A DNA stretch of 64,000 bases, from contig NZ_JAMHFY010000005.1 in NCBI RefSeq assembly GCF_023897015.1, positions 186,001 through 250,000 of the forward strand, read 5' to 3'. Of the stretch, positions 1-64,000 are shown piece after piece. The position numbers were made by a program, and so were the translations under genes. The DNA is from Desulfosporosinus nitroreducens. Its GTDB lineage: Bacteria > Bacillota > Desulfitobacteriia > Desulfitobacteriales > Desulfitobacteriaceae. The first letter of the stretch is position 1, and every line of letters starts with the position of its first letter. Below the pieces are notes generated by a model that saw only the letters and a program-made list of their open reading frames with translations, did not search any database and was not told the origin of the DNA.

Positions 1-154
1 TTGAGTCTAAATTCATTCTGCCATTAAGCATAGCAGCAAAAACTGTTGCCGCATTTTTACAGCCCTCTGACGTCTCTTTTCCCTTCGAGGGTACAATGTT
101 TTCTAATTTATTGCCACCCTTTAAGGTATCCGAAAGGACATTAATACCTGTCAT
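1..154 (-). CDS. 5' part of an unidentified flagellar gene, possibly fliK (hook-length control)
   Basis: An ATG at 154 follows a strong ribosome-binding site (GGAGGTGA, 8 nt spacer) and opens a frame that stays open for 51 codons to the window edge. It starts MTGINVLSDTLKGG and contains the hydrophobic stretch VFAAMLNGRM, reminiscent of the N-terminal segment of FliK hook-length proteins. It lies 77 bp downstream of fliA on the same strand, so it is probably co-transcribed. fliK, flgD and flgE are missing from their usual place after fliJ in this cluster, which makes a hook gene here plausible. The family assignment is inference from position and a short fragment only. Confidence 0.55.
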   Translation of the reverse strand, partial: MTGINVLSDTLKGGNKLENIVPSKGKETSEGCKNAATVFAAMLNGRMNLDS

Positions 155-231
155 TTGCCGTCACCTCCTAAATAAGACTCTATGAGTTATATCGACAAAC
201 TTCCCCTAAAACATTAGGATGATTATTTTTC

Positions 232-981
232 TTAGAATAAGTTCCTCTTTTGTCGACTAAGCCTTCCCCTCAACCGCAAGATCGCTTGGGAATGCAGTTG
301 GGAAATTCTAGATTCCGAGAGTTTCATGACGGCAGCAATCTCTTTCAAAGTGAGTTCTTCTTGATAATAAAGCGCTACTACTAATTTCTCTTTGTCAGGT
401 AACTTGTCCACTGCTATTGCCAGAATTTGTTTTTGCTCATCTTTCTCTACGTCTTGATATGCGTCCAAAGCGCTAGGGTCTACGAGCAAATTAAGAGGCG
501 TTCCACTATTGTCTCCATCAATATCAACCGTGGTTTCATCGAACGAGGTCAGAGTCAGAATTTGAGCTTGTGCCATTACCCCTTCTATCTCCCGCACTTC
601 CACTTTCAGCAGCTCTGCGACTTCTTCGGCGGTAACTGCCCGCCCAAGCTGATATTCTAACTCAGCAAACCCCTCTTGAACCCGCTTCACTTTCTGCCTA
701 GCTGAATGTGGCACCCAATCCATAGTTCGAAGTCCGTCGATCATGGCGCCGCGAATGCGTATCGAGGCATAGGTTTCAAATTTCCACCCTCGAGCGGCTT
801 CAAATCGTTCTAAGGCATCGAGTAACCCAAAGACACCATAACCGATGATATCATCCTCGTCGACATGGGAAGGCAGAGAAATTGCTAAACGACCAGCAAT
901 ACGCTTAACCAATGGCAAGTATTTTTCTACATATTCTTGTTTCCAAGGTCCGCGCGGGGCGGCTTCATAGGCGTTCGGCAT
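232..981 (-). CDS. fliA: RNA polymerase sigma-28 factor for flagellar genes
   Basis: This 249-residue sigma-70-family protein of the FliA/WhiG/SigD type directs transcription of late flagellar and chemotaxis genes. Region 2 is clear at about residues 40-95 (DDIIGYGVFGLLDALERF, then FETYASIRIRGAMIDGLR, then DWVPHSARQK, a FliA signature). Region 4 ends the protein with a helix-turn-helix around LKEIAAVMKLSESRISQLHS. An ATG at 981 and a TTG at 984 share the same GGGGGTGA ribosome-binding site; the ATG has the better spacing. Its partner anti-sigma factor FlgM is at 48.3 kb, and sigma-28-like promoters are visible before the cap operon, both flagellins, flgM and motA. Confidence 0.95.
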   Translation of the reverse strand: MPNAYEAAPRGPWKQEYVEKYLPLVKRIAGRLAISLPSHVDEDDIIGYGVFGLLDALERFEAARGWKFETYASIRIRGAMIDGLRTMDWVPHSARQKVKRVQEGFAELEYQLGRAVTAEEVAELLKVEVREIEGVMAQAQILTLTSFDETTVDIDGDNSGTPLNLLVDPSALDAYQDVEKDEQKQILAIAVDKLPDKEKLVVALYYQEELTLKEIAAVMKLSESRISQLHSQAILRLRGRLSRQKRNLF

Positions 982-1001
982 CAAGTTTACTCACCCCCAT
1001 T

Positions 1002-1086
1002 TTCGTAGTTCGTAGTTAGTAAGTTCGACCTCGGGTAACTAGTATAAGGTTGGTAGTTCGTCCTTCGAACCACGATATCGAACTAC
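1002..1086. repeat. TTCG-rich degenerate intergenic repeat
   Basis: The short gap between fliA and its upstream neighbour is filled by imperfect tandem units built on TTCGTAG and GTTCG. Similar wording recurs in the gaps at about 9507, 13768 and 22390. No coding or clear hairpin role is seen. Confidence 0.55.
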
Positions 1087-1088
1087 GA

Positions 1089-1484
1089 TTATTCCCAACC
1101 CATACGGCGAACAATTTCTGCTTGTCGCTCACTGCCCGGCAGCTCTTTGCTTAAATCACAATCAATCTGTCCAGCCGTTCTTAAATCTGGTCCAGGTGCA
1201 TTAATCGGCTCATCGTCTCCAACAGAGAAATCAATATTTCCACCACAGTTGGGAGTTGAGTCAGCCTGGCTGTCCTCTTCAGGTTTTGGAATCGCTGTCC
1301 TTTCAAAGAGACTTAAGGTTCCTGCCATTAAAAGGTACATACCTCCAAAAGAAATTAATGCTCGAAGGATTAAATCAAAAATCTTAACTCCATTCAGCAC
1401 GCTAAGCAATACAACCATAATTGAGGTAGCTATCGAAAGGCGCAAGGCCCAAACTTTTAATAGTTCCCGATTTTGGATGCCCAT
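1089..1484 (-). CDS. hypothetical two-helix membrane protein in the flagellar operon
   Basis: A 131-residue protein with two predicted membrane helices (about residues 13-32 and 36-59), followed by an acidic, hydrophilic tail of about 70 residues. Its ATG overlaps the cheD stop codon in a TAATG arrangement, so it is translationally coupled to cheD and sits between cheD and fliA. I do not recognise the family. The layout (short membrane anchor plus cytoplasmic tail) and the position in the operon suggest a membrane-linked accessory of motility, but no function can be read from the sequence. Confidence 0.7.
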   Translation of the reverse strand: MGIQNRELLKVWALRLSIATSIMVVLLSVLNGVKIFDLILRALISFGGMYLLMAGTLSLFERTAIPKPEEDSQADSTPNCGGNIDFSVGDDEPINAPGPDLRTAGQIDCDLSKELPGSERQAEIVRRMGWE

Positions 1485-1966
1485 TAAACCACCTTTTCTC
1501 CATGATTAATTGTTCGTATGCGTAACTCGCCTGTCCCAACATCAAAATGGATTGTGCGCCCAAAATTCCCTCCAACATCCGCTACCAAAAGAGGAATCCC
1601 GTGCCTCTTGAGTTCCTGTTCGACCGCCTCGGCATTTCGATCCCCAATTTTTAAAACTGGGGGTTTTCCCGGAAAGGAGAACATCTGTGCACCACCGGCC
1701 ATCTTAGCCTTTAAGCGGGATTTAAGGGCACCCATACCTGAAATTTCTTTTAGCAATAACACCAGCGCAGTATCCGCGTATTTCGCAGGATTTCCTCCCA
1801 GACTTCCATTAGCTGTCGGAAGCATAATATGGGCCATCCCGCCAACTTTAAGAAAGGGGTCATGAATGCAAATTCCAATGCAAGATCCTAGTCCGGCCGT
1901 TAACAAAAGGTCTGGCGCCGTAGCGGTTTTGAAATCAGCCATGCCAACAGTAATAACTCCATTCAT
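1484..1966 (-). CDS. cheD: chemoreceptor glutamine deamidase CheD
   Basis: CheD deamidates specific glutamines of methyl-accepting chemotaxis proteins and binds CheC, raising its CheY-P phosphatase activity. The 160-residue length is typical. The catalytic cysteine is in GLGSCIGICIHD (Cys29) and the catalytic histidine in GGMAHIMLP (His46), with a Thr at 23 where the family has its third catalytic residue. The start overlaps the end of cheC by 4 nt (ATGA), so the two partners are made from coupled cistrons. Confidence 0.95.
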   Translation of the reverse strand: MNGVITVGMADFKTATAPDLLLTAGLGSCIGICIHDPFLKVGGMAHIMLPTANGSLGGNPAKYADTALVLLLKEISGMGALKSRLKAKMAGGAQMFSFPGKPPVLKIGDRNAEAVEQELKRHGIPLLVADVGGNFGRTIHFDVGTGELRIRTINHGEKVV

Positions 1967-2556
1967 ACTCCCATGGCCCCTAACAATTTTTTCAATGAAC
2001 CATCATCTGGCAAGAAGATAAACTGTCCTTCAATTTTAGGAATTCCAGTGAGTTGTGTGTCAATGAACAACACCGTATCTTCTAGTACTCCTTCTTCGAG
2101 GAAAATCGCATCTAAAGTGGCACCGATCATATCAACCGCTAAAGCAGGTACAGAAGGTTGAAGGGGAATTCCTGAAAATTGAGTCAGAGCCATAATAAAG
2201 GAGCTGACCAAAATATTCCCCACTTCTTTTAAAGCTGATTGTGCCATCTCATTATAAAGATCCATCGTCTCATTCGTCCCAAATAGAGCTTTCACCACAA
2301 TTTCTGCGCTTTCAACCGGAAAGAAAAAAACAGCTTTGCCCGAAGCCTCCCCTTCAACTTTTACATAGATGACAGCTTGAGGCGTGTCGAGCTGTCCGAC
2401 GATGGATGTAACCTGTTCAAAAGGAACTGCCCAGACTTCTGGAACCGACATATCAATTCGTCGTTGTAAGAGAGTAGATAAAGCTGTCGCGGCATGCCCA
2501 GATCCAACATTCCCTATTTCACGCAGGGCATCCAATTGTAATTGCGTAATCTCCAT
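1963..2556 (-). CDS. cheC: CheY-P phosphatase CheC
   Basis: CheC removes phosphate from CheY-P in the Bacillus/Thermotoga-type adaptation system. Both phosphatase motifs (E-x2-N with a downstream proline) are present: one at Glu13/Asn16 (LREIGNVGSG) and one at Glu111/Asn114 (LKEVGNILVSS), so it should be a two-site enzyme. Length is 197 residues. It starts 1 bp after the PilZ gene ends and overlaps cheD by 4 nt. The same fold is also fused into FliY in this cluster. Confidence 0.95.
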   Translation of the reverse strand: MEITQLQLDALREIGNVGSGHAATALSTLLQRRIDMSVPEVWAVPFEQVTSIVGQLDTPQAVIYVKVEGEASGKAVFFFPVESAEIVVKALFGTNETMDLYNEMAQSALKEVGNILVSSFIMALTQFSGIPLQPSVPALAVDMIGATLDAIFLEEGVLEDTVLFIDTQLTGIPKIEGQFIFLPDDGSLKKLLGAMGV

Positions 2557-3201
2557 TTATACCAACCCTTTCTTACGCATTGCCCTTTGTTTTTCAAAGA
2601 CACAGCGAATAATTTTATCTCTCTCCCGTTCTGAGATTTCGTAGAATTCAGTTGAAACACTATACAAATTATTTTCTTCATTTTTTTCCACTCGGATGAC
2701 TCGAACAGGGGTCTGTATTTCTCCGGTCGGTAAGGATATTTGAACATAGAGTAATGATTTATCCTCTACTCGCACCTTAGTAGTGAATCGCATTCCTCCA
2801 CCGCTTATGTCAATCATCGTTGCTTTAAGTAGATCACTAAGTCCTTCTCGAGTCACCATTCGAAACGTGATCGGAAATAAGGCCGGAACACGAACAAAAT
2901 TACGACGTTGAACCTTATCAACAGTATCTGGCAATTCAAGCACGAACATAGGGACAGGGACAGCGATCCTTTGCATAATCTTCCCTTCAAATGAATACAC
3001 CGCTGATTCATCCCAGAATATCAATTTAACCTTTGTCCCCTCGCGCAAAGGGACCAATTCGCCTTGTTCAAAGGGCGCACCAACTAAGAGGAGCCTCTCC
3101 CCCACTTCTTCAACTCGAGTTCGGTAGTGTCCTTCATACTTCCCTTCCAGCGCGATTAGTTCCACAGCCAGCCCAGAAGAAAGCTTCTTTTTATACGACA
3201 A
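2557..3201 (-). CDS. YcgR/YpfA-like flagellar brake protein with PilZ domain
   Basis: An N-terminal YcgR-like beta domain (about residues 1-95) is followed by a PilZ domain that holds the c-di-GMP-binding signature: an arginine-rich RRNFVR segment and D-x-S-G-G-G (DISGGGMRF). Proteins of this family slow or stop the motor when c-di-GMP is high by acting at the switch or stator. I place the start at a TTG (3201) that follows AAGGGGTGATG; a GTG at 3237 would add 12 residues. It lies between flhG and cheC and links c-di-GMP signalling to this operon. Confidence 0.88.
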   Translation of the reverse strand: MSYKKKLSSGLAVELIALEGKYEGHYRTRVEEVGERLLLVGAPFEQGELVPLREGTKVKLIFWDESAVYSFEGKIMQRIAVPVPMFVLELPDTVDKVQRRNFVRVPALFPITFRMVTREGLSDLLKATMIDISGGGMRFTTKVRVEDKSLLYVQISLPTGEIQTPVRVIRVEKNEENNLYSVSTEFYEISERERDKIIRCVFEKQRAMRKKGLV

Positions 3202-3257
3202 ATCATCACCCCTTTTACGAAAAGAATTACTGATCACTAATCCTTTTGGAAAATTTG

Positions 3258-4124
3258 TTATTTAAAAGAACGAAGCAACTTACCTAAAAACCCTCCCACG
3301 CCTCCTGCTTGGCGTGGCGGATGAAGACTTATTCCGGCAACTTTACCAGCAATCCACTGAATGCAGCGATACGCTGAACTTTCAGGAAACTTAATCCCCA
3401 AAGGTTCCTGCTGCATAACAGAGCGTCCAACGAGTGGGTCATCGTAAACCCAGCCCAATAAGTTAAGTGATCCGTCTAAGAACTTGCGCACAACAGTTTC
3501 CAACCGTTTAAACGTCGCCAAAGCATCTTTTTCAGTCTGTACTCGGTTAATCACCACATGAATTGATGCTTCGCTTGCTTCTTGCCTCAAAGACTTAAGT
3601 AAACCATAGGCATCCGTCAATGAAGTCGGTTCTGGTGTGATCACCATAATAATATCATCTGCAGCCTGCAAAAAATTCATCACGCTATGCCCCAGACCTG
3701 CTCCTGTATCGATAATCAGCAGATCAGCAATCTTTTCTAATCGTCCGAGATTAACTAGGACATTGGATAGCTTGTCTCTTTCTAAATTAGCAAGTTTCTG
3801 AACCCCAGAACCTCCTGGGATAATTCCAATTCCTCGAGGGGCAGATAGAAGGATTTGCTCAATGGTCTTTTCGCCCGATAACAAATGCTCAATTGTATAT
3901 CTCGCCGAAAGCCCAAAGGCAATATCTACGTTAGCAAGGCCTAAATCTCCATCAAGAATAACAATACGCTGTCCAAATTCGGCCAAAGCAAGTGCTAAGT
4001 TGACTGTGAAGCTGGTTTTACCCACACCTCCCTTGCCACTGCTTACTGCAATTACTCTCATTTTACTTTGTCTATGTTTATTACGAGAGACCAAATCACG
4101 TAATGCGCTCACTTGGTCATTCAT
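3258..4124 (-). CDS. flhG: MinD-like ATPase FlhG (YlxH/FleN), flagellar number control
   Basis: A ParA/MinD-type ATPase with a deviant Walker A motif near the N-terminus (SSGKGGVGKTSFTVNLA), DGDLGLANVD after it, and IIDTGAGLG as Walker B. FlhG controls the number and placement of flagella by stimulating the FlhF GTPase and handling switch proteins. The ORF overlaps the end of flhF. I prefer the ATG at 4124 because an in-frame ATG at 4136 is too close to the GGGGG ribosome-binding site. The C-terminus is basic and glycine-rich (GGVGGFLGKLLRSFK). Confidence 0.93.
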   Translation of the reverse strand: MNDQVSALRDLVSRNKHRQSKMRVIAVSSGKGGVGKTSFTVNLALALAEFGQRIVILDGDLGLANVDIAFGLSARYTIEHLLSGEKTIEQILLSAPRGIGIIPGGSGVQKLANLERDKLSNVLVNLGRLEKIADLLIIDTGAGLGHSVMNFLQAADDIIMVITPEPTSLTDAYGLLKSLRQEASEASIHVVINRVQTEKDALATFKRLETVVRKFLDGSLNLLGWVYDDPLVGRSVMQQEPLGIKFPESSAYRCIQWIAGKVAGISLHPPRQAGGVGGFLGKLLRSFK

Positions 4125-5277
4125 TGGGCATCTCATCCCCCATCACATAGTGTGCCAAACGATTTGGAGTCGCTGCCTCTATGTCATCAGGAACATTCTG
4201 TCCGTTTGAAAGATAGGCAATGGGGAGTGTTGTCTGACCCAGGAGGTTTAATATAGAGCCTGCACTCCCTGTCTCATCCAATTTTGTGAAGATAAGATGA
4301 GTTGTCAAGTCTACAAAGCGTTTATAGATCTGAAGTTGATCTGCTGATTGCGTCGTGGCACTCATGACAAGCATTGTGAAATCTGGTTGAGCCTCATCTA
4401 AAAACTCACGCAGCTCATGCATATGTTCCTCATGGTGAGGACTTCTTCCAGCAGTATCAATAAAAATCAGTTCTTTATCTGCATGAAGAAACAAAGCCTC
4501 ATTTAGCCCCGACGGTGTCATAGCAACTTCAACGGGTACCCCAATAATTTCCCCAAACGCTTTAAGCTGCTCTACAGCGGCAACTCTATAAGTATCAGCT
4601 GTAATCAATGCAACCCTGCGTTTATCCACAATACTAAATCCCGCCGCAAGCTTTCCAATCGTCGTTGTTTTCCCTACCCCTGTAGGTCCAATTAAGGCAA
4701 TAATCCTCGGCTTGTCAATCCCAGGTTGAATAAGCCCAATCTGTCCACACATTTGACGGATATTAGCTTCAATCCGAGTGAATACCTGTGAATCGTCAAG
4801 CCATTTTTCTGGCGACAAGGTTTGTTGTACATGACTTATTAAACGCTTAACCAAGTTCTCACATATTCCTCTGCTCTGTAGATGGACAGCCCATTTTTCG
4901 AGGGCAGGTGGCCAAACACTTGTTTCTTCTCCCACCCCTGCCATCTGCTTGTTCATTTGCTCAAGCAACAAACGCATGGACTTAATTTCCGTTTGCAGCC
5001 CTTCTGACTGATCTTTAAGACCGGAGACATGACTAGCTATCGGTAGTTTTACTCTTTCCACGTTATTCTCATAATTAGGTCTTGAAGTTTCCTGTGGGAT
5101 CACAGGTTTTTCTTCAATAGCTGCCGTAATCTCAACTTTCTTGTTACCAAATAAACCGAAGAAACCTCCATCGCGAAATTCGCGTGTTTGAAGGATGATT
5201 GCTTCGGATCCCAGTTCCCTTTTCACTTTGCCCATCGTTTCTGAGACATTTTCTCCTACAAATCGCCTAACTCGCAA
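4117..5277 (-). CDS. flhF: SRP-family GTPase FlhF
   Basis: A 386-residue protein with a variable N-terminal B domain and an SRP-type NG GTPase domain. The G1 loop is GPTGVGKTTTIGK at about residue 198, the following motif is ITADTYRVAAVEQL, G3 is DTAGRSPH and G4 is TKLDE. FlhF marks the site of flagellar assembly and works with FlhG. Its start overlaps flhA by 11 nt and its end overlaps flhG by 8 nt, so flhA-flhF-flhG are tightly coupled. Confidence 0.96.
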   Translation of the reverse strand: MRVRRFVGENVSETMGKVKRELGSEAIILQTREFRDGGFFGLFGNKKVEITAAIEEKPVIPQETSRPNYENNVERVKLPIASHVSGLKDQSEGLQTEIKSMRLLLEQMNKQMAGVGEETSVWPPALEKWAVHLQSRGICENLVKRLISHVQQTLSPEKWLDDSQVFTRIEANIRQMCGQIGLIQPGIDKPRIIALIGPTGVGKTTTIGKLAAGFSIVDKRRVALITADTYRVAAVEQLKAFGEIIGVPVEVAMTPSGLNEALFLHADKELIFIDTAGRSPHHEEHMHELREFLDEAQPDFTMLVMSATTQSADQLQIYKRFVDLTTHLIFTKLDETGSAGSILNLLGQTTLPIAYLSNGQNVPDDIEAATPNRLAHYVMGDEMPNE

Positions 5278-7336
5278 GATCCATCCCCACCATTCCTACA
5301 GCTTGAACTTGTACTCCTTGGACTAATTCATTATACGAAAGCACCATGAGTTGAGGCAATTGACGCTCGGTAACCCGCTTCAAATTAATTCTCACCAGCG
5401 GAGCACAAACTATTACGGGAGTTAACCCTTTAAGCACAACCTTTTCAACCTCACGTGTAAGATTTTGCATAAGAACATGCAACACCTTCGGATCTAACGC
5501 TAAATAAGTTCCATATTCGGACGGTTGAATGCTGTCAAGAATTTGCTGTTCAATCTGTGGATCTAAGGTTATAACAGGTAAATTCTTATCTTTTCCAAGC
5601 AACGGTTGCAAAATTTGCCGGGCTAAAGACTGCCGCACATGTTCTGTCAACCGGTCCAGATCTTTGGTGACACTTGCATAGTCTGCCAGATTTTCTAGAA
5701 TCGACACCATATCTTTAATGGATACCCTCTCACGGAGCAGGTTTGCAAGAACTTTCTGAACTTGACCAAGACTCAGCATGTCTGGAATCAACTCATCCAC
5801 CACAGCGGGGGCAAGTTCCTTGGCATGATCAATAAGAGCTTTCACATCTTGACGGTTTAGTATCTCCCAAGCCTGAGTCTTAATTACTTCCGTAATATGA
5901 GTTGCAAGCACTGTGGGGGCATCAACCACCATCCACCCACTAAGCTCTGCTTGTTCCCGATACATTGCATTAATCCATTTGGCATCGAGTCCGAACGAAG
6001 GCTCTTTAGTCGGGGTACCTGGAATCTCACTGTCATCCGCACCGCCACTCATTGCCATGTAGTGATCCGCTAAAATTTCGCTAGAGGCAATTTCTGATCC
6101 CCGAATTTTTATAACATATTGATTAGGCTGTAAGTTCATATTGTCACGGACTCTAATAACCGGAACAATAAATCCTAACTCACTGGCAATTTGGCGGCGA
6201 ATCAGCACGATCCGATCGAGCAAATCCCCTCCTTGCTGAACATCGACTAAGGCGATAAGGGCGTACCCCAGTTCAAGTTCCATATGGTCAACATGTAAGA
6301 GATTTAGGACATTTTCCGGCTTCTTACTCTCTTCAATTTCTGTCTCTCGAGCTACAGCCGATTCCTTAACCACAGAAACTTTAGAGCTTCTTTGCAACAA
6401 TACTCCCATGCCAATTAAGGCAGCGGAAACTAAAAACAGCGGGAATTTAGGCAAACCCAGGAAAGCTAACATGCTCAATACCCCGGCAGTAATGAATAAA
6501 GCCTTAGGTTTTTTAAACAACTGTTTGACTAGATCTTCCCCTAAGTTGCTTTCCGAAGCTGCCCTGGTGACGACTAGACCTGTCGCCGTAGAAATAAGGA
6601 GGGCCGGAATCTGAGAAACGAGTCCGTCACCAATCGTCAATAAAGTATACTTGTGAAGGGCTTCCAACAGAGGCATATCCTGCATCACAACCCCAGTGAC
6701 AAACCCTCCGATAATATTAATAAATAGAATAATAATAGCGGCAATGGCATCCCCTTTAACAAACTTGGTTGACCCATCCATTGCACCATAAAAATCAGCT
6801 TCCTGTTGGATCGCCTTACGCCGATCCCGCGCCTGTTGCTCGTTAATCATTCCAGCATTAAGGTCTGCATCAATAGACATTTGTTTTCCTGGCATAGCGT
6901 CTAAGGTAAAGCGAGCAGCGACTTCCGAGACACGCTCAGCACCTTTCGTAATTACGATAAATTGGACGAGTACCAAAATGATAAAAATGATAAAACCTAC
7001 AACAGCATCTCCTCGAATAACAAATTCCCCGAACTGTTGAATAATCTCCCCTGCATGCCCGTCAAGGAGAATTAGACGAGTTGCAGAAATGTTCAAAGAC
7101 AATCGAAATAAAGTCAACGTTAACAAGAGCGAAGGCAATGCTGAAAATTCCAAAGGGTCCTGAGCAAAAACAGCGAGCATCAGGGTAAGAACCGAAGCCG
7201 TAATATTCAAAGTGATGAGAATATCCAGCAATCCCGCAGGCAAAGGAACAACCATCATGACCACGATGCTGACTAGCCCCAGTGCCGCTATTATATCTGT
7301 ATTATTTAAGATCCGACTTTTAACCGTCGTAGACAT
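5267..7336 (-). CDS. flhA: flagellar type III export gate protein FlhA
   Basis: A 689-residue export-gate protein. The N-terminal half has about eight membrane segments and carries the family signature RDAKxMSIDADLNAG-like region (GKQMSIDADLNAGMI) and the FHIPEP-type loop. The C-terminal cytoplasmic half is the substrate/chaperone docking platform (for example PVIVCAPLVRINLKR near the end). It is preceded by AAAGGAGGAACCCTC and by a 321-bp repeat-bearing gap after flhB. Confidence 0.97.
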   Translation of the reverse strand: MSTTVKSRILNNTDIIAALGLVSIVVMMVVPLPAGLLDILITLNITASVLTLMLAVFAQDPLEFSALPSLLLTLTLFRLSLNISATRLILLDGHAGEIIQQFGEFVIRGDAVVGFIIFIILVLVQFIVITKGAERVSEVAARFTLDAMPGKQMSIDADLNAGMINEQQARDRRKAIQQEADFYGAMDGSTKFVKGDAIAAIIILFINIIGGFVTGVVMQDMPLLEALHKYTLLTIGDGLVSQIPALLISTATGLVVTRAASESNLGEDLVKQLFKKPKALFITAGVLSMLAFLGLPKFPLFLVSAALIGMGVLLQRSSKVSVVKESAVARETEIEESKKPENVLNLLHVDHMELELGYALIALVDVQQGGDLLDRIVLIRRQIASELGFIVPVIRVRDNMNLQPNQYVIKIRGSEIASSEILADHYMAMSGGADDSEIPGTPTKEPSFGLDAKWINAMYREQAELSGWMVVDAPTVLATHITEVIKTQAWEILNRQDVKALIDHAKELAPAVVDELIPDMLSLGQVQKVLANLLRERVSIKDMVSILENLADYASVTKDLDRLTEHVRQSLARQILQPLLGKDKNLPVITLDPQIEQQILDSIQPSEYGTYLALDPKVLHVLMQNLTREVEKVVLKGLTPVIVCAPLVRINLKRVTERQLPQLMVLSYNELVQGVQVQAVGMVGMDLAS

Positions 7337-7465
7337 GAGGGTTCCTCCTTTCTTTAGTCTGTTTCTTAGCCTCCTACGGCACTAACGAAATCACCGCGGT
7401 TAAGCACTTTCGGGGATAGTAATCCTACGGCGCTAACGCATTCGTCACTGGATCAGCGCCTTCGG

Positions 7466-7490
7466 CGATAGTGTCCAGTGGACACTATCG
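7466..7490. repeat. perfect 12-bp-arm palindrome in the flhB-flhA gap
   Basis: Arms CGATAGTGTCCA and TGGACACTATCG flank one base. They sit inside a stretch where the wording CCTACGGC-x-CTAACG occurs twice (about 7373 and 7432). The gap 7337-7657 holds no gene that I can support and looks like stacked small repeats. Confidence 0.6.
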
Positions 7491-7520
7491 TACCGGGCCT
7501 ATCGTGTCCTAAGCCCCCGT

Positions 7521-7618
7521 GCATGAATGAAATGAGATTGCTAAGCGAACCATTCAAGCCAACCCCTAAGAATCACTTCTCGAAGCTTTGGTGAGCGTGC
7601 AATTCATTTCATTCATGC
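7521..7618. repeat. 98-bp inverted-repeat element (MITE/REP-like)
   Basis: GCATGAATGAAATGA at 7521-7535 is repeated in inverted form at 7604-7618. The element sits between flhB and flhA and has no coding capacity. It could be a small non-autonomous element or a processed stem-loop in the operon mRNA. Confidence 0.5.
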
Positions 7619-7657
7619 CCCCAAACGCATTCTATAAACTCAGGATACATGCACCCA

Positions 7658-8713
7658 TCATCCAATCGACCGTTTCTTTTTCTTTAATCGATAAACAAAC
7701 GCCAACACCTCGGCAACAGCTTTATAAAGATCCGCCGGAATACCTTGCCCAATTTCCACCTGAGCATAGAGAGCACGGGCCAGCGGCTTGTTTTCCATAA
7801 TCACAAGGTCATATTCTTTGGCTAACTCTCGTATGCGCAAAGCAACTTGATCTTGTCCTTTAGCGACAACAAAAGGTGCTTTCTGTACCTTTAAATCATA
7901 GCGAAGAGCAACAGCGAAGTGGGTTGGATTAGTGACAACGACATCTGCAGTTTTTAAATCTTGCATCATTCGACTCATAGCTAAAGCTCGTTGTCGTTTT
8001 TTAAGTTCACCTTTAAGTTCAGGGTTTCCTTCAGTTTGTTTGTATTCCTGTTTTAAGTCCTCGTGAGACATACGTAAGTTCTTTTCATATTCCCACCGCT
8101 GATACATGTAATCAAAAGCGGCTATCCCTAAGAAAGAGAGTGAAATGTTCCAAGCAAGTTCCATCAAAGCCTGGCCTAAAAAAACGGCCCCTTGCTCCAC
8201 ACTCAGTTGCTGTAAAGCCGGATAGATATGCAACCGATCGCGAACACTTGCATATAAAAAATATCCAATTAATAACACTTTTAGCAAGGATTTTGTCAGT
8301 TCAACATATGCCTTAACGCCAAACATCCGCTTCGCACCACTGATCGGACTTAAGCGAGAAATTTGAGGTTTCATAGACTCCCCAGTGAAAAGGACTCCTA
8401 CCTGGATGTAATTAGAGAATAGGGCAATCACAAACCCGGTAAGCAAAATCGGCGCTAAGATTTGAACCCCTTGCCAAATAACATTAAGCATTAGACTTGC
8501 CACAGAACCTTCAGTCCATTCTGAAGGAAGCCCTAGGACATAGGGGAAAAGGGACTCCATTCGGATAATCATAGCTGGAATCCAAAACTTGAGAAGAGCT
8601 ACGAGACCCAAGAGCATCAAGGCAGAAATCACCTCTTGGCTCTTAAAAACCTGACCCTTTTTTCGCGCATCTTGTTTGCGCTTAGGCGTCGCGGGATGTT
8701 TTTTTTCACTCAC
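7658..8713 (-). CDS. flhB: flagellar export switch protein FlhB
   Basis: FlhB sits in the export gate and changes substrate specificity from hook to filament by self-cleavage. Four membrane helices fill the N-terminal part, then a charged linker leads to the autocleavage site NPTH (VVTNPTHFAVALRYD). Length is 351 residues from the GTG at 8713, which overlaps the fliR stop as GTGA and follows GGGGTGG; an upstream in-frame start at 8746 would be inside fliR and is less likely. Coupled translation with fliR is expected. Confidence 0.96.
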   Translation of the reverse strand: MSEKKHPATPKRKQDARKKGQVFKSQEVISALMLLGLVALLKFWIPAMIIRMESLFPYVLGLPSEWTEGSVASLMLNVIWQGVQILAPILLTGFVIALFSNYIQVGVLFTGESMKPQISRLSPISGAKRMFGVKAYVELTKSLLKVLLIGYFLYASVRDRLHIYPALQQLSVEQGAVFLGQALMELAWNISLSFLGIAAFDYMYQRWEYEKNLRMSHEDLKQEYKQTEGNPELKGELKKRQRALAMSRMMQDLKTADVVVTNPTHFAVALRYDLKVQKAPFVVAKGQDQVALRIRELAKEYDLVIMENKPLARALYAQVEIGQGIPADLYKAVAEVLAFVYRLKKKKRSIG

Positions 8714-9489
8714 TGCTTCCACCCCTGGTAAAGTTCTAAGACCCAAGACATATTGGTGTCAAATAATTTGGCTACAGACTCCCCGAAAAAGGGTAGCGAG
8801 AGAAACAAAATAACGAATCCGAAAACAATCTTAACTGGGAAAATAACTGAAAAGATATTCAGTTGAGGTACTGTCCTCGTTAAGAGCCCTACCCCTACAT
8901 CTGATACTAGAAGCGCTCCAAAGATTGGCATTGCCAATTGCACCGCTAAAGCAAATACATGGCCGATAAGTTCGGCGTAAAAGAGATAATTAGCGGGCAG
9001 ATTCGATGGGTTAATAGGAATATAAGCATAGCTCTTAACCATAGCAGCAATAAGATAATGATGAGAATTAGTTGCGAGCATAAGCATCGTAGCTAATATA
9101 ATCTGAAAATTACCCATCATAGGACTTTGAACTCCATAGACAGGATCAATCGCAGCCCCCATGGTAAAACCCATTTGGAAATCAATCAGTTGTCCTGCCC
9201 CTTGTAAAATAGCCGTCAGTGAGTAGATTAAAAAACCAATGACCAGCCCCACCATTATTTCCTTGACCACCACCGCAACATAAGGTAACAGCTCAAGTGG
9301 TATTGGGGGATTAGTTGCCTGTATCAAGGGATAGAGAATGACTGTAATACTTGCAGCTAATCCCAGTCTTACCATACTTGGAACTCCTCTGGCAGCGAAG
9401 ACTGGAGCTAACATGATCATACCGGCCCAACGGCATAAAATCAGTATGAATAAAGAGAGATTCCATTGGAGCAGCTGAGCTAGACTCAA
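8710..9489 (-). CDS. fliR: flagellar export gate protein FliR
   Basis: A 259-residue, highly hydrophobic protein with about six membrane helices, typical of FliR in the FliPQR core of the flagellar secretion gate. The start is a TTG at 9489 behind GGGAGGGAG. It overlaps flhB by 4 nt. The family hallmark QMGFTMGAAIDPVYG is present near the middle. Confidence 0.95.
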   Translation of the reverse strand: MSLAQLLQWNLSLFILILCRWAGMIMLAPVFAARGVPSMVRLGLAASITVILYPLIQATNPPIPLELLPYVAVVVKEIMVGLVIGFLIYSLTAILQGAGQLIDFQMGFTMGAAIDPVYGVQSPMMGNFQIILATMLMLATNSHHYLIAAMVKSYAYIPINPSNLPANYLFYAELIGHVFALAVQLAMPIFGALLVSDVGVGLLTRTVPQLNIFSVIFPVKIVFGFVILFLSLPFFGESVAKLFDTNMSWVLELYQGWKQ

Positions 9490-9506
9490 TTTTCTCCCTC
9501 CCTAAC

Positions 9507-9545
9507 TCGATGTTCGATGTTTGATGTTCGTGGTTCGAATTCTGC
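9507..9545. repeat. TTCG-rich degenerate intergenic repeat
   Basis: Units such as TTCGATGTTTGATGTTCG repeat in the 158-bp gap between fliR and fliQ. The wording matches the repeats at 1002 and 22390. Confidence 0.5.
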
Positions 9546-9647
9546 AGTTTCATATTTGGGTGTCCGAGGTTTAGGATTCATAGTTCATCGTCAGAAGTCC
9601 CAAGTAAAGTAATTCAATGCTCGAATTTTTAAACTCAAATATCGAGT

Positions 9648-9920
9648 TTACATCCCTCCGAAGGTTGCCAACTGAGTTAACAAATTCGAAGTATATACGG
9701 TTAGAACTGAGAGCATCCACGGGCCTAACAAGAGCATAACAACAACCACTGCAAGTACTTTAGGAATAAAAGTAAGCGTCTGCTCCTGGATTTGGGTCAT
9801 AGACTGAAAGATACTCACCAGAAGACCAACTAACAAAGCGACGCCAAGAATGGGTCCTCCCACGAGAAGCACGGCGCCCACGGCTTCCCTGGCCATATAT
9901 AGCACCTGATTTTCGGTCAT
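9648..9920 (-). CDS. fliQ: flagellar export gate protein FliQ
   Basis: A 90-residue protein with two long membrane helices and the conserved loop FQSMTQIQEQTLTFIPK, diagnostic of FliQ. It forms the secretion channel core with FliP and FliR. GGGGGAGACAGGACG precedes the ATG. A 19-bp gap separates it from fliP. Confidence 0.96.
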   Translation of the reverse strand: MTENQVLYMAREAVGAVLLVGGPILGVALLVGLLVSIFQSMTQIQEQTLTFIPKVLAVVVVMLLLGPWMLSVLTVYTSNLLTQLATFGGM

Positions 9921-9939
9921 CGTCCTGTCTCCCCCATTT

Positions 9940-10707
9940 CTATTGGAAACTCGTCACCAATGATTCAACCACCAAATGCCACCCATCGACTAACACAAAC
10001 AACAGCAATTTAAACGGCAGAGAAATCATCATCGGGGGAAGCATCATCATCCCGATTGACATAAGAGTACTCGAAACAATCATATCGATAACAATAAAAG
10101 GAATAAATATTGCGAATCCCATTTGAAAAGCCGTTTTTAATTCACTAATCACAAAGGCTGGAATTAGTACATAGGTGGGTACGTCTCTATAGGTTTTAGG
10201 TTGCTCCATCTTAGACAACCCTACAAAAAGTTCTAGATCTTTTTCCCGAGTCTGACGAAACATAAAGATTCGGAGAGGTTCTTCCGCTCTATCAATGGCC
10301 TCTGTCTGAGTAATCTGATTCTGCATATAGGGCTGTATAGCATTGGTATTAATCTCGTTCCAGGTTGGGGCCATAATAAAGAACGTAAGAAAAAGGGATA
10401 TACCTACGAGCACTTGATTCGGGGGCAGTTGCTGAGTCCCCAGTGCATTTCTCACAAAGGACAGCACGATAATGATCCGAGTAAAGGAGGTCATCATCAT
10501 CAGAATGGCCGGTGCTAATGACAGCACCGTTAAAAGCATTAAAATTTGCAATGAAGTACCGGTTTGTTCCGTGGCTGAGGCTCCCAGATCTAAGGTGATT
10601 CCCGCTGCCCAAGCAATTTTAGGGCTTGACAACATTCCTGCCCCCAGAGCCAAGCCAAAAGACAATCCTGATGTGAAGAGTTTAATTAAACGCCCTGAAG
10701 AAGACAT
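9940..10707 (-). CDS. fliP: flagellar export gate protein FliP
   Basis: A 255-residue protein with an N-terminal hydrophobic signal sequence (about residues 10-34), as expected for FliP, followed by membrane helices. It carries conserved segments [20 protein letters not shown] and [16 protein letters not shown]. It is the central channel subunit of the FliPQR gate. Its ATG overlaps the fliO stop codon (TAATG). Confidence 0.97.
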
Positions 10708-11180
10708 TATTTTTCAACCTCCTCAAGCAAACGTTGCAATTCATCAGAAAAGGGCTCTTTCTGCCTTAACGGCCTCCGCCATAGCTTTTGGACACTTTGC
10801 ATCCATCCTTCTACTCGTTCCGTTGGACGCGTAGCGATCTCTTCCAGTATTTCTGAGGCAACCTGCGGATCATTAATTTCACTGATTTTCACCAAGTGGT
10901 GATCAGATCCGCCGAGGACCTGCAATTGACCAGCTATTTCTACAAGATAAAGGCTTTGCTGTCCACCTAAAATTTGTCGATCGATAACTCTTGCCCAGGG
11001 CGCATTCATACTCCTCATATTTACCTTATTAAGGCGTCGAAGTGTCCAAAGGGACACAAGCAAAATAATGAGGAAAACCAATAACGTTCCCAGAAGCCCC
11101 CACCATGAGAATACAGACTGTGAAACCTCTGGAGCAGTTACACTTGAAGTATACGGCTGGCCTTGGTCAAATGACGACAT
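10707..11180 (-). CDS. fliO: FliO/FliZ-type export gate assembly protein
   Basis: 157 residues with one membrane helix at about 23-47 and a small cytoplasmic domain ([24 protein letters not shown]), the pattern of FliO/FliZ. FliO helps assemble the FliP ring. The sequence is variable in this family, so the call rests on topology, the domain motif and the position directly before fliP. Confidence 0.9.
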
Positions 11181-11181
11181 T

Positions 11182-11544
11182 TTATTTCAACGCCTTCATG
11201 ACAGCCTCAACCACGCGTTCCGCTTGGAAGGGCTTGACAACGAAGTCTTTGGCACCGGACTGAATCGCTTCAATAACCATGGATTGTTGGCCCATGGCAC
11301 TGCACATGATAATCCGAGCCTTTGCATCTATTTTGCGTATTTCTTTAACCGCCTGAAGCCCGTCCATTTCTGGCATAGTAATATCCATAATTGTCAGGTT
11401 TGGTTGCAAATCCTTATATTTCTCCACGGCCATGGCCCCATTTTCTGCTTCACCAACCACGTCAAACCCATTTTTAATCAATATGTCCTTTAACATCATG
11501 CGCATAAAGGCTGCATCATCAACAATCATTATTGTATCACTCAC
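11182..11544 (-). CDS. cheY: chemotaxis response regulator CheY
   Basis: A single receiver domain of 120 residues. Acidic pocket Asp9/Asp10, phospho-acceptor Asp54 (TIMDITMPEMDG), switch Ser82 and Lys104 are all present. It starts with GTG behind AAAGGAGG. Placed between fliY and fliO, it is phosphorylated by CheA and dephosphorylated by FliY and CheC, and acts on the FliM/FliY switch. Confidence 0.96.
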   Translation of the reverse strand: MSDTIMIVDDAAFMRMMLKDILIKNGFDVVGEAENGAMAVEKYKDLQPNLTIMDITMPEMDGLQAVKEIRKIDAKARIIMCSAMGQQSMVIEAIQSGAKDFVVKPFQAERVVEAVMKALK

Positions 11545-11557
11545 TACATTTCCTCCT

Positions 11558-12763
11558 TTATCTCAATGAATTCATTCGGTCCATTGGATGTATTATATCA
11601 GTAATTCGAATTCCAAACGTCTCATTAACGACAACAACTTCGCATTTTGCAATTAATTTTCCATTGACTATCATATCTACTGATTCTCCAGCCAAACGAT
11701 CCAGTTCAACGACCGAGCCAGGTCCCATATCCAGGATTTCCTTAATTGTCTTTTTGGCACGACCAAGTTCCACGCTTATCTGTAAGGGAACATCGAGAAT
11801 TAAGCTGAGGTTATCCGGAGGTATCATCTGCGGACCAGGTTGCAACGGTGCAAATTGTGCTGGTTGAACAGGTGTCTGCATTCTTCCTTGTGAACCGGAC
11901 TGTGCCGTCCCATATTGAGTGTAGTCGGCGGGAGCCGAATAAGTCGACGCTTCATATGCCGGCGGCGGGGATGACTGTGGAGCCTGATAAGTTGGGGGGG
12001 CAGGCGGCGCTGGTTGAGCAGGGGCAGCCGGCTGTGAAGTCGGCTTTGCAGAAGCACCATTCATAGCGATCAATAATTTATCGACCATCCCTTTGGCTAC
12101 ACTTAGTGGGAGTATTTGAACAAGAGTACTATCGATAACATCTTCCACAACCATTCGAAAAGAGATCCTTACAAGGGGATCATCCTGAGGCAAGAAGTCA
12201 TGAATAACATCTTTACCGTCTGCCATATCATTGAGAACTAAATTTGGAGGGGTTATATCAACCATTGCATTAAACATGGTCGACATTGAAGTGGCCGCTG
12301 ACCCCATCATTTGGTTCATCGCCTCAGAAATCCCACTAATTTGAAGCTCTGAGAGCCCTGGTGCCGGGTTTTTTCCATCCCCCCCCATCATCAGATCTAC
12401 AATCACTGAACCATCCCTTTGGGAAAGAATCAAGAGGTTAGAGCCTTCAATTCCGACCTTATACTTAACATCACAAATCACGGAAGGGATAGGATAATCC
12501 TCGCGAATCTGTTCCGAAGTCGTTAAGTCGACTTTCGGTGTGGTGATATCCACTTTTTTGCCTAAGAGCTGAGATAATGTCGTAGCTGCGGTACCCATCG
12601 AAATATTGGCAATTTCTCCAAGCGTATCTCGTTCCATCTCATTAAGAAGATCATTTGATGACGGCAACTCGGAACTGGATTCAGCCGGAGTCTCTAAGTC
12701 TGAGTCCGATGTTCCCCGGAGCAAAGCGTCAATCTCTTCTTGAGAAAGCATCCCACTACTCAT
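11558..12763 (-). CDS. fliY: flagellar switch protein FliY (FliN with CheC-like phosphatase domain)
   Basis: The N-terminal part (about residues 40-235) is CheC-like with two phosphatase motifs (LGEIANISMG and ISEAMNQMMG). A proline/alanine/glutamine/tyrosine-rich linker spans about 240-310, and the C-terminal SpoA/FliN domain begins at about 315 (LDVPLQISVELGRAKKTIKE). FliY builds the C-ring and dephosphorylates CheY-P at the motor. It overlaps fliM by 8 nt. At 401 residues it is slightly longer than the Bacillus protein because of the linker. Confidence 0.96.
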   Translation of the reverse strand: MSSGMLSQEEIDALLRGTSDSDLETPAESSSELPSSNDLLNEMERDTLGEIANISMGTAATTLSQLLGKKVDITTPKVDLTTSEQIREDYPIPSVICDVKYKVGIEGSNLLILSQRDGSVIVDLMMGGDGKNPAPGLSELQISGISEAMNQMMGSAATSMSTMFNAMVDITPPNLVLNDMADGKDVIHDFLPQDDPLVRISFRMVVEDVIDSTLVQILPLSVAKGMVDKLLIAMNGASAKPTSQPAAPAQPAPPAPPTYQAPQSSPPPAYEASTYSAPADYTQYGTAQSGSQGRMQTPVQPAQFAPLQPGPQMIPPDNLSLILDVPLQISVELGRAKKTIKEILDMGPGSVVELDRLAGESVDMIVNGKLIAKCEVVVVNETFGIRITDIIHPMDRMNSLR

Positions 12764-13751
12764 TTTGTTCCCCTCCTTCCTTTACTATTTCCGTAATCTG
12801 GACAGCCAGATGTTCTCCATTCAGACCAGGAACGGATTTAAATTTCATAAACTCTCCAACATAAATTGGGAGTGATTCCTGGACAGATTGATTCAATGGG
12901 ATTACATCCCCTTTGGTAAGGTCTAGAAGCTCTCTGACGAGAATTTCTGAAGTCCCTAAAAATACGACCATTTCTACCTTCGCCCACTCAATTTTTTTAC
13001 GAATCGCTTGCACCTGTTCTGGAGAACTGACTTTTGCCTGTGAAGAAAAAAGGAAAAACGTGCTTAACTTATCTAAGATGGGTTCGAGTACGAGATAGGG
13101 GATACATATATTAATCATCCCCACCGCTTCACCAATCCTGACTTCCAGAGTTATGAGTACAATCATTTCGTTTGGAGCTACAATTTGCGTAAACTGAGGA
13201 TTTGATTCCATTGACAAAAACTGAGGTTTAAGCTCGTATACCTCCGCCCAAGCCTCTTCCGAGATTAAAATCATTTGACGCAGACGATTTTCAATAATTG
13301 TCTTTTCAATTTCAGTCAAATCTCGGTTCTTTTCGGCTCCTTCACCTTGCCCTCCTAAAAGTCGATCCACTACAGCAAACGTGAGCGCAGGACTGACTTC
13401 CATTAAAACGGTCCCCTCTAAAGGACTCAACGAGTAAAGAGCTAAAACAGTAGGGTTTGGTAAAGAACGGATAAATTCGTCATAGGTTATTTGCTCAATT
13501 GAAAGGACAGCGCTTTCAACGACAGAATGCAAATTTCCAGAAAAGAAAGTAGTTAGCCCTCTGCAATAATTCTCATGAATGTTATGGAGGGAGTGAATCT
13601 GATCCTTGGAAAACTTATTCGGACGTTTAAAATCGTACACTCGAATCCGTTTTTGAGTCTTGGTTGTCTTCATTTCCTCTACATCGACTTGTCCATCGGA
13701 CAGCGCGTTGAGTAAAGCATCAATTTCACTTTGGGACAAAACGTCTCCCAT
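12756..13751 (-). CDS. fliM: flagellar motor switch protein FliM
   Basis: 331 residues. The N-terminal CheY-P-binding segment (VLSQSEIDALLNAL) is intact, the middle domain follows, and a C-terminal SpoA-like domain ends the protein. An upstream start at 13787 is open but the ATG at 13751 follows GGGGGGATTTG and matches the family start. It overlaps fliY by 8 nt. Confidence 0.96.
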   Translation of the reverse strand: MGDVLSQSEIDALLNALSDGQVDVEEMKTTKTQKRIRVYDFKRPNKFSKDQIHSLHNIHENYCRGLTTFFSGNLHSVVESAVLSIEQITYDEFIRSLPNPTVLALYSLSPLEGTVLMEVSPALTFAVVDRLLGGQGEGAEKNRDLTEIEKTIIENRLRQMILISEEAWAEVYELKPQFLSMESNPQFTQIVAPNEMIVLITLEVRIGEAVGMINICIPYLVLEPILDKLSTFFLFSSQAKVSSPEQVQAIRKKIEWAKVEMVVFLGTSEILVRELLDLTKGDVIPLNQSVQESLPIYVGEFMKFKSVPGLNGEHLAVQITEIVKEGGEQNE

Positions 13752-13767
13752 CAAATCCCCCCTCTCT

Positions 13768-13877
13768 ATATTCGATGTGCGAGGCACGAAGCACGATTTC
13801 AGCTTCGCTGTCGGTAATCACTTACTTAGAACACCAACCTATATTCGAACTTCGAGCCTCGCGCCTCGAACCTCGCA
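13768..13877. repeat. TTCG/CGAGGC-rich intergenic repeat
   Basis: The gap between fliL and fliM carries short imperfect units (TATTCGATGTGCGAGGC, CGAAGCACGA, TTCGAGCCTCGCGCCTCGAA). It resembles the TTCG repeats in three other gaps of this operon but is more GC-rich. Confidence 0.5.
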
Positions 13878-14309
13878 TTATTGGTAAACCATAGAAATAA
13901 ACAGTACGTCCGTGATATTATTATCCGCAACCTCGTTGAGTTGGTTCACTAACTCTTCTCTTAATCTTTCACGAGCTGCTGAGGTTTGCACATCGTTAAG
14001 GGATTTATTGGATAAGACTGTATTAACTCTGTCCTTTAAGAACGCATCCTCTTCCTTTAAACTGACTTCAGCTTTTTCATCAATTACTTGAACTGTTATA
14101 TTCGTCTTTAGAAAAGATCCCCCTTGCAAGTTAACAGTGAATTCGCCGATCGGCAGTAATGGTCCTGATTTTTTTGAAGATCTTGCATGAGATCTTTCAC
14201 TGTCATCGGAAGTTTTGAAAATATACTTTTGTGCTCCAAGTGTTCCACCAACACCTAGTCCCAAGCTCAAAAGCACGGCAACAATCATAACTAAAGATTT
14301 TCGATTCAT
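13878..14309 (-). CDS. fliL: flagellar basal body-associated protein FliL
   Basis: A 143-residue single-pass membrane protein: a short cytoplasmic N-terminus, one helix at about 4-25, then an extracytoplasmic stomatin-like domain (PIGEFTVNLQ, with ARERLREELVNQLNE). FliL supports the stator-rotor contact. The ATG at 14309 is preceded by GGAGG. The longer open frame at 14345 overlaps flbD and is not preferred. Confidence 0.92.
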   Translation of the reverse strand: MNRKSLVMIVAVLLSLGLGVGGTLGAQKYIFKTSDDSERSHARSSKKSGPLLPIGEFTVNLQGGSFLKTNITVQVIDEKAEVSLKEEDAFLKDRVNTVLSNKSLNDVQTSAARERLREELVNQLNEVADNNITDVLFISMVYQ

Positions 14310-14317
14310 AAAATTGA

Positions 14318-14515
14318 TCAATCCTCCACTTTGAAAATCTGGCAACGCCTGCGAAATTCGGCAATCCGTTCGATAAGGACCTCGATCGGTTCTGACACCA
14401 CATATTTATTTCCACCCGTTAAAGTAATTACCGTATCCGGGGTTTTTTCCATCGTTTCAATCAGGTCAGAATTTAAAGTGAATGCTTTTCCATTTAATCG
14501 TGTCACATTAATCAT
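14318..14515 (-). CDS. flbD: FlbD family small protein
   Basis: 65 residues beginning MINVTRLNGKAFTLNSDLIE with LTGGNKYVVSE, the hallmark of the small FlbD/SwrD family. In Bacillus the homologue SwrD raises stator torque. Here it stands between fliJ and fliL where motAB, flgD and flgE often also sit. It overlaps fliJ by 4 nt. Confidence 0.9.
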   Translation of the reverse strand: MINVTRLNGKAFTLNSDLIETMEKTPDTVITLTGGNKYVVSEPIEVLIERIAEFRRRCQIFKVED

Positions 14516-14994
14516 AAATTCGCCCTTCCGTTAGTTACACATTTATCAACTGTCGAAATTCTGCCAAGCCAATGAAGGACTTGTCCAGTTTCATCCAATA
14601 TCTTTTGTTCCTTTTGTAACTCCAGTACTCGAAAGGCTGTAGCCTGTTTTTCTTTCAGCCGTTCATATTTCTCAACTTCACGGTGAGCTTCCAATAAGCA
14701 CCGACGTGCGTTATCCATGACAAGTTCCTGCTCCTTCCGAATCGCTTCACATTGATCTAGTCGTCGTCTCTGTTCTAAAGCAAACACTTGGCAAATCCTA
14801 AGTTCTTCTGGCCGATGACGTCCCGCGTCTCTTTGATTTTCTTGGGCTTCATAATAACGCCCTTTTTGAGCCTCGAAGGCCAGAAGACAGGCTTGCCACC
14901 GCTTCATTTCCAGAGCGTACTTGCGTTGAGCTGACTCTAAAAATTGTTGAGCTAATTGAAGACTTGCGTCCAAGCGGAAGCGAAATCTAGCCAT
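14512..14994 (-). CDS. fliJ: flagellar export chaperone/stalk protein FliJ
   Basis: 160 residues, almost entirely charged coiled coil, starting MARFRFRLDASLQLAQQ, which is typical of FliJ. It links the FliI ATPase ring to FlhA and escorts export chaperones. Position directly after fliI confirms the call. Its last codons overlap flbD. Confidence 0.92.
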   Translation of the reverse strand: MARFRFRLDASLQLAQQFLESAQRKYALEMKRWQACLLAFEAQKGRYYEAQENQRDAGRHRPEELRICQVFALEQRRRLDQCEAIRKEQELVMDNARRCLLEAHREVEKYERLKEKQATAFRVLELQKEQKILDETGQVLHWLGRISTVDKCVTNGRANL

Positions 14995-15075
14995 CAGTTT
15001 CCACTCCTTTATTCAGAACCCCACTTTATCCACTATCCTCAAGTGAAGTAAATTAGTATGGGTCAGTGAACAACC

Positions 15076-16377
15076 TCACGTAAAAATCCCCTGTAATTGT
15101 TGAAGCATATCCTTGTATCTAATGTGTTCGTCTACGCTTTGTCGAGTAAAAGCCTGAATGCGGTCCATGTGGGCAATGGAAGCATCAATTTTAGGATTAC
15201 TTCCAGGAGTATACGCCCCAATGTCAATCAAATCCTTTGCGTCACGATAGACTGCGATATGCTCACGGACCTTACCGGCTAATTCCCGATGTTCCGTACT
15301 AATAACATCATTCATAACCCTGCTGACAGATTGTAAAATATCAATTGCTGGGAACTGATTCTGCATGGCTAACTCCCTAGTCAAAACAATGTGTCCGTCG
15401 AGAATTCCGCGGACTGAATCCGCAATCGGCTCATTATGGTCGTCCCCGTCAACCAGTACGGTATAAATTCCCGTAATACTGCCGACTTCCGCCATACCTG
15501 AACGTTCCAGCAGTTTCGGCAAAAGAGCAAAAACAGAGGGAGGATATCCGCGGGTCGCTGGAGGTTCACCAACAGTAAGGCCTACCTCCCGTTGTGCCAT
15601 AGCAAAACGGGTTACGGAATCCATCATAAGGAGCACATTTTCCCCTTTATCCCTGAAATACTCAGCGATGGCTGTAGCCGTAAAGGCCGCTTTTAAACGC
15701 ACTAAAGCAGGTTGATCCGACGTTGCCACGATAATGACGGATCGAGCTAAGCCCTCAGGACCCAAATCCTTCTCAATAAAATCACGCAGTTCTCTACCTC
15801 GTTCTCCAATCAAAGCAATAACGTTGATATCAGCCACAGTATTCCTTGCCATCATCCCTAGCAACGTACTCTTCCCCACCCCGGACCCGGCGAAAATCCC
15901 CATTCGTTGTCCACGGCCAATGGTTAAGATCCCATCGATTGTTCGGACACCGACACTCAGCGTGTCCATGATTCGAGGACGCAATAAAGCACTGGGTGGT
16001 TTGTTTTGCAGCGGATAGGCCGTTTCGGTCTTTAGTGGGCGCCCATCCAGTGGATTTCCTAATCCGTCGAGAATTCGGCCGAGAAGTCCCAGTCCAACAG
16101 GTACGGTTAACTTTTGTCGCTGAGAAAGCACACAGTCTCCTGGTGCAATTCCTTCGAGCTCTCCAAGAGGCATAAGCAAAGTGGTTGAATCCCGAAAACC
16201 AACGACTTCAGCCGGAAGTTCTCGCCCATCACGTGTGATAATATGGCAATACTCACCCACACTGGCGCGAGGACCAGCTGCCTCCACCATCAGTCCGACA
16301 ATCTTTGAGACCCTTCCTTGGGCCGAAATCGGTTCTATCTGTTTCACCGTCTGGGTTAAGAGATTCCACGCCCCCAT
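15076..16377 (-). CDS. fliI: flagellum-specific ATPase FliI
   Basis: A 433-residue F1-beta-like ATPase. Walker A is FAGSGVGKST at about residues 162-171, followed by GERGRELRDFIE and the LLMMDSVTRFAMAQREVG region with EPPATRGYPPSVF. It energises export-complex assembly. The ATG at 16377 follows GAGAGGAGC with 6-nt spacing. Notably the start lies 125 nt inside the end of the fliH frame. Confidence 0.97.
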   Translation of the reverse strand: MGAWNLLTQTVKQIEPISAQGRVSKIVGLMVEAAGPRASVGEYCHIITRDGRELPAEVVGFRDSTTLLMPLGELEGIAPGDCVLSQRQKLTVPVGLGLLGRILDGLGNPLDGRPLKTETAYPLQNKPPSALLRPRIMDTLSVGVRTIDGILTIGRGQRMGIFAGSGVGKSTLLGMMARNTVADINVIALIGERGRELRDFIEKDLGPEGLARSVIIVATSDQPALVRLKAAFTATAIAEYFRDKGENVLLMMDSVTRFAMAQREVGLTVGEPPATRGYPPSVFALLPKLLERSGMAEVGSITGIYTVLVDGDDHNEPIADSVRGILDGHIVLTRELAMQNQFPAIDILQSVSRVMNDVISTEHRELAGKVREHIAVYRDAKDLIDIGAYTPGSNPKIDASIAHMDRIQAFTRQSVDEHIRYKDMLQQLQGIFT

Positions 16378-17245
16378 GTTCGAGCTCCTCTCGCAAGGTA
16401 TGTTCCAATTTATCTAATTGAGCTTCAAGCCGACCATCAAAAACACCTTCCTGGCACTCCAGGAAACAGTCTCCGGCAATCAATGATTCATTCGTCACCC
16501 AAGGACAAGGCAACTGATTTTCTTCGAGCCACTGGACGTCGTCAGGAGCCACATGGAGCCGCCACCCTTGGCGTTCAATCGGTAACAGGGTTAGAGCTTG
16601 GATGATGCCCACCACCAGTTGGGGTTCGACGGCTATTGTAGAACGGACAATGCGTTCGGCAATTTTAATAGCCAGATGAAGTAATTCCTTATCAACTTTT
16701 GAGTATTCCTCTTGAACAGCCCTTTGTGCTAACTGAAAGAGTCGATTGGCATTTTCTGCTAATCGCATTCCTTCAGCTTCTCCAGCTTGCTTTCCTTCAA
16801 GATAACCCTCTGCCTTGGCTGCCGGATAAATCTCAGATTGTGCATTATCCATAACTTCTTGGCGCAAACGATCGATTTCAGATTGAGCATGCGCCAGAAT
16901 TTCCTGCGAACCAACTTCAGCCTTCCTCAAAATCTCTTGAGCACTTAACTCAGCCTGAGCAAGGATTTTCTGTGCATCCGCTTCAGCTTCAGCAATAATC
17001 CTGGCTGCCTGTCCGCTAACCTCTTCAAAAAACTCTTCTGTCTGCTCTTCAGGGTTCTCCTTCTCAGCAGCTTCCCTCTCATCCATGAGTTCAGAATTTT
17101 CGTAGTTCCGACGGTCTTCTTCAACTTTCAGAACTGCTAAACAAGCGCTCAACTGCTGAAACCCTACGAGGGACTCCACCATTCGCGGTGTCGACACCTC
17201 AACATTGTGACTTTTGACAATACGTGCGTTAATAGATGATTTCAT
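16253..17245 (-). CDS. fliH: flagellar export stator protein FliH, long form
   Basis: 330 residues from the ATG at 17245 (AGGAGGTAGCG before it). The middle is a long Glu/Ala/Gln-rich coiled coil with repeated ILAQAE/EILRKAE units, then the C-terminal V-type ATPase E-subunit-like domain that binds FliI (LLHLAIKIAERIVRS to LDKLEHTLREELEHG). About 40 further residues at the C-terminus (charged, glycine- and arginine-rich) are read from DNA that also encodes the FliI N-terminus in another frame. This tail is unlike the family and may come from loss of an earlier stop codon. Confidence 0.92.
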   Translation of the reverse strand: MKSSINARIVKSHNVEVSTPRMVESLVGFQQLSACLAVLKVEEDRRNYENSELMDEREAAEKENPEEQTEEFFEEVSGQAARIIAEAEADAQKILAQAELSAQEILRKAEVGSQEILAHAQSEIDRLRQEVMDNAQSEIYPAAKAEGYLEGKQAGEAEGMRLAENANRLFQLAQRAVQEEYSKVDKELLHLAIKIAERIVRSTIAVEPQLVVGIIQALTLLPIERQGWRLHVAPDDVQWLEENQLPCPWVTNESLIAGDCFLECQEGVFDGRLEAQLDKLEHTLREELEHGGVESLNPDGETDRTDFGPRKGLKDCRTDGGGSWSSRQCG

Positions 17246-18233
17246 CGCTACCTCCTCTGGAGATGACAATCGCACCACTTTCCTCAATCTTACGAATTAC
17301 CTTAACAATGCGTTGCTGCGCCTCTTCTACATCACGCAACCGCACTGGGCCCATAAATTCCATGTCGTCTTTGAGCATCTGTCCTGCCCGTGAGGACATA
17401 TTCGCCAGAATTTTCTGTGCCACTTCGGGATTCGATCCTTTCAAGGCCAGTCCTAAATCCTTAGTTTCCACTTCACGTAAGACCAACTGAATTCCGCGGT
17501 CGTCCAGCATAACAATATCTTCGAAGACAAACATCTGCCGCTTGATTTGTTCTGCCAAATCAGGATCGTCAATCTCCAGAGCATCCATGACGACTTTAAC
17601 CGTTCCTGGATCCGTCCGGTTAAGGACATCTACGATACTCTGAATTCCACCCGATGCAGTATAATCAGTAGGAGCTAAACTAGAAATCTTTCGTTCTAAG
17701 ACTTTCTCAATCTCTTTAAGCACTTCCGGACTCGTACGACCCATAGTTGCTATGCGTTTCGCCACATCCGCCTGTCGATCTTGGCTAAGGCTGGCAAGCA
17801 AAGTAGCCGATTTATCAACGGGAAGATGTGTCATGATAAGCGCGATGGTCTGGGGATGTTCACCTTGAATAAAGGAGAATAACTGCTTAGGATCTGTTCT
17901 GCGCACAAGGTCAAAGGGCCGCATTTTCAATGAAGTCGATAACCGACTGATGATATCGAATGCTCGAGTTTCTCCAAGAGCCCGTTCTAATACCTCACGA
18001 GCGTATTCCAATCCCCCCCTGGAAATGTAGTCATTTGCCATGCACATCTGATGAAATTCTTCTACGACACTATCCCTGTCTTCTGGTGACACTTTACCGA
18101 CATTAGCCATTTCTAGGGTCAACTGCTCAATTTCTGCATCTCCAAGATGTTTTATCACGTTGGCGGAATTTTCCGTTCCCAAGGAAATCATAAGAATCGC
18201 CGCTTTTTGAATTCCAGTTAAAGCTTGCACCAT
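17229..18233 (-). CDS. fliG: flagellar motor switch protein FliG
   Basis: 334 residues with all FliG parts: an N-terminal domain binding FliF, a middle domain with the EHPQTIALIMTHLP motif, and a C-terminal torque domain ending in charged residues that face MotA (LDDRGIQLVLREVETKDL). It begins right after the fliF stop and overlaps fliH by 17 nt. Confidence 0.97.
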   Translation of the reverse strand: MVQALTGIQKAAILMISLGTENSANVIKHLGDAEIEQLTLEMANVGKVSPEDRDSVVEEFHQMCMANDYISRGGLEYAREVLERALGETRAFDIISRLSTSLKMRPFDLVRRTDPKQLFSFIQGEHPQTIALIMTHLPVDKSATLLASLSQDRQADVAKRIATMGRTSPEVLKEIEKVLERKISSLAPTDYTASGGIQSIVDVLNRTDPGTVKVVMDALEIDDPDLAEQIKRQMFVFEDIVMLDDRGIQLVLREVETKDLGLALKGSNPEVAQKILANMSSRAGQMLKDDMEFMGPVRLRDVEEAQQRIVKVIRKIEESGAIVISRGGSDEIIY

Positions 18234-19826
18234 CTACTTGTCCTCCGATAGCCATGTTTTCATAAGACGGGCGGCCTCATCCGAGTTATTACGTGTATAG
18301 AGTTCAACAGCCTCTTTAAGCTTTTGCTTCTGGATTTCGTCCACCGACTTAGCACTTTTCTGAGCTAATTTCTGCTTCGCCTCTTCCTCTGCCATCTGTT
18401 GCGCTAAAAGCATTTCGGCATCAGCCTGAGATACAAGCTCCGAACCCTCTAACTCCAACAATTTGGCCGCCTTTGCTTTGTTTGAACGCCTTCGCAGATA
18501 CACAAGCAAAAGTATTAAGCCAAGTAACAGGATGGCTCCAATTACTCCAAATATGACAAGTTGTTGCTGTTTCCGAGCGTTTTCCATTGCCAATATGTCA
18601 TTCTGCAGATCTGTTTTATTAAACGGAATTGCTTCAACTTGAATATCATCCCCCCGCATTGCGTCCACTCCTGCAGCTGAGGCCACGATAGTTTTGATTT
18701 GGTTTAGCTGATCCTGAGTAACAGTGTCCGCATCCGCCATAACCGAGACAGAAAGACGTTTAACACTGCCCGGGCTAATCACTTGTTCCTCTTGTGTGGT
18801 ATCTACCTGATAGTTTGTAGTATTTGTGTTTTTGGTGGAGGTCGAGTTTACATTTGTATTAACTGGATACGTCGGAGCCCCATTGGCAGGCAATCCAGGT
18901 GCCCCTCCGGCCGCTCCAGTACCATTCGTAGTAGTTTCATTAGAACTTTGATCACTCACCACTGCACCAGGGCCATTAATCTGCTTAATTATTTTTTTCT
19001 GATCAAAGTCCAAGACTGCACTAATTCGAACGACCGCCTTACCCGAGCCAAGCACACGATCCAGCATGCTCTGGACTGATTTTCGAGTATCTTCTTCGAC
19101 CGTTTGTTTAAGTTGATATTGGGTAACTGTCAATTTTTCGGGATCATCGCTCTTTCTTAACATATCTGATACAACATTTCCACTGGTATCCACAATCGTC
19201 ACATTCTCCGGTAACAGTCCTTCCACTGAGCCTGACAATAAATTAGCAATGGCGCGAACCTGATCTTCAACAAGGTTCGTGTGGGGAGCAAGTTTCAGTG
19301 TTACCGCTGCCGTAGCCGATCTTTGACTTTCAATAAATAATGATTGCTCAGGCATCACGATGTGAACGCGCGCCTCTTCTACACCACTCAGGGTCTTTAA
19401 AGTATTTTCTAATTCGTTCTGTAATCCGAGAACATAACGTAATTTACGGTCAGAATCCGTCTCCCCCAGCCTCATTGTATCTAAACTGTCAAAGCTGAAT
19501 TTGCTTTGCTGAGGAAGTCCTGCACTGGCAAGTTGTAAACGAATATCAGCAGATGTCTGTTGTGGGACCATAATTGTCGACCCATTATCGGCTAGCTTAT
19601 AATCCGCTTTCATGTCTTGTAGTTTGGTCGTAATTGCCCCAGCATCAGCGTCGCTTAATTTAGTAAAAATCGGTATATACTGTGGACGCCCAGCCCACAA
19701 AATCAAGTAAATTAACGTTCCTGCGACCAAAAGGGGAGCCAACACCGTAATTATTTTCTGTGGGCTAGATAGGTTACCCCAAAATGTCTTTACTGCTTCT
19801 TTTATTCTGGCCCAAGAAAAATCCAC
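18234..19826 (-). CDS. fliF: flagellar MS-ring protein FliF
   Basis: 530 residues with membrane helices at about 23-46 and 437-457 and periplasmic ring-building motifs between them (EARVHIVMPEQSLF, ATAAVTLKL). A Thr/Asn/Gly-rich stretch at about 290-345 is a low-complexity insertion between ring domains. The cytoplasmic C-terminal tail (about 490-530) is the FliG-binding region (NNSDEAARLMKTWLSED). Confidence 0.97.
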   Translation of the reverse strand: MDFSWARIKEAVKTFWGNLSSPQKIITVLAPLLVAGTLIYLILWAGRPQYIPIFTKLSDADAGAITTKLQDMKADYKLADNGSTIMVPQQTSADIRLQLASAGLPQQSKFSFDSLDTMRLGETDSDRKLRYVLGLQNELENTLKTLSGVEEARVHIVMPEQSLFIESQRSATAAVTLKLAPHTNLVEDQVRAIANLLSGSVEGLLPENVTIVDTSGNVVSDMLRKSDDPEKLTVTQYQLKQTVEEDTRKSVQSMLDRVLGSGKAVVRISAVLDFDQKKIIKQINGPGAVVSDQSSNETTTNGTGAAGGAPGLPANGAPTYPVNTNVNSTSTKNTNTTNYQVDTTQEEQVISPGSVKRLSVSVMADADTVTQDQLNQIKTIVASAAGVDAMRGDDIQVEAIPFNKTDLQNDILAMENARKQQQLVIFGVIGAILLLGLILLLVYLRRRSNKAKAAKLLELEGSELVSQADAEMLLAQQMAEEEAKQKLAQKSAKSVDEIQKQKLKEAVELYTRNNSDEAARLMKTWLSEDK

Positions 19827-19933
19827 CCTTGGCTCCTCCTTTCATAATTTGATGCGTGAAGCTCAATGCTCCTATACCCCCTAAAAAAGCAAAGCTCAAT
19901 CGTATTTACTAATAATTGCTAATTGCTTATCTC

Positions 19934-20272
19934 TTATATTTGCATGCGCATTATCTGGTTGTATGCATCTAAAACTTTATCCCGTGTTGCTACTGTTAGA
20001 GACAATGACAGATTTGCTTTTTCTAATGCCACCATCACTTCCGACAAGTCTTGAACTTGACCTGTTGCCAGTTCCAAACTGGCTGAATCTGCCTTAGCTT
20101 GCAAGGCATCTACTTGGCTTAGAGCGTCACTGAAAAACTTCGCAAAATCTGCGCTGGCCTTTTGAGCTCCGTCCCCAGAGCTGACAGTTCTCTGAGCAAT
20201 CTCAGGACCTGACGGAATGATTGGATTAATCACTCCAAGGGGCATAATAGGTGCGATCGGCAGAATACTCAT
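19934..20272 (-). CDS. fliE: flagellar hook-basal body protein FliE
   Basis: 112 residues with the conserved C-terminus of FliE (LSEVMVALEKANLSLSLTVA then RDKVLDAYNQIMRMQI). It joins the MS ring to the rod. It lies 7 bp after flgC and 107 bp before fliF. Confidence 0.95.
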   Translation of the reverse strand: MSILPIAPIMPLGVINPIIPSGPEIAQRTVSSGDGAQKASADFAKFFSDALSQVDALQAKADSASLELATGQVQDLSEVMVALEKANLSLSLTVATRDKVLDAYNQIMRMQI

Positions 20273-20279
20273 CTAATTT

Positions 20280-20768
20280 TTACCCCTTTCCAATCTCCAG
20301 TGCTCTGGAGGCCATTGACTTACTGACATTGAGAGCTGTTACGTTCGCTTCATAAGCTCGCGATGCAGATATCATATCCACCATCTCTGTGACGATATTT
20401 ACGTTTGTCTGCCGAATATATCCTACTGGCAATCCCTCCTCAGCAACTCTAGCCGCATCTGGTGAATCCGGATTGTATTCTAACCGAAAGGGTTCTGTAA
20501 CATCGTTATAAATCCCAGCCACTTGAACCCCATTGCCAATATTTTGACTGCCAAGAGTTTCCCCTAACACTTTAGAAAACTGTGATTCCGAGGGACGAGG
20601 AACAAAAACAGCAACTTGTCGACTATAAGGAATCTGATTACCCGCAGGGGTTAGTTCTCCAGTACGAGTTGTATTAATATTGGCAATATTGTTAGCCGTC
20701 AAATCCATACGTAAACGCTGGGCAGTTAAGCCTGAGGCACTAATATCCATTGCTCCAAAAAGACCCAT
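20280..20768 (-). CDS. flgC: flagellar basal-body rod protein FlgC
   Basis: 162 residues from the ATG at 20768 (GGAGGGG upstream). N-terminal rod motif MDISASGLTAQRLRMDLTA-N-NIANINT and C-terminal MVDMISASRAYEANVTALN are diagnostic. flgB, which almost always precedes flgC, is missing here; cheB ends 5 bp upstream instead. Confidence 0.96.
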   Translation of the reverse strand: MGLFGAMDISASGLTAQRLRMDLTANNIANINTTRTGELTPAGNQIPYSRQVAVFVPRPSESQFSKVLGETLGSQNIGNGVQVAGIYNDVTEPFRLEYNPDSPDAARVAEEGLPVGYIRQTNVNIVTEMVDMISASRAYEANVTALNVSKSMASRALEIGKG

Positions 20769-20773
20769 TAATC

Positions 20774-21949
20774 TTATCCCCTCCTCATAACACACTCTAC
20801 AATCGTTTTTCCAATCTCTCCAAGAGGTACAATTCGGTCAGCAAGACCCGCCTCCACCACTGATCTGGGCATTCCATAGACTACACAGCTTTCCTCAGAC
20901 TCCGCTATTGCAAATCCTTCTAAGGCTTTGAGTTCCTTCATGCCCTTCGTTCCGTCACTTCCCATTCCTGTCATGACCACTCCCAAGGTCCCTTTGCCAA
21001 CAGCTTTCGCTAAGGAAAGAAACATGACATCCACGGAAGGACGATAAAGGGTGGGTATAGGAGATTCCTCTCCTATATGAAGAACGAGCTGTCCGGACTT
21101 GCTTTGAACCTGAAGCTGTTTACCAGCCTGAGCTACATATACGTTCCCTGCTTTCAGGATTTCGCCGTGTATTCCTTCCTTCACATTTAACGCGCAAAGT
21201 CCATTCAACCTCTGGGCAAGCGGCCCTGTAAACCCCGGCGGCATGTGTTGAGCGACTAGCACTGGTACGGGAAAATTCCCAGGAAGGGTCGGCAGAACTG
21301 CTTGTAAAGCAGATGGACCCCCAGTTGAAGTGCCGATGGCCACAATTTCAACCGGATGCTTTGGCAATATTCCCTTCCCATTACTAACAGCACGTGTGCC
21401 TTGTCCAGTGCTTGACATAGCTGGTGAAACAGGAGCGGCAGCCTTCGAGGTTGCCGTGTTAACTGAACTATTTGTTATTGATGCGGCCATTGTTCCAACG
21501 TATGTAGAGCTCTTACCCTTGAGACGTGCAGGATTTACTAAAGCCGCCGCTTTTACCTTCTCGATTAGATCATGGGACAGTGCCTGCAGATTATCTCCCG
21601 GTTTTCCTGAGGGTTTAGCTACAACATCAATCGCCCCCAGGTCAAGAGCTTTCAAGGTAGCTTTGGCGCCCTCGGTTGTCACAGAGCTTAAGATGATCAC
21701 CGGAGTCGGTTGCCAACGCATAATCTCCTCTAAGGCCTGAAGTCCATCCATAATCGGCATCTCGACATCCATCGTCACGACTTGAGGACGAAGAGCTTGA
21801 AGCTTCAAAATCCCGTCCCTCCCATCTCGTGCGGTATCGATTACCCTAATACCGGAATCCTGACTAAGGATTTTTTGCAGGGTTAGCCGCATAAAGGGAG
21901 AATCATCGACGATAAGAACCCCAATAGGTCTTTTAGGCACAGACATCAT
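20774..21949 (-). CDS. cheB: chemoreceptor methylesterase/deamidase CheB
   Basis: A receiver domain (VLIVDDSPFMRLTLQ; phospho-acceptor in VTMDVEMPIMDG) is joined by a Ser/Thr/Ala/Lys-rich linker at about 135-190 to the methylesterase domain. The catalytic triad is visible as Ser in IGTSTGGPSAL, His in AQHMPPGFT and Asp in TGMGSDGTKGM. The preferred start is the ATG at 21949 (GGTGGAG upstream), overlapping cheW by 17 nt. Confidence 0.95.
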   Translation of the reverse strand: MMSVPKRPIGVLIVDDSPFMRLTLQKILSQDSGIRVIDTARDGRDGILKLQALRPQVVTMDVEMPIMDGLQALEEIMRWQPTPVIILSSVTTEGAKATLKALDLGAIDVVAKPSGKPGDNLQALSHDLIEKVKAAALVNPARLKGKSSTYVGTMAASITNSSVNTATSKAAAPVSPAMSSTGQGTRAVSNGKGILPKHPVEIVAIGTSTGGPSALQAVLPTLPGNFPVPVLVAQHMPPGFTGPLAQRLNGLCALNVKEGIHGEILKAGNVYVAQAGKQLQVQSKSGQLVLHIGEESPIPTLYRPSVDVMFLSLAKAVGKGTLGVVMTGMGSDGTKGMKELKALEGFAIAESEESCVVYGMPRSVVEAGLADRIVPLGEIGKTIVECVMRRG

Positions 21950-22379
21950 GGTTTGTTTCTCCACCCATGATGTGATCAAGATCCAATAGAATGAGCAGGC
22001 GCTCCCCTATTTTCCCAACTCCGCGTATGAACTGAGCATCCATTCCTAAGGTAATTGGCGGCGGCGGTTCAATCGCTTCGCTTTCTAAACGTAAAACTTC
22101 GGTTACAGCATCGACTCGAATACCGAAAACCTTAGTTTGTACTTGCAAGACAATAATTCGACTGAGATCGGTCTCTTCCACACGAGTCATACCAAAACGA
22201 GTCCGCAAACTAATTACTGGAATCACGTTTCCCCGCAGGTTGATAACACCCTCGACATACTCCGAAGCTTTAGGCACTCGAGTAATCGGTGGAATCCGAA
22301 TAATCTCTTGGACACGCATAATATCGACGCCAAATTCTTCAGACCCTAAGCTAAAAGTTACTAATTGTTCTTCTGCCAT
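21933..22379 (-). CDS. cheW: chemotaxis coupling protein CheW
   Basis: 148 residues with the CheW fold motifs (FSLGSEEFGVDIMRVQEI, GVINLRGNVIPVISLR, ILLDLDHIMGG). It couples chemoreceptors to CheA. It is followed by cheB with overlap and lies 127 bp after cheA. Confidence 0.96.
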   Translation of the reverse strand: MAEEQLVTFSLGSEEFGVDIMRVQEIIRIPPITRVPKASEYVEGVINLRGNVIPVISLRTRFGMTRVEETDLSRIIVLQVQTKVFGIRVDAVTEVLRLESEAIEPPPPITLGMDAQFIRGVGKIGERLLILLDLDHIMGGETNHDVCA

Positions 22380-22389
22380 TGGCTATACC

Positions 22390-22435
22390 CTCCTTCAATC
22401 GTTGTTCGTGGCTTGAAGTTCGTAGTTCGACTGAT
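22390..22435. repeat. TTCG-rich intergenic repeat
   Basis: The cheA-cheW gap contains GTTGTTCGTGGCTTGAAG and TTCGTAGTTCGAC, which match the wording of the gaps at 1002 and 9507. Confidence 0.5.
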
Positions 22436-22506
22436 AGAATTAAAGGATTATTTGATTTTTAATTTAAAACTTTTTTAATATTTCAGAGTAATTAAATGGG
22501 TTCGAT

Positions 22507-24657
22507 TTAACCCTTTCTTGTGACCAAGACGTCTTGGAGCAAAGATCCGATATCAAGGATCAAGGTAACCTTGCCATCACCAAGAATTGTTGCCCCGGCA
22601 ATTCCCGGGAGATTATTTAGAAAATCCCCAAGGGATTTAATAACAACTTCTTGTTGTCCGCGCAGTTCATCCACGATAAGCCCTAACGCTTTATCTCCAA
22701 AGCCTACAACAACAACAAAAACCTCACTGCTTTCAGCCTCGGGAGCAGGTAGATCAAATTTCTCTTGCAGGGAAATTAGCGGCAGGGTGTTGCCACGCAA
22801 TTGAACCATTGGTAACCCGCCTACGGTTTTAATATCTTCTCGACTGACCAGCAGAGTTTCCAAAACGGAGGAAAGTGGAACCGCATAAATTTCTTGCCCA
22901 ACTTCTACTAGAAGAGCCTGGATGATCGCTAAAGTCAATGGTAAGCGAATGGTAAACGTGCTTCCCTTCCCTTTACGAGTCGTGATATCCACCATTCCCC
23001 CCAGATTGTTCAGAGCCTTCTTCACGACGTCCATTCCAACACCGCGACCGGAAATATCCGTTACCACATCTGCAGTGCTAAAACCCGGCAGGAAGATAAG
23101 ATTGGCAACATCTCGTTCAGAGAGTTCTTCACGTTCTCCAACCAGACCTTTCGAAACCGCTATTTGACGAATTTTATCGAGATCTAAGCCCGCCCCGTCA
23201 TCAGAGATGAGAATAGCAATATGGTTTCCTTCATGAAAAGCATTCAGCGTAATCGTACCAAATTCTGGTTTACCTGCCTCCCGACGCTTCTCCGGAGACT
23301 CTATCCCATGATCCACCGAGTTTCGAATCAGATGCATTAAGGGATCTCCGATAACTTCTACAACTGTCTTATCTAGTTCTGTGTCCTCACCCTTTAAGAC
23401 AAGGTCAATTTCTTTTCCGGTCTTCTTCGCTAAATCTCGAATCAACCTTGGAAAACGGTTAAAGACAGTTCCGATCGCCACCATTCTCAAGCGCATGACG
23501 CTTTCCTGGAGGTCATTCATTAAACGTCCTAAATAAACATTAGCCTCATTCAAATTGTTGACCATACCATCTGTACTGTACTGCGCTTTCAGATCCAAGC
23601 CGATTTGCACCAAGCGAGTTCTGGTGATGACCATTTCTCCAACAAGGTTAATCAGATTATCCATTCGTACCGTATCTACACGGATCGTATGTACTTGCGT
23701 ATTGCCCTCCCCAGTTGTGGCTTCAGCAGACGGAGAAGCAACAGCTTTCACAGACCCTTTAGGTACTACAGCGGTTTCCTGTTTTAAGATCGGCTTTGTT
23801 TTCTCTTCGGCCATAGCCTTATCGATTTCCTTGGGCATTTTATCTAGGCCACCTTGTTCCTCACTGTTCGGATAGGGGCGAACAATAACATCCACTAACT
23901 CGGAAATCTCCAACAGATCCCTTTGAATCTCTTCCTTAGATTCATCAGAGAGAATGAGCATAGAAAAGCTCTCTGCTGTCCCCGCTTCCAACTCTTCTAC
24001 GCTCGGAAGCAGCTTAATTACTGTTCCCATACCCTCAATCACTTGCGTAGCCATAACTGCGCGTACAGCCTTCATCAGCGTGTTAGATTCTAAAGCAACA
24101 TCCACTTGATAAACAGAGCGCCCTATACTATAAGCATTGTTCAGTTTTTCACGTTCATCCAATGTTAATGAGAAGTCCAGTGGGATAAAACTCAGCGTTT
24201 CTACTTCTTCCTCGACAGGGTGAGCAGCTACGGAAACATCAGGACTTTCTCCGTTTAATAGCAATCGCATGGAGGAAACTAAATCTTCAAATCCTACCGT
24301 TATGTCCTGACGTTGTTCTACTTGCGCCAACATCGCTTTAACCCGATCTGTCACAGCCAATAATATATCAATCATTTCAAGAGAAACTTCTATTTTACCC
24401 TGACGTAACCGATCCAATAAGTCTTCAGCTGCATGTGTCAACGAAACAATCGGTGTGAAACCCATTGTTCCTGAGGCCCCTTTCAAGCTATGTGCAGAGC
24501 GAAAAAGATCATTGATCAGTCCAATGTTTTCCCCTTCTTTTTCTAATTGCAAAAGACCTGCTCCGAGCCGTTCAATCTGCTCTTGCGAATCTAATAGGTA
24601 AAAATCCAGGAATTCTCCTAACTCGATCCCTTGTTTATTATCCTCATCTCGGCCCAT
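22507..24657 (-). CDS. cheA: chemotaxis sensor histidine kinase CheA
   Basis: 716 residues. HPt domain with phospho-His56 in FRSAHSLKGASGTMG, a CheY/CheB-binding P2-like segment around 170-260, dimerisation and HATPase domains (HLIRNSVDHGIESPEKR, then DDGAGLDLDKI and GRGVGMDVVKK), and a C-terminal CheW-like domain. It heads the cheA-cheW-cheB-flgC block and probably the whole 24-kb operon, since a 660-bp gene-free region lies upstream. Confidence 0.97.
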   Translation of the reverse strand: MGRDEDNKQGIELGEFLDFYLLDSQEQIERLGAGLLQLEKEGENIGLINDLFRSAHSLKGASGTMGFTPIVSLTHAAEDLLDRLRQGKIEVSLEMIDILLAVTDRVKAMLAQVEQRQDITVGFEDLVSSMRLLLNGESPDVSVAAHPVEEEVETLSFIPLDFSLTLDEREKLNNAYSIGRSVYQVDVALESNTLMKAVRAVMATQVIEGMGTVIKLLPSVEELEAGTAESFSMLILSDESKEEIQRDLLEISELVDVIVRPYPNSEEQGGLDKMPKEIDKAMAEEKTKPILKQETAVVPKGSVKAVASPSAEATTGEGNTQVHTIRVDTVRMDNLINLVGEMVITRTRLVQIGLDLKAQYSTDGMVNNLNEANVYLGRLMNDLQESVMRLRMVAIGTVFNRFPRLIRDLAKKTGKEIDLVLKGEDTELDKTVVEVIGDPLMHLIRNSVDHGIESPEKRREAGKPEFGTITLNAFHEGNHIAILISDDGAGLDLDKIRQIAVSKGLVGEREELSERDVANLIFLPGFSTADVVTDISGRGVGMDVVKKALNNLGGMVDITTRKGKGSTFTIRLPLTLAIIQALLVEVGQEIYAVPLSSVLETLLVSREDIKTVGGLPMVQLRGNTLPLISLQEKFDLPAPEAESSEVFVVVVGFGDKALGLIVDELRGQQEVVIKSLGDFLNNLPGIAGATILGDGKVTLILDIGSLLQDVLVTRKG

Positions 24658-25232
24658 GTTTGCCCACCCCTATCTTTTGGATATTCCTTTAATTGCAACA
24701 CTTTCGGCTCACTTACAACACTAACATTCTTAATCAGACATATTCAATATTTCATGTGCATTCCGAGGCAAACATTGTTACTCTAGGCCTTTAAATTCGC
24801 CATGGTTTTTTTAATTCCTTCAAAAAATTCGGTTTTCGAACTCTCTTCTTTAGATAGTAGCATTAAGTTGCAAAATCGTATATAGTTTCTCGACAAAATC
24901 CTAAGGTAAATTTTATATACATACAGAATGCACCAATTTACACATATTTACTTGTTTAACAATAGCATCAATAAATAGTCCTACAAATAGTAATTTAGTC
25001 ATAACTTAATAGGACCTTCGGGTAATTTATTGCATTTTAAGGGTTTTTAAGGAAATATTTAGTGGAAAATATGTTATATTTCTTTCTTATACCGGGTATA
25101 AATTATAGGATTTTATCTTAATGAGATAAAATATTTGACATATAGAGCTAATTATTTATCCTTTAAAAGATACAAGGGATTCTCTCTTTTTTGGGTTTAA
25201 TTTTTATTCATGAATAGAATTCTTCAACGACA
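24658..25232. other. AT-rich gene-free region upstream of cheA
   Basis: About 575 bp with no supportable gene. It is strongly AT-rich and contains a TTTTATCT/AGATAAAA hairpin at 25111-25131. It presumably holds the promoter and long leader of the cheA-to-fliA operon, but I could not fix a convincing sigma-A or sigma-28 site. Confidence 0.5.
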
Positions 25233-25282
25233 AAAACAAGCAAGCAGGATGCATTATCACCTGCATCCTGCTTGCTTGTTTT
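25233..25282. terminator. bidirectional rho-independent terminator
   Basis: Two perfect 21-bp arms (25233-25253 and 25262-25282) are separated by 8 bases. The stem has A-tracts at its base that give a T-run in either reading direction. It ends the fliD-fliS-flaG operon on the minus strand. Confidence 0.9.
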
Positions 25283-25324
25283 AAATTAAGAACTCATGTT
25301 TCCATAAAACTTTAGGTCGTTTTT

Positions 25325-25693
25325 TTACACTAATTCATCGACCAATAATCCTGCTACTTGCGTAAAAGAACCTAAAATACCCAAAACCCGTTCAGGAGAA
25401 ATTTCATCCAATATATCTCCGCTTGGTTGATCTATTATCCTAACCATAAATTGATCAGATTCATCATGAATACTAAACTCTAAGCGCTTATTAATAATTC
25501 CCATTAATCGATTAAGCTTGTCAGTTGCTTTTTCCACTTCTTCACGCGGAATTTCTTCACGGGCTGAGGGAATTTCCCCCTTGCGATCAATGACCTTACG
25601 AGAGGTCTCCAGTGAACGGTCCATCTTTTGTCCGGGAAAAGTATCCATGGGAATCATAGTGGACTGAGTATTTGGTTGAATGGGATTGATCAT
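25325..25693 (-). CDS. flaG: FlaG family protein (first copy)
   Basis: 122 residues. The variable N-terminus is followed by the FlaG domain (LEFSIHDESDQFMVRIID then DILDEISPERVLGILG). FlaG proteins affect filament length. The start follows GGAGGGATTTATA. It is the last gene of the cap operon; a second FlaG opens the same operon at 28.1 kb. Confidence 0.88.
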   Translation of the reverse strand: MINPIQPNTQSTMIPMDTFPGQKMDRSLETSRKVIDRKGEIPSAREEIPREEVEKATDKLNRLMGIINKRLEFSIHDESDQFMVRIIDQPSGDILDEISPERVLGILGSFTQVAGLLVDELV

Positions 25694-25717
25694 TATAAAT
25701 CCCTCCTATACTGACCA

Positions 25718-26050
25718 TTATCGTTTTAAATTCATCTGGCTGACAGCTGTCGTACTTGCTGCACCATAGGCCTTCGAAACTTGATGTTGTCGCTTGCTGC
25801 TGCCCATTCTAATCTGCATTGCAAGAATGATATCCTGACTGTCTTGCCGTATTTCGCGAAGCAAGTTACGTCCAGCAGGCGAGACTTTGAAGCCATCGTC
25901 AGGAGTCCGCTCAATGAGTGTCTGCAACTGCTCCCGCTGATTCATCAGGTGATAAAAGAGTTCCATATCCTGTTTGGTCAAGAATTTCAGCATCTCTTTT
26001 GTCAAAAAATGGTACTCCTGCCACAAAGCTTGGGCTGTCTTTTCAACCAT
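25718..26050 (-). CDS. FliT-like flagellar chaperone
   Basis: 110 residues, mostly helical and charged, starting MVEKTAQALWQEYHFLTKEM. The ATG overlaps the fliS stop codon as TGATG and has no separate strong ribosome-binding site, so it is translationally coupled to fliS. Position right after fliD-fliS, size and helical content fit FliT, the FliD chaperone, but sequence identity in that family is weak. An upstream in-frame start at 26101 would lie inside fliS and is not favoured. Confidence 0.7.
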   Translation of the reverse strand: MVEKTAQALWQEYHFLTKEMLKFLTKQDMELFYHLMNQREQLQTLIERTPDDGFKVSPAGRNLLREIRQDSQDIILAMQIRMGSSKRQHQVSKAYGAASTTAVSQMNLKR

Positions 26051-26442
26051 CACTTGGCAACCGCTCGAGCCACATGAGTTTGTTTCATGGCCTCTATCCA
26101 AGTATCTCTTAGCTCCTGTAGAACTTCTTTAGCTTGTTGTAGCAATGTAATATCTTTCTTTATGTTGCCTTGAATGAGGCAGTGTTCTGTGTATTCATAA
26201 AGTTGTGCCCAAGTTATCGATAGTTCATATTTCATATCCAAGGTACGCATAAATTCCCGTACTATGTTCTGCACACGCATATTAGCGTTATGGGATTTTT
26301 GTACATCCCCTTGCTCCATAGCTAAAATGCTTTCTGTAAGAAATCTCAATGCTCCATTATAGAGCAATAAGGTTAATTGTTCAGGTGAGGATGTCATAAC
26401 CTGCTGATTTTTATAGGTATTTGCCATTTGTGGATTCACCAT
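26050..26442 (-). CDS. fliS: flagellin export chaperone FliS
   Basis: 130 residues from the ATG at 26442 (AGGGGGGGTTATT before it). Family motifs Y-x-x-Q-V-x-T-x-S-P-E-Q-L-T-L-L-L-Y (YKNQQVMTSSPEQLTLLLY) and NGALRFL are clear. FliS binds unfolded flagellin before export, and in Bacillus-type systems also enters the FliW-CsrA circuit. Confidence 0.95.
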   Translation of the reverse strand: MVNPQMANTYKNQQVMTSSPEQLTLLLYNGALRFLTESILAMEQGDVQKSHNANMRVQNIVREFMRTLDMKYELSITWAQLYEYTEHCLIQGNIKKDITLLQQAKEVLQELRDTWIEAMKQTHVARAVAK

Positions 26443-26480
26443 AATAACCCCCCCTATATGATCTTCAGTGTTCTCCACTG

Positions 26481-28115
26481 CTACGAATTAGTCCCAAACG
26501 TTTGTAACCAAGTACTCTGCGAATTTAATTGCTGTAAGGCGACTTCCATGGCATTATATTTTGTATAATAGGCGGCTTCCATGATATCAAACCTATCCTC
26601 TGCTCTAAGAAGTTGCTTTTCTGTTTCCGTAATTCTCTTAGCGTAATAGCTTTCGGTATCATATTCAGCGTTAGCCGTTGTTCCTGCGATTTCATCTAAT
26701 TTATCCTTGGTTTTCTCCAAGGTATCATATAAGCGCCCTACGATCCCCTGGCTACTGGTATCAATAGTTCCGTCTGACTTCGTTGTCCCAACGGCGCCAA
26801 ACAGCTCATTCAGCACATCCGGATTGTTAGCCAGCGCCGCCTTTAGCTTATCGGTATTCAGGTGCAGCTTGCCACCCTCGGCATAGTCTCCAGTGGTAAT
26901 TCCAATCGAAGAACCACTATTATAAGTAACATTTTTGCCAGTAACCTTATCATAGCTCGCGGAAATTCCAGAAACCTGGTTAGAGAAGGCACTCCGCATA
27001 CTTCTGATCAGGCTTGTCAAGCTATCATCATTATGGAGCATCCCACTCTTGGCTTTAACCTCCCAAGCAGTAATATCGGAATCCGTCATCACTTTCTTCT
27101 GAGCATCTGTAAGAGGTGTATAATCCTTATAACGGGTTTCATCCACCATCCCATTGAGCTCTTCCAAAATCTTGTTATAGGAATCGACCAAGGATTGAAT
27201 ACTGGCCACCGCTGTGTCGACATCGAACGACACACTTACATTGGTTGTAGTTGCTGATCCCCAAACAGGGTTGCCACCAGCGTCCATACTAGCGCCTGTT
27301 GAGACGCCTGTCAGATTATACTTCACACCAGCTATAGTGAACGTATTGCTGGCTTGAGAAAATTGCACCCCGTCCAGTTGAAACACAGCATCTTTACCGG
27401 ATGCACTAGAAAATGTCGTCGTATTAACGCCATCAACAGTAGTAGTATTAGTAGTACCAAGCTTCAGACCCTCAATAAATTTTTGACCAGAATCAGTAGT
27501 GCCGACCGATGAGAGCTGAATATTTGCCGAAGACCCTGTAGTACTTGTCGAAAGGAAAAAGCGATCCAGTGTGCTGTCATAACTGGCCTTAACGTTGAGA
27601 CCCGACTTATTGATGGTACTGACCACATCGTTAATACTATCAGTTGGGTCAACGGTTATGATCTTATTTGTTTTACCGTCACTAATGTTAAGGTTAAAGG
27701 AATCCGTTATGCCCATATGAGTTGCAAGAGTGGTTTTACTAACCGTAGTGTCACTATTAATTCTATCACTACTTGTTAGATTTACGCCGGTTGCTAGCTG
27801 CGCAACTACCAAGGAATGATTGACATCCGCAGCATCAGCATTGGCTGTGGCAGTAGCAACCGACGTGTTATTGGAATAGACAGTATGTGGGCTTAAAGTT
27901 GATGAGAGCTTATAATTAAAGATTGAATCTCGAAAGCTGTTAATATTATCATAAACCTTATTGTAGGCAGACTTTTGCCAGTCAAGTACCGTTTTCTTCT
28001 GCATTAAAGCATCTGTTTTCGCTTGCTGTCCAGCCATTAAATTCTTAACGAGTTCGTCAATGTCCATTCCCGAACCAGACAGGCCATAAGTGCCTCCGAC
28101 CGAACTAACTGACAT
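26481..28115 (-). CDS. fliD: flagellar filament cap protein FliD
   Basis: 544 residues. N-terminal GLSGSGMDIDELVKNLMAGQ and C-terminal coiled region (RFDIMEAAYYTKYNAMEVAL) are typical cap motifs, with a Thr/Ser/Asn-rich exposed centre. It caps the growing filament and folds incoming flagellin. It is second in the operon behind the sigma-28 promoter at 28567-28594. Confidence 0.96.
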   Translation of the reverse strand: MSVSSVGGTYGLSGSGMDIDELVKNLMAGQQAKTDALMQKKTVLDWQKSAYNKVYDNINSFRDSIFNYKLSSTLSPHTVYSNNTSVATATANADAADVNHSLVVAQLATGVNLTSSDRINSDTTVSKTTLATHMGITDSFNLNISDGKTNKIITVDPTDSINDVVSTINKSGLNVKASYDSTLDRFFLSTSTTGSSANIQLSSVGTTDSGQKFIEGLKLGTTNTTTVDGVNTTTFSSASGKDAVFQLDGVQFSQASNTFTIAGVKYNLTGVSTGASMDAGGNPVWGSATTTNVSVSFDVDTAVASIQSLVDSYNKILEELNGMVDETRYKDYTPLTDAQKKVMTDSDITAWEVKAKSGMLHNDDSLTSLIRSMRSAFSNQVSGISASYDKVTGKNVTYNSGSSIGITTGDYAEGGKLHLNTDKLKAALANNPDVLNELFGAVGTTKSDGTIDTSSQGIVGRLYDTLEKTKDKLDEIAGTTANAEYDTESYYAKRITETEKQLLRAEDRFDIMEAAYYTKYNAMEVALQQLNSQSTWLQTFGTNS

Positions 28116-28140
28116 ATCTAAAACCTCCTATCTAATTTAA

Positions 28141-28533
28141 CTATATTTTTTTATCGAGCAGTATCCCGACATAATCCCGAATCGCTGCAATTGTATCCAG
28201 AAATTCACTGGGTGGAAACTCTTTTAGTACTTTATCACTGTCTTGGTCAACCACTTGCACCATCAGTTGGTTAGTTCCCTCATGGAGTTTAAATTGGATA
28301 TTAGTGTCCATTGCTTTTATGAATTTATTCATTGCTTCCGTCTTTTGGGTTAATTCTTGAAGGTCTGTCGGCTTTTTGCCTTTCTCGTCGGTTGTAGCAG
28401 TTACCGACTTATCAGCAACGTCCCCCGACTTATTGATTAGGCCGCTGTCAACAGCCTGCGTAAGGGGAGTTGTCTGAGTTACTTGGGGAGAAATACCAAA
28501 GTCTATCGGATTCTTTACTGCAACTATATCCAA
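28141..28533 (-). CDS. flaG: FlaG family protein (second copy)
   Basis: 130 residues from a TTG at 28533 that follows GAGGTG; a GTG at 28542 is the alternative. The FlaG domain is IQFKLHEGTNQLMVQVVDQ with VLKEFPPSEFLDTI, and the C-terminus is YVGILLDKKI. It lies 25 bp before fliD. The two FlaG proteins differ strongly in their N-terminal halves. Confidence 0.88.
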   Translation of the reverse strand: MDIVAVKNPIDFGISPQVTQTTPLTQAVDSGLINKSGDVADKSVTATTDEKGKKPTDLQELTQKTEAMNKFIKAMDTNIQFKLHEGTNQLMVQVVDQDSDKVLKEFPPSEFLDTIAAIRDYVGILLDKKI

Positions 28534-28566
28534 ATCGAACACCTCTGCTTGATTTATCTAATATAG

Positions 28567-28594
28567 ATATCGGCAGAAGTGCGGATAACCTTTA
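28567..28594 (-). promoter_or_regulatory. sigma-28 (FliA) promoter of the flaG-fliD-fliS operon
   Basis: On the minus strand TAAA (28594-28591) is followed after 16 nt by GCCGATAT (28574-28567). This is a near-perfect match to the known sigma-28/SigD consensus TAAA-N14-16-GCCGATAT. Confidence 0.88.
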
Positions 28595-29017
28595 GGGTAA
28601 AACACAAAACTTAGACTATTTTGCCAGTTATTCTCTTCATTTAGCTCTTTTAAGCATCTTTTATTATTAATATTGAAAAACAGCGTGAGCTTAATAGGAT
28701 CCGAATGTATTGGGGATTTTTTGCAAATTAATTATTGAACATGCCAAAATTCCTTTAAATTAACTCAATCATACTTCTATCGCTATTAGGAAATTAATTG
28801 GAGACGCTATGAGGCTGTTGGTTAGCTTGAGCAAGCATCGCTTGAGCGGTTTGAGCAAGGATGTTAGTCTTTTGAAAGTTCATCATTTCCTTAGCCATGT
28901 CGAGATCTCGGACGCGGGATTCACTTGACGTAAGGTTCTCCTCAGTATTGGTCAAGTTCGCTTTAGTATGTTCCAACCTATTTTGAATGGCCCCGAAATA
29001 ACTTCGGGCCCTAGATA

Positions 29018-29337
29018 GGGCTTGCTAACCAAACCCCTTTTTTTCTTAGGCAACCAGAATCTTACTATTTTTCTGCCTCAATATCCAAATCAGAATTTGG
29101 GCCATCCCGACAAGGGTGGGAGCCTTCTCCTCGGCTTGTCTCCAAAATCGTACGCGCGTACGATTTTGGAGACAAGCCCGGCCGGGTCTAACGTTAACTA
29201 TTTGGTTTACGATACATCGTTTTTAACTCCATGTGCATGGTTTTTGACGCCAAAGGTTGTTTTTTCATGCACATATATTAGGCAAAACTACCCGTAAATC
29301 CGTCAAAATCTAGACTTTTCGATAAATTAGCAAACCC
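29018..29337. mobile_element. 320-bp MITE-like insertion in the flagellinolysin gene
   Basis: The ends are inverted repeats (GGGCTTGCTAA at 29018 and TTAGCAAACCC at 29337, 10 of 11 matching). The element is flanked by direct repeats TAGATA at 29012-29017 and 29338-29343. Removing the element plus one copy restores an open flagellin reading frame (codons DLVS-RARSYFGA). No transposase is encoded. The centre holds a 46-bp perfect palindrome and a TGTGCATG/CATGCACA inverted pair. Confidence 0.85.
29133..29178. repeat. 46-bp perfect palindrome within the inserted element
   Basis: Each 23-base arm starts GGCTTGTCTCC and meets at GTACGC|GCGTAC with no loop base. DNA of this type can extrude as a cruciform or form a long RNA hairpin in either direction. 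Confidence 0.9.
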
Positions 29338-30868
29338 TAGATACAAGGTCTATGGCGGCACTAAAAGCACTGATTGCGGTATCCGCACCGCTTTGTGTAC
29401 CAATATTTGCAGTAGTCAGTCCGAGAGCCGATGTCCTCAGGTCTTGGCTTCGGAAATCATTCTTTGTCGGTATTAGCTCCAACTTGAAAAATGATATCTG
29501 AACCTGATGCCCCCGCAGAGTTAGTGAAATTTAGAGTAAAATGAGTATTTACCGTGGCCACACCAGTACCATTTGTGATGGTCTGATCCAAAGTCAAATT
29601 ACTGCTGCTACCCTTAACTGCGCCCGCAGTAATGACTCCTGATCCAGTAGTAAAGTCAGTGCTAGCTGTTCGATAATTATTTAGTACAGCGCCTGCAGTG
29701 TTAAACCAGTTAATAAAATCGGTTGTGTTGGCAAAATTGGAAAATCCGAGCGCTCCAGCCAGTTCAGTCCCCACTATGTCTTGTGTTGTATTTGCAAAAG
29801 CCGCATCGAGATCTTCACCCGCTTCAAGACGATTAATGAAGCTATCAATCCCTCCATCTGTTATCTCATGCAACTCCTTGACCGCTTCGAAGGCCGACCG
29901 AAAGTCTCCGTCAAAGGGGCTAGTCAAGCTAACATTATGATCTGTAACTCCAAATAAGTTACCCCCTTGTATAGCCATTGTTAAGCCTTCCATAAACCAT
30001 TGCTCATTAACTGTATCAAGTCCATCTGTACTAAAAGCCATCTCGGTGAATTCAAATGCGTGAACTAGTTCATGCGCCAGCAGAGTATCATGAATACCCT
30101 CTGATAGTAGATTGCCCGATCCATCAAAGACCTGTGCTGTATTAACTCTCAGGGTTAGAGTAGCACCACCATCAGCTGTCCCCATGGAAGCTGCAGTTGT
30201 AGCAACTCCATCATAGTAATACTCCACATTCATCTGACGGTTTCCGGCAGGATATGCAATCCCCAACTGAGTATTGATGGCCTGCATACCATCATTCAGC
30301 CAACCCGGCAACTTAGACGTCAGTTGATCCAGCGCCGCCTGAGAGATGCCAGGGAACTGTGACATTCCGTTGCTACTTTGGTTAAGCAACTTTATGGTAT
30401 TAAACTCAGTACTATTGGCAGTCGTATCAATATTGGTTAATATTTGCCCCATTTCATCCTGTAATTGCTCTCTGTCCTGATCTGTGAGCGTTCCGTTAGC
30501 AGCCTGCACTGCCAGCTCCCGGCCTCTTTGTAGCATCGCATGGATGGAGACAGCACCTCCCTCAGCGGTTTGAATCAGAGATATCGCATCCTGAGCGTTT
30601 CGAGCTACTTGTCCTAATCCGCGAATCTGACCTCGCATCTTTTCCGAGATGGCAAGACCAGCGGCATCGTCAGCAGCTTGATTTATGCGAAGGCCAGATG
30701 AAAGCCGTCTTAAAGATTTCACCGTCGCTGCTTCATTTATAGCTAGAACATGAAATGTGTTAAGCGCTGATAAATTATTGTTTATTCGCATGCTTGCAGC
30801 TCCTTGATTGGAGTTGTGCATATCTGTTACGCCCGAAAATAGAGATCAATTTACATTACATTTAAATA

Positions 30869-30894
30869 ATATCGAATATCCGAATTATTTTTTA
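30869..30894 (-). promoter_or_regulatory. sigma-28-like promoter of the flagellinolysin gene
   Basis: On the minus strand TAAA (30894-30891) is followed after 14 nt by TTCGATAT (30876-30869). The -35 is exact and the -10 matches CGATAT. It indicates that the gene was expressed with late flagellar genes. Confidence 0.65.
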
Positions 30895-30943
30895 ATAATT
30901 TTATTTTAAATAAGATTTATACTAATAAATAGACTCAATACAA

Positions 30944-31720
30944 CTACTTTAACATAATATTTCTAACATTATCTCTAATATCAGCATATTTTTGGTTATT
31001 ATCATAAAAGTATTGAGCAATAACCTTCATTAACATAAAGTCTTCTTCGCTATCTATATCTAAAACAGCTGTATCTTTCATAATATGTATTACAGCCTTG
31101 CCGTCAAATACTCCCTTGGTACTTTCTGCACTTAAAAATCTGTTACGGTACGCATATATTGATGCATTCATATCATATATTGCTGGCGCTTCTTGCCTTG
31201 CATTATAATTGGACTTAATTACACGTTCATAATAACCCCCTTGTTCTTTTACCATATTGAAATATGGATTACGTCGTGAATTGGTAACGGAAAAGGATAA
31301 ATCTGCCTGCAGATTCTGTTTTAGTGCTATTATTGCTAACTCCACATCTTCAAGAGTTCTAAGTGGGGACGTTATATCAAGGTCTGCTACTATATCAAAT
31401 GTTTTTCCGCTTTCTTTTTGACATAGTAACAGAGTATCCTTTATGACAGCTACCTTAGAGGCATTATCTATTGCATGCTCTGGCTTTCTGCCTATTGTTT
31501 TAAAGATAACTGTTGTCTGCTTAAGTAAATCAATAAGCTCAGCGCTATCGGTATTAACCGCGACGACTATATTATCATATTCGTCACCATGGTTATTAAT
31601 AAACAAGTCGATTGCTGAAAGAGTATAGTATGGTAAGGGAAAGCCCAAGAACATCTTGATGTTTTTATTTTTAAGACCCTTAGAACCGGCTCTACCACAT
31701 ACAGTAAATAACAAATTCAT
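30944..31720 (-). CDS. legF: CMP-legionaminic acid synthase-like cytidylyltransferase
   Basis: 258 residues of the acylneuraminate cytidylyltransferase family. The CTP-binding motif reads CGRAGSKGLKNKN near the N-terminus, and DLDITSPLRTLEDVELA corresponds to the conserved metal-binding segment. The enzyme activates a nonulosonic acid as its CMP derivative for transfer to flagellin. The ATG at 31720 follows AGGAGAGG; a TTG at 31726 overlaps the upstream stop. It is the last gene of the glycan operon. NeuA, PseF and LegF are hard to separate by eye; LegF is chosen because of its neighbours. Confidence 0.85.
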   Translation of the reverse strand: MNLLFTVCGRAGSKGLKNKNIKMFLGFPLPYYTLSAIDLFINNHGDEYDNIVVAVNTDSAELIDLLKQTTVIFKTIGRKPEHAIDNASKVAVIKDTLLLCQKESGKTFDIVADLDITSPLRTLEDVELAIIALKQNLQADLSFSVTNSRRNPYFNMVKEQGGYYERVIKSNYNARQEAPAIYDMNASIYAYRNRFLSAESTKGVFDGKAVIHIMKDTAVLDIDSEEDFMLMKVIAQYFYDNNQKYADIRDNVRNIMLK

Positions 31721-31722
31721 TT

Positions 31723-32649
31723 TCAAACCTCTCCTAATGCAATTTTGAGGGTACTAAAAGCGTTATGTGGTGTATTAGTATTTTCGGCCCCACAAAGTAC
31801 CATATTCAAAAAACCTTTCATTTCATTGATATAAATATCTTCTTTATCAAAGTTAACCATATCACCTGAGGAACAAAAGGTAATTCTGTTGTTTAGTACA
31901 TCTGCCTTAATAAGCTCATCTGCTGTATATAGATGCATTTCTCTTTGAGATACTCTTCCAAAATAATCTAAGTGAAGCTCAACTAGTTTATCAGTATACT
32001 CTGCAATATAAATAGCAAGATCGTCGCTGCTTATTTCAAGGTTTGAATATGTTCCTTTGATAGTTTTAACACAACTAGGATCGCCAAAAAGATAAGTAAT
32101 ATAATCCCATTCGTGAATTAAGTCCAAGGTAACACCGCCACCTAATTCCTTGAGAGCGCTATATATTTTTCTATAGTCAGTATCTTTTCTCCAATCCGGA
32201 AGATATGATGAACATATTGCCCTTACTGAGAAAACATGGTGGCCCTTCACATAATCTTTTATATATCTGATGACAGGTGAATACCTCAATGGACAAGCAA
32301 CATAATATATTCCATTTGGTTTAAATTCTAGGTCGTCGATACATACATCTGTCTTATTAAAGATAGGTTTTTCAATGAACATATGCTTGGTTTTAATTAT
32401 TAACTTTTGCATTATCTCATAGTGGGAGGCCGTAGGATTTGTGACGAAAACTATATCATAATCACATTCTAAATCCCGCCAGTTGGTATATGTTTGATTG
32501 ACTATTTCTACTATTTCATCATCAAGTAATACCGATGTTGATCTCAAAGCGTCAATGGTGTATTGAATATTTTTCCCCTTAAGAATTTTTGACAGATTTT
32601 TAATATGTCTCGTGCCTATTGAGCCTAAGCCACAAAAACAGATCTTCAT
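31723..32649 (-). CDS. Gfo/Idh/MocA-type oxidoreductase of the nonulosonate operon (A)
   Basis: 308 residues with an N-terminal Rossmann motif GLGSIGTRH and the family's E-K-P signature (FIEKPIF), so a working NAD(P)-dependent sugar dehydrogenase or epimerase is expected. It ends next to legF. A shared segment SSYLPDW (also GQYLPDW in the neighbouring paralogue) suggests that the two came from one duplication or act on related substrates. Substrate unknown; a tailoring step on the nonulosonic acid or its precursor is my inference. Confidence 0.82.
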   Translation of the reverse strand: MKICFCGLGSIGTRHIKNLSKILKGKNIQYTIDALRSTSVLLDDEIVEIVNQTYTNWRDLECDYDIVFVTNPTASHYEIMQKLIIKTKHMFIEKPIFNKTDVCIDDLEFKPNGIYYVACPLRYSPVIRYIKDYVKGHHVFSVRAICSSYLPDWRKDTDYRKIYSALKELGGGVTLDLIHEWDYITYLFGDPSCVKTIKGTYSNLEISSDDLAIYIAEYTDKLVELHLDYFGRVSQREMHLYTADELIKADVLNNRITFCSSGDMVNFDKEDIYINEMKGFLNMVLCGAENTNTPHNAFSTLKIALGEV

Positions 32650-32660
32650 TTTTCCACCCG

Positions 32661-33638
32661 TCAGCCTTCAATAATATCTATTATTCGAAGTATCTCCTTA
32701 TCCTTTTGGAAAGAATATTTGGGAATACTTTCATCCGCTATGTATAAAAAAAACTCCTTAATTTCCTCAACATATGCGTTTTCAATAATATTACTACAGT
32801 AGCGCACATCGTAATCGATTTGTTCATAGGTATTAATAGGTTTTACCTGCTTTAGTGCAATATCATAATCACGCAAAGATTCTGGGGTCCCCTCCCAAAA
32901 TAGATGTAAATCCTCGCCTATTACCTCTAACTTTCTAACAGCCATTCTGGAAACAACATCAACTATCATAACTCCCCTATGTCCGGTTGCATGAATAAAG
33001 GTTACAATATAGCTATCATAATAATCAATATTCAGAGTAGAATTTTTGCTTTTAACAGTACTTACGCTGGTTATATTTCCAAAAGCATTCATTATCCAGC
33101 CCAGCTCTATTGCAAAAATTTCTCTGCATCCGTTGGTCCTCTTATCATTAACAAAAAAATCCTCGTAGTTTTCCCACGGATGCCAATCTGGAAGGTATTG
33201 TCCTACATGATAAACATAGCTTAGCAACTTTGCTTGCGACTGAATTTTTTCTGTGATGTATCTTATTTCATTTCGGTACATTGGGGTAGATGATAAAAAC
33301 AACTTACATTTCTTCTTGTCTGCAAGCAGTATTAATTTATCGTAGTTATCATCCGTAAGATTAATCTCAGAAAATACATTTATTTTGTGTTGTAAACAAT
33401 TTTCGATAATATCCGAATGAGTTAATGGGGCACTGCAAACAAAAACAGCAGTATATTCTGATTTTTGAAGAGCAGATTGTAAACTTTCTATTGCTATTAT
33501 TTCAAACTGTTCCGTTGCATCTTCTCTTCGAACCTTATCTAAATCGACTCCTGTTATTTTGACATTATTAAATAGCTGTTTGATCAGGCGTATTCTTCTT
33601 TTACCCATTGATCCAAGCCCCACCACTAAGATCTCCAA
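32661..33638 (-). CDS. Gfo/Idh/MocA-type oxidoreductase of the nonulosonate operon (B), atypical signature
   Basis: 325 residues starting at a TTG (33638) with Rossmann motif GLGSMGKRR. Where the family has E-K-P this protein reads NVFSEINLTD, so the usual catalytic lysine appears to be absent. The YLPDWHPWENYEDFF stretch aligns by eye with the paralogue next door. It could be an inactive partner subunit or an enzyme with altered chemistry. It follows legG by 2 bp and precedes the paralogue by 11 bp. Confidence 0.78.
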   Translation of the reverse strand: MEILVVGLGSMGKRRIRLIKQLFNNVKITGVDLDKVRREDATEQFEIIAIESLQSALQKSEYTAVFVCSAPLTHSDIIENCLQHKINVFSEINLTDDNYDKLILLADKKKCKLFLSSTPMYRNEIRYITEKIQSQAKLLSYVYHVGQYLPDWHPWENYEDFFVNDKRTNGCREIFAIELGWIMNAFGNITSVSTVKSKNSTLNIDYYDSYIVTFIHATGHRGVMIVDVVSRMAVRKLEVIGEDLHLFWEGTPESLRDYDIALKQVKPINTYEQIDYDVRYCSNIIENAYVEEIKEFFLYIADESIPKYSFQKDKEILRIIDIIEG

Positions 33639-33640
33639 GA

Positions 33641-34813
33641 TTAATACACTCTCCTCACATCATAAAAACTCTTTTTAAGGTTAATCTCATTATTGTATAA
33701 AAAATCCTTTATGACAGCAATAATTTTTCCAGAAGTTTTCCCATCACCATAAGGACTTATTTGATTAGCAATATCTTGTTTAAATTTTTGTGTTCTTGCG
33801 GTATTTATGCTCTCGATTATTACGTTCTTTTCTGGTTCACAACATATAACCGAATTTGCACAAATTCTACCCTTTTGCCTATCTCCAATATTAATCGTCG
33901 GTTTATTAAAGCTTGGGGTTTCCACGATTCCGCTGGACGAATTACCTATGACCATTTCACAATATTTCATCGCAGAAAGGTAACGCAATACACCCATAGA
34001 AGTAAAAGCAATGGCATTTTCTTTTTTCTGGCAGTATTCATCTATTTTTTTATTTATTGCCCGACCATTTGCATCAGCATTCGCTTTTGTAAATATGTAA
34101 TTCAACCCTTCGGTCTCATCAAGTGCTGAAAGTAGCTCTTCAAGGTGCTTTGTTGCAGTATTTTGTTCTAATGTTACGGGATGAAAAGTTACAAGAGCAT
34201 AAGGGCAATCTAAATCAAAGTCTATGCTTAACGCCAGCTGATCTTTTGCCATAAGAGGCAACCTTAAAATGTTCTCCACACCTATTGCACCAACATTGAA
34301 AACCCGGTCCGGTGCTTCCCCCATATTTATTACACGTTGCCTATATTGATCAGTAGCAGTGAAGTGTAAATAACTCATTTTACTTATTGAATGGCGGAAA
34401 AATTCATCGACCGCCCCTTCCGTTGTTTCCCCACCATAAAGATGAGCAATCGGTATACATGCAACTGCAGCAGCAGTAGCAGCAGCAAATATTTCAAATC
34501 GGTCTCCTAACACTACGACCATATCAGGTCGGTTCTTTTCGAAATACTCTGAAAAACCGATTACACCAATTCCAATAGACTTGGACATAGCTTTATATGA
34601 GTCATCATCTTGTAGAACATCAATTTTAGCATCTATTGATATACCATCCGCTTCGATCTCTTTATATGTATAACCAAAATCTTTAGACAGATGCATACCC
34701 GTTACCACAATCTTAATCTCAAAACTATTTGTACTTATTACCTGATTTATAACAGGCCTTAAGAGACCATATTCTGCTCTTGTACCAGTCACTATACAGA
34801 TTGTTTTTTTCAT
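33641..34813 (-). CDS. legG: hydrolysing nucleotide-sugar 2-epimerase (LegG/NeuC family)
   Basis: 390 residues of the UDP-GlcNAc 2-epimerase family. Signature parts are VTGTRAEYGLLRPV at the start, VLGDRFEIFAAATAA, a downstream EQNTATKHLEEL region and IGNSSSGIVETPSF. In the legionaminate route it converts GDP-N,N'-diacetylbacillosamine to 2,4-diacetamido-2,4,6-trideoxymannose. It overlaps legI by 4 nt. Confidence 0.88.
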   Translation of the reverse strand: MKKTICIVTGTRAEYGLLRPVINQVISTNSFEIKIVVTGMHLSKDFGYTYKEIEADGISIDAKIDVLQDDDSYKAMSKSIGIGVIGFSEYFEKNRPDMVVVLGDRFEIFAAATAAAVACIPIAHLYGGETTEGAVDEFFRHSISKMSYLHFTATDQYRQRVINMGEAPDRVFNVGAIGVENILRLPLMAKDQLALSIDFDLDCPYALVTFHPVTLEQNTATKHLEELLSALDETEGLNYIFTKANADANGRAINKKIDEYCQKKENAIAFTSMGVLRYLSAMKYCEMVIGNSSSGIVETPSFNKPTINIGDRQKGRICANSVICCEPEKNVIIESINTARTQKFKQDIANQISPYGDGKTSGKIIAVIKDFLYNNEINLKKSFYDVRRVY

Positions 34814-35808
34814 AACTCTATTAACTCATCTTCGCAAAAATTACGTTTTGCGCTCTTTCCCAGTACTTCAAACCATTTCATAGGAGAAATCCCATTACCG
34901 GGACGCTTAACCGTTATATTATCTTCCGTTAAAAATTCCCCTTTAACAATATTTCGCTTGGCAACAATGCTTTTCCGAGCTACCTCTTTATTAGGTGTTT
35001 CAGATTTTGATGGTCGTTTTATTCCATCCCCTAAAGCAACTTCAATATTCCTGATAGATGTCACCATGACTTTGAGTTCCTGTGGATCAAGGCTTGCCCT
35101 ATGATCTGGTCCCTCCATACTTTTATCAAGAGTAAAGTGCTTTTCAATTACTGTAGCGCCTAGAGCTACAGCGGCTATAGGCGCTTCAATCCCTAGCGTA
35201 TGATCCGAATAGCCAACTGCAAGGCCAAAACGTTCCTTTAACGTAAGCATTGCCCTAATGTTAGCATCATCAAAAGGAGTAGGGTATTGTGTATTACAAT
35301 GTAACAATGTTATTGTCCCAGCTCCATTTTCTCGAAGTACCTCTAATGCCAAACTCACCTCATCCAAATCACTCATCCCCGTTGACATTATTACAGGCTT
35401 GCAAGTGCTTGCGATTTTCATCAGGTACGGCAAGTTAGTTATCTCTCCTGACGGCACTTTATATATTGGCATTTCAAGCCTTTCTAACAAATCTATGCTT
35501 TCTAAATCAAATGGCGTGGAAAGAAATAATATTTCCTTTTCTTCACAATACTTTTCAAGTTCCTCAAAATTAGAAAAATACAGTTCCAATTTCCTAACCA
35601 TTTCCAGCTGGCTTTCATCAGCCTCGGTATTCTGCTTTTGATATTCTGCCTTTTGGGCCGCTTTCGACACTAGACTCTCTGCTTTAAAGGTTTGAAATTT
35701 GACAGCATCTGCTCCTGCACTTTTTGCGGTGTCTATCAATTTTTTTGCTAGCTTTATTTTGCCGTTATGGTTTACTCCGGCCTCGGCTATAATAAAAGTT
35801 TTACTCAT
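34810..35808 (-). CDS. legI: N,N'-diacetyllegionaminate synthase-like (NeuB family)
   Basis: 332 residues: a NeuB aldolase-like domain (FIIAEAGVNHNGKIKLAKKL, DAVKFQTFKAESLVS, DHTLGIEAPIAAVALGA, IEKHFTLDKSMEGPDH) and a C-terminal SAF/antifreeze-like domain (SIVAKRNIVKGEFLTEDNI). It condenses phosphoenolpyruvate with the trideoxymannose derivative. It overlaps legH by 8 nt and legG by 4 nt. Confidence 0.9.
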   Translation of the reverse strand: MSKTFIIAEAGVNHNGKIKLAKKLIDTAKSAGADAVKFQTFKAESLVSKAAQKAEYQKQNTEADESQLEMVRKLELYFSNFEELEKYCEEKEILFLSTPFDLESIDLLERLEMPIYKVPSGEITNLPYLMKIASTCKPVIMSTGMSDLDEVSLALEVLRENGAGTITLLHCNTQYPTPFDDANIRAMLTLKERFGLAVGYSDHTLGIEAPIAAVALGATVIEKHFTLDKSMEGPDHRASLDPQELKVMVTSIRNIEVALGDGIKRPSKSETPNKEVARKSIVAKRNIVKGEFLTEDNITVKRPGNGISPMKWFEVLGKSAKRNFCEDELIEL

Positions 35809-36445
35809 TATTTCTCACCACTTTAAAAGGATTACCGAAAGCAACAACCTTACTTGGCACATCGCGGATAACAATACTTCCTGCTCCTATTATGCTGTCA
35901 TTTCCGATATTTACACCTTGAATAACCGTAGAGTTAGCACCAACATGCGTACGAGCACTTATTTTAACATCTCCACAAATAACAGCACCAGGTCCTATAT
36001 GTGTGAATTTATCTATACAACAACTATGCTCTATAATAGCCCCCGTATTTATTATCGCCATATCTCCAATAATGCTCTTTGCATTAACTACTGTGTTCCT
36101 ACCTATGAAAACACCCTCACCAACTGATACATCACTTCCGATATTTGAAGAAGGGTCGATTATCGCAGGTAAGGTAAAGCCTATATCCTTAAGCATATAT
36201 AACAGTTTTTCTCTCAAAGAAGTATTTCCAATACTTCCAACTGTAACAAACGCATACATAACACCACTATTAAATACTGACTTTAATATTGGATCCTTAC
36301 CTATAACCTCATACCCTAATATCTTTTTACCGACAACAGCGCCCGCATCAGTAATTCCAACTATTTCATATTCCTCCTTTGATTGTATGCTCTCTATGAC
36401 ACTGAGGGCATGTCCACCTGCACCTACTAGAACAATTTTCTCCAC
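35801..36445 (-). CDS. legH: PglD-like sugar N-acetyltransferase (LegH)
   Basis: 214 residues. The N-terminal part binds the UDP/GDP-sugar (LVGAGGHALSVIESI), and the C-terminal left-handed beta helix shows hexapeptide repeats (VGEGVFIGRNTVVNAK, HIGPGAVICGDV, NIGNDSIIGAGSIV) and a catalytic His in GAIIEHSCCID. It acetylates the 4-amino group made by LegC. Confidence 0.87.
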   Translation of the reverse strand: MEKIVLVGAGGHALSVIESIQSKEEYEIVGITDAGAVVGKKILGYEVIGKDPILKSVFNSGVMYAFVTVGSIGNTSLREKLLYMLKDIGFTLPAIIDPSSNIGSDVSVGEGVFIGRNTVVNAKSIIGDMAIINTGAIIEHSCCIDKFTHIGPGAVICGDVKISARTHVGANSTVIQGVNIGNDSIIGAGSIVIRDVPSKVVAFGNPFKVVRNNE

Positions 36446-36449
36446 GGAC

Positions 36450-37490
36450 TCACACTCCCAATTCTTTTCTCATCTCCTCCAACTCTTCAAGCTGTCCCAT
36501 ATCGAGCCAGCATCGTTCGCTAACAGGAAAAACTCCAATCTTCTCTCCTAAACTTTTTTGTTGCTCAATAATGTCAGGAAACCCTATTGCTTTATAATCC
36601 TTAATCCTATCTACGACTTCGGGTTCCACAACATAAAATCCAGTATTTGTCAAAAACGAGTATTCTGGTTTCTCTATCATTGTAGCAATTTCGCCTTTAC
36701 TATCCATATTAATTATTCCGTAAGGAATAGTGAGATGCTTATAAGCTGCCACTATTGTGATCTTATTTCCATTCTGCTTATGAAAATCAAAGATCTCCTT
36801 ATAATTGGCCCTGATAAGCACATCACAATTTGTTAAGAAAAAGGTAGTCTCCACCTTTCCTTTAAGAAGACTAAGCCCTCCTCCTGTCCCTAAGGGTATA
36901 TCCTCGTCATGGAATTCTAGTTGATAATCCTTTTCAGCATCGCTAAAGTAAGCCTTAATCATATTTCTTTTATGATTGACAATTAAATGAAATTTGTTAC
37001 ATTCATACTCCATAAATTGATTAATTATATGCTCTGTAATAGGAATTTCGCCGATTGGGATGAGTGGTTTCGGCAATATTTTTGTATATGGATGAAGTCT
37101 CGTCCCCAATCCACCCGCCATTATAACTACTGGAGCATTTACAGAATGGTCACGTCCAATCTCGTAGTCTTTAAGAAAAACAACGGATTGTATTTCAAAC
37201 CTTTTATTCAACACAGGTAACGATAATATCGACCATTTCTTCATTAATTCTTGAGCATTATTCTTATCTTTATCATAGATAAACCGCGGCTTATAATTGG
37301 CAATGTCTTTTACCTTATCTTCTAAATTCCCTCCACGAAGTAAATGCCTTCTTATATCTCCGTCAGTAATAATTGCTTTCAGTTTATTATTTTCAACAAC
37401 TAGCAATATTTGCTTGGCTGTTACATCAATATGTTTCATCGCCTCCAGTACACTTTGGTTTTCATTGATAAACAATGTCTCTATATTCAA
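36450..37490 (-). CDS. nucleotidyltransferase with N-terminal CBS pair (PtmE-like)
   Basis: 346 residues. A CBS-domain pair fills about residues 1-115, then a nucleotidyltransferase domain begins at VIMAGGLGTRLHPYTK with LPKPLIPIGEIPITEH. In Campylobacter this architecture (PtmE) makes GDP-glucosamine, the first committed activated sugar of the legionaminate route. Presence here argues for a GDP-based rather than UDP-based pathway. It overlaps legC by 4 nt. The exact substrate is inferred from the neighbours. Confidence 0.85.
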   Translation of the reverse strand: MNIETLFINENQSVLEAMKHIDVTAKQILLVVENNKLKAIITDGDIRRHLLRGGNLEDKVKDIANYKPRFIYDKDKNNAQELMKKWSILSLPVLNKRFEIQSVVFLKDYEIGRDHSVNAPVVIMAGGLGTRLHPYTKILPKPLIPIGEIPITEHIINQFMEYECNKFHLIVNHKRNMIKAYFSDAEKDYQLEFHDEDIPLGTGGGLSLLKGKVETTFFLTNCDVLIRANYKEIFDFHKQNGNKITIVAAYKHLTIPYGIINMDSKGEIATMIEKPEYSFLTNTGFYVVEPEVVDRIKDYKAIGFPDIIEQQKSLGEKIGVFPVSERCWLDMGQLEELEEMRKELGV

Positions 37491-38674
37491 AATTCCACCC
37501 CTTTGTTATGAATGACCTTAATTTTATCGATTACTCTGTACACATCGTCCGAAGACAGATTGCTACTACAGGGAATATTTATTATTCTATTATAAAATTC
37601 AAATGCCTTTTCAATCTTATAAGTCTGGTCATGCAAATAAGGTCTTTGTTCATGAATGAGCCCCCATAGAGGGCGGGTTTGAATATTAGCCTTAGCTAAA
37701 CTTTCAATTATCTTGTCGCGGGGGTATTTGTCTGGATTAACAATATACAAGGAATAAAACCAGTAGTTTGAACGAATATCGTCTCTGAAATCGAATATCC
37801 TAAAGCCACCCATTTCATCATCATTTATACTACTTTTGTATATGCTATAGTTTTCTTTCTTTGTAGAAATAAAACGTTCAAGTTGTTCAAGTTGCGCAAC
37901 CCCTAATGCTGCCTGTAGGTTGGTCATTCTATAATTATACCCAACCTCATTATGAATAAAATTAACAGCGTCATCCTTTGCCTGTGAAGAGAGATATTTA
38001 GCTCTTTTCATGATGTCTGAATCCGTGGAAACCATCATCCCTCCTCCACCAGTAGTAATAATTTTGTTACCATTAAAAGAATACACTCCAATATTGGCAA
38101 TTGTTCCAGCATATCTATCCTTATATCTACCTTTAGTGTAGAAGGTCCCTAATGCCTCCGTAGCATCTTCAATTACTTTGAGGTTATATTTTTCGGCAAT
38201 ATCCATAACAGCTGACATATCTGCCATGTTCCCAAAAACATGCACAACAACCACTGCTTTTATATGTCTTCCGGAAGAATTGTTTATTAGTTTGTTATCT
38301 ATAAAATCACATTCCGTCTGGCAAAACTCCTTCAATTTCTCCATATCCATGCACAACGAATCATCGCAATCCATAAAAACTGGATATGCATGCAAATATT
38401 TAACTGGATTAACAGCGGCTATAAATGTCAGAGTAGGCACTATTACCTCATGATCCGCTTCCACGCCTGATAAGATCAATGCCAAATGCAAACCAGCAGT
38501 TCCACTTTGACAAGCAACGGCCGATTCCACGTTCAAATAATCAGCAAATTCCAACTCATATCTGTCTATGTAGGCACCCCCAGTAGACACCCATTCCGCT
38601 TCTACTGCATCAGTTAGGTATTTCAGCTCGTTGCCCTTCAGGTTGGGAACGGATAATGGTATGAATTCATCCAT
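37487..38674 (-). CDS. legC: PLP-dependent sugar aminotransferase LegC (DegT/DnrJ/EryC1 family)
   Basis: 395 residues with the DegT family pattern: SVPNLKGNELKYLTDAVE at the start, CQSGTAGLHLALI for phosphate binding, VIEDATEALG, and the PLP lysine in SFNGNKIITTGGGGM. It transfers an amino group to C4 of the 4-keto-6-deoxy sugar made by LegB. It lies 19 bp after legB. Confidence 0.88.
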   Translation of the reverse strand: MDEFIPLSVPNLKGNELKYLTDAVEAEWVSTGGAYIDRYELEFADYLNVESAVACQSGTAGLHLALILSGVEADHEVIVPTLTFIAAVNPVKYLHAYPVFMDCDDSLCMDMEKLKEFCQTECDFIDNKLINNSSGRHIKAVVVVHVFGNMADMSAVMDIAEKYNLKVIEDATEALGTFYTKGRYKDRYAGTIANIGVYSFNGNKIITTGGGGMMVSTDSDIMKRAKYLSSQAKDDAVNFIHNEVGYNYRMTNLQAALGVAQLEQLERFISTKKENYSIYKSSINDDEMGGFRIFDFRDDIRSNYWFYSLYIVNPDKYPRDKIIESLAKANIQTRPLWGLIHEQRPYLHDQTYKIEKAFEFYNRIINIPCSSNLSSDDVYRVIDKIKVIHNKGVEF

Positions 38675-38693
38675 AAGATCACTTCCATATCTA

Positions 38694-39677
38694 TTACAGA
38701 TTATATATGTCCGCTTTATATCGATCCAAATTCTCCTTAAGAAACGTTATCGTCTCGGCTAGTCCCTCTTCTAGAGTGTACTTAGGCGCCCATGCTGTAA
38801 GTCCCCTAATCTTTTCATTTGAACCCAGTAACCTATTGACCTCACTTTTTCCCGGCCGAAGTCTTTCCTCGTCACATATTATCCTTGCATTAGGGTTTAT
38901 CTGATCAATTAATTTCTGGGCAAGCTGACCGACTGATATTTCCAGTTGAGTCGCTATATTAATCTCTTGTCCTATTGTCTTATCAGACCTTGAAATATCA
39001 ATAAAGCCCTGGGCAGTATCTTTAACATAATTAAAATCTCGTGTTGGAGTAAGCGCCCCCAGCTTTATTTCAGTAATTCCCGCTAATAGCTGGATAATAA
39101 CTGTTGGAATTACTGCCCTGGCTGATTGACGAGGCCCATAGGTATTAAAGGGACGCACTATAGTGATAGGCAATTCAAAACTTCGATAAAAGCTCTCGGC
39201 TAATCTGTCAGCCCCAATTTTAGTGGCTGAATAAGGAGATTGTCCTTGAAATGGGTGTTCCTCATCAATTGGCACATACCGTGCAGTGCCATAAACCTCC
39301 GAAGTTGAGGTTACCAGAATTCTTTTAGTATCTAATTCTCTAGCTGCTTGCAGTACATTTAGAGTTCCTTTTATATTAGTATCGACGTAGGAATCAGGCG
39401 AATGATAGCTGAAAGGAATTGCAATTAAAGCAGCAAGATGGAAGACCTCATCTACTTCTTTCATAGCTACTCTTACACCATTAGGATCACGGATATCCCC
39501 AGCAAATATTTCTATTTCGTCTAACAGCTCTTTAGGGAACGTGTCAAGCCATCCCCAATTATTGAATGAATTATAATACACAAAAGCTTTTACTTTTTCG
39601 CCATTTTTTATAAGCTGCTCTACAAGATGACTACCTATGAAACCGTCAGCACCCGTAACCAATATTTTTTTGGACAT
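38694..39677 (-). CDS. legB: GDP-GlcNAc 4,6-dehydratase-like (LegB)
   Basis: 327-residue extended SDR. NAD-binding GADGFIGSHLVEQL is at the start, and the catalytic Y-x3-K is in SPYSATKIGADRLAESF with TSTSEVYGTARYVPIDEE before it. LegB starts the modification of the activated aminosugar. It is the first gene of the glycan operon and follows AGGAGACGAGG. Confidence 0.9.
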   Translation of the reverse strand: MSKKILVTGADGFIGSHLVEQLIKNGEKVKAFVYYNSFNNWGWLDTFPKELLDEIEIFAGDIRDPNGVRVAMKEVDEVFHLAALIAIPFSYHSPDSYVDTNIKGTLNVLQAARELDTKRILVTSTSEVYGTARYVPIDEEHPFQGQSPYSATKIGADRLAESFYRSFELPITIVRPFNTYGPRQSARAVIPTVIIQLLAGITEIKLGALTPTRDFNYVKDTAQGFIDISRSDKTIGQEINIATQLEISVGQLAQKLIDQINPNARIICDEERLRPGKSEVNRLLGSNEKIRGLTAWAPKYTLEEGLAETITFLKENLDRYKADIYNL

Positions 39678-39980
39678 GTTTCAAACCTCGTCTCCTATGT
39701 TTTATTGGCTCCAAGAAAGTTATCCCTAAAAGTGCATCAATAGATGTATTATGCGCATATGAGCTTAACAACCGGCATCTGTCCATCTGTCGTCCACAGG
39801 ATGATCTTTTAGATAAACAAAACCTCCTGTATCCACACTAATCTGGAGACTGATCTAAACTCTACCCGTAATCCTATCCACGGGCTAAAATTCTGGAACG
39901 TTTATTATACTTAAGCACAACCACATTTCAGATCTAAACGAGGATTCATAAAAATTTTAAATTTTATTAAAAAATAGGTA
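39678..39980. other. upstream region of the legB operon
   Basis: A 300-bp gene-free stretch. On the minus strand it contains a TATAAT at 39909-39904 without a good -35 box, an internal AGGAGG not followed by a start codon, and a few short inverted repeats. It is the likely promoter and leader of the nine-gene operon; the exact start of transcription is not evident. Confidence 0.45.
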
Positions 39981-40008
39981 AAAAAGATCCTGGAGACGTT
40001 TCCCCAGG
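39981..40008 (-). terminator. rho-independent terminator after the maf gene
   Basis: On the minus strand CCTGGGGA-AACG-TCTCCAGG is followed by ATCTTTTTT. It stands 144 bp downstream of the Maf-type gene and separates it from the legB operon. Confidence 0.8.
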
Positions 40009-40151
40009 TTCATGATTATAACATTAAGCCATGTTCTCTAATTATTATACCATGAAAATGGTCTTAATCTTGTTTTATGTTGTCTTGGCGGTTATTCGGA
40101 AATCAATATAATTATATTAAATTTCCGATAATTCATATTCATGACTCAGTT

Positions 40152-41975
40152 TTAATCTAAATGCTCATTCTGGACTTTCCAAGGAAAATTCTCTTGAATA
40201 ACCTGTATAATTAACCATATTGCATTTTCAATCATCTCACAAAGCTCAATCTGTACTATCAAGTTTTGTTTTAGGCTTTCGATTGAATCACTTTCTTCTA
40301 TAGCCTGAAATTTCTGTACAAGTATAGCCAATGCCCCTTGAATATTATGGTATAACAATTGATCTGTATTTATTGCTTTAAAATACACATCGGTCTTTTT
40401 CATAGAAACGTATAACTTTTGAACTTTCTTCTCCGACATAGAATCTTCCCATTCCCGATTGTACCGTTTCAATACATTCAAGTGACTCTCAACGTCAACC
40501 CGGTATTCTTCTAGGTTCCTAATATAGTCATTTATTTTATTTTCCACTTCATTCCATTCAATAGCGTAAGGTGGAATTTTCTGCATCTCTTCGTAAACGT
40601 TAAATTCTTCGATGCAGTATTCTTTTACAACATCGGCTAAGGCTTGTTGGGTAGTTCCTTGGATTTTTGCGCCACCTTCTGTAGCATTGATTATTAATCT
40701 ATCAGTCGTCGTGATAAACATGTTTTCAAAGATTGTTTTGAATTCTATCCAAATCTTTCGAGTCTTCACCTGGCCTCCATGATATCCTTGAACAAGTAAT
40801 TCTTCACCCTCTTCATTTAGGGGCTTTTTATCATAAACGGTACCACTGGCATGAGTCCCTTTCTCCCCTTCAGCCAGATCCTGCCCAACCATTACAATAG
40901 GCGAGGCCCCAACATGGAGAGCGAATCCAACTGCTAAATGGGCGCAAGAAGCACCCATCCACATATAGTGATCCGGGGACAATCCTAACTTTTCGCCAAG
41001 CCATAAATATTCGCGAACGCTAGAACGCATTGGAAGAACTGCCCTGTTCTTGAACTTCTCAACAATTTTGGGGTCAGCAACCAAGGATGACACGAGATAT
41101 AGACTAGACGGATACTCCTGCTTCTCATAGAAATATTCCCATACGATTTCTCCGCGCTCAACGGTACAAATGAAGTCAGGGGTAATACCATGGTCTAAAA
41201 GTTTTTTGGCAATAGTGTCTACTGCAATAATAATTCCTTTTCCTTGGGCTTCTTTTAGCTGACTAATATTCTTATCTAAAGATGGACCCGCCGCCACAAT
41301 AAAAGCAGGAACTCGGGTAAAAGCACCTTTAAGTTTAGCCACATCCACATTATCAAACATCCATTTAATATTGTTTAGATTATTAATGAGTCCAATGAGA
41401 GAATCATGTATTGAATTACCAACATTAAAATATTTATTTTCAATAGCCATTCTTATTTCAATAATATAATCTTTTACAGAACCGCCATCATGTTTCCGAT
41501 AATAAGAGTTAAAATAAAATGCTACATTTCGTAACAAATAAAAAAACTTACTTGAAAAAAGAAGTTTAAAAAGGTTTGTTAGCTTGTCAGGTTTTTCCGT
41601 CACAATAATATAATTTGTATTATCTAGTATCTTAAATCTTTCGTAAGACAACGCGTACTGTAAAAAGTACGGATTAGGTTCGATAATCACAAAAAGTGAT
41701 TCCTTGTGGGCTTGGCTTGCTACTTTTTGAATTTCTTCTAAAGAGCCAATTCCAAATAAAAATATAAGTTGTTTCAAATTAGGTTTAGGTAGTTTTGTTT
41801 CATCGATTATCGGTTCAAGGATAAAAGGTTTGTCGTCTTTACCACAAAAAATCTTTACTCCGTCTACGTCCGTGCCTACATAGTAGAAAGGGGCTTCTCC
41901 CGCCTCCATATCCGCAATGAAATCCGGAACTCCTCGTTGGCTAATGACCGCAAGATTTTCTCCAAAAAGGTCCAC
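40152..41975 (-). CDS. motility accessory factor (Maf)-type flagellin glycosyltransferase
   Basis: 607 residues with the DUF115/MAF core: VPAFIVAAGPSLDKNI, a TPDFICTVERG segment, MVGQDLAEGEKGTHA, and a helical C-terminus. Maf proteins transfer nonulosonic acids (pseudaminic or legionaminic) to serine/threonine of flagellin. The GTG start at 41975 follows AGGAGGTGA. It lies directly after the flagellin gene and before the leg operon, which fits transfer of the sugar made there. Confidence 0.9.
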   Translation of the reverse strand: MDLFGENLAVISQRGVPDFIADMEAGEAPFYYVGTDVDGVKIFCGKDDKPFILEPIIDETKLPKPNLKQLIFLFGIGSLEEIQKVASQAHKESLFVIIEPNPYFLQYALSYERFKILDNTNYIIVTEKPDKLTNLFKLLFSSKFFYLLRNVAFYFNSYYRKHDGGSVKDYIIEIRMAIENKYFNVGNSIHDSLIGLINNLNNIKWMFDNVDVAKLKGAFTRVPAFIVAAGPSLDKNISQLKEAQGKGIIIAVDTIAKKLLDHGITPDFICTVERGEIVWEYFYEKQEYPSSLYLVSSLVADPKIVEKFKNRAVLPMRSSVREYLWLGEKLGLSPDHYMWMGASCAHLAVGFALHVGASPIVMVGQDLAEGEKGTHASGTVYDKKPLNEEGEELLVQGYHGGQVKTRKIWIEFKTIFENMFITTTDRLIINATEGGAKIQGTTQQALADVVKEYCIEEFNVYEEMQKIPPYAIEWNEVENKINDYIRNLEEYRVDVESHLNVLKRYNREWEDSMSEKKVQKLYVSMKKTDVYFKAINTDQLLYHNIQGALAILVQKFQAIEESDSIESLKQNLIVQIELCEMIENAIWLIIQVIQENFPWKVQNEHLD

Positions 41976-42011
41976 TACGTCCCTTCACCTCCTCGATATT
42001 AATGATTGGGA

Positions 42012-42051
42012 ATTTGCAAAATGCCCTCTCTATAGAGAGCATTTTGCAAAT
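42012..42051 (-). terminator. stem-loop after the flagellin gene
   Basis: Arms ATTTGCAAAATGC (42012-42024) and its complement (42039-42051) enclose a second inverted pair CTCTCTA/TAGAGAG. It starts 15 bp past the flagellin stop. A T-tract follows only weakly, so it may act as partial terminator or 3' stabiliser with readthrough into maf. Confidence 0.6.
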
Positions 42052-42065
42052 ATTTAGTAAGAATA

Positions 42066-43241
42066 TTATTGTAAGAGTTGAAGAACTCCTTGAGGTTGTT
42101 GATTAGCTTGTGCCAACATAGCAGTAGCCGCTTGTGAAAGGATGTTGTTCTTTTGGAAATTCATCATTTCTTTGGCCATGTCAACGTCACGAACACGGGA
42201 CTCAGCAGCTGTTAAGTTTTCACTGGAGGTGCCAAGGTTGTTAATGGTATGTTCTAAACGGTTTTGGATAGCTCCCATTTTAGATCTCTCTCCAGATACG
42301 AGCTCAATAGCATTGTTGATGCTAGTAACAGCAGCAGTGGCATTCAAGGAAGTCGACATATCTAAAGCATCACCAGAAGCATCGTCACGTACGCCAATAG
42401 CTGTAGCTTTCATATCATTAAGGCCGACAAGAATGTTTTGACCACTATTTGCACCTATTTGCATAGACAGCGAATCGGCGGAATCAGTAACTTCAGCTTC
42501 GTATTTACGGAAGCTTATAGTAATACTTTCTCCAACTTTCAAGTTTTCTAGCCCAGATACATCAAAGGAGCCTCCTCCGAACGCCAAAGCCGAAAGAGCA
42601 GCACCAGTGATATCACCACTTGATATGCCAAGTGCATTTGGATCACCAACAGTATAGTTACTTCCACTAATTCCAGTACCTATTTTAGTACGGGTAATAA
42701 CAATCGTACCAGTAGCAGTAATTGTACTAGTAATCGATGCAGAACTCAAAGTAACAGTGACATCAGCTTGAGTATTAAGTTGAACTGTAACTGTACCTTT
42801 AATCTCATCACGGAGTCCAGTTTTGCTACCATCAAGAAGCTTCTGGGTATTGAACTCGGTTGTATTAGCAATACGGTCGATTTCATCCGTTAGAGCATTT
42901 ACTTCTTTTTGGATTTCATCACGGTCAGAAGTAGTATTAGTGTCATTGGAAGCCTGAACTGCTAACTCACGCATACGTTGGAGAATGCTGTGAGTTTCAT
43001 TGAGAGCACCTTCAGCAGTTTGAATGAGTGAAATTGAGTCTTGGGCATTACGTGTAGCTTGGTCTAAGCCACGAATTTGGCCACGCATTTTTTCGGAGAT
43101 TGCTAAACCTGCTGCATCGTCACCAGCACGGTTGATGCGAAGACCTGAAGACAATTTCTCTAAAGACTTTGAGGTTGCATTATTGTTGGAGCTCAATTGA
43201 CGATAGGTATTGAGGGAAGCCATGTTGTGATTAATAATCAT
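42066..43241 (-). CDS. hag: flagellin, filament structural protein
   Basis: 391 residues from the ATG at 43241 (AAGGAGG upstream). Complete N-terminal D0/D1 (IINHNMASLNTYRQLS to LRINRAGDDAAGLAISEKMRG) and complete C-terminal D1/D0 (MGAIQNRLEHTINNLGTSSE, ESRVRDVDMAKEMMNFQ, MLAQANQQPQGVLQLLQ). The central variable domain is Ser/Thr/Ile/Val-rich, giving possible O-glycan sites. It is controlled by a sigma-28 promoter and probably by CsrA. The nearly identical C-terminal wording in the broken flagellinolysin shows that the two genes are paralogues. Confidence 0.96.
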   Translation of the reverse strand: MIINHNMASLNTYRQLSSNNNATSKSLEKLSSGLRINRAGDDAAGLAISEKMRGQIRGLDQATRNAQDSISLIQTAEGALNETHSILQRMRELAVQASNDTNTTSDRDEIQKEVNALTDEIDRIANTTEFNTQKLLDGSKTGLRDEIKGTVTVQLNTQADVTVTLSSASITSTITATGTIVITRTKIGTGISGSNYTVGDPNALGISSGDITGAALSALAFGGGSFDVSGLENLKVGESITISFRKYEAEVTDSADSLSMQIGANSGQNILVGLNDMKATAIGVRDDASGDALDMSTSLNATAAVTSINNAIELVSGERSKMGAIQNRLEHTINNLGTSSENLTAAESRVRDVDMAKEMMNFQKNNILSQAATAMLAQANQQPQGVLQLLQ

Positions 43242-43249
43242 TATATATT

Positions 43250-43281
43250 CCTCCTTGATTTTGATGCCAGGCATCCGTGCC
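43250..43281 (-). promoter_or_regulatory. probable CsrA-binding sites in the flagellin leader
   Basis: In the mRNA, hairpin GGCA-CGGA-TGCC (43281-43270) shows GGA in a tetraloop, matching the CsrA consensus core. The second GGA site is the ribosome-binding sequence AAGGAGG (about 43256-43250). Two sites with the downstream one on the Shine-Dalgarno copy the Bacillus hag leader layout. Confidence 0.65.
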
Positions 43282-43300
43282 CGTGCATTTTTCTTTGCTG

Positions 43301-43352
43301 GTAGTAGGACACCCTGCCCTCCGGCCGGTTGAGCTGAAGAAATTCCTACTAC
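43301..43352 (-). promoter_or_regulatory. leader stem-loop of flagellin mRNA
   Basis: GTAGTAGGA (43352-43344) pairs perfectly with TCCTACTAC (43309-43301), near the predicted 5' end of the flagellin transcript. It may stabilise the message or arrange the CsrA sites. Confidence 0.6.
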
Positions 43353-43366
43353 ACAGGCTTACTTAT

Positions 43367-43394
43367 TTATCGTAGGTTTCCGATTGATGTCTTA
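43367..43394 (-). promoter_or_regulatory. sigma-28 promoter of the flagellin gene
   Basis: On the minus strand TAAG (43394-43391), 16-nt spacer, TACGATAA (43374-43367). The predicted leader is about 115 nt. Confidence 0.78.
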
Positions 43395-43541
43395 GGACAA
43401 ATAACCACCGATTATGACATCTATAATTCATCCTAGTCGTTTATTCTTTGAATTGCTCTGGTTTACATCTTCTTTTCTGAAAGAAGATAAAAATATGTGA
43501 AAAAGACTGGGTGCTGACTCTAACTTAAGCATTGTAATAAA

Positions 43542-43576
43542 AAAGAAGTAAGTTGCACAGCGCACCTTACTTCTTT
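43542..43576 (-). terminator. rho-independent terminator overlapping the csrA stop codon
   Basis: AAAGAAGTAAG and CTTACTTCTTT form an 11-bp stem followed on the minus strand by a T-run. The 5' arm includes the csrA stop codon. Confidence 0.87.
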
Positions 43577-43800
43577 ATTTTCAATACCTTCAACATATCC
43601 AGCTCCGATAGATCATTAGTTACGGCAGCCTGTTTGTTTTCTGCCGCAATAGCATCGAATATCTCACCCCGGTAAATCTTAATTTCTTTTGGTGCCTCAA
43701 TGGTTATACGGATGTTATCCCCTTTGACACCGACCACCGTCACCACAATGTTGTCACCGATTACAATTCGCTCGCCAATTTTTCGGGTAAGTGCCAACAT
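43567..43800 (-). CDS. csrA: carbon storage regulator CsrA, translational repressor
   Basis: 77 residues starting MLALTRKIGERIVIGDNIVVTVV, a classic CsrA. The conserved RNA-binding residues (Arg near position 6, and GDNIRITIEAPKEIKIYR) are present. It represses flagellin translation and is sequestered by FliW, encoded just upstream (1-bp gap). The C-terminal tail is slightly extended, as in other FliW-type CsrA. Confidence 0.96.
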   Translation of the reverse strand: MLALTRKIGERIVIGDNIVVTVVGVKGDNIRITIEAPKEIKIYRGEIFDAIAAENKQAAVTNDLSELDMLKVLKIKK

Positions 43801-43801
43801 A

Positions 43802-44260
43802 TTATTTTCCCCCTTTGCCGGCGTCTTTCGGCAAGCCGTCAGGAAATAATTTATACCGGATCGAATACTCCGGTTTGTCTAAGATGACCTGCTTACCAGT
43901 ACGATTGAGGACATTCATCACTAAAGGCGCTAATAAGTTCACCGTCATATCCGCCAGTTTTTCCTTCACTGTAGCAATCAGAAACACCTTAGGTGGATTT
44001 TCATTAGAGAGACCCAGCTCTTCAGCAACGTCATCCTCCAGAACAAATTCATAGTCTTTTATAAAGGCAAAAGGATCAGCCAATAAGAAGGTCAAATTAG
44101 CTTCCGTTGTAGACTGGAGATAAGAAAAAGGACTTTCTTCGCCGAGTGGTATATAGGCGAATTCCTTTTCGTTCGGAAAACCGGGAATTCCATGGAGGAA
44201 TTTGAACAGTTGCTCTTCTGCCACCTCCAGCTCTCCGAATCTTGTTGACTGTATTTCCAT
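43802..44260 (-). CDS. fliW: flagellar assembly factor FliW, CsrA antagonist
   Basis: 152 residues with family motifs FGELEVAEEQLFKFLHGIPGFP, FSYLQSTTEANLTFLLADPF and NLLAPLVMNVLNRTGKQVIL. FliW binds flagellin or CsrA and so ties flagellin synthesis to export. The start follows AAGGAGG. Co-location with csrA and flagellin is the standard arrangement. Confidence 0.95.
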   Translation of the reverse strand: MEIQSTRFGELEVAEEQLFKFLHGIPGFPNEKEFAYIPLGEESPFSYLQSTTEANLTFLLADPFAFIKDYEFVLEDDVAEELGLSNENPPKVFLIATVKEKLADMTVNLLAPLVMNVLNRTGKQVILDKPEYSIRYKLFPDGLPKDAGKGGK

Positions 44261-44417
44261 AGTATTTCCTCCTTAGGAGAGTTTATCCAATTTCAAAGGC
44301 CCCTGCTCTTAAAAGTGGGGCACGTCAGATTCTGGAGTAGAAAGGCACACCCTCTCAGAAATCTAAATGGTCAGCTTTAGCTAAACGAGTTCATCGGGTA
44401 ACTTATCCAACATCTAT

Positions 44418-44966
44418 TTAAACCTTTACATCCACAGTTGATATCTCAATACTTGGATATTGAGTGACCTGAATATCGACGCTCCCACGTCGATAATCCT
44501 GTTTGACTGTGCCATGGTTTAGGTTTAGATCTACTTTTCCTTCGGTGGTATTGAATTTAACCGGATTTGCTTGATAATGAATGTCAGGCGAAGCGATATA
44601 TGCGTAAGTAATATCGGGAACTTCGGAAACTGTGGAGTTGGCCGCTATGTCAGCGATCGCATTTGACTTGCTCTGAATCCGAGCTAACTGGTTCCCTTCC
44701 TGGACAATCCGGCCGATAGTATTCATCACAGTTTGCTTACCTTTAGCAGCAATATCCCGAGCAAAATCGGTATTGTTCTTAATGCCAATTGAGTAACGAC
44801 AGGGATACTGATCGATCGTCAGTTTTCCTTGCGGTTGACTGATCTCCACTGTTGCCGCAGTGGTCTCCAGCTGCACCTTTGGTAAAGTAGTTCGTAGATT
44901 CATCTGGGCATTATTGATGTTATAATTCAGACGAATGGGCTGAGTGGAAATATTGATTCGGAGCAT
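44418..44966 (-). CDS. yviE: YviE-like flagellar-locus protein (DUF6470)
   Basis: 182 residues starting MLRINISTQPIRLNYNI, beta-rich with paired segments (KVQLETTAATVEISQPQGKL and later KVDLNLNHGTVKQDYRRG). It occupies the place of Bacillus yviE between flgL and fliW. Function unknown in all members; a role in filament assembly is suspected from context only. Confidence 0.85.
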   Translation of the reverse strand: MLRINISTQPIRLNYNINNAQMNLRTTLPKVQLETTAATVEISQPQGKLTIDQYPCRYSIGIKNNTDFARDIAAKGKQTVMNTIGRIVQEGNQLARIQSKSNAIADIAANSTVSEVPDITYAYIASPDIHYQANPVKFNTTEGKVDLNLNHGTVKQDYRRGSVDIQVTQYPSIEISTVDVKV

Positions 44967-44997
44967 GGAAGCGACTCCTTCCGCTACATACTATTAT

Positions 44998-45903
44998 TTA
45001 TAGGAAATCCGCCAAAGACATCGGCATTATTCTAGCACCGATTTGAAGCGCTGTTTTGTATACATTTTCAGCGTTTTTATAATCAACAATAGCTTTAGCT
45101 ACATCCACAGAATCATTAGTTGCCTGATCCCCTTCGATGATAGTATTGCTGCTATCCAGCATATTTTTAGCCATCTCGTAAATTGACATTCGAGCTCCTA
45201 ATGACGAATGAGACAGCAACATTTGGTCACGATCATCCTCTATCAGTGCTAAACCAGTGTCAGAAAGCCATTCCTGATCTGCCACAGTTCCAGCCCTTAG
45301 GTGATTTTTAACATCAATTAGGTCATTTAGGATTTTTAGACCTGGTCCAAAAACATCCGTGCCAGTAAGATTTATGCTATCCTGTCTGGGAGTAGCCTCC
45401 CCCGGGTGAGTTGGCATGGAAATCTTTTCATTATCTCCATTATAGGTGATAGTATCGCCATTACGAGTAAATGGAGCAGTTTTATCACTCTGTCCGCCAA
45501 AAATGTAGCGCCCCCCTATTTGGGAGTTACCAATACTAATCATCTGGTTGATGAGATTATCGACAGTTTCTCCAATTGTCTGGATGGCAGAAGTGGGATT
45601 AGTACCATTGCTGGCCTGGATTACCTGCTCCTTGATATTAATCATAATCTTACTCAAGTCCTGCATATTATCGTCTGCGGTTTCCATCCAACTTATAGCA
45701 TCTTTGGCATTCTGAGTATACTGATTATTCAACTCCATACTTGTACTAAAACGCAAGCTCCGCCCCACTTTTATTGGATCATCCGAGGGGGCATGAAGAG
45801 CCTTGCCATCCGCTAATTGCATTTGAATCTTGCTTGATTTTTCTAGGGATTTATTAAGGCTGCTCAAAAAGTTGTAACTCATCATACTATTAGTGATTCT
45901 CAT
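44998..45903 (-). CDS. flgL: hook-filament junction protein FlgL (HAP3)
   Basis: 301 residues with flagellin-like ends: MRITNSMMSYNFLSSLNKSL at the N-terminus and DVAKAIVDYKNAENVYKTAL at the C-terminus. The GGRYIFGGQSDKTAPF motif is typical of FlgL. It follows flgK by 13 bp. Confidence 0.95.
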   Translation of the reverse strand: MRITNSMMSYNFLSSLNKSLEKSSKIQMQLADGKALHAPSDDPIKVGRSLRFSTSMELNNQYTQNAKDAISWMETADDNMQDLSKIMINIKEQVIQASNGTNPTSAIQTIGETVDNLINQMISIGNSQIGGRYIFGGQSDKTAPFTRNGDTITYNGDNEKISMPTHPGEATPRQDSINLTGTDVFGPGLKILNDLIDVKNHLRAGTVADQEWLSDTGLALIEDDRDQMLLSHSSLGARMSIYEMAKNMLDSSNTIIEGDQATNDSVDVAKAIVDYKNAENVYKTALQIGARIMPMSLADFL

Positions 45904-45916
45904 ATTAGATCTCCTC

Positions 45917-47698
45917 CTATCGGCCTACAATGCCAGTACTGTTGATTAATTTGTCCAGCATTTCATCCATGGCCGTTAATACTCTAGCGGATGCATTATA
46001 GCCTTTTTGAAATCTAATCATATCAGTCATCTCTTCATCCATATTTACCCCCGAGGTAGATGCTCTGAGATTTGTAAGCTGGTCAACTACAGTTTTCTGA
46101 TTGGTATTCAGTCGCTGGGCGTCTTGAGATTGTACCCCTAAAGTACCAATCATCGCTTGATAAAACGAATCTAAAGAAACGTTACCAAGCGTAGATGAAG
46201 GTTTAGTTTTTAAGCAATTTCCAAGCAAAATGGCATTATCACCACTTGCATTGTTGTTACCAGTTGACAAGGTAAAATCATAAGTATCCGTAGCAGTAGG
46301 AGCTGGAGTGGGAGTAGTATCGACTGCAATATTAATACTCATACCCAGGACAGTAAAGGAACCCGAAGGAGCAGCAGTATAGGTAGTACCATCATCAATA
46401 GAATATTCGACATTACCTGACGAATCGACCCGGACCTTTACATCCTGCGGTGTAGCCCCGCCAGTATAAGTACCAGTAGCGGAAACCGTTGCTTTACCGG
46501 TATTTCCTTCATCAGCTGTAACCGCACTCACCAGCGAAAATGTGGTTTTAGCCGCTATTATTGCCAGTCCGCTGGTCGAATCAGTTATATCCGTGTTTAC
46601 CTGTAAGGCATTAATCCAACCGCCCGTTGGTGTTACCAGTGTATAATCTGTATTCCCGGCAGCATTCCCATCACCAAAAAAGTTACGCCCATTAGTATTG
46701 TCAGTACCATAACCACTCCGATGCACAGCGTTAAAATCTTGCAATAAAAATTGGCTAACCTTTTCAAGGTTGTTCATATACCCTTTAATACCCTTTGTAG
46801 ACGAATCTCGGGAATCAAGTAACGCCTTTAATTCACCTTTACCATCAGCAAAATTCACCACGTTCCCAGTATTGACAAACACAACGTTTGTTACGTCATA
46901 ACTAAGATTGTCAGGGGGTGTATTTTTAGCAGTAGTCTCAGTACTCAACTTGTTACAGTAGCCTTTGGCATCTACAAGGGTCAAGCCACTGGTCTGAATC
47001 GTATACCTTCCCGTACTGTCTTCCTTAACTGAAACGTCCACCAGCTTTGACAATTCATCGACAAGCAAATCCCTGCTGTCACGCAAATCATTAGCATTGT
47101 TAGTACCACTGAATTCAGTGAAGTAGATCTGCTCGTTAAGTTTATTGATACTTTCAGAAATCTGATTGATCTTGTTAACAGTGGCAACAACTTCAGTGTT
47201 AACATTCGCCGCCGTGTCTCTCAGCTGCTCGGCAGCATGCTGTACTGCGTTAACAAGCGCTACACCCTGTTGCGCGACCGCAGTACGCGCGCTGGAATCA
47301 GAAGCATCAGTCGAGAGTGTTTGCCAAGACGTCCAGAACCGGTTAAGCACAGTTTGAATACCAGTTTCAGAAGGCTCAGTAAATACCCCTTCCATTTTAG
47401 TCAAGGCAGCACTGCTTGTTTGACTGTAACTAAGGGAGGATGATTCCTTCCACAATTGTTCATCTGTAAACCTGTCCCTCGCCCTGGTAATGGAGGCTAC
47501 AGTAACTCCGCTTCCTGAATAGTTTTTATTTCGTCCATAAACCTCCCCCGATGGAGACGCCGTTACTAAGTTGACCCTTTGCCGGGAGTAACCGTCCGTA
47601 CCTGCATTTGCAATATTATGCCCTACCGTCTCAAGCGAAGCCTGATTAGCATATAAACTTCGGGACAATATATTTAAACCGCCAAACGTGGAACCCAT
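45917..47698 (-). CDS. flgK: hook-filament junction protein FlgK (HAP1)
   Basis: 593 residues. N-terminal GGLNILSRSLYANQASLETVGHNIANAGT-type rod/hook motif (split here for length) and C-terminal NMDEEMTDMIRFQKGYNASARVLTAMDEMLD are intact. A Thr/Gly-rich insert at about 390-480 forms the exposed domain and accounts for the length. It follows flgN by 3 bp. Confidence 0.95.
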   Translation of the reverse strand: MGSTFGGLNILSRSLYANQASLETVGHNIANAGTDGYSRQRVNLVTASPSGEVYGRNKNYSGSGVTVASITRARDRFTDEQLWKESSSLSYSQTSSAALTKMEGVFTEPSETGIQTVLNRFWTSWQTLSTDASDSSARTAVAQQGVALVNAVQHAAEQLRDTAANVNTEVVATVNKINQISESINKLNEQIYFTEFSGTNNANDLRDSRDLLVDELSKLVDVSVKEDSTGRYTIQTSGLTLVDAKGYCNKLSTETTAKNTPPDNLSYDVTNVVFVNTGNVVNFADGKGELKALLDSRDSSTKGIKGYMNNLEKVSQFLLQDFNAVHRSGYGTDNTNGRNFFGDGNAAGNTDYTLVTPTGGWINALQVNTDITDSTSGLAIIAAKTTFSLVSAVTADEGNTGKATVSATGTYTGGATPQDVKVRVDSSGNVEYSIDDGTTYTAAPSGSFTVLGMSINIAVDTTPTPAPTATDTYDFTLSTGNNNASGDNAILLGNCLKTKPSSTLGNVSLDSFYQAMIGTLGVQSQDAQRLNTNQKTVVDQLTNLRASTSGVNMDEEMTDMIRFQKGYNASARVLTAMDEMLDKLINSTGIVGR

Positions 47699-47701
47699 GT
47701 C

Positions 47702-48184
47702 TTAAATCCTCCAATCCATAAGATGCAGTTTTTTGTTTTCTTCTTTTTCCTTCTGACCGGGATACGTATAGGTATTACTCGCTTGGTGCGTCAATAGCCC
47801 TACTGTATAATCGACAATTTTCATGGCCTGTTGGAGAAGCTGAGAGTTGGTCTCATGGACTTCTTTCAATCGTATGACAACTTGGTCCAGACCAAGACGC
47901 ACTTCTTCTAAAGCGGGGAAATGTTCCGCTAATTCAGCCAAAGTTAGGTCTTCGGGAGGTTTCCCCAGTTCACATCCGATTTGTTCTGCCCACATGAGAC
48001 GCTCTTTTTCCATGCGATTAACTTGGATTATGAACATTTCTTCCTGAGCTGTTATTAATTCAATCTCTTGAATTTCATTTTTAATCAGAGCTTTTTGTTT
48101 CTTCTCTTCCAGGGTAAGAAGTTTATTATATAATTCAGCTTGTTCGCTTAGGTTGACTTTTAAGTTTTGAAGTGCTTCAGACAC
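47702..48184 (-). CDS. flgN: FlgN-type chaperone for FlgK and FlgL
   Basis: 160 residues, helical, with the FlgN pattern (LYNKLLTLEEKKQKALIKNE and LLQQAMKIVDYTVGLLT). The GTG start follows GAGGGGGAG. Located between flgM and flgK as in Bacillus (yvyG). Confidence 0.9.
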   Translation of the reverse strand: MSEALQNLKVNLSEQAELYNKLLTLEEKKQKALIKNEIQEIELITAQEEMFIIQVNRMEKERLMWAEQIGCELGKPPEDLTLAELAEHFPALEEVRLGLDQVVIRLKEVHETNSQLLQQAMKIVDYTVGLLTHQASNTYTYPGQKEKEENKKLHLMDWRI

Positions 48185-48261
48185 GGAAATCTCCCCCTCT
48201 AAAAGTAAGCTGGTCTAGTAGAATGAAAGAAGCAAGGTCGGAAGCAACTTGCATTCCCAAA

Positions 48262-48540
48262 CTATTCTTTCGGATATATCTCTAATAACTTATCGGCTAT
48301 TCTTTGTCCATCTATTTTAAATTCTCCTCGTTCGATCTGTTCAGTAAGCGCTCTTACACGTTCCTCGCGGATAGAGGGAATTTCTTTGGCTTTCTGAAGT
48401 AAGGCCTGATACACTTGCGCTTTATCAGATACCGCTATTTTATCCGCCTCAGAAACTGCCGTTTTATTTTCAGCTTGTTTCAAACGACTAACCCCTTGAA
48501 TACTGCCAACTGGAGACATTGATGTCCCGTTTATTTTCAT
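48262..48540 (-). CDS. flgM: anti-sigma-28 factor FlgM
   Basis: 92 residues from the ATG at 48540 (GGAGTG upstream). The disordered N-terminus starts MKINGTSMSPVGSIQ, and the C-terminal sigma-binding part is VRALTEQIERGEFKIDGQRIADKLLE. It holds FliA inactive until it is exported. First gene of the flgM-to-csrA operon. Confidence 0.94.
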   Translation of the reverse strand: MKINGTSMSPVGSIQGVSRLKQAENKTAVSEADKIAVSDKAQVYQALLQKAKEIPSIREERVRALTEQIERGEFKIDGQRIADKLLEIYPKE

Positions 48541-48574
48541 ATCATTCACTCCAAAATACATAGTCTTATTTTCT

Positions 48575-48602
48575 ATATCGTAGATAACCTGTTAAAACTA
48601 AA
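48575..48602 (-). promoter_or_regulatory. possible sigma-28 promoter of flgM
   Basis: On the minus strand a good -10 TACGATAT (48582-48575) is preceded after 16 nt by TTTA (48602-48599), a poor -35. Spacing equals that of the flagellin and motA promoters. Confidence 0.5.
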
Positions 48603-48675
48603 GAGAAATTTTTTAAACTCTATGGTATATTTTCACAGGAAAGCAAGAATTATAGCTGGTGCACTGCTTTTCTTG

Positions 48676-48783
48676 TATAATAACTATTATGTAAAACCTG
48701 AATGCCACAGGCGGAAAACCCAAGCAACACTTAGCCCCGACCATGACTTGAAAGGATGTTCGGGATTAGAAAATAAAAGGAGC
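48676..48783 (+). other. leader region upstream of motA with two hairpins, function unknown
   Basis: A TATAAT at 48676-48681 (no clear -35) precedes CCTG-N7-CAGG at 48697-48711 and CCCGA/TCGGG arms at 48736-48740 and 48760-48764. I compared it by eye with the c-di-GMP-I and c-di-GMP-II riboswitch consensus and found no match. The rest of the gap 48541-48953 holds only promoters. Confidence 0.4.
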
Positions 48784-48811
48784 TAAAGTTCATCACTGAT
48801 TTTGACGATAA
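48784..48811 (+). promoter_or_regulatory. sigma-28 promoter of motAB
   Basis: TAAA (48784-48787), 16-nt spacer, GACGATAA (48804-48811). Good match to the sigma-28 consensus on the plus strand, about 140 nt before motA. Confidence 0.78.
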
Positions 48812-48953
48812 AATAAAGTAGACGGAAAAAATTTTATACACTATTATACATATCCGTTTCTTCAACACTTATATAAAAAAGCAAGGGAGGTACGTCACAA
48901 TCCCTTATTAATCCATTTATACTCAAGAGCATAAGGGATGCGGCAAAAGCAAC

Positions 48954-49769
48954 ATGGATTTATCGACTATCATTGGTATTATCGTTGGATTCGGTTTCCT
49001 TATCACTGGTTATATTTTAGAAGGGGGAACCGTCAGTTCCCTGGGGGGATTATCTGCTGCACTGATCGTTTTTGGCGGAACTGCTGGAGCGGTTTTGATC
49101 AGTTTTCCACTCTCCGACCTCAAGAACCTTCCTAAATGGTTTAAGCTTGCGTTTACCTCCCAGTCCTTCGGCACCGCCGAAGCTTATGAGACCCTCATAA
49201 GATTTGCAGAAAAGGCACGGCGCGAAGGGCTGCTCAGCCTGGAACAAGAGCTTGAATCAGTGACAGATCGCTTTACTTACCAAGGAATGCAACTCGTCAT
49301 TGACGGTACGGATCCTGAAATCACTAAGGAGATCCTGGAGTCCAATATCGCTGTCCTTGAGAAACGCCATAAGGTTGGGATTGCCGTTTTCGAGGCGGCT
49401 GGCGGGTATAGTCCGACCATGGGAATTGTCGGGACAGTTATGGGCCTCGTCATGGTGTTAGGAAACCTTTCAGACCCTGAAGCACTTTCACATTCTATCG
49501 CCGCTGCTTTTATAGCCACCCTCTATGGAGTAGCATCAGCAAACCTCCTTTGGCTTCCCATCGCGACAAAACTTAAAATGAAGGACAAAGCAGAAGTGTC
49601 GGCTATGGAGATGGTACTAGACGGAATCCTCTCCATCCAAGCAGGCGAAAATCCCTCTATCCTTAAGGAAAAACTAAAAACACACGTAGGCTCTGTGCTT
49701 CTCTCCGAAGATAAAAATCGAGAAGGTGTTGCCGAACTTGGCAATGCATCTGTAAGTGAAAGCCGATGA
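48954..49769 (+). CDS. motA: flagellar motor stator protein MotA
   Basis: 271 residues with four membrane helices, the cytoplasmic loop between helices 2 and 3 with charged residues (LIRFAEKARREGLLSLE) that face FliG, and the motif AAGGYSPTMGIVGTVMGLV preceding helix 3. It forms the proton- or ion-conducting stator with MotB. It overlaps motB by 4 nt. Confidence 0.95.
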   Translation: MDLSTIIGIIVGFGFLITGYILEGGTVSSLGGLSAALIVFGGTAGAVLISFPLSDLKNLPKWFKLAFTSQSFGTAEAYETLIRFAEKARREGLLSLEQELESVTDRFTYQGMQLVIDGTDPEITKEILESNIAVLEKRHKVGIAVFEAAGGYSPTMGIVGTVMGLVMVLGNLSDPEALSHSIAAAFIATLYGVASANLLWLPIATKLKMKDKAEVSAMEMVLDGILSIQAGENPSILKEKLKTHVGSVLLSEDKNREGVAELGNASVSESR

Positions 49770-50632
49770 GTAGGAAACGCGAGCATGAAGCCGAAAAAGA
49801 GAATAGCGAACGTTGGCTACTGACCTATGCTGACCTAATTACGTTGCTAATGATTTTCTTTGTTGTACTTTATTCTATGAGTAAAGTAGACGCCGATAAA
49901 TTCCAAGCCGTTGCGGAATCCCTTAACAAGGCACTTTCTGGAGGAGTCCCTGCAAAAATGGAGATGGCTGCAAGCCCATCCGGACCATCTCTTATTCAAA
50001 CCGGTACCCCCTCCGCTACTACCACTGTCCCTGGCAAGGATAAGGATCCCAGCAAAACGACTGACACTGATCAGGCGGCAGCTAATGTTGGTCAGGGGAA
50101 TACCGACGCTGAAAACTTGAGCATTGAAGCAATTAAAGCCAAGCTTGATAAGTTTGCCCTTGATAACGGAATTCAGTCAAAGCTAATCTCTTCCATGGAA
50201 GAACGGGGTCTGGTGGTCAGTATCCAAGAAACGCTGCTTTTCGGAAGTGGTTCAGCCGATATAACCGACCGAGCTCGAGAAATCCTTAAAAGCATCTCTA
50301 CCGTCCTCGGTTCGGCATCTAACCAAATAAGGGTTGAAGGGCATACTGACAATCTACCCATTCAAACCGCAAAGTTCCCCAGCAATTGGGAACTCTCCGT
50401 CATCCGCTCCACTAACGTCGTGCAAATTTTACAGTCAGCTGGGATTACCCCCAGCCGGCTCTCCGCAGCCGGTTACGGAGAATATCGGCCTATTGCTTCA
50501 AATGACACTATCGCCGGACAAGGCAGAAACCGGCGGATTGACCTGATCATTCTGCGCTCCAAATATGATGTGACCGAGCCTACTAACCAAACTCCTGTTC
50601 CTGGCTCACTAGCCCCTGTCCTAACCCCTTAG
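49766..50632 (+). CDS. motB: flagellar motor stator protein MotB
   Basis: 288 residues. The single membrane helix begins in LLTYADLITLLMIFFVVLYS with the ion-binding Asp23. A Pro/Thr/Ser/Asp-rich linker at about 70-115 leads to the OmpA-like peptidoglycan-binding domain (IRVEGHTDNLPIQT and NWELSVIRSTNVVQIL, GRNRRIDLIIL). Its last 4 nt overlap the end of the convergent peptidase gene. Confidence 0.95.
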   Translation: MSRKREHEAEKENSERWLLTYADLITLLMIFFVVLYSMSKVDADKFQAVAESLNKALSGGVPAKMEMAASPSGPSLIQTGTPSATTTVPGKDKDPSKTTDTDQAAANVGQGNTDAENLSIEAIKAKLDKFALDNGIQSKLISSMEERGLVVSIQETLLFGSGSADITDRAREILKSISTVLGSASNQIRVEGHTDNLPIQTAKFPSNWELSVIRSTNVVQILQSAGITPSRLSAAGYGEYRPIASNDTIAGQGRNRRIDLIILRSKYDVTEPTNQTPVPGSLAPVLTP

Positions 50633-51663
50633 AAAGCAAGTGTGCGTACCGCTTGGTACATTATTTCTGTTGCCAAGTAAATCTGTTCAGATTTTACGAG
50701 TGCAATCGTGTCTTCAGGGGTATGATTTTTGTACAGCCATTCCTGCGCTAGGAGCGTCGCCGCTGGAATACCCTGTAAAGCAAAACTGACAGAGTCACTA
50801 TTATGACCCGCTCTGGGGGTTAATTGGGCGCTGGCGCCACATTTAGCTGCAGCTTGTTGAATGGCATTTACGGCCGGATTTTTCCCGTCCCCCCAGAGTG
50901 CAAAGTTTCCAACCATTCCATTTCCTACGGAGTCAGCATTTAGAACCGCGTGTATCTGGTTAAGGGTAAACGAAGGAGATTGGACAAACGCTTGAGACCC
51001 TACAAATCCCATCTCTTCAGCACTCCAAAAAGCGATAACAATCGTGCGTTTTGGGACCTCTGCTTCTCGGATGATCCGCCTTATTACATCAAGTATACAG
51101 CCTACACCAGAGGCATTGTCATTGGCTCCAGGGTAGACTCGCTCTTCGAAAACCCCCAGGTGGTCGTAATGTGCTGAAAGAAGAATAATTTCCTGTGTTT
51201 GTTCCCCCATTAACCCCCCTAATAGGTTGATACTTGGAAATCTAAGATTTCGATTTTCCCCAGATTTAAAAGTTAGCCGACCATTAACCCTAGTTTCCAC
51301 CACTGGGGGAATCGTAAACGCTTGAATAAAGCCCGTATTTGGGTCCCCCATCGGGCGTAAGCCCAGCATACTCAATTGAGAGGCTAAATACTCAGCAGCT
51401 TTCGCCTCTCCCACAGATCCCGCTTTACGCCCTTGCATCTCAGGGGCGGTTAAAGCGTAGATATCATCCATGGCCGTGCGATTTAGGATTTCATAATTGA
51501 TCTTATTATTTGATTTAATCTCAGGGGGCAACAAGAGTTCAATTGGCGGACGCCCCAACCTTGTCTTTATAGCCTCTCCAAAACGAGTCGGCAAAAAACT
51601 CCATGGTAACATAATTGCTCCAAGACCAAGTATTGTTTTTAAAAAAGCTCTGCGCGTCTGCAT
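50629..51663 (-). CDS. Tat-exported M28 family aminopeptidase
   Basis: 344 residues. A twin-arginine signal (QTRRAFLKT followed by a hydrophobic stretch) opens the protein. All zinc-site parts of M28 peptidases are visible: SAHYDHLG (His), GANDNASGVG (Asp), WSAEEMGFVGS (Glu-Glu), NADSVGN (Asp) and GHNSDS (His). It should be an active extracellular or surface aminopeptidase. It is transcribed against motB and divergently from yaaR. Confidence 0.9.
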   Translation of the reverse strand: MQTRRAFLKTILGLGAIMLPWSFLPTRFGEAIKTRLGRPPIELLLPPEIKSNNKINYEILNRTAMDDIYALTAPEMQGRKAGSVGEAKAAEYLASQLSMLGLRPMGDPNTGFIQAFTIPPVVETRVNGRLTFKSGENRNLRFPSINLLGGLMGEQTQEIILLSAHYDHLGVFEERVYPGANDNASGVGCILDVIRRIIREAEVPKRTIVIAFWSAEEMGFVGSQAFVQSPSFTLNQIHAVLNADSVGNGMVGNFALWGDGKNPAVNAIQQAAAKCGASAQLTPRAGHNSDSVSFALQGIPAATLLAQEWLYKNHTPEDTIALVKSEQIYLATEIMYQAVRTLAF

Positions 51664-51692
51664 GATTAATCCTTTCTAAGAGGAGAATGACT

Positions 51693-52130
51693 ATGTCTAT
51701 ACGTATCAATTCACCACATCAAACCCTGACTCCTAATCTCGATTCTCAGAGTTCCTTGGAGCGTAACAGCGATTTTAGCGGTATCTTAACCCAGACTCAA
51801 AAAATCCAGAGCGTGGAACTCCAAACCTTTCTCGAGCGCCTGGGGGTTCAAGGAAAAAAATTAGCTCAATCCCTCTCAATCGGTGACCTTAAAGACTTTC
51901 GTGATATGGTTAAATCCTTCCTGCGATCAACCTTTGGGCAAAGCCGCAAAATGCAGGAAGATACATCTTGGGATTATCAAGGTCGGCCTAAGGTCATGGC
52001 CCGTATCGGAAAAATCGATGAAGCGTTGGATGAGCTCGGAAAACAGCTTCTGGATGAGCAAGCCAAACCTCTCGAAATTTTAACCAAGATTGACGAGATT
52101 CGCGGATTGATCGTCGATCTTTTTGCCTAA
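51693..52130 (+). CDS. yaaR: YaaR family protein (DUF327)
   Basis: 145 residues from the ATG at 51693 (AGGAG with 7-nt spacer; an ATG 6 nt earlier is too close). DUF327 features: FLERLGVQGKKLAQSLSI and LKDFRDMVKSFLRST, ending EILTKIDEIRGLIVDLFA. Function unknown; it is often found near sporulation or flagellar genes. Confidence 0.82.
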   Translation: MSIRINSPHQTLTPNLDSQSSLERNSDFSGILTQTQKIQSVELQTFLERLGVQGKKLAQSLSIGDLKDFRDMVKSFLRSTFGQSRKMQEDTSWDYQGRPKVMARIGKIDEALDELGKQLLDEQAKPLEILTKIDEIRGLIVDLFA

Positions 52131-52227
52131 GGGGTTGTTACTCTTTACTATTCGCTCAAAAACCCTAAATCTCTTCTTTTCAATATAAGAAAGCCTTAAT
52201 ATACTAGTTAGGAAAGAGGTGTAACCC

Positions 52228-53013
52228 TTGTCCACATCAATATCCAATACTTACGAAGACTTTGTTAAAGGGTTCCACCCCAAGAGTGGCTTAGATCTTA
52301 AGTTTTATAAGCAAAACCAAATGCAGCGGAGAATTCTTAGCTTTATGAATTCCCACGGACATCCGACCTATCCGGAGTTTTTGAAAGCACTCAATGTCGA
52401 CCCGGTATTATATGACGCCTTCTTTAAACATTTAACCATTAACGTCTCTCAATTCTTCCGAGATGCGACTCAATGGAAAACACTTCGAGAAACGATATTC
52501 CCTTTACTCCTTCAAAATAAAACGCCTTTGAAACTTTGGAGCGCGGGATGTTCCAGCGGCCAGGAGCCTTACTCACTAGCCATGACAATGATGGAATATT
52601 TCGCGATGGCCAAGTTTAGCATACTGGGTACAGATATTGATGTCAATGTACTGCGTCAAGCCAAAGAGGGCCTTTATAAACAAAATGATTTTGCGAGCAC
52701 TCCGCCAGAATTCCTGCAAAAGTATTTTACCCCATCTGACAACGGGCATCAAATTAAAGATTCAGTCAAGCGGCAAGTCAGTTTTCAACCTCAAAACCTG
52801 TTAACCGATCGTTTCCAAACTGGCTTCGATTTTATAGCCTGTCGCAATGTCGTCATTTACTTTACTGAAGAAGCCAAAGAGATGCTTTATAAAAAATTCA
52901 CAGATTCCCTGCGCCCTGGTGGAATTCTCTTCACAGGCAGCACCGAACATCTCTTCGGACTAAATCATCTTGGCCTTAAACCCGTATCTTCTTTCTTTTA
53001 CCAAAAACAATAA
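52228..53013 (+). CDS. cheR: chemoreceptor methyltransferase CheR
   Basis: 261 residues from a TTG behind AAAGAGGTG. An N-terminal helical domain is followed by the SAM-binding domain with LKLWSAGCSSGQEPYSLAM, ILGTDIDVNVLRQAKEG and FIACRNVVIYF. It methylates receptor glutamates, opposing CheB. A hairpin terminator follows at 53047. Confidence 0.95.
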   Translation: MSTSISNTYEDFVKGFHPKSGLDLKFYKQNQMQRRILSFMNSHGHPTYPEFLKALNVDPVLYDAFFKHLTINVSQFFRDATQWKTLRETIFPLLLQNKTPLKLWSAGCSSGQEPYSLAMTMMEYFAMAKFSILGTDIDVNVLRQAKEGLYKQNDFASTPPEFLQKYFTPSDNGHQIKDSVKRQVSFQPQNLLTDRFQTGFDFIACRNVVIYFTEEAKEMLYKKFTDSLRPGGILFTGSTEHLFGLNHLGLKPVSSFFYQKQ

Positions 53014-53046
53014 CTTGAACAAGGAAAGGTTCTTGATCCATCAATT

Positions 53047-53086
53047 AGGGGCTCTGACTCATTTATTAAATGAATCAGAGCCCCTT
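53047..53086. terminator. bidirectional hairpin terminator
   Basis: AGGGGCTCTGACTCATTTA and its near complement form an 18-19-bp stem with a tiny loop, A-rich before and T-rich after. It lies between cheR (plus) and the small gene at 53095 (minus). Confidence 0.85.
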
Positions 53087-53094
53087 TAAGTACT

Positions 53095-53289
53095 TCACAT
53101 AAAAGACGTAGGACATTCTCTCTCAAACTGTTGTACAAATTCTTTCAGTGGATAAGTAACCCCTTTACCATTAAACTCCAATGATACCTGCTGGGCATTC
53201 GGGTTAAAACCGATGAACTTCATTCCGAGTAGTTTGGCCATTTTAGATAATTCAATCCGCGTACCTCGTCCGAAATCCTGAAAATGCAT
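53095..53289 (-). CDS. hypothetical small protein
   Basis: 64 residues from the ATG at 53289 (AAGGGG upstream; a GTG 9 nt earlier is the alternative). Begins MHFQDFGRGTRIELSKMAKL and contains VSLEFNGKGVTYPLKEFVQQ. Soluble, no known motif recognised. The terminator at 53047-53086 serves it on this strand. Confidence 0.6.
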   Translation of the reverse strand: MHFQDFGRGTRIELSKMAKLLGMKFIGFNPNAQQVSLEFNGKGVTYPLKEFVQQFERECPTSFM

Positions 53290-53490
53290 CCAACACACGC
53301 CCCTTTTTCTTGTCTTGTCATCGACTCCAAAAAAATAATGGGTATCTCATTTGGAACGCTTAGAATTTCTATCAAGTGGAAGGAAATATCGAAGTTATTC
53401 TATTAACTCTAGATTAACATATCCTATTCAGGATATCCATTCAACTCTCTAAATCTAATATATGATTTTTTAATACTGTCTTAACAATCA

Positions 53491-53877
53491 TTAGGTTTGT
53501 CCCCATAATCCCAAGACACTCATTCCAGCCAGTATCAGCAAACATCCAAGAATTTTTGGCAACGTCAGAACTTCATGAAGAAAAAAAGTTCCGTAGAGAA
53601 TTGCAATCACATACCCCAAGGAAACAAGCGGGTATGCATAGCTTAGCTCCCAGCGTGAGATCACAACCAGCCAAAGAACAGAACTTACACCAAAACAAGC
53701 AAACCCAAGAAATATTGCAGGAGTTAATATAATTGATCCCAATTGTCTCCAAATTCCAGTAACCGATACTCTCCCATACTCAACCATACCCAGACGAAAC
53801 AAAAACTGCCCCGTAGCCCCTAATAAGATGGAAAACAAAGCAACAGCTAAGGGACGCACTTCAGAAATTAAAGACAT
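53491..53877 (-). CDS. EamA/DMT-superfamily small membrane protein
   Basis: 128 residues with four membrane helices and the half-size EamA pattern (LLGATGQFLFRLGM and YAYPLVSLGYVIAILYGTFFLHEVL then KILGCLLILAGMSVLG). Similar to ArnE/ArnF and SMR-type transporters that act as dimers. Substrate unknown. It stands alone with AT-rich flanks. Confidence 0.8.
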   Translation of the reverse strand: MSLISEVRPLAVALFSILLGATGQFLFRLGMVEYGRVSVTGIWRQLGSIILTPAIFLGFACFGVSSVLWLVVISRWELSYAYPLVSLGYVIAILYGTFFLHEVLTLPKILGCLLILAGMSVLGLWGQT

Positions 53878-54029
53878 TAAATCAAAACTCCTTGAAATTT
53901 AAACTCTGGAACCTAAAGTAGATATTAATTAAGTTTTCTCAATCTGACATTTATTTATACTCTAAATAAAAGCCTATATAATGATTTGTATTCATTTCCA
54001 AATCAATATATAGCCCCAATGAAAATATT

Positions 54030-54058
54030 TTGAAATATGCGAACTATTATGGTATATT
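54030..54058 (+). promoter_or_regulatory. sigma-A promoter of the SCP2 protein gene
   Basis: TTGAAA (54030-54035), 17-nt spacer, TATATT (54053-54058), about 60 nt before the start codon. Confidence 0.6.
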
Positions 54059-54121
54059 TTTCTATAATGTGAAAACTTTCATAACATTATGATTTTAGAG
54101 AGAAAAGGGAGGATAAACACT

Positions 54122-54448
54122 ATGACAGTCCGAGCTGAATTACAAGAACTTGTGGAGAAAATGAATGCCAATCCCGAGCATATTGCTTCTGAAAAAGACC
54201 GTATCTTCCAAATAAATCTAGAGGAAAGCGGTGAATTACAAATAGTCTTTAAAGCTGGTCAAGTGCAAATGGTTGAAGGACCTGCTCCAGACCCAGAAGT
54301 TATCCTCATTATGAACGAAAAGAACTTCTCGAAATTGTTAAAAGATAAGTTGAATACTACAATGGCATTTATGACTGGTGGGTTAAAGGTTGAAGGCAAA
54401 TTAGGTTTGGCCTTAAAACTCCAAGAAATCGTTAAACTATATCAGTAA
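54122..54448 (+). CDS. SCP2 sterol-binding-domain protein
   Basis: 108 residues from the ATG at 54122 (GGGAGG upstream). A single SCP2-like domain: FQINLEESGELQIVFKAG, DPEVILIMNEKNFSKLL and AFMTGGLKVEGKLGLALKLQ. Bacterial members bind hydrophobic ligands; the ligand here is unknown. Single-gene transcript with its own promoter and a hairpin at 54559. Confidence 0.82.
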   Translation: MTVRAELQELVEKMNANPEHIASEKDRIFQINLEESGELQIVFKAGQVQMVEGPAPDPEVILIMNEKNFSKLLKDKLNTTMAFMTGGLKVEGKLGLALKLQEIVKLYQ

Positions 54449-54558
54449 AGAAGCTTTGCCTTTATTAACGAATTAATGAATGAATGTTCACCCATAAAGA
54501 TATTTAATAGTGTATTGATCAAAACGGATAAGTTGGCAAGATTCTTCCTATATAAATA

Positions 54559-54584
54559 GCCTCCCTTGATCAAATAAGGGAGGC
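54559..54584. terminator. hairpin after the SCP2 gene
   Basis: Perfect 9-bp arms GCCTCCCTT and AAGGGAGGC with an 8-nt loop, 110 bp past the stop codon. Flanking T-richness is modest. Confidence 0.6.
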
Positions 54585-54715
54585 TAGACTATCTTACAAA
54601 GTTATTTAAATACTTTAAATTTAGAAGACTACACTCCGTGACACTAATTCATGGACAACTTGTTAATCGATTTAGCCAATTCGGCCAGTTGTTCTTTGTT
54701 TTATTGCAAAATAAA

Positions 54716-54767
54716 GCTTATGGGAAACGGCTATGCATTATTATGCAACAACCAGTTTCCCATAAGC
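54716..54767 (-). terminator. terminator hairpin of rnpB
   Basis: Arms of 13 bp (54716-54728 and 54755-54767, GCTTATGGGAAAC type) are followed on the minus strand by TTTATTTTG. It begins 3 bp after the mature rnpB end. Confidence 0.75.
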
Positions 54768-54770
54768 ATT

Positions 54771-55166
54771 GCGAAGTCAACCTATAAGCCGAGTTCTGTC
54801 CCTCCTTACGGAGGTGATGATCATCTATCTCGAACCGCCGTTACCGACGGCCTCTAGCGACCTTACCCGGGAACAAAAACGGGCCGTTCATAGTTCCCCT
54901 ATTCAGTCTTGCTCCAGGTGGGGTTTACATGGCCAGCCAGTCACCTGACTGCCGGTGAGCTCTTACCTCGCCTTTCCACCCTTACCTACTCGGCGGACAG
55001 TCGTCAGAGACAACTGACCTCCGCTATCGGCGGTATCTCTCTGTTGCACTTTCCTTGGGGTTCCCCCCACTGGGCGTTACCCAGCACCTTGCCCTATGGA
55101 GCTCGGACTTTCCTCAGAGGCGACCTTTCGGTCCATACCCCCGCGATCATCTGGTTGGCTTCGCTT
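54771..55166 (-). ncRNA. rnpB: RNase P RNA (catalytic subunit)
   Basis: On the minus strand the 5' end GCGAAGCCAACC pairs with 3' GGTTGACTTCGC to form helix P1. The universally conserved stretch AGAGGAAAGTCCGAGCTCC-like region (CTGAGGAAAGTCCGAGCTCC) and the distal GGGACAGAACTCGGCTTATAGG element are present. It removes 5' leaders of pre-tRNA. About 395 nt. Its own sigma-A promoter lies at 55171-55199. Confidence 0.95.
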
Positions 55167-55170
55167 AGTT

Positions 55171-55199
55171 ATCTTACTAAATAAATAGGTTTTGGTCAA
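55171..55199 (-). promoter_or_regulatory. sigma-A promoter of rnpB
   Basis: Minus strand TTGACC (55199-55194), 17-nt spacer, TAAGAT (55176-55171). The expected start point falls at the rnpB 5' end. Confidence 0.82.
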
Positions 55200-55213
55200 A
55201 TGGATAGTATTGG

Positions 55214-55369
55214 TTAATTCACTTTGTGTTTCTTTTCTGCCATTTCTTCAATTTCATCATCAATGTCCATCAGTTCGGTTAACCATTTAGCACGATTAGG
55301 ATAATCCTCTTGAATGTTGGTTAAAACCTTTTCACGTTGAAGCCGCAGAATTTCAGTTCGATTCATCAT
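55214..55369 (-). CDS. small charged hypothetical protein
   Basis: A 51-residue frame starting MMNRTEILRLQREKVLTNIQ and ending EEMAEKKHKVN, preceded by GAAAGGAGA with 9-nt spacing. It is helical and strongly charged. It ends 15 bp before the rnpB promoter. No family recognised; the good ribosome-binding site and codon pattern support it as real. Confidence 0.6.
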   Translation of the reverse strand: MMNRTEILRLQREKVLTNIQEDYPNRAKWLTELMDIDDEIEEMAEKKHKVN

Positions 55370-55572
55370 TACACATTTCTCCTTTCAAATACTTGTATCG
55401 AAGGATCAATAAATCTTCTTAATAGGGCCTGAGTATTTCTTTAGAACAACTCTATTGTTTCTATTATCAGATTATTCCTTACAACCTTATAGTAATATAT
55501 TTCACAATTGATGTCAAGTGTTAATTATTTCTTTCACAAGCAAAATGCCTTTATATTATTTTCTTAATTAAA

Positions 55573-55609
55573 ATCCCCTATGGAGACGAGATGTCTCTCC
55601 ATAGGGGAT
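55573..55609. terminator. hairpin terminator after nif3
   Basis: 14-bp perfect arms ATCCCCTATGGAGA and TCTCCATAGGGGAT with a 9-nt loop, 6 bp beyond the nif3 stop. T-rich DNA follows on the minus strand. Confidence 0.85.
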
Positions 55610-55614
55610 CTCAA

Positions 55615-56454
55615 TTAAAGCCAGGGCGAGCGATTAACAGAGCTTACTCGAATCTCAATTCCCTGAAGGGATTTTTCTGACGACAAATAGTCATATATTG
55701 ATCTAAGCATGGGTGCCTCACTCAAGAAATGCCCCAGATCTCCAACAGCCATTCCTCCTTCAAGGGCATCAAGGACGGCATGATGATCAACGTCACCTGT
55801 AATGAGCAGGTCAGCGCCCTTAAACAACGCCTTGGGTACGAATCGTCCCCCACTGCCATTAACGATAGCTACTTTCCTTACTTCCCTCTCTAAGGATCCA
55901 GCCAAGCGAACTCCGGTTAGTTCATAGGCCTGGGAATAGACTCCTGACTCTTTCAATTTATCCAAAAAGTTCTGCCATAAAACTCCTAACTTTTGGGGAC
56001 GTGTTAGATATCCGCTTACTCCATACCCGCGTTCCTCACTATTACGGCTTGGATTAACATCATACACCCGCTCCAAAGGCTCCATCTTTTCCAACCCAAT
56101 TAATTCGCCAAGGACTCGACTCGGAGAAACTACAGACTGATCTAAATTCGTGTGCGCAGCATAATATCCGATCTCATGTTGTAAAAGACGGAGAGGGACT
56201 TGAGCCGCAGCGTTATCTGCCCTTAGATTTTTCAGGGGCCGAAAAATAACGGGGTGATGTGCCACGATGAGCTGGGCATTAAAAGCTTTTGCTTCTTCGA
56301 CCACTTCCAAAGTCCCGTCTAAGGTAATAAGGATGCGTTCGATAGTTTTTGAACCGCTTCCGACAAGTAATCCGACATTGTCCCACTCCTCAGCCCAGGA
56401 TTTTGGAGCTATCTTTTCTATTAACTGAGCAACTAATCCAACTGTTACCGCCAT
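55615..56454 (-). CDS. NIF3-like dinuclear metal-centre hydrolase family protein
   Basis: 279 residues with the NIF3/DUF34 motifs: WDNVGLLVGS, VAHHPVIFRPLK, YAAHTNLDQ, and ITGDVDHHAVLDAL near the C-terminus. It is the short version without the inserted CutA-like domain. Recent work links the family to GTP cyclohydrolase-type or metal-related roles, but function is unsettled. It overlaps trmK by 10 nt. Confidence 0.9.
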   Translation of the reverse strand: MAVTVGLVAQLIEKIAPKSWAEEWDNVGLLVGSGSKTIERILITLDGTLEVVEEAKAFNAQLIVAHHPVIFRPLKNLRADNAAAQVPLRLLQHEIGYYAAHTNLDQSVVSPSRVLGELIGLEKMEPLERVYDVNPSRNSEERGYGVSGYLTRPQKLGVLWQNFLDKLKESGVYSQAYELTGVRLAGSLEREVRKVAIVNGSGGRFVPKALFKGADLLITGDVDHHAVLDALEGGMAVGDLGHFLSEAPMLRSIYDYLSSEKSLQGIEIRVSSVNRSPWL

Positions 56455-57248
56455 TGACGCAATCCCTCCACTAAAGCCAGTGTAAGTGAAACTTCACGAA
56501 TTTTTTCCACAATCTCCGGGCTTTTTGATTTTTCCATCTGCTTCAACTGCCTCGACAATCTGCCTCTGTACTCCTCAAACAGCTTGTTCAAGAGATTCGT
56601 GTGCTCTCCCAAGACCAGAGGCCCAAAATGCCATACAAGCCTGTGTACTAAGCTTTTAAACTCCGCCTCCGGCATCTGTTCATCTCTCTCAACTATAACT
56701 GGATGCAAACGATCACACCATACATGTTCGATCTCGATCAGTTCCGTCATTTTCCATCCTGCTTCCGTAGAAAAAGCCATCACGACATAGATTCGATCCT
56801 CTTCTTCCACCAACAACTCTGCCTTCAGACGCCACCCTTTATCCAGCAACGTCAAACGAACAGCGCCTTCCGCTCCCTGCGGTTGCACGATGAGATCGGT
56901 AACACCCGTCAAAATGTCCGGCCGCGCCGAAAAAATCTCCAACATAGTTCTTCCGCCCATCCCCGCAAGGGTCAAAACATTGACTTCTCCGACCTCGAGG
57001 GGCATCAATCCATCGCCAAACCTCACATCAATGACGTTTTCTAATTTCCGGGCTTTGACCGCTGCCAAGGCGGATTGATACGGTCCTTCATGGACATCTA
57101 TAGCTACTGCCTTTGCTATTTTCTGATCCTCATAGAGAGAAATTGGCAAATAAGCATGATCCGTCCCTATATCCCCGAGATTTGCTCCCTCTGGAACAAA
57201 CGATGCCACGGTTTGAAGCCGTGGACCTAAACTAACTGACACTGTCAT
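56445..57248 (-). CDS. trmK: tRNA (adenine(22)-N1)-methyltransferase
   Basis: 267 residues. SAM-binding motif LGDIGTDHAYLPISLYED, then AIDVHEGPYQSALAAV and LTLAGMGGRTMLEIF, followed by a C-terminal coiled region (LFEEYRGRLSRQLKQMEK). It methylates A22 of tRNA. The rpoD-trmK-nif3 neighbourhood is common in Firmicutes. Confidence 0.92.
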   Translation of the reverse strand: MTVSVSLGPRLQTVASFVPEGANLGDIGTDHAYLPISLYEDQKIAKAVAIDVHEGPYQSALAAVKARKLENVIDVRFGDGLMPLEVGEVNVLTLAGMGGRTMLEIFSARPDILTGVTDLIVQPQGAEGAVRLTLLDKGWRLKAELLVEEEDRIYVVMAFSTEAGWKMTELIEIEHVWCDRLHPVIVERDEQMPEAEFKSLVHRLVWHFGPLVLGEHTNLLNKLFEEYRGRLSRQLKQMEKSKSPEIVEKIREVSLTLALVEGLRQWR

Positions 57249-57342
57249 TTTTTCACCTCATATAGAAAACTTGGCTACGCCAGTCCTTGTGAAAACTATC
57301 ATGTATATTATTATGCCCAAAAAGCAAGCTCATGTTTCCACA

Positions 57343-59037
57343 TTATATCATTCTATCGGATAAAGTGCTTGTGGACAATGAAAAAAGGCGGGTCGAGACC
57401 GAACGTTGAGCATCCGAGTCAACTAAGATCTCAATCAGGTAAGGACGATAGGCACTAAACGCACGTGTTAAGGCATCAGTGATCTGCTCAGGTTTTTCTA
57501 CCAATTCTGCCTCTACACCCATTCCTTTAGCTGCAGTTGCAAACTCCAGCTCCTTTCTAAAAACAACGATCACTACCGGAATATCATGTTTAACGGCTGT
57601 TGCAAGCCCCTCAAGAGACATACCTAAACTTGCATCCCCTAATAAATTCACGACTTGGCGTTGCGGATAAGCCAACTGAGCACCCATTGCCGCACCTAGA
57701 CTCCACCCCATGGCACCAGCGCGATCAATTAAAAACGTACGCGGTTCATGTGCATCGTATAATTGAGAGGCCCAAATTCGGCCTAATCCCCAGTCCAAAG
57801 TCACAATCGCATCTGGCCGAATCCCTTTTCTGACCTCTGTAATCATCTGCTGCGATTTGAGGGGACTACTCTCAGATTCCGCTTGACGAGCTAAGTTAGT
57901 TTTTTCTATCCGAAGAGATTCAATTCTTTTTAAAGCCTCTGTATTAGGTTTATACTCGCGACTGCGGATAAGATTGTGTAACTTTAGGATGAAATTCTTT
58001 ACATCTGAAGCAATAACCAATTCATCGGGAATATGGTGAGAGAACAAGATCTCTTCTTCAGTGATATTAATGTGAATTATCTTACTGCCCTCTTTAAAAA
58101 AATTTCTTCCTCCCGTGCTTCGACTGTCAAACCACTCACCTAGATTTACGATAAGATCTGATTCATAAATGGTTTTATTTCCAAGCTGAGTTTGGCACAC
58201 TGGTCCTGCGATCCCCGCATAGAGGTGGTGATAATTAGGAAAACCATCTTTCCCCATAAGAGAGGAAACTATGGGGATCTGAAGTAATTGAGCCAGGCCT
58301 ATAAGTTCGTCGCTTACATTCCCCGCAACTCTTCCTCCGACTAGAAGAACAGGCCTTTCTGCTTTCTCAATCATGGTGAACACTTCTTCCAGTTGACTGT
58401 CGCTCACTTTTACTAGGTCAATATGTTCTCCCTTTTCTTCTTTCAAATAATCTTCGAGGTTAATCTTGAGTAACCCCTTTTGTACATTGACAGGAATATC
58501 TATTAAGACCGGTCCCTTCCTACCCTGGGTCGCTAATCTCCAGGCCTCACTCATCACCTTGGGTAAGTCCTCCGTCTTAGTGACTAGATAGATAGCCTTA
58601 GTAATTACACGAGCCATTTCTACTATCGGTGCCTCTTGAAAAGCATCTTTTCCTATTAGGTTTGTGGTTACTTGACCCGTAAAGACGATTAATGGAATAG
58701 AATCTCCGTGTGCACTATTAAGACCTGTCAGGAAATTAGTTGTTCCTCCGCCAGATGTGAGCGCGCAAATCCCTACTTTTCCCGTCGACCTAGCATAGCC
58801 TTCCGCCATAAATATTGCGGTTTGCCCCTGATGAACATTAATTGCTCGCATGTGTTCTTGTTCCAGTACTGCATCGTAAAAGGGAAGAATAGCCGCTCCA
58901 GGAATGCCAAAGACATGGGCTACTTCCTTTTTCTCTAAAAACTTTACGACGAACTGAGCCCCTGTCATTTCGGCCTCTTTTTCCAACTCGTCTGCAAAAT
59001 AGTGTTTTACTTTTTCTTCTATTCCCCAAAGCGCCAT
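57343..59037 (-). CDS. thiamine-diphosphate enzyme of the acetolactate synthase/glyoxylate carboligase type, atypical active site
   Basis: 564 residues from the ATG at 59037 (AAAGGGGGAG upstream). Three domains of the ThDP family can be followed: PYR domain (FVVKFLEKKEVAHVFGIPGA, FMAEGYARSTGKVGI), central domain (RPVLLVGGRVAGNVSDELIG) and PP domain (GAMGWSLGAAMGAQ, NLLGDASLGMSLEGLATAV). By eye, the position of the catalytic Glu (H-E-Q-G in acetolactate synthase) reads Q-G-Q-T. The Mg-binding asparagine region after GD is F-R-K in place of L-N-N. Glyoxylate carboligase also lacks the Glu (it has Val). The substrate is unknown. It is a single-gene unit with palindromic sequences upstream. Confidence 0.82.
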   Translation of the reverse strand: MALWGIEEKVKHYFADELEKEAEMTGAQFVVKFLEKKEVAHVFGIPGAAILPFYDAVLEQEHMRAINVHQGQTAIFMAEGYARSTGKVGICALTSGGGTTNFLTGLNSAHGDSIPLIVFTGQVTTNLIGKDAFQEAPIVEMARVITKAIYLVTKTEDLPKVMSEAWRLATQGRKGPVLIDIPVNVQKGLLKINLEDYLKEEKGEHIDLVKVSDSQLEEVFTMIEKAERPVLLVGGRVAGNVSDELIGLAQLLQIPIVSSLMGKDGFPNYHHLYAGIAGPVCQTQLGNKTIYESDLIVNLGEWFDSRSTGGRNFFKEGSKIIHINITEEEILFSHHIPDELVIASDVKNFILKLHNLIRSREYKPNTEALKRIESLRIEKTNLARQAESESSPLKSQQMITEVRKGIRPDAIVTLDWGLGRIWASQLYDAHEPRTFLIDRAGAMGWSLGAAMGAQLAYPQRQVVNLLGDASLGMSLEGLATAVKHDIPVVIVVFRKELEFATAAKGMGVEAELVEKPEQITDALTRAFSAYRPYLIEILVDSDAQRSVSTRLFSLSTSTLSDRMI

Positions 59038-59101
59038 ATCTGTCTCCCCCTTTAAAAATTTTTTAATCCGATCGAAGCTTTTATGATAATACCTTGTAAA
59101 C

Positions 59102-59273
59102 AACATTGTTTTAATTAATAAAACAATGTTTTACATAATGGTCAAACCCTTCTTTCGCCTTGATTACTATATGTCTTTAAATTATTCCCAAATTATACTT
59201 TTACGTATCGCTCTAGCTCAGTCTTCCAAACAATAAGTACGGTTCTGTTTCATATAACAAAACCATGTTTCAT
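59102..59273 (-). promoter_or_regulatory. operator-like repeats upstream of the ThDP enzyme gene
   Basis: AACATTGTTTTA and TAAAACAATGTT form a perfect 12-bp-arm dyad at 59102-59130. A related copy ACAAAACCATGTTTCAT lies at 59257-59273 beside a second GTTTCATAT. Repeated AAAAC-N-ATGTTT wording suggests binding sites of a regulator not encoded here. The remainder of the gap 59038-59367 shows nothing else. Confidence 0.5.
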
Positions 59274-59367
59274 ATTGATATTAAAAAGAAACGGCACCTA
59301 TGCCCTAACTTTTCTTTATGCCAATATTCTATCATATTCCCCCTCTTGCGGGCAATACTTCGTCTTC

Positions 59368-59661
59368 TTATTCTACATAAAATTGGACTTTGACATCATT
59401 CTTAGCTTCGATGACTAAACAAACATCCTCTTCTCTTGGATCGTAATTCACAGCAATAACATCGTCTAAATTAATCCAAAACACCTCATTCTCATTGCTC
59501 CATACTGAGACCTTATCATCAGCTACGTCAATATTTCCTACAACTCCAAAATCCATAGTACACTCAATGACAGAAATGATCTCAATACACTTCAGGTTCT
59601 TGCCAAACAACTTCTCCCTGAGAAATTTTACGAATTCAATCTTCGAGGATAAGGTTATCAT
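59368..59661 (-). CDS. hypothetical protein
   Basis: 97 residues with GGAGG 7 nt before the ATG. Starts MITLSSKIEFVKFLREKLFG; the centre reads VSVWSNENEVFWINLDDVIA, an acidic beta-rich pattern. It lies between the ThDP gene and the tRNA cluster on the same strand. I do not recognise the family. Confidence 0.65.
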   Translation of the reverse strand: MITLSSKIEFVKFLREKLFGKNLKCIEIISVIECTMDFGVVGNIDVADDKVSVWSNENEVFWINLDDVIAVNYDPREEDVCLVIEAKNDVKVQFYVE

Positions 59662-59765
59662 GTCGCTCCTCCAATCATTCCAGTTATTCAGCTTATGTAA
59701 TAAAAGAACCCAATGACCTCAGTCAATGGGTTTAGCTTTCAGTCTTTATTTTGTAAAATCTATAT

Positions 59766-59840
59766 TGGTGGGCGATACTGGTCTCGAACCAGTGGCCTCA
59801 TCCGTGTGAAGGATGCGCTCTACCGCTGAGCTAATCGCCC
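59766..59840 (-). tRNA. tRNA-Val (anticodon CAC)
   Basis: Acceptor stem GGGCGAT/ATCGCCC with encoded CCA. Anticodon stem CATCC/GGATG holds loop TTCACAC, giving CAC. D-arm GCTCAGCGGTAGAGC and T-loop GGTTCGAGACC are normal. Confidence 0.92.
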
Positions 59841-59953
59841 CAGTATTAATGCGCGATGTCCGTAATCGAATGCTCAAGGCAGGTAAATAATTTGTCTTTA
59901 ACCATTAATTAGGAATACCCACCGTTTCTAGCCTCTGACTTCTGGCTCTGAAA

Positions 59954-60028
59954 TGGTGGGCCCACTAGGATTCGAACCTAGGACCAACCCGTTATGAGCG
60001 GGGGGCTCTACCGCTGAGCTATGGGCCC
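59954..60028 (-). tRNA. tRNA with CAT anticodon, probably tRNA-Ile2 (lysidine type)
   Basis: Acceptor GGGCCCA/TGGGCCC with encoded CCA. Anticodon loop CTCATAA gives CAT. The loop and flanking bases resemble Bacillus tRNA-Ile(CAT) (GGCTCATAACC) more than elongator Met (TTCATAC), so modification of C34 by TilS is expected. tRNA-Met cannot be excluded by eye. Confidence 0.85.
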
Positions 60029-60047
60029 TAATAACAGCGAAGAAAAA

Positions 60048-60122
60048 TGGCTCCCCGAGTAGGACTCGAACCTACAACCTACCGGTTAACAGCCGGTTGC
60101 TCCACCATTGAGCTATCGAGGA
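60048..60122 (-). tRNA. tRNA-Asn (anticodon GTT)
   Basis: Acceptor TCCTCGA/TCGGGGA with discriminator G and CCA. Anticodon stem ACCGG/CCGGT with loop CTGTTAA gives GTT. First of the three tRNAs after the promoter at 60140-60168. Confidence 0.93.
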
Positions 60123-60139
60123 ATGCTCTTGCACGGGTT

Positions 60140-60168
60140 ATTATACGTAATTCATGCACTATAGTCAA
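60140..60168 (-). promoter_or_regulatory. sigma-A promoter of the tRNA Asn-Ile-Val operon
   Basis: Minus strand TTGACT (60168-60163), 17-nt spacer, TATAAT (60145-60140), 18 bp before tRNA-Asn. Near-consensus. Confidence 0.88.
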
Positions 60169-60238
60169 GTCTTAATTTAATTTTTTTTCGAGAAAATCAA
60201 TTTCCTTGACCAATTTCTGGGATTAATTACAAAAGAGT

Positions 60239-61429
60239 TTACTCCAAATAATCCTTTAACTTTTTGCTCCGACTGGGATGCCGTAATTTTCGCAAGGCCT
60301 TGGCCTCAATTTGACGAATTCGTTCGCGTGTAACTCCGAATTCCTGCCCAACTTCCTCTAGAGTCCTTGTCCGCCCGTCATCAAGTCCAAAGCGCAGTCT
60401 AAGCACTTTTTCTTCCCGTGGGGTTAAGGTCTCTAGAACTTCTTCCAATTGCTCTTTTAAAAGAATGAACGAAGCAGCTTCTGCTGGTGCCGGAGCATCT
60501 TCATCCGGAATAAAATCTCCCAAATGAGAGTCTTCCTCTTCTCCAATAGGTGTCTCTAAGGAAACCGGTTCTTGGGCAATCTTCATAATTTCGCGTACCC
60601 GTTCGACGGGAATATCCATAACCTTAGCGATTTCTTCGGGAGCTGGCTCCCTCCCCAATTCCTGCAAGAGTTGCCTTGAAACTCGAATTAACTTATTTAT
60701 TGTTTCAACCATATGCACAGGAATTCGGATTGTCCTGGCCTGGTCAGCAATAGCGCGCGTAATCGCTTGGCGAATCCACCAAGTGGCATACGTACTAAAC
60801 TTAAAGCCTTTAACATAGTCAAATTTCTCTACAGCCTTAATTAACCCAAGATTGCCTTCCTGAATCAAATCTAAGAAAAGCATGCCCCGTCCGACATAGC
60901 GTTTAGCGATACTCACTACAAGTCGCAAGTTAGCCTCTGCTAATCGGCGCTTAGCTTCCTCGTCACCATCTTCCATACGTTTTGCTAATTCTATTTCTTC
61001 ATCGGCAGAGAGCAGGGGAACTCGTCCGATTTCCTTTAGATACATGCGAACCGGATCGTCAATTCCTACACCCTCGGGTACAGAAAGATCCACTTCCGCC
61101 TCTTCTTCAGCATCATCTTCCGGGTCCTCGACGATATCATCGTCTTCATCAACTTTAACGCTATTTAAGATCTCAAGTTCAACTTCTCCAGGTTCTGGCA
61201 CCACATCTATTCCCATTCGTCCAAGTTGTTGATAGATATCATCTATTTGATCCGCGGAAAGTTCAATCCCTTGGAGAGAATCCATAATCTCTCTATAAGT
61301 TAGAGATCCCTTCTTTTTTCCTTTTTGAATGAGGGCTTGGACGTTATCCATCTTCTGCTTTTCATTCATCTGTCCCCCACCTTCCCTCGGATCATTCTTT
61401 TGGGTGCCTATAACCTTACTATTCGCCAC
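60239..61429 (-). CDS. rpoD: primary sigma factor RpoD/SigA
   Basis: 396 residues from a GTG at 61429 overlapping dnaG by 11 nt (AGGAGAG upstream); an ATG at 61369 is an alternative start (376 residues). Region 1.1, an acidic stretch with many Asp/Glu (about 85-115), region 1.2 [16 protein letters not shown], region 2 ([37 protein letters not shown]) and region 4 ([20 protein letters not shown], ending [16 protein letters not shown]) are all typical of the housekeeping factor. Confidence 0.96.
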
Positions 61430-63269
61430 GTTTCAACCGCTCTCCTATCTCTTTCAACAGAGCCATAGCCCCTGCCATGTCACCGGATTTTTCTAAAGTT
61501 GCCATGCGAGCTTGCAGATCCTCGACCCTTTCTTCTGCTTGAGTAGAAAGAATCCCTTTAATACAGTCATCTAGAAGTCGCTCAGTTTGTGATATATCTA
61601 ACTCTTCCAGGAGCAAGCTAGCCAACCGGCTTTGAACGTTTTCGTCGCTGTGCACGGGCAATTTGCCCTCCTGATTGAGATAATTAAAGATTTGTTGATG
61701 TTCTGGTATCTTCCAAAAGGATTCTCCTAACTTAGCCTTAAGTCTTGGCAAGTGAGAAATATTTTCTATAATCAATCGTAAAAGCAAACGCTCTGTTCGA
61801 TAGACCCCTAAATAAACTGTTGGTGAAGGGGGCGCTGTATCTTCTTTATAAATAATTTCATCCTTAATATTATCTCTATTTTTTCCAGAACTAACCCGTT
61901 TTTGCTGAGAATATTCATGTAATTGCTCTTTTTTAGGTTTTTTCTGTTCCAGTCTGGCTATTTCGCGTTGTACCGCTTCCAAAGTAAGCCCAAGTTCTAA
62001 ACTTAAGAAACGTTCATACCCTTCTCTTTCAATTGGACTGCCAACTTTTAAGATATCCGGAGCAAGCTTAACTACTAACTCTGCTTTTTCCTGAATGGTC
62101 TGAGGCGGTGTTTCCTGAACAATCGTCCGATATTTGAACTCTACGTAAGTCAAAACCTGACTTACGGCTATTTCAAAGTCCTCAACACCATAACGTTTTA
62201 AGAATTCATCAGGATCTTTGGCTCCTATTAAAGTTGCCACTTCCAAGCGAATACCCGCATCTCGCAGAATCTCTCCCCCTCTTAAGGCTGCTTGGATTCC
62301 AGCCTCATCGGAATCGTAGAGCAGGACAACACGCTGGGTATACCGTCTCAAGAGTTTTGCTTGTTCCCGTGTTAAGGCAGTCCCCAAGGAAGCGACTGCA
62401 TTAGGATAACCTGATTTCTGGAGCGCTATAACGTCCATATACCCTTCAACTAACAGGGCAAAACCCTTCTCGCGAATTCCTTGATGCGCACGATGCATCC
62501 CATAGAGATGGTGCCCCTTATTAAAGAAAGCGGTCTCGGGAGAATTAAGATACTTAGGAAGAGAATCATCCAACACTCGACCGCCGAATCCAATCGTGTG
62601 GTTTCGTCGATCAAGAATACTAAAGAGGACGCGGTTGCGGAAACGATCATAGTACCCTCCGCCTTTACCCTGTGTCCCTCTTTCTAAGGCTAGCCCATTT
62701 TCCGCCAATTCATGTGCCTGGACTCCTCGTTCCAGCATATAAGTTAATAACCCATCCCACCGGTCAGGAGCATAACCTAAACGAAAGCTTTTCATTGTAT
62801 CTAGGTCTACCCCACGTTTTTCAAAATAGAGTCTCCCCAGTTCTCCTTCAGGTAAGTTAAGTAAGAGGTCATGAAAATAGCTTGTAGCTAATTCATTGAT
62901 TTCTTCAAACCGCTGACGACGTCGATTTGCTTCCCGTTCACGCGGAGATAATTCTTTCTCTGGAAGCGACACGCCATATCTAGAGGCTAGATTCTGAATA
63001 CTCTCAACAAAAGACCAGTTCTCTTTCTTCATAAGAAAAGAAAAGGCATTTCCACCAACATTGCATCCAAAACAATAAAACATTTGTTTCTCAGGGGTTA
63101 CAGTAAAACTAGGCGTTTTTTCCGCATGAAAAGGACAAAGTCCTAAATAGTTTTTCCCCTTACGCTGCAAGCTGACATATTCAGATATAATCTCTACAAT
63201 ATCCGTGCGCGAACGCACTTCCTCGATAACCTCTTCCGGCATAAATTCTTGTTGAAGTCTATTATCCAC
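61419..63269 (-). CDS. dnaG: DNA primase
   Basis: 616 residues. N-terminal CHC2 zinc finger with Cys45, His48, Cys66 and Cys69 ([22 protein letters not shown]), TOPRIM catalytic domain ([37 protein letters not shown]) and a C-terminal helicase-binding domain. It is followed by rpoD with overlap, the classical macromolecular synthesis operon order. Confidence 0.96.
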
Positions 63270-63576
63270 GTCTCTAGCGCCTTTCAGTTTTCAGCCACAT
63301 TTTATATATTTTGTCAACCCTTACTTTATACATTTCTTTCGCCGAAACTTCATAAAATCCTCTTTTTTAGTTCTTCATTCGGTGAATCTGTTTTTAGAAA
63401 GGGTAGAATACTCTTTCCTAATTGTATTAATTCTTCTTTTTCTGAGATAATACCTGCTTGCTTCGACAATTATTTGTGTAAGGTGTTCTGCCTGCAATCC
63501 CTACCCCCAGAGTAAGAATCGACAGCCTAACCCTTTCGCGCATTTGAAAAGCATGATAATATATAAAGTAGGCTTG
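63270..63576. other. gene-free region upstream of dnaG
   Basis: About 300 AT-rich bases between divergent dnaG and the GerMN lipoprotein gene. No gene, tRNA or clear terminator is seen. It presumably holds both promoters. Confidence 0.5.
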
Positions 63577-63720
63577 ACTAGCGCCAAGGCGTTAGTCGTC
63601 GGCGGTCGCCTTAGTTGCACTTATGAGCTGGCCATCGATGGCCGAGTGTCCCAGTAGCCAAGGATGGTGAAGGTAAACCTTGACCTTTTAACAGGAACCG
63701 TCTAATTACGTTGACGTTCT
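63577..63720 (+). ncRNA. candidate structured leader RNA, family unknown
   Basis: Plus-strand hairpins follow one another: ACTAGCGCC-AA-GGCGTTAGT (63577-63596), GGCG-GT-CGCC (63601-63610), GGCCATCGATGGCC (63630-63643) enclosed by CACT/AGTG, and AAGG-TAAA-CCTT. The stretch is clearly more GC-rich than its surroundings and precedes the lipoprotein gene. I could not match it to a riboswitch class I can recall, nor to T-box, 6S or SRP RNA. Confidence 0.45.
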
Positions 63721-63781
63721 ACAAAATACTGCGGAAGCTCAACATGTGCATTATAAACTTTATGAGAGAGGTGAGTATTCT

Positions 63782-64000
63782 ATGAATAAACGATCATTTA
63801 GCACTATCGTTTTGACTATCTTTTGCTTATTACTGGCAGGATCCTTTTTAACAGGGTGCAATACCTCTAAAACACAAGGCGATAAACCCGCGGACAGTGT
63901 AACAACTCCTGTTCCTCCAGATACGAACACCCCTGAGCCGGCCAAAAACTCTGTTAAATTGACCCTCTATTTTCCTAACTCAGATGCCACAGGGTTAGTT
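63782..64000 (+). CDS. GerMN-domain lipoprotein, 5' part
   Basis: The ATG at 63782 follows GAGAGAGGTG. The first 73 codons give a lipoprotein signal with lipobox LTGC (Cys26), a Thr/Pro/Lys-rich linker, and the start of a domain VKLTLYFPNSDATGLV typical of GerMN (Spo/GerM-type) proteins, which act at the spore or cell envelope. The frame is open to the window edge. Confidence 0.8.
   Translation, partial: MNKRSFSTIVLTIFCLLLAGSFLTGCNTSKTQGDKPADSVTTPVPPDTNTPEPAKNSVKLTLYFPNSDATGLV

Follow-up and report, generated by a model that had tools for sequence, protein, structure and literature searches.

A short ThDP-fold protein of Desulfosporosinus nitroreducens as a probable eroding pseudoenzyme left from a glyoxylate-carboligase-like operon

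The gene and its product

The window, i.e., the whole stretch of 64,000 nucleotides of D. nitroreducens DNA analysed here, belongs to a genome of 5.46 Mb in 95 contigs. The gene of interest and its immediate surroundings comprise the following features.

57343-59037, minus strand: gene of a short ThDP-fold protein, apparently once glyoxylate-carboligase-like (564 aa; Pfam, alignment, AF2)
59044-59050, minus strand: Shine-Dalgarno sequence GGGGGAG ahead of the ATG at 59037 (sequence)
56445-57248, minus strand: trmK-like gene, the downstream neighbour conserved in 10 of 10 carriers (gene context)
60239-61429, minus strand: sigA (rpoD), found upstream in 8 of the 10 carriers (gene context)

The encompassing open reading frame spans 57343-59106 on the minus strand (587 aa), and translation is taken to start at the ATG at 59037 on the grounds of the Shine-Dalgarno sequence and of conservation, which gives 564 aa; the gene limits in the original prediction, 57343-59037, were right, that ATG being preceded by GGGGGAG at 59050-59044. 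The protein scores above the cut-off of all three Pfam models, TPP_enzyme_N, M, and C, and the PYR-TH3-PP fold of a working ThDP enzyme is present according to Pfam, AF2, and Foldseek. In NCBIfam it falls below the cut-off in each of the best 25 of 54 families, mostly of the AHAS type and Gcl. For TIGR00118 (AHAS large subunit) it reaches 419.5 against a cut-off of 538.35, which the full-length protein of D. lacus narrowly passes (548.0), and for TIGR01504 (Gcl; cut-off 711.2) both stay below, with 286.6 for the window protein and 416.5 for that of D. lacus. Four further ThDP-enzyme matches with open frames are found in the window genome, paralogues at 33-35% identity.

The AF2 model of the window protein, built on 15 sequences, has a pLDDT of 72.1 and a pTM of 0.75, and that of the D. 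lacus protein, built on 13, a pLDDT of 73.2 and a pTM of 0.78; both models are silent on ThDP binding. A Foldseek search of the PDB with the window model matches Gcl at E 3e-30 and AHAS at E 1e-32. The pLDDT drops below 50 in segment 496-530 of the D. lacus model, a stretch that takes in most of the loop missing from the window protein (see below); such a value would be compatible with a mobile lid over the cofactor.

Between sigA and the ThDP gene lie the tRNA-Val, tRNA-Met, and tRNA-Asn genes (59766-60122, minus strand), the same three as in the congeneric genome G035. A 97-aa open reading frame (59371-59661, minus strand) is situated between tRNA-Val and the ThDP gene; its position is conserved in several relatives, and it has no Pfam match.

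Distribution and gene neighbourhood

At E<=1e-100, members were found in 15 of 45 genomes of the family, comprising 10 of 29 Desulfosporosinus genomes and five others, four in genus g3 and one in g7. Seven of the 29 carry a short form beside trmK and three (D. lacus, G034, and G029) a full-length gene at the same place, while the other 19, several of them incomplete, have no member at this threshold. In all ten Desulfosporosinus carriers trmK and nif3 lie directly downstream. In G035 an extra sequence of about 4.5 kb keeps the ThDP gene apart from sigA, and in G019 and G027 sigA is not reached within the fetched stretch. On the sigA side of the ThDP gene there is an integrase-bearing element in G019 and, in G027, a cluster of reductase and permease genes of arsenic-related appearance; the interval from the ThDP gene to the tRNAs on the sigA side thus seems to accept inserts in these three genomes (coordinates L031 9593-13693, L032 10412-15953, and L027 about 9000-12600). 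The trmK-like gene of G012 is split in two matches at 7552/7555 (L065, L066), by a frameshift or an assembly error.

Active-site changes and the deleted loop

The window protein was aligned with 14 relatives, which gives 15 family members in all. Three positions of the window are of importance here.

58825-58827, minus strand: Gly71 (codon GGG) at the catalytic-Glu position (alignment)
57634-57636, minus strand: Asp468 of the GD motif, a retained metal ligand position (alignment)
57553-57561, minus strand: F-R-K, the seam of a 34-residue in-frame deletion, NN and the next loop being gone (codon alignment)

The replacement of H-E-Q-G by Q-G-Q-T, noted by eye in the original prediction, is borne out: H70 has become Q and E71 has become G, so that RHEQ of the full-length relatives reads HQGQ, and the position held in working ThDP enzymes by Glu (or by Val in Gcl) is occupied by Gly71. 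The second claim, that L-N-N after the GD motif had been exchanged for F-R-K, stands as regards the absence of Asn and falls as regards substitution, since F-R-K is the join of a deletion. Residues N494-H527 in D. lacus numbering (NNSLFG...IQGH, 34 aa), which follow V-V-F493, are missing with a junction at 57559/57558 of the window, and with them both Asn and the following loop. Of the GD...NN motif and its loop the Asp is kept, the GD motif being intact (D468), and NN and 32 more residues are deleted. The loss of both sites is thereby upheld, as the alignment places Gly at the Glu position and a gap at the metal Asn.

The 34-aa gap occurs in four of the 15 aligned members (the window, SRJS8, G035, and G027), and a 28-aa gap in three others, G014, G011, and G019 (hereafter the trio), with NHD at the seam (NYD in G019). 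The remaining eight have the full loop, together with RHEQ, GPGATN, GTMGWG, GDAS, and NNSLFGLIRQQ. All seven short forms belong to the genus of the window, Desulfosporosinus, and in all seven the loop with the second metal ligand is absent; the trio retains an edge N, not the metal Asn. Only the window has exchanged the Glu for Gly. In the six remaining short members Glu persists, within HQE in SRJS8, RQE in G035, RNE in G027, and an intact RHE in the trio, which also keeps the whole RHEQ and GPGATN. Asp468 is kept in six of the seven (GD has become GN in G035), and other cofactor motifs are altered as well: the trio has G467E, Met443 is replaced by Pro or Lys in the trio, G035, and G027, and TGQVPT is deleted in G027. 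An assembly or frameshift artefact was rejected as an explanation of the short forms, as they come from seven genomes and their gaps are clean at codon boundaries; the recurrence of the 34- and 28-aa gaps across genomes means that they are due neither to chance nor to assembly error.

Outside the loop, active-site columns were compared with other invariant columns of the alignment. Changed are 9 of 42 motif columns against 43 of 223 others in the window (p 0.83) and 8 of 42 against 44 of 223 in the trio (p 1); for SRJS8 and G035 p is 0.066 each and for G027 0.0028. A faster decay of the active-site columns was therefore discarded for the window and the trio, and holds only for G027.

Traces of a lost operon

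Intact hyi (hydroxypyruvate isomerase) and glxR (tartronate-semialdehyde reductase) follow the full-length ThDP gene in D. lacus and G034, with trmK after them. The D. lacus glxR product passes TIGR01505 (427.0 against 340.75) and that of hyi lies slightly under the TIGR03234 cut-off (350.8 against 353.45), which the orthologue at L037 passes with 386.7. In the four g3 genomes the ThDP gene has hyi and glxR to one side and genes for a permease and an allantoinase to the other, hyi being 54-59% and glxR 77-80% identical to those of D. lacus; the cluster of E. coli K-12 has the order allR-gcl-hyi-glxR-allW-allB. An operon with hyi and glxR is thus found in D. lacus, G034, and the four g3 genomes, and is lacking in the window genome, where hyi gives no match at E<=0.001 and a glxR search yields only paralogues 38-41% identical. 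In G029 a full-length ThDP gene is accompanied by glxR and by hyi in two fragments in different frames (L028 7312-7505). This broken hyi could be a step of operon decay, or possibly an assembly fault.

Among the congeners devoid of the gene, 17 regions, of which 10 reach sigA, contain no match to the ThDP protein at E<=0.01 (G026 and G032, also gene-less, gave no trmK match and lie outside this set). One gene-less genome, G023, bears an N-terminal hyi scrap of 32-33 residues beside trmK (L069 1503-1601).

The 3' end of the window gene carries the mark of the deletion.

57343-57392, minus strand: C-terminal tail, encoded by DNA whose D. lacus counterpart is the glxR-trmK interval (alignment)

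The deletion junction is at about 57392, and the native last residues, hyi, and glxR are all gone in the window. The frame runs past this point into post-glxR DNA, and hence the native C-terminus was lost along with hyi and glxR; the tail RLFSLSTSTLSDRMI is, as the alignment indicates, former intergenic DNA. That the tail could be hyi read out of frame was considered and rejected, as it aligns with the glxR-trmK interval of D. lacus. The window copy also appears, by eye, to have lost half of its terminator hairpin. In SRJS8 the junction differs from that of the window, and the start of hyi is kept. The synteny with loci of the gcl-hyi-glxR type indicates that the short form is a remnant of a glyoxylate-carboligase-like operon.

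The Glu-bearing parent family

The parent family, short forms counted, was found in 21 of 82 genomes of the class (E<=1e-125) and in 6 of 398 sampled genomes of the phylum (E<=1e-135), two of these six being outside the class. Identity to the D. lacus protein is 58% or more within the family and falls to about 40% for AHAS-type proteins. In a 26-row tree, from which the window row was left out and which carries a long-branch warning for several rows including outgroups, the 12 full-length members form a clade of their own (100/99), which excludes AHAS as well as the four Val-type Gcl, so that the family does not belong to the AHAS clade.

Glu and NN are present in 12 of 12 full-length parents, and Val and NN in 4 of 4 Gcl controls. 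The Val characteristic of Gcl at the Glu position is thus found neither in the window protein, which has Gly, nor in its parents. The original prediction had cited the Val of Gcl as a precedent for the lost Glu; the parallel does not apply, as the four Gcl controls keep NN and the full-length relatives have Glu, and a Gcl-like Val/Glu logic was for the latter reason rejected.

From gene context we infer that the Glu clade consists of glyoxylate carboligases by function, enzymes that join two glyoxylates into tartronate semialdehyde. A passage of PMC3534367 describes Val at the catalytic Glu position as characteristic of the entire Gcl family; contrary to this statement, the parent clade keeps Glu in operons of the glyoxylate-carboligase type, and it bears on whether glyoxylate carboligation really requires the loss of Glu. 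PMC8092247 describes a Syntrophobotulus-related bacterium in which dichloroacetate, degraded via glyoxylate, strongly induces a Gcl together with Hyi and GlxR. Representatives of the Glu-bearing Gcl-like clade in Bacillota are located at L026 8400-10181, L033 7492-9267, L037 6917-8689, and L036 8728-10500, with further relatives, and several members sit in hyi/glxR/allantoinase contexts.

A divergent tract

The gene lies within a block whose similarity to D. lacus drops sharply.

57290-59500, no strand assigned: tract about 76-90% identical to D. lacus, flanks 94-100% (250-base bins)

The synonymous distance between the window and D. lacus is 0.47 in the gene against 0.06-0.09 in four neighbours. 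Such a divergent tract between near-identical flanks suggests that the short and full alleles are older than the species split. Old alleles have probably been exchanged at the locus between Desulfosporosinus species, to judge from these distances, and the tree shapes must be read with allele exchange in mind. Between the window and SRJS8, which both carry the short form, identity is 88-92% over the gene and 93-100% in most outside bins, and this dip fits either faster change or a second exchange. A single clade of short forms is not present in the best trees, yet is not rejected by the AU test (p 0.154 for protein, 0.135 for DNA). In the tree of neighbour genes D. lacus and SRJS8 come together within the group of the window (91/92, unstarred).

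Selection on the short forms

Pairwise dN/dS amounts to 0.13-0.15 within the trio (nif3 0.13-0.18 and trmK 0.15-0.19 in the same genomes), to 0.34 between the window and SRJS8, exceeding all neighbours (0.02-0.22), and to 0.09 between D. lacus and G029, both full-length. Codon maximum likelihood, with our own codon-model script, ten taxa, and one tree shape assumed, gave an omega of 0.095 for the full-length genes, 0.204 for the short stems, 0.146 for the trio, 0.228 for G035/G027, and 0.347 for window plus SRJS8. Omega = 1 is rejected for window plus SRJS8 (2dlnL 36.8), the trio (107.6), G035/G027 (172.6), and the short stems (151.8), and also for the tips when D. lacus serves as the third row (window 0.413, 2dlnL 8.3; SRJS8 0.412, 2dlnL 10.5). 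The trio values, 0.135-0.146, are near those of its neighbours nif3 (0.176) and trmK (0.218).

By domain (PYR/TH3/PP; point estimates without intervals, within bounds set by the analyst), omega is 0.062/0.259/0.103 in the trio, 0.070/0.125/0.080 in three full-length enzymes, and 0.327/0.273/0.745 in window plus SRJS8, whose PP domain is near neutral. Constraint on the PYR and PP domains of the trio is about equal to that on the full-length enzymes. In neutral simulations 5.9 new stops are expected for window plus SRJS8, 4.7 for the trio, 10.9 for G035, and 12.5 for G027, the probability of zero stops (2000 draws each) being 0.0025, 0.011, 0.0000, and 0.0000, respectively; none is observed in the seven short frames, and the single TAG of the trio sits upstream of the start codon. 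Its omegas and the absence of stops show the trio to behave like a maintained protein, while the window/SRJS8 pair behaves like a protein with its PP half nearly free. The combination expected of a pseudoenzyme, lost catalytic residues together with purifying selection, is thus found, most weakly in the window lineage.

Putative operators

Upstream of the gene two copies of a putative operator were located.

59247-59272, minus strand: putative IclR-type operator, a perfect match to TGAAACNNNGTTTYNNNATNNGAAAC (pattern scan)
59108-59133, minus strand: second, degenerate copy with 3 mismatches (pattern scan)

At up to 3 mismatches the window contains 2 matches against 0.20 expected, and at up to 2 mismatches the genome contains 6 against 1 for the reversed control. 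One of the six is at the ThDP gene, three precede an acetate-CoA ligase gene (L128 5119-7431, contig 1), one lies between an IclR-family gene and glycolate-oxidase-like genes, and one precedes CoA-ligase, CitE/malyl-CoA-lyase-like, and malic-enzyme genes (L127), these function names coming mostly from matches below model cut-offs. The operator-adjacent IclR-family gene is 75% identical to an IclR gene near the L036 relative, and a protein of this family may be what binds the putative operators. The perfect operator shared with genes of the glycolate/malyl-CoA type makes the window gene look still wired into a glycolate/glyoxylate regulon; this looks to be so for the window gene, not for every short gene. 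With a looser pattern, applied to 240 bases before the start and counted without a chance control, such a repeat turns up ahead of 7 of the 8 full-length genes and 4 of the 7 short ones, those of G035, G011, and G019 being without it. A promoter scan did no better than shuffles (6 against 5.1).

The probable glycolate/glyoxylate regulon of the window genome is located at L127 1151-12475 (contig 4) and L128 4451-7431 (contig 1). The idea of a malyl-CoA route replacing Gcl was weakened: a malyl-CoA-lyase-like gene is present in all seven short genomes, yet also in genomes with a full-length gene, namely in D. lacus and G029 (though not G034) within the genus and in all five relatives beyond it.

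Interpretation

It seems rather probable that the window gene encodes an eroding pseudoenzyme, a remnant of a gcl-hyi-glxR-type operon kept for a non-catalytic role. The full-length parent would have been a ThDP enzyme with the ordinary Glu and NN, presumably a glyoxylate carboligase that probably joined two glyoxylate molecules. In seven Desulfosporosinus genomes hyi and glxR have disappeared from the locus and the metal/diphosphate loop has been removed in frame, the window copy being devoid of the catalytic Glu as well. The short protein would fold, could almost certainly not hold ThDP-Mg, to judge from the residues it lacks, and would yield no product; it may be retained for a non-catalytic role, in the window genome under a putative IclR-type regulator of glycolate/glyoxylate genes. 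The likeliest such role would be subunit pairing via the PYR/TH3 surfaces with itself or with another ThDP enzyme, and an alternative one that of a ligand-binding partner in glyoxylate metabolism, any particular partner or ligand being a guess. In the window/SRJS8 lineage constraint would be fading, most in the PP domain. The best reading, in short, is a catalytically dead descendant of a Glu-type Gcl that some species at least maintain and that is eroding in the species of the window. A fuller version can be put forward tentatively, as possible though short of probable: a Glu-type Gcl made a true pseudoenzyme by at least one in-frame loop removal, co-regulated via IclR with glycolate-oxidase-like and malyl-CoA-route-like genes, and acting as a non-catalytic regulator or partner in glyoxylate metabolism. 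If the 34- and 28-aa gaps were separate events, loss of the loop would have been repeatedly favoured by selection.

The locus is plainly eroding, and a functionless gene in decay, its frame open by chance or after recent loss in each lineage, has to be weighed. The deletion of hyi and glxR, the hyi scrap in G023 and the broken hyi in G029, the failure to find the gene in 19 of 29 genomes of the genus at E<=1e-100, a tail running into intergenic DNA, the PP-domain omega of 0.745 in window plus SRJS8, and the operator pattern missing before three of seven short genes are all in keeping with it, and free trees leave the short rows apart, so that losses may be several and more recent. Against it, omega = 1 is rejected for every short class, tips included, no stop has appeared in seven frames where neutrality predicts several, and omega in the trio (0.135-0.146) is close to that of nif3 (0.176) and trmK (0.218); with seven open frames and dN/dS of 0.15-0.35, below 1 in every short class, the gene is not plain debris, and we regard decay without function as rather unlikely. 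Of the two outcomes that the original prediction had offered, new chemistry or a non-catalytic regulator, the non-catalytic one is better supported and new chemistry lacks support, the relatives being conventional and the loop deleted.

An active protein with a chemistry that needs neither Glu nor the Asn and its loop agrees with the kept fold, with Asp468 in six of seven short forms, and with purifying selection on a trio that keeps RHEQ and GPGATN, but the second-metal-ligand loop is absent from all seven, neighbouring cofactor motifs are scattered in G035, G027, and the trio, and the pathway partners are gone from the locus. It was rejected as first choice, the full-length relatives being conventional and the second metal ligand deleted, not exchanged, and is held to be very improbable. 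Scarcely less improbable is a half-site subunit whose PYR domain complements a PP domain supplied by another ThDP enzyme, in mixed dimers with one working site. Active sites of the ThDP superfamily are formed where the PYR domain of one subunit meets the PP domain of a second, six of seven short forms have Glu, the PYR omega of the trio is 0.062 with RHEQ kept, and the window genome has four other ThDP-enzyme matches with open frames; however, Glu is lost in the window, the paralogues are just 33-35% identical, and the PP domain of the trio is constrained too. The pseudoenzyme reading is compared below with systems already described.

Relation to known systems

AllR, encoded in the E. coli allR-gcl-hyi-glxR-allW-allB cluster, is an IclR-family protein. 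The full-length parents resemble Gcl (TIGR01504) of this cluster in their hyi/glxR partners, in the allantoinase and permease neighbours in g3, in IclR-type genes or operators nearby, and in the fold. Canonical Gcl differs in having Val and keeping the NN loop (4 of 4), whereas the parents, with their Glu, branch separately (100/99). The AHAS large subunit (TIGR00118), the best-scoring named model among the matches listed, has Glu and NN as the parents do; it differs in its separate clade, and the loci read here have a glyoxylate-use or trmK context with no small-subunit gene noted.

Literature searches for pseudoenzyme with thiamin diphosphate or acetolactate synthase gave nothing related by title, one for glyoxylate carboligase with Desulfitobacterium found nothing, and among the matches listed for Desulfosporosinus, glyoxylate, and allantoin none concerned Desulfosporosinus. 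The closest published idea found to a loop-less ThDP protein is human TKTL1, which is without 38 active-site residues and, like the short form, has one consecutive active-site deletion in a ThDP-fold protein. An engineered transketolase delta-38 is reported in PMC3485151 to be folded, to bind no ThDP specifically, and to be inactive; the activity of TKTL1 is disputed, and homology models in PMC6334435 argue for an active TKTL1. TKTL1 differs from the window protein in its ThDP subfamily and in the position of the deletion. Yeast Thi3, related to decarboxylases, is a ThDP-enzyme relative used in regulation, as is proposed for the short form. PMC4299793 names it the "thiamine sensor Thi3p". While thiamine is what Thi3 senses, the cofactor loop is gone from the window protein. 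As full-length and loop-less alleles occupy one chromosomal place in sister species of Desulfosporosinus, the conversion of an enzyme into a non-enzyme can be traced residue by residue, and these alleles of one ThDP enzyme make it testable.
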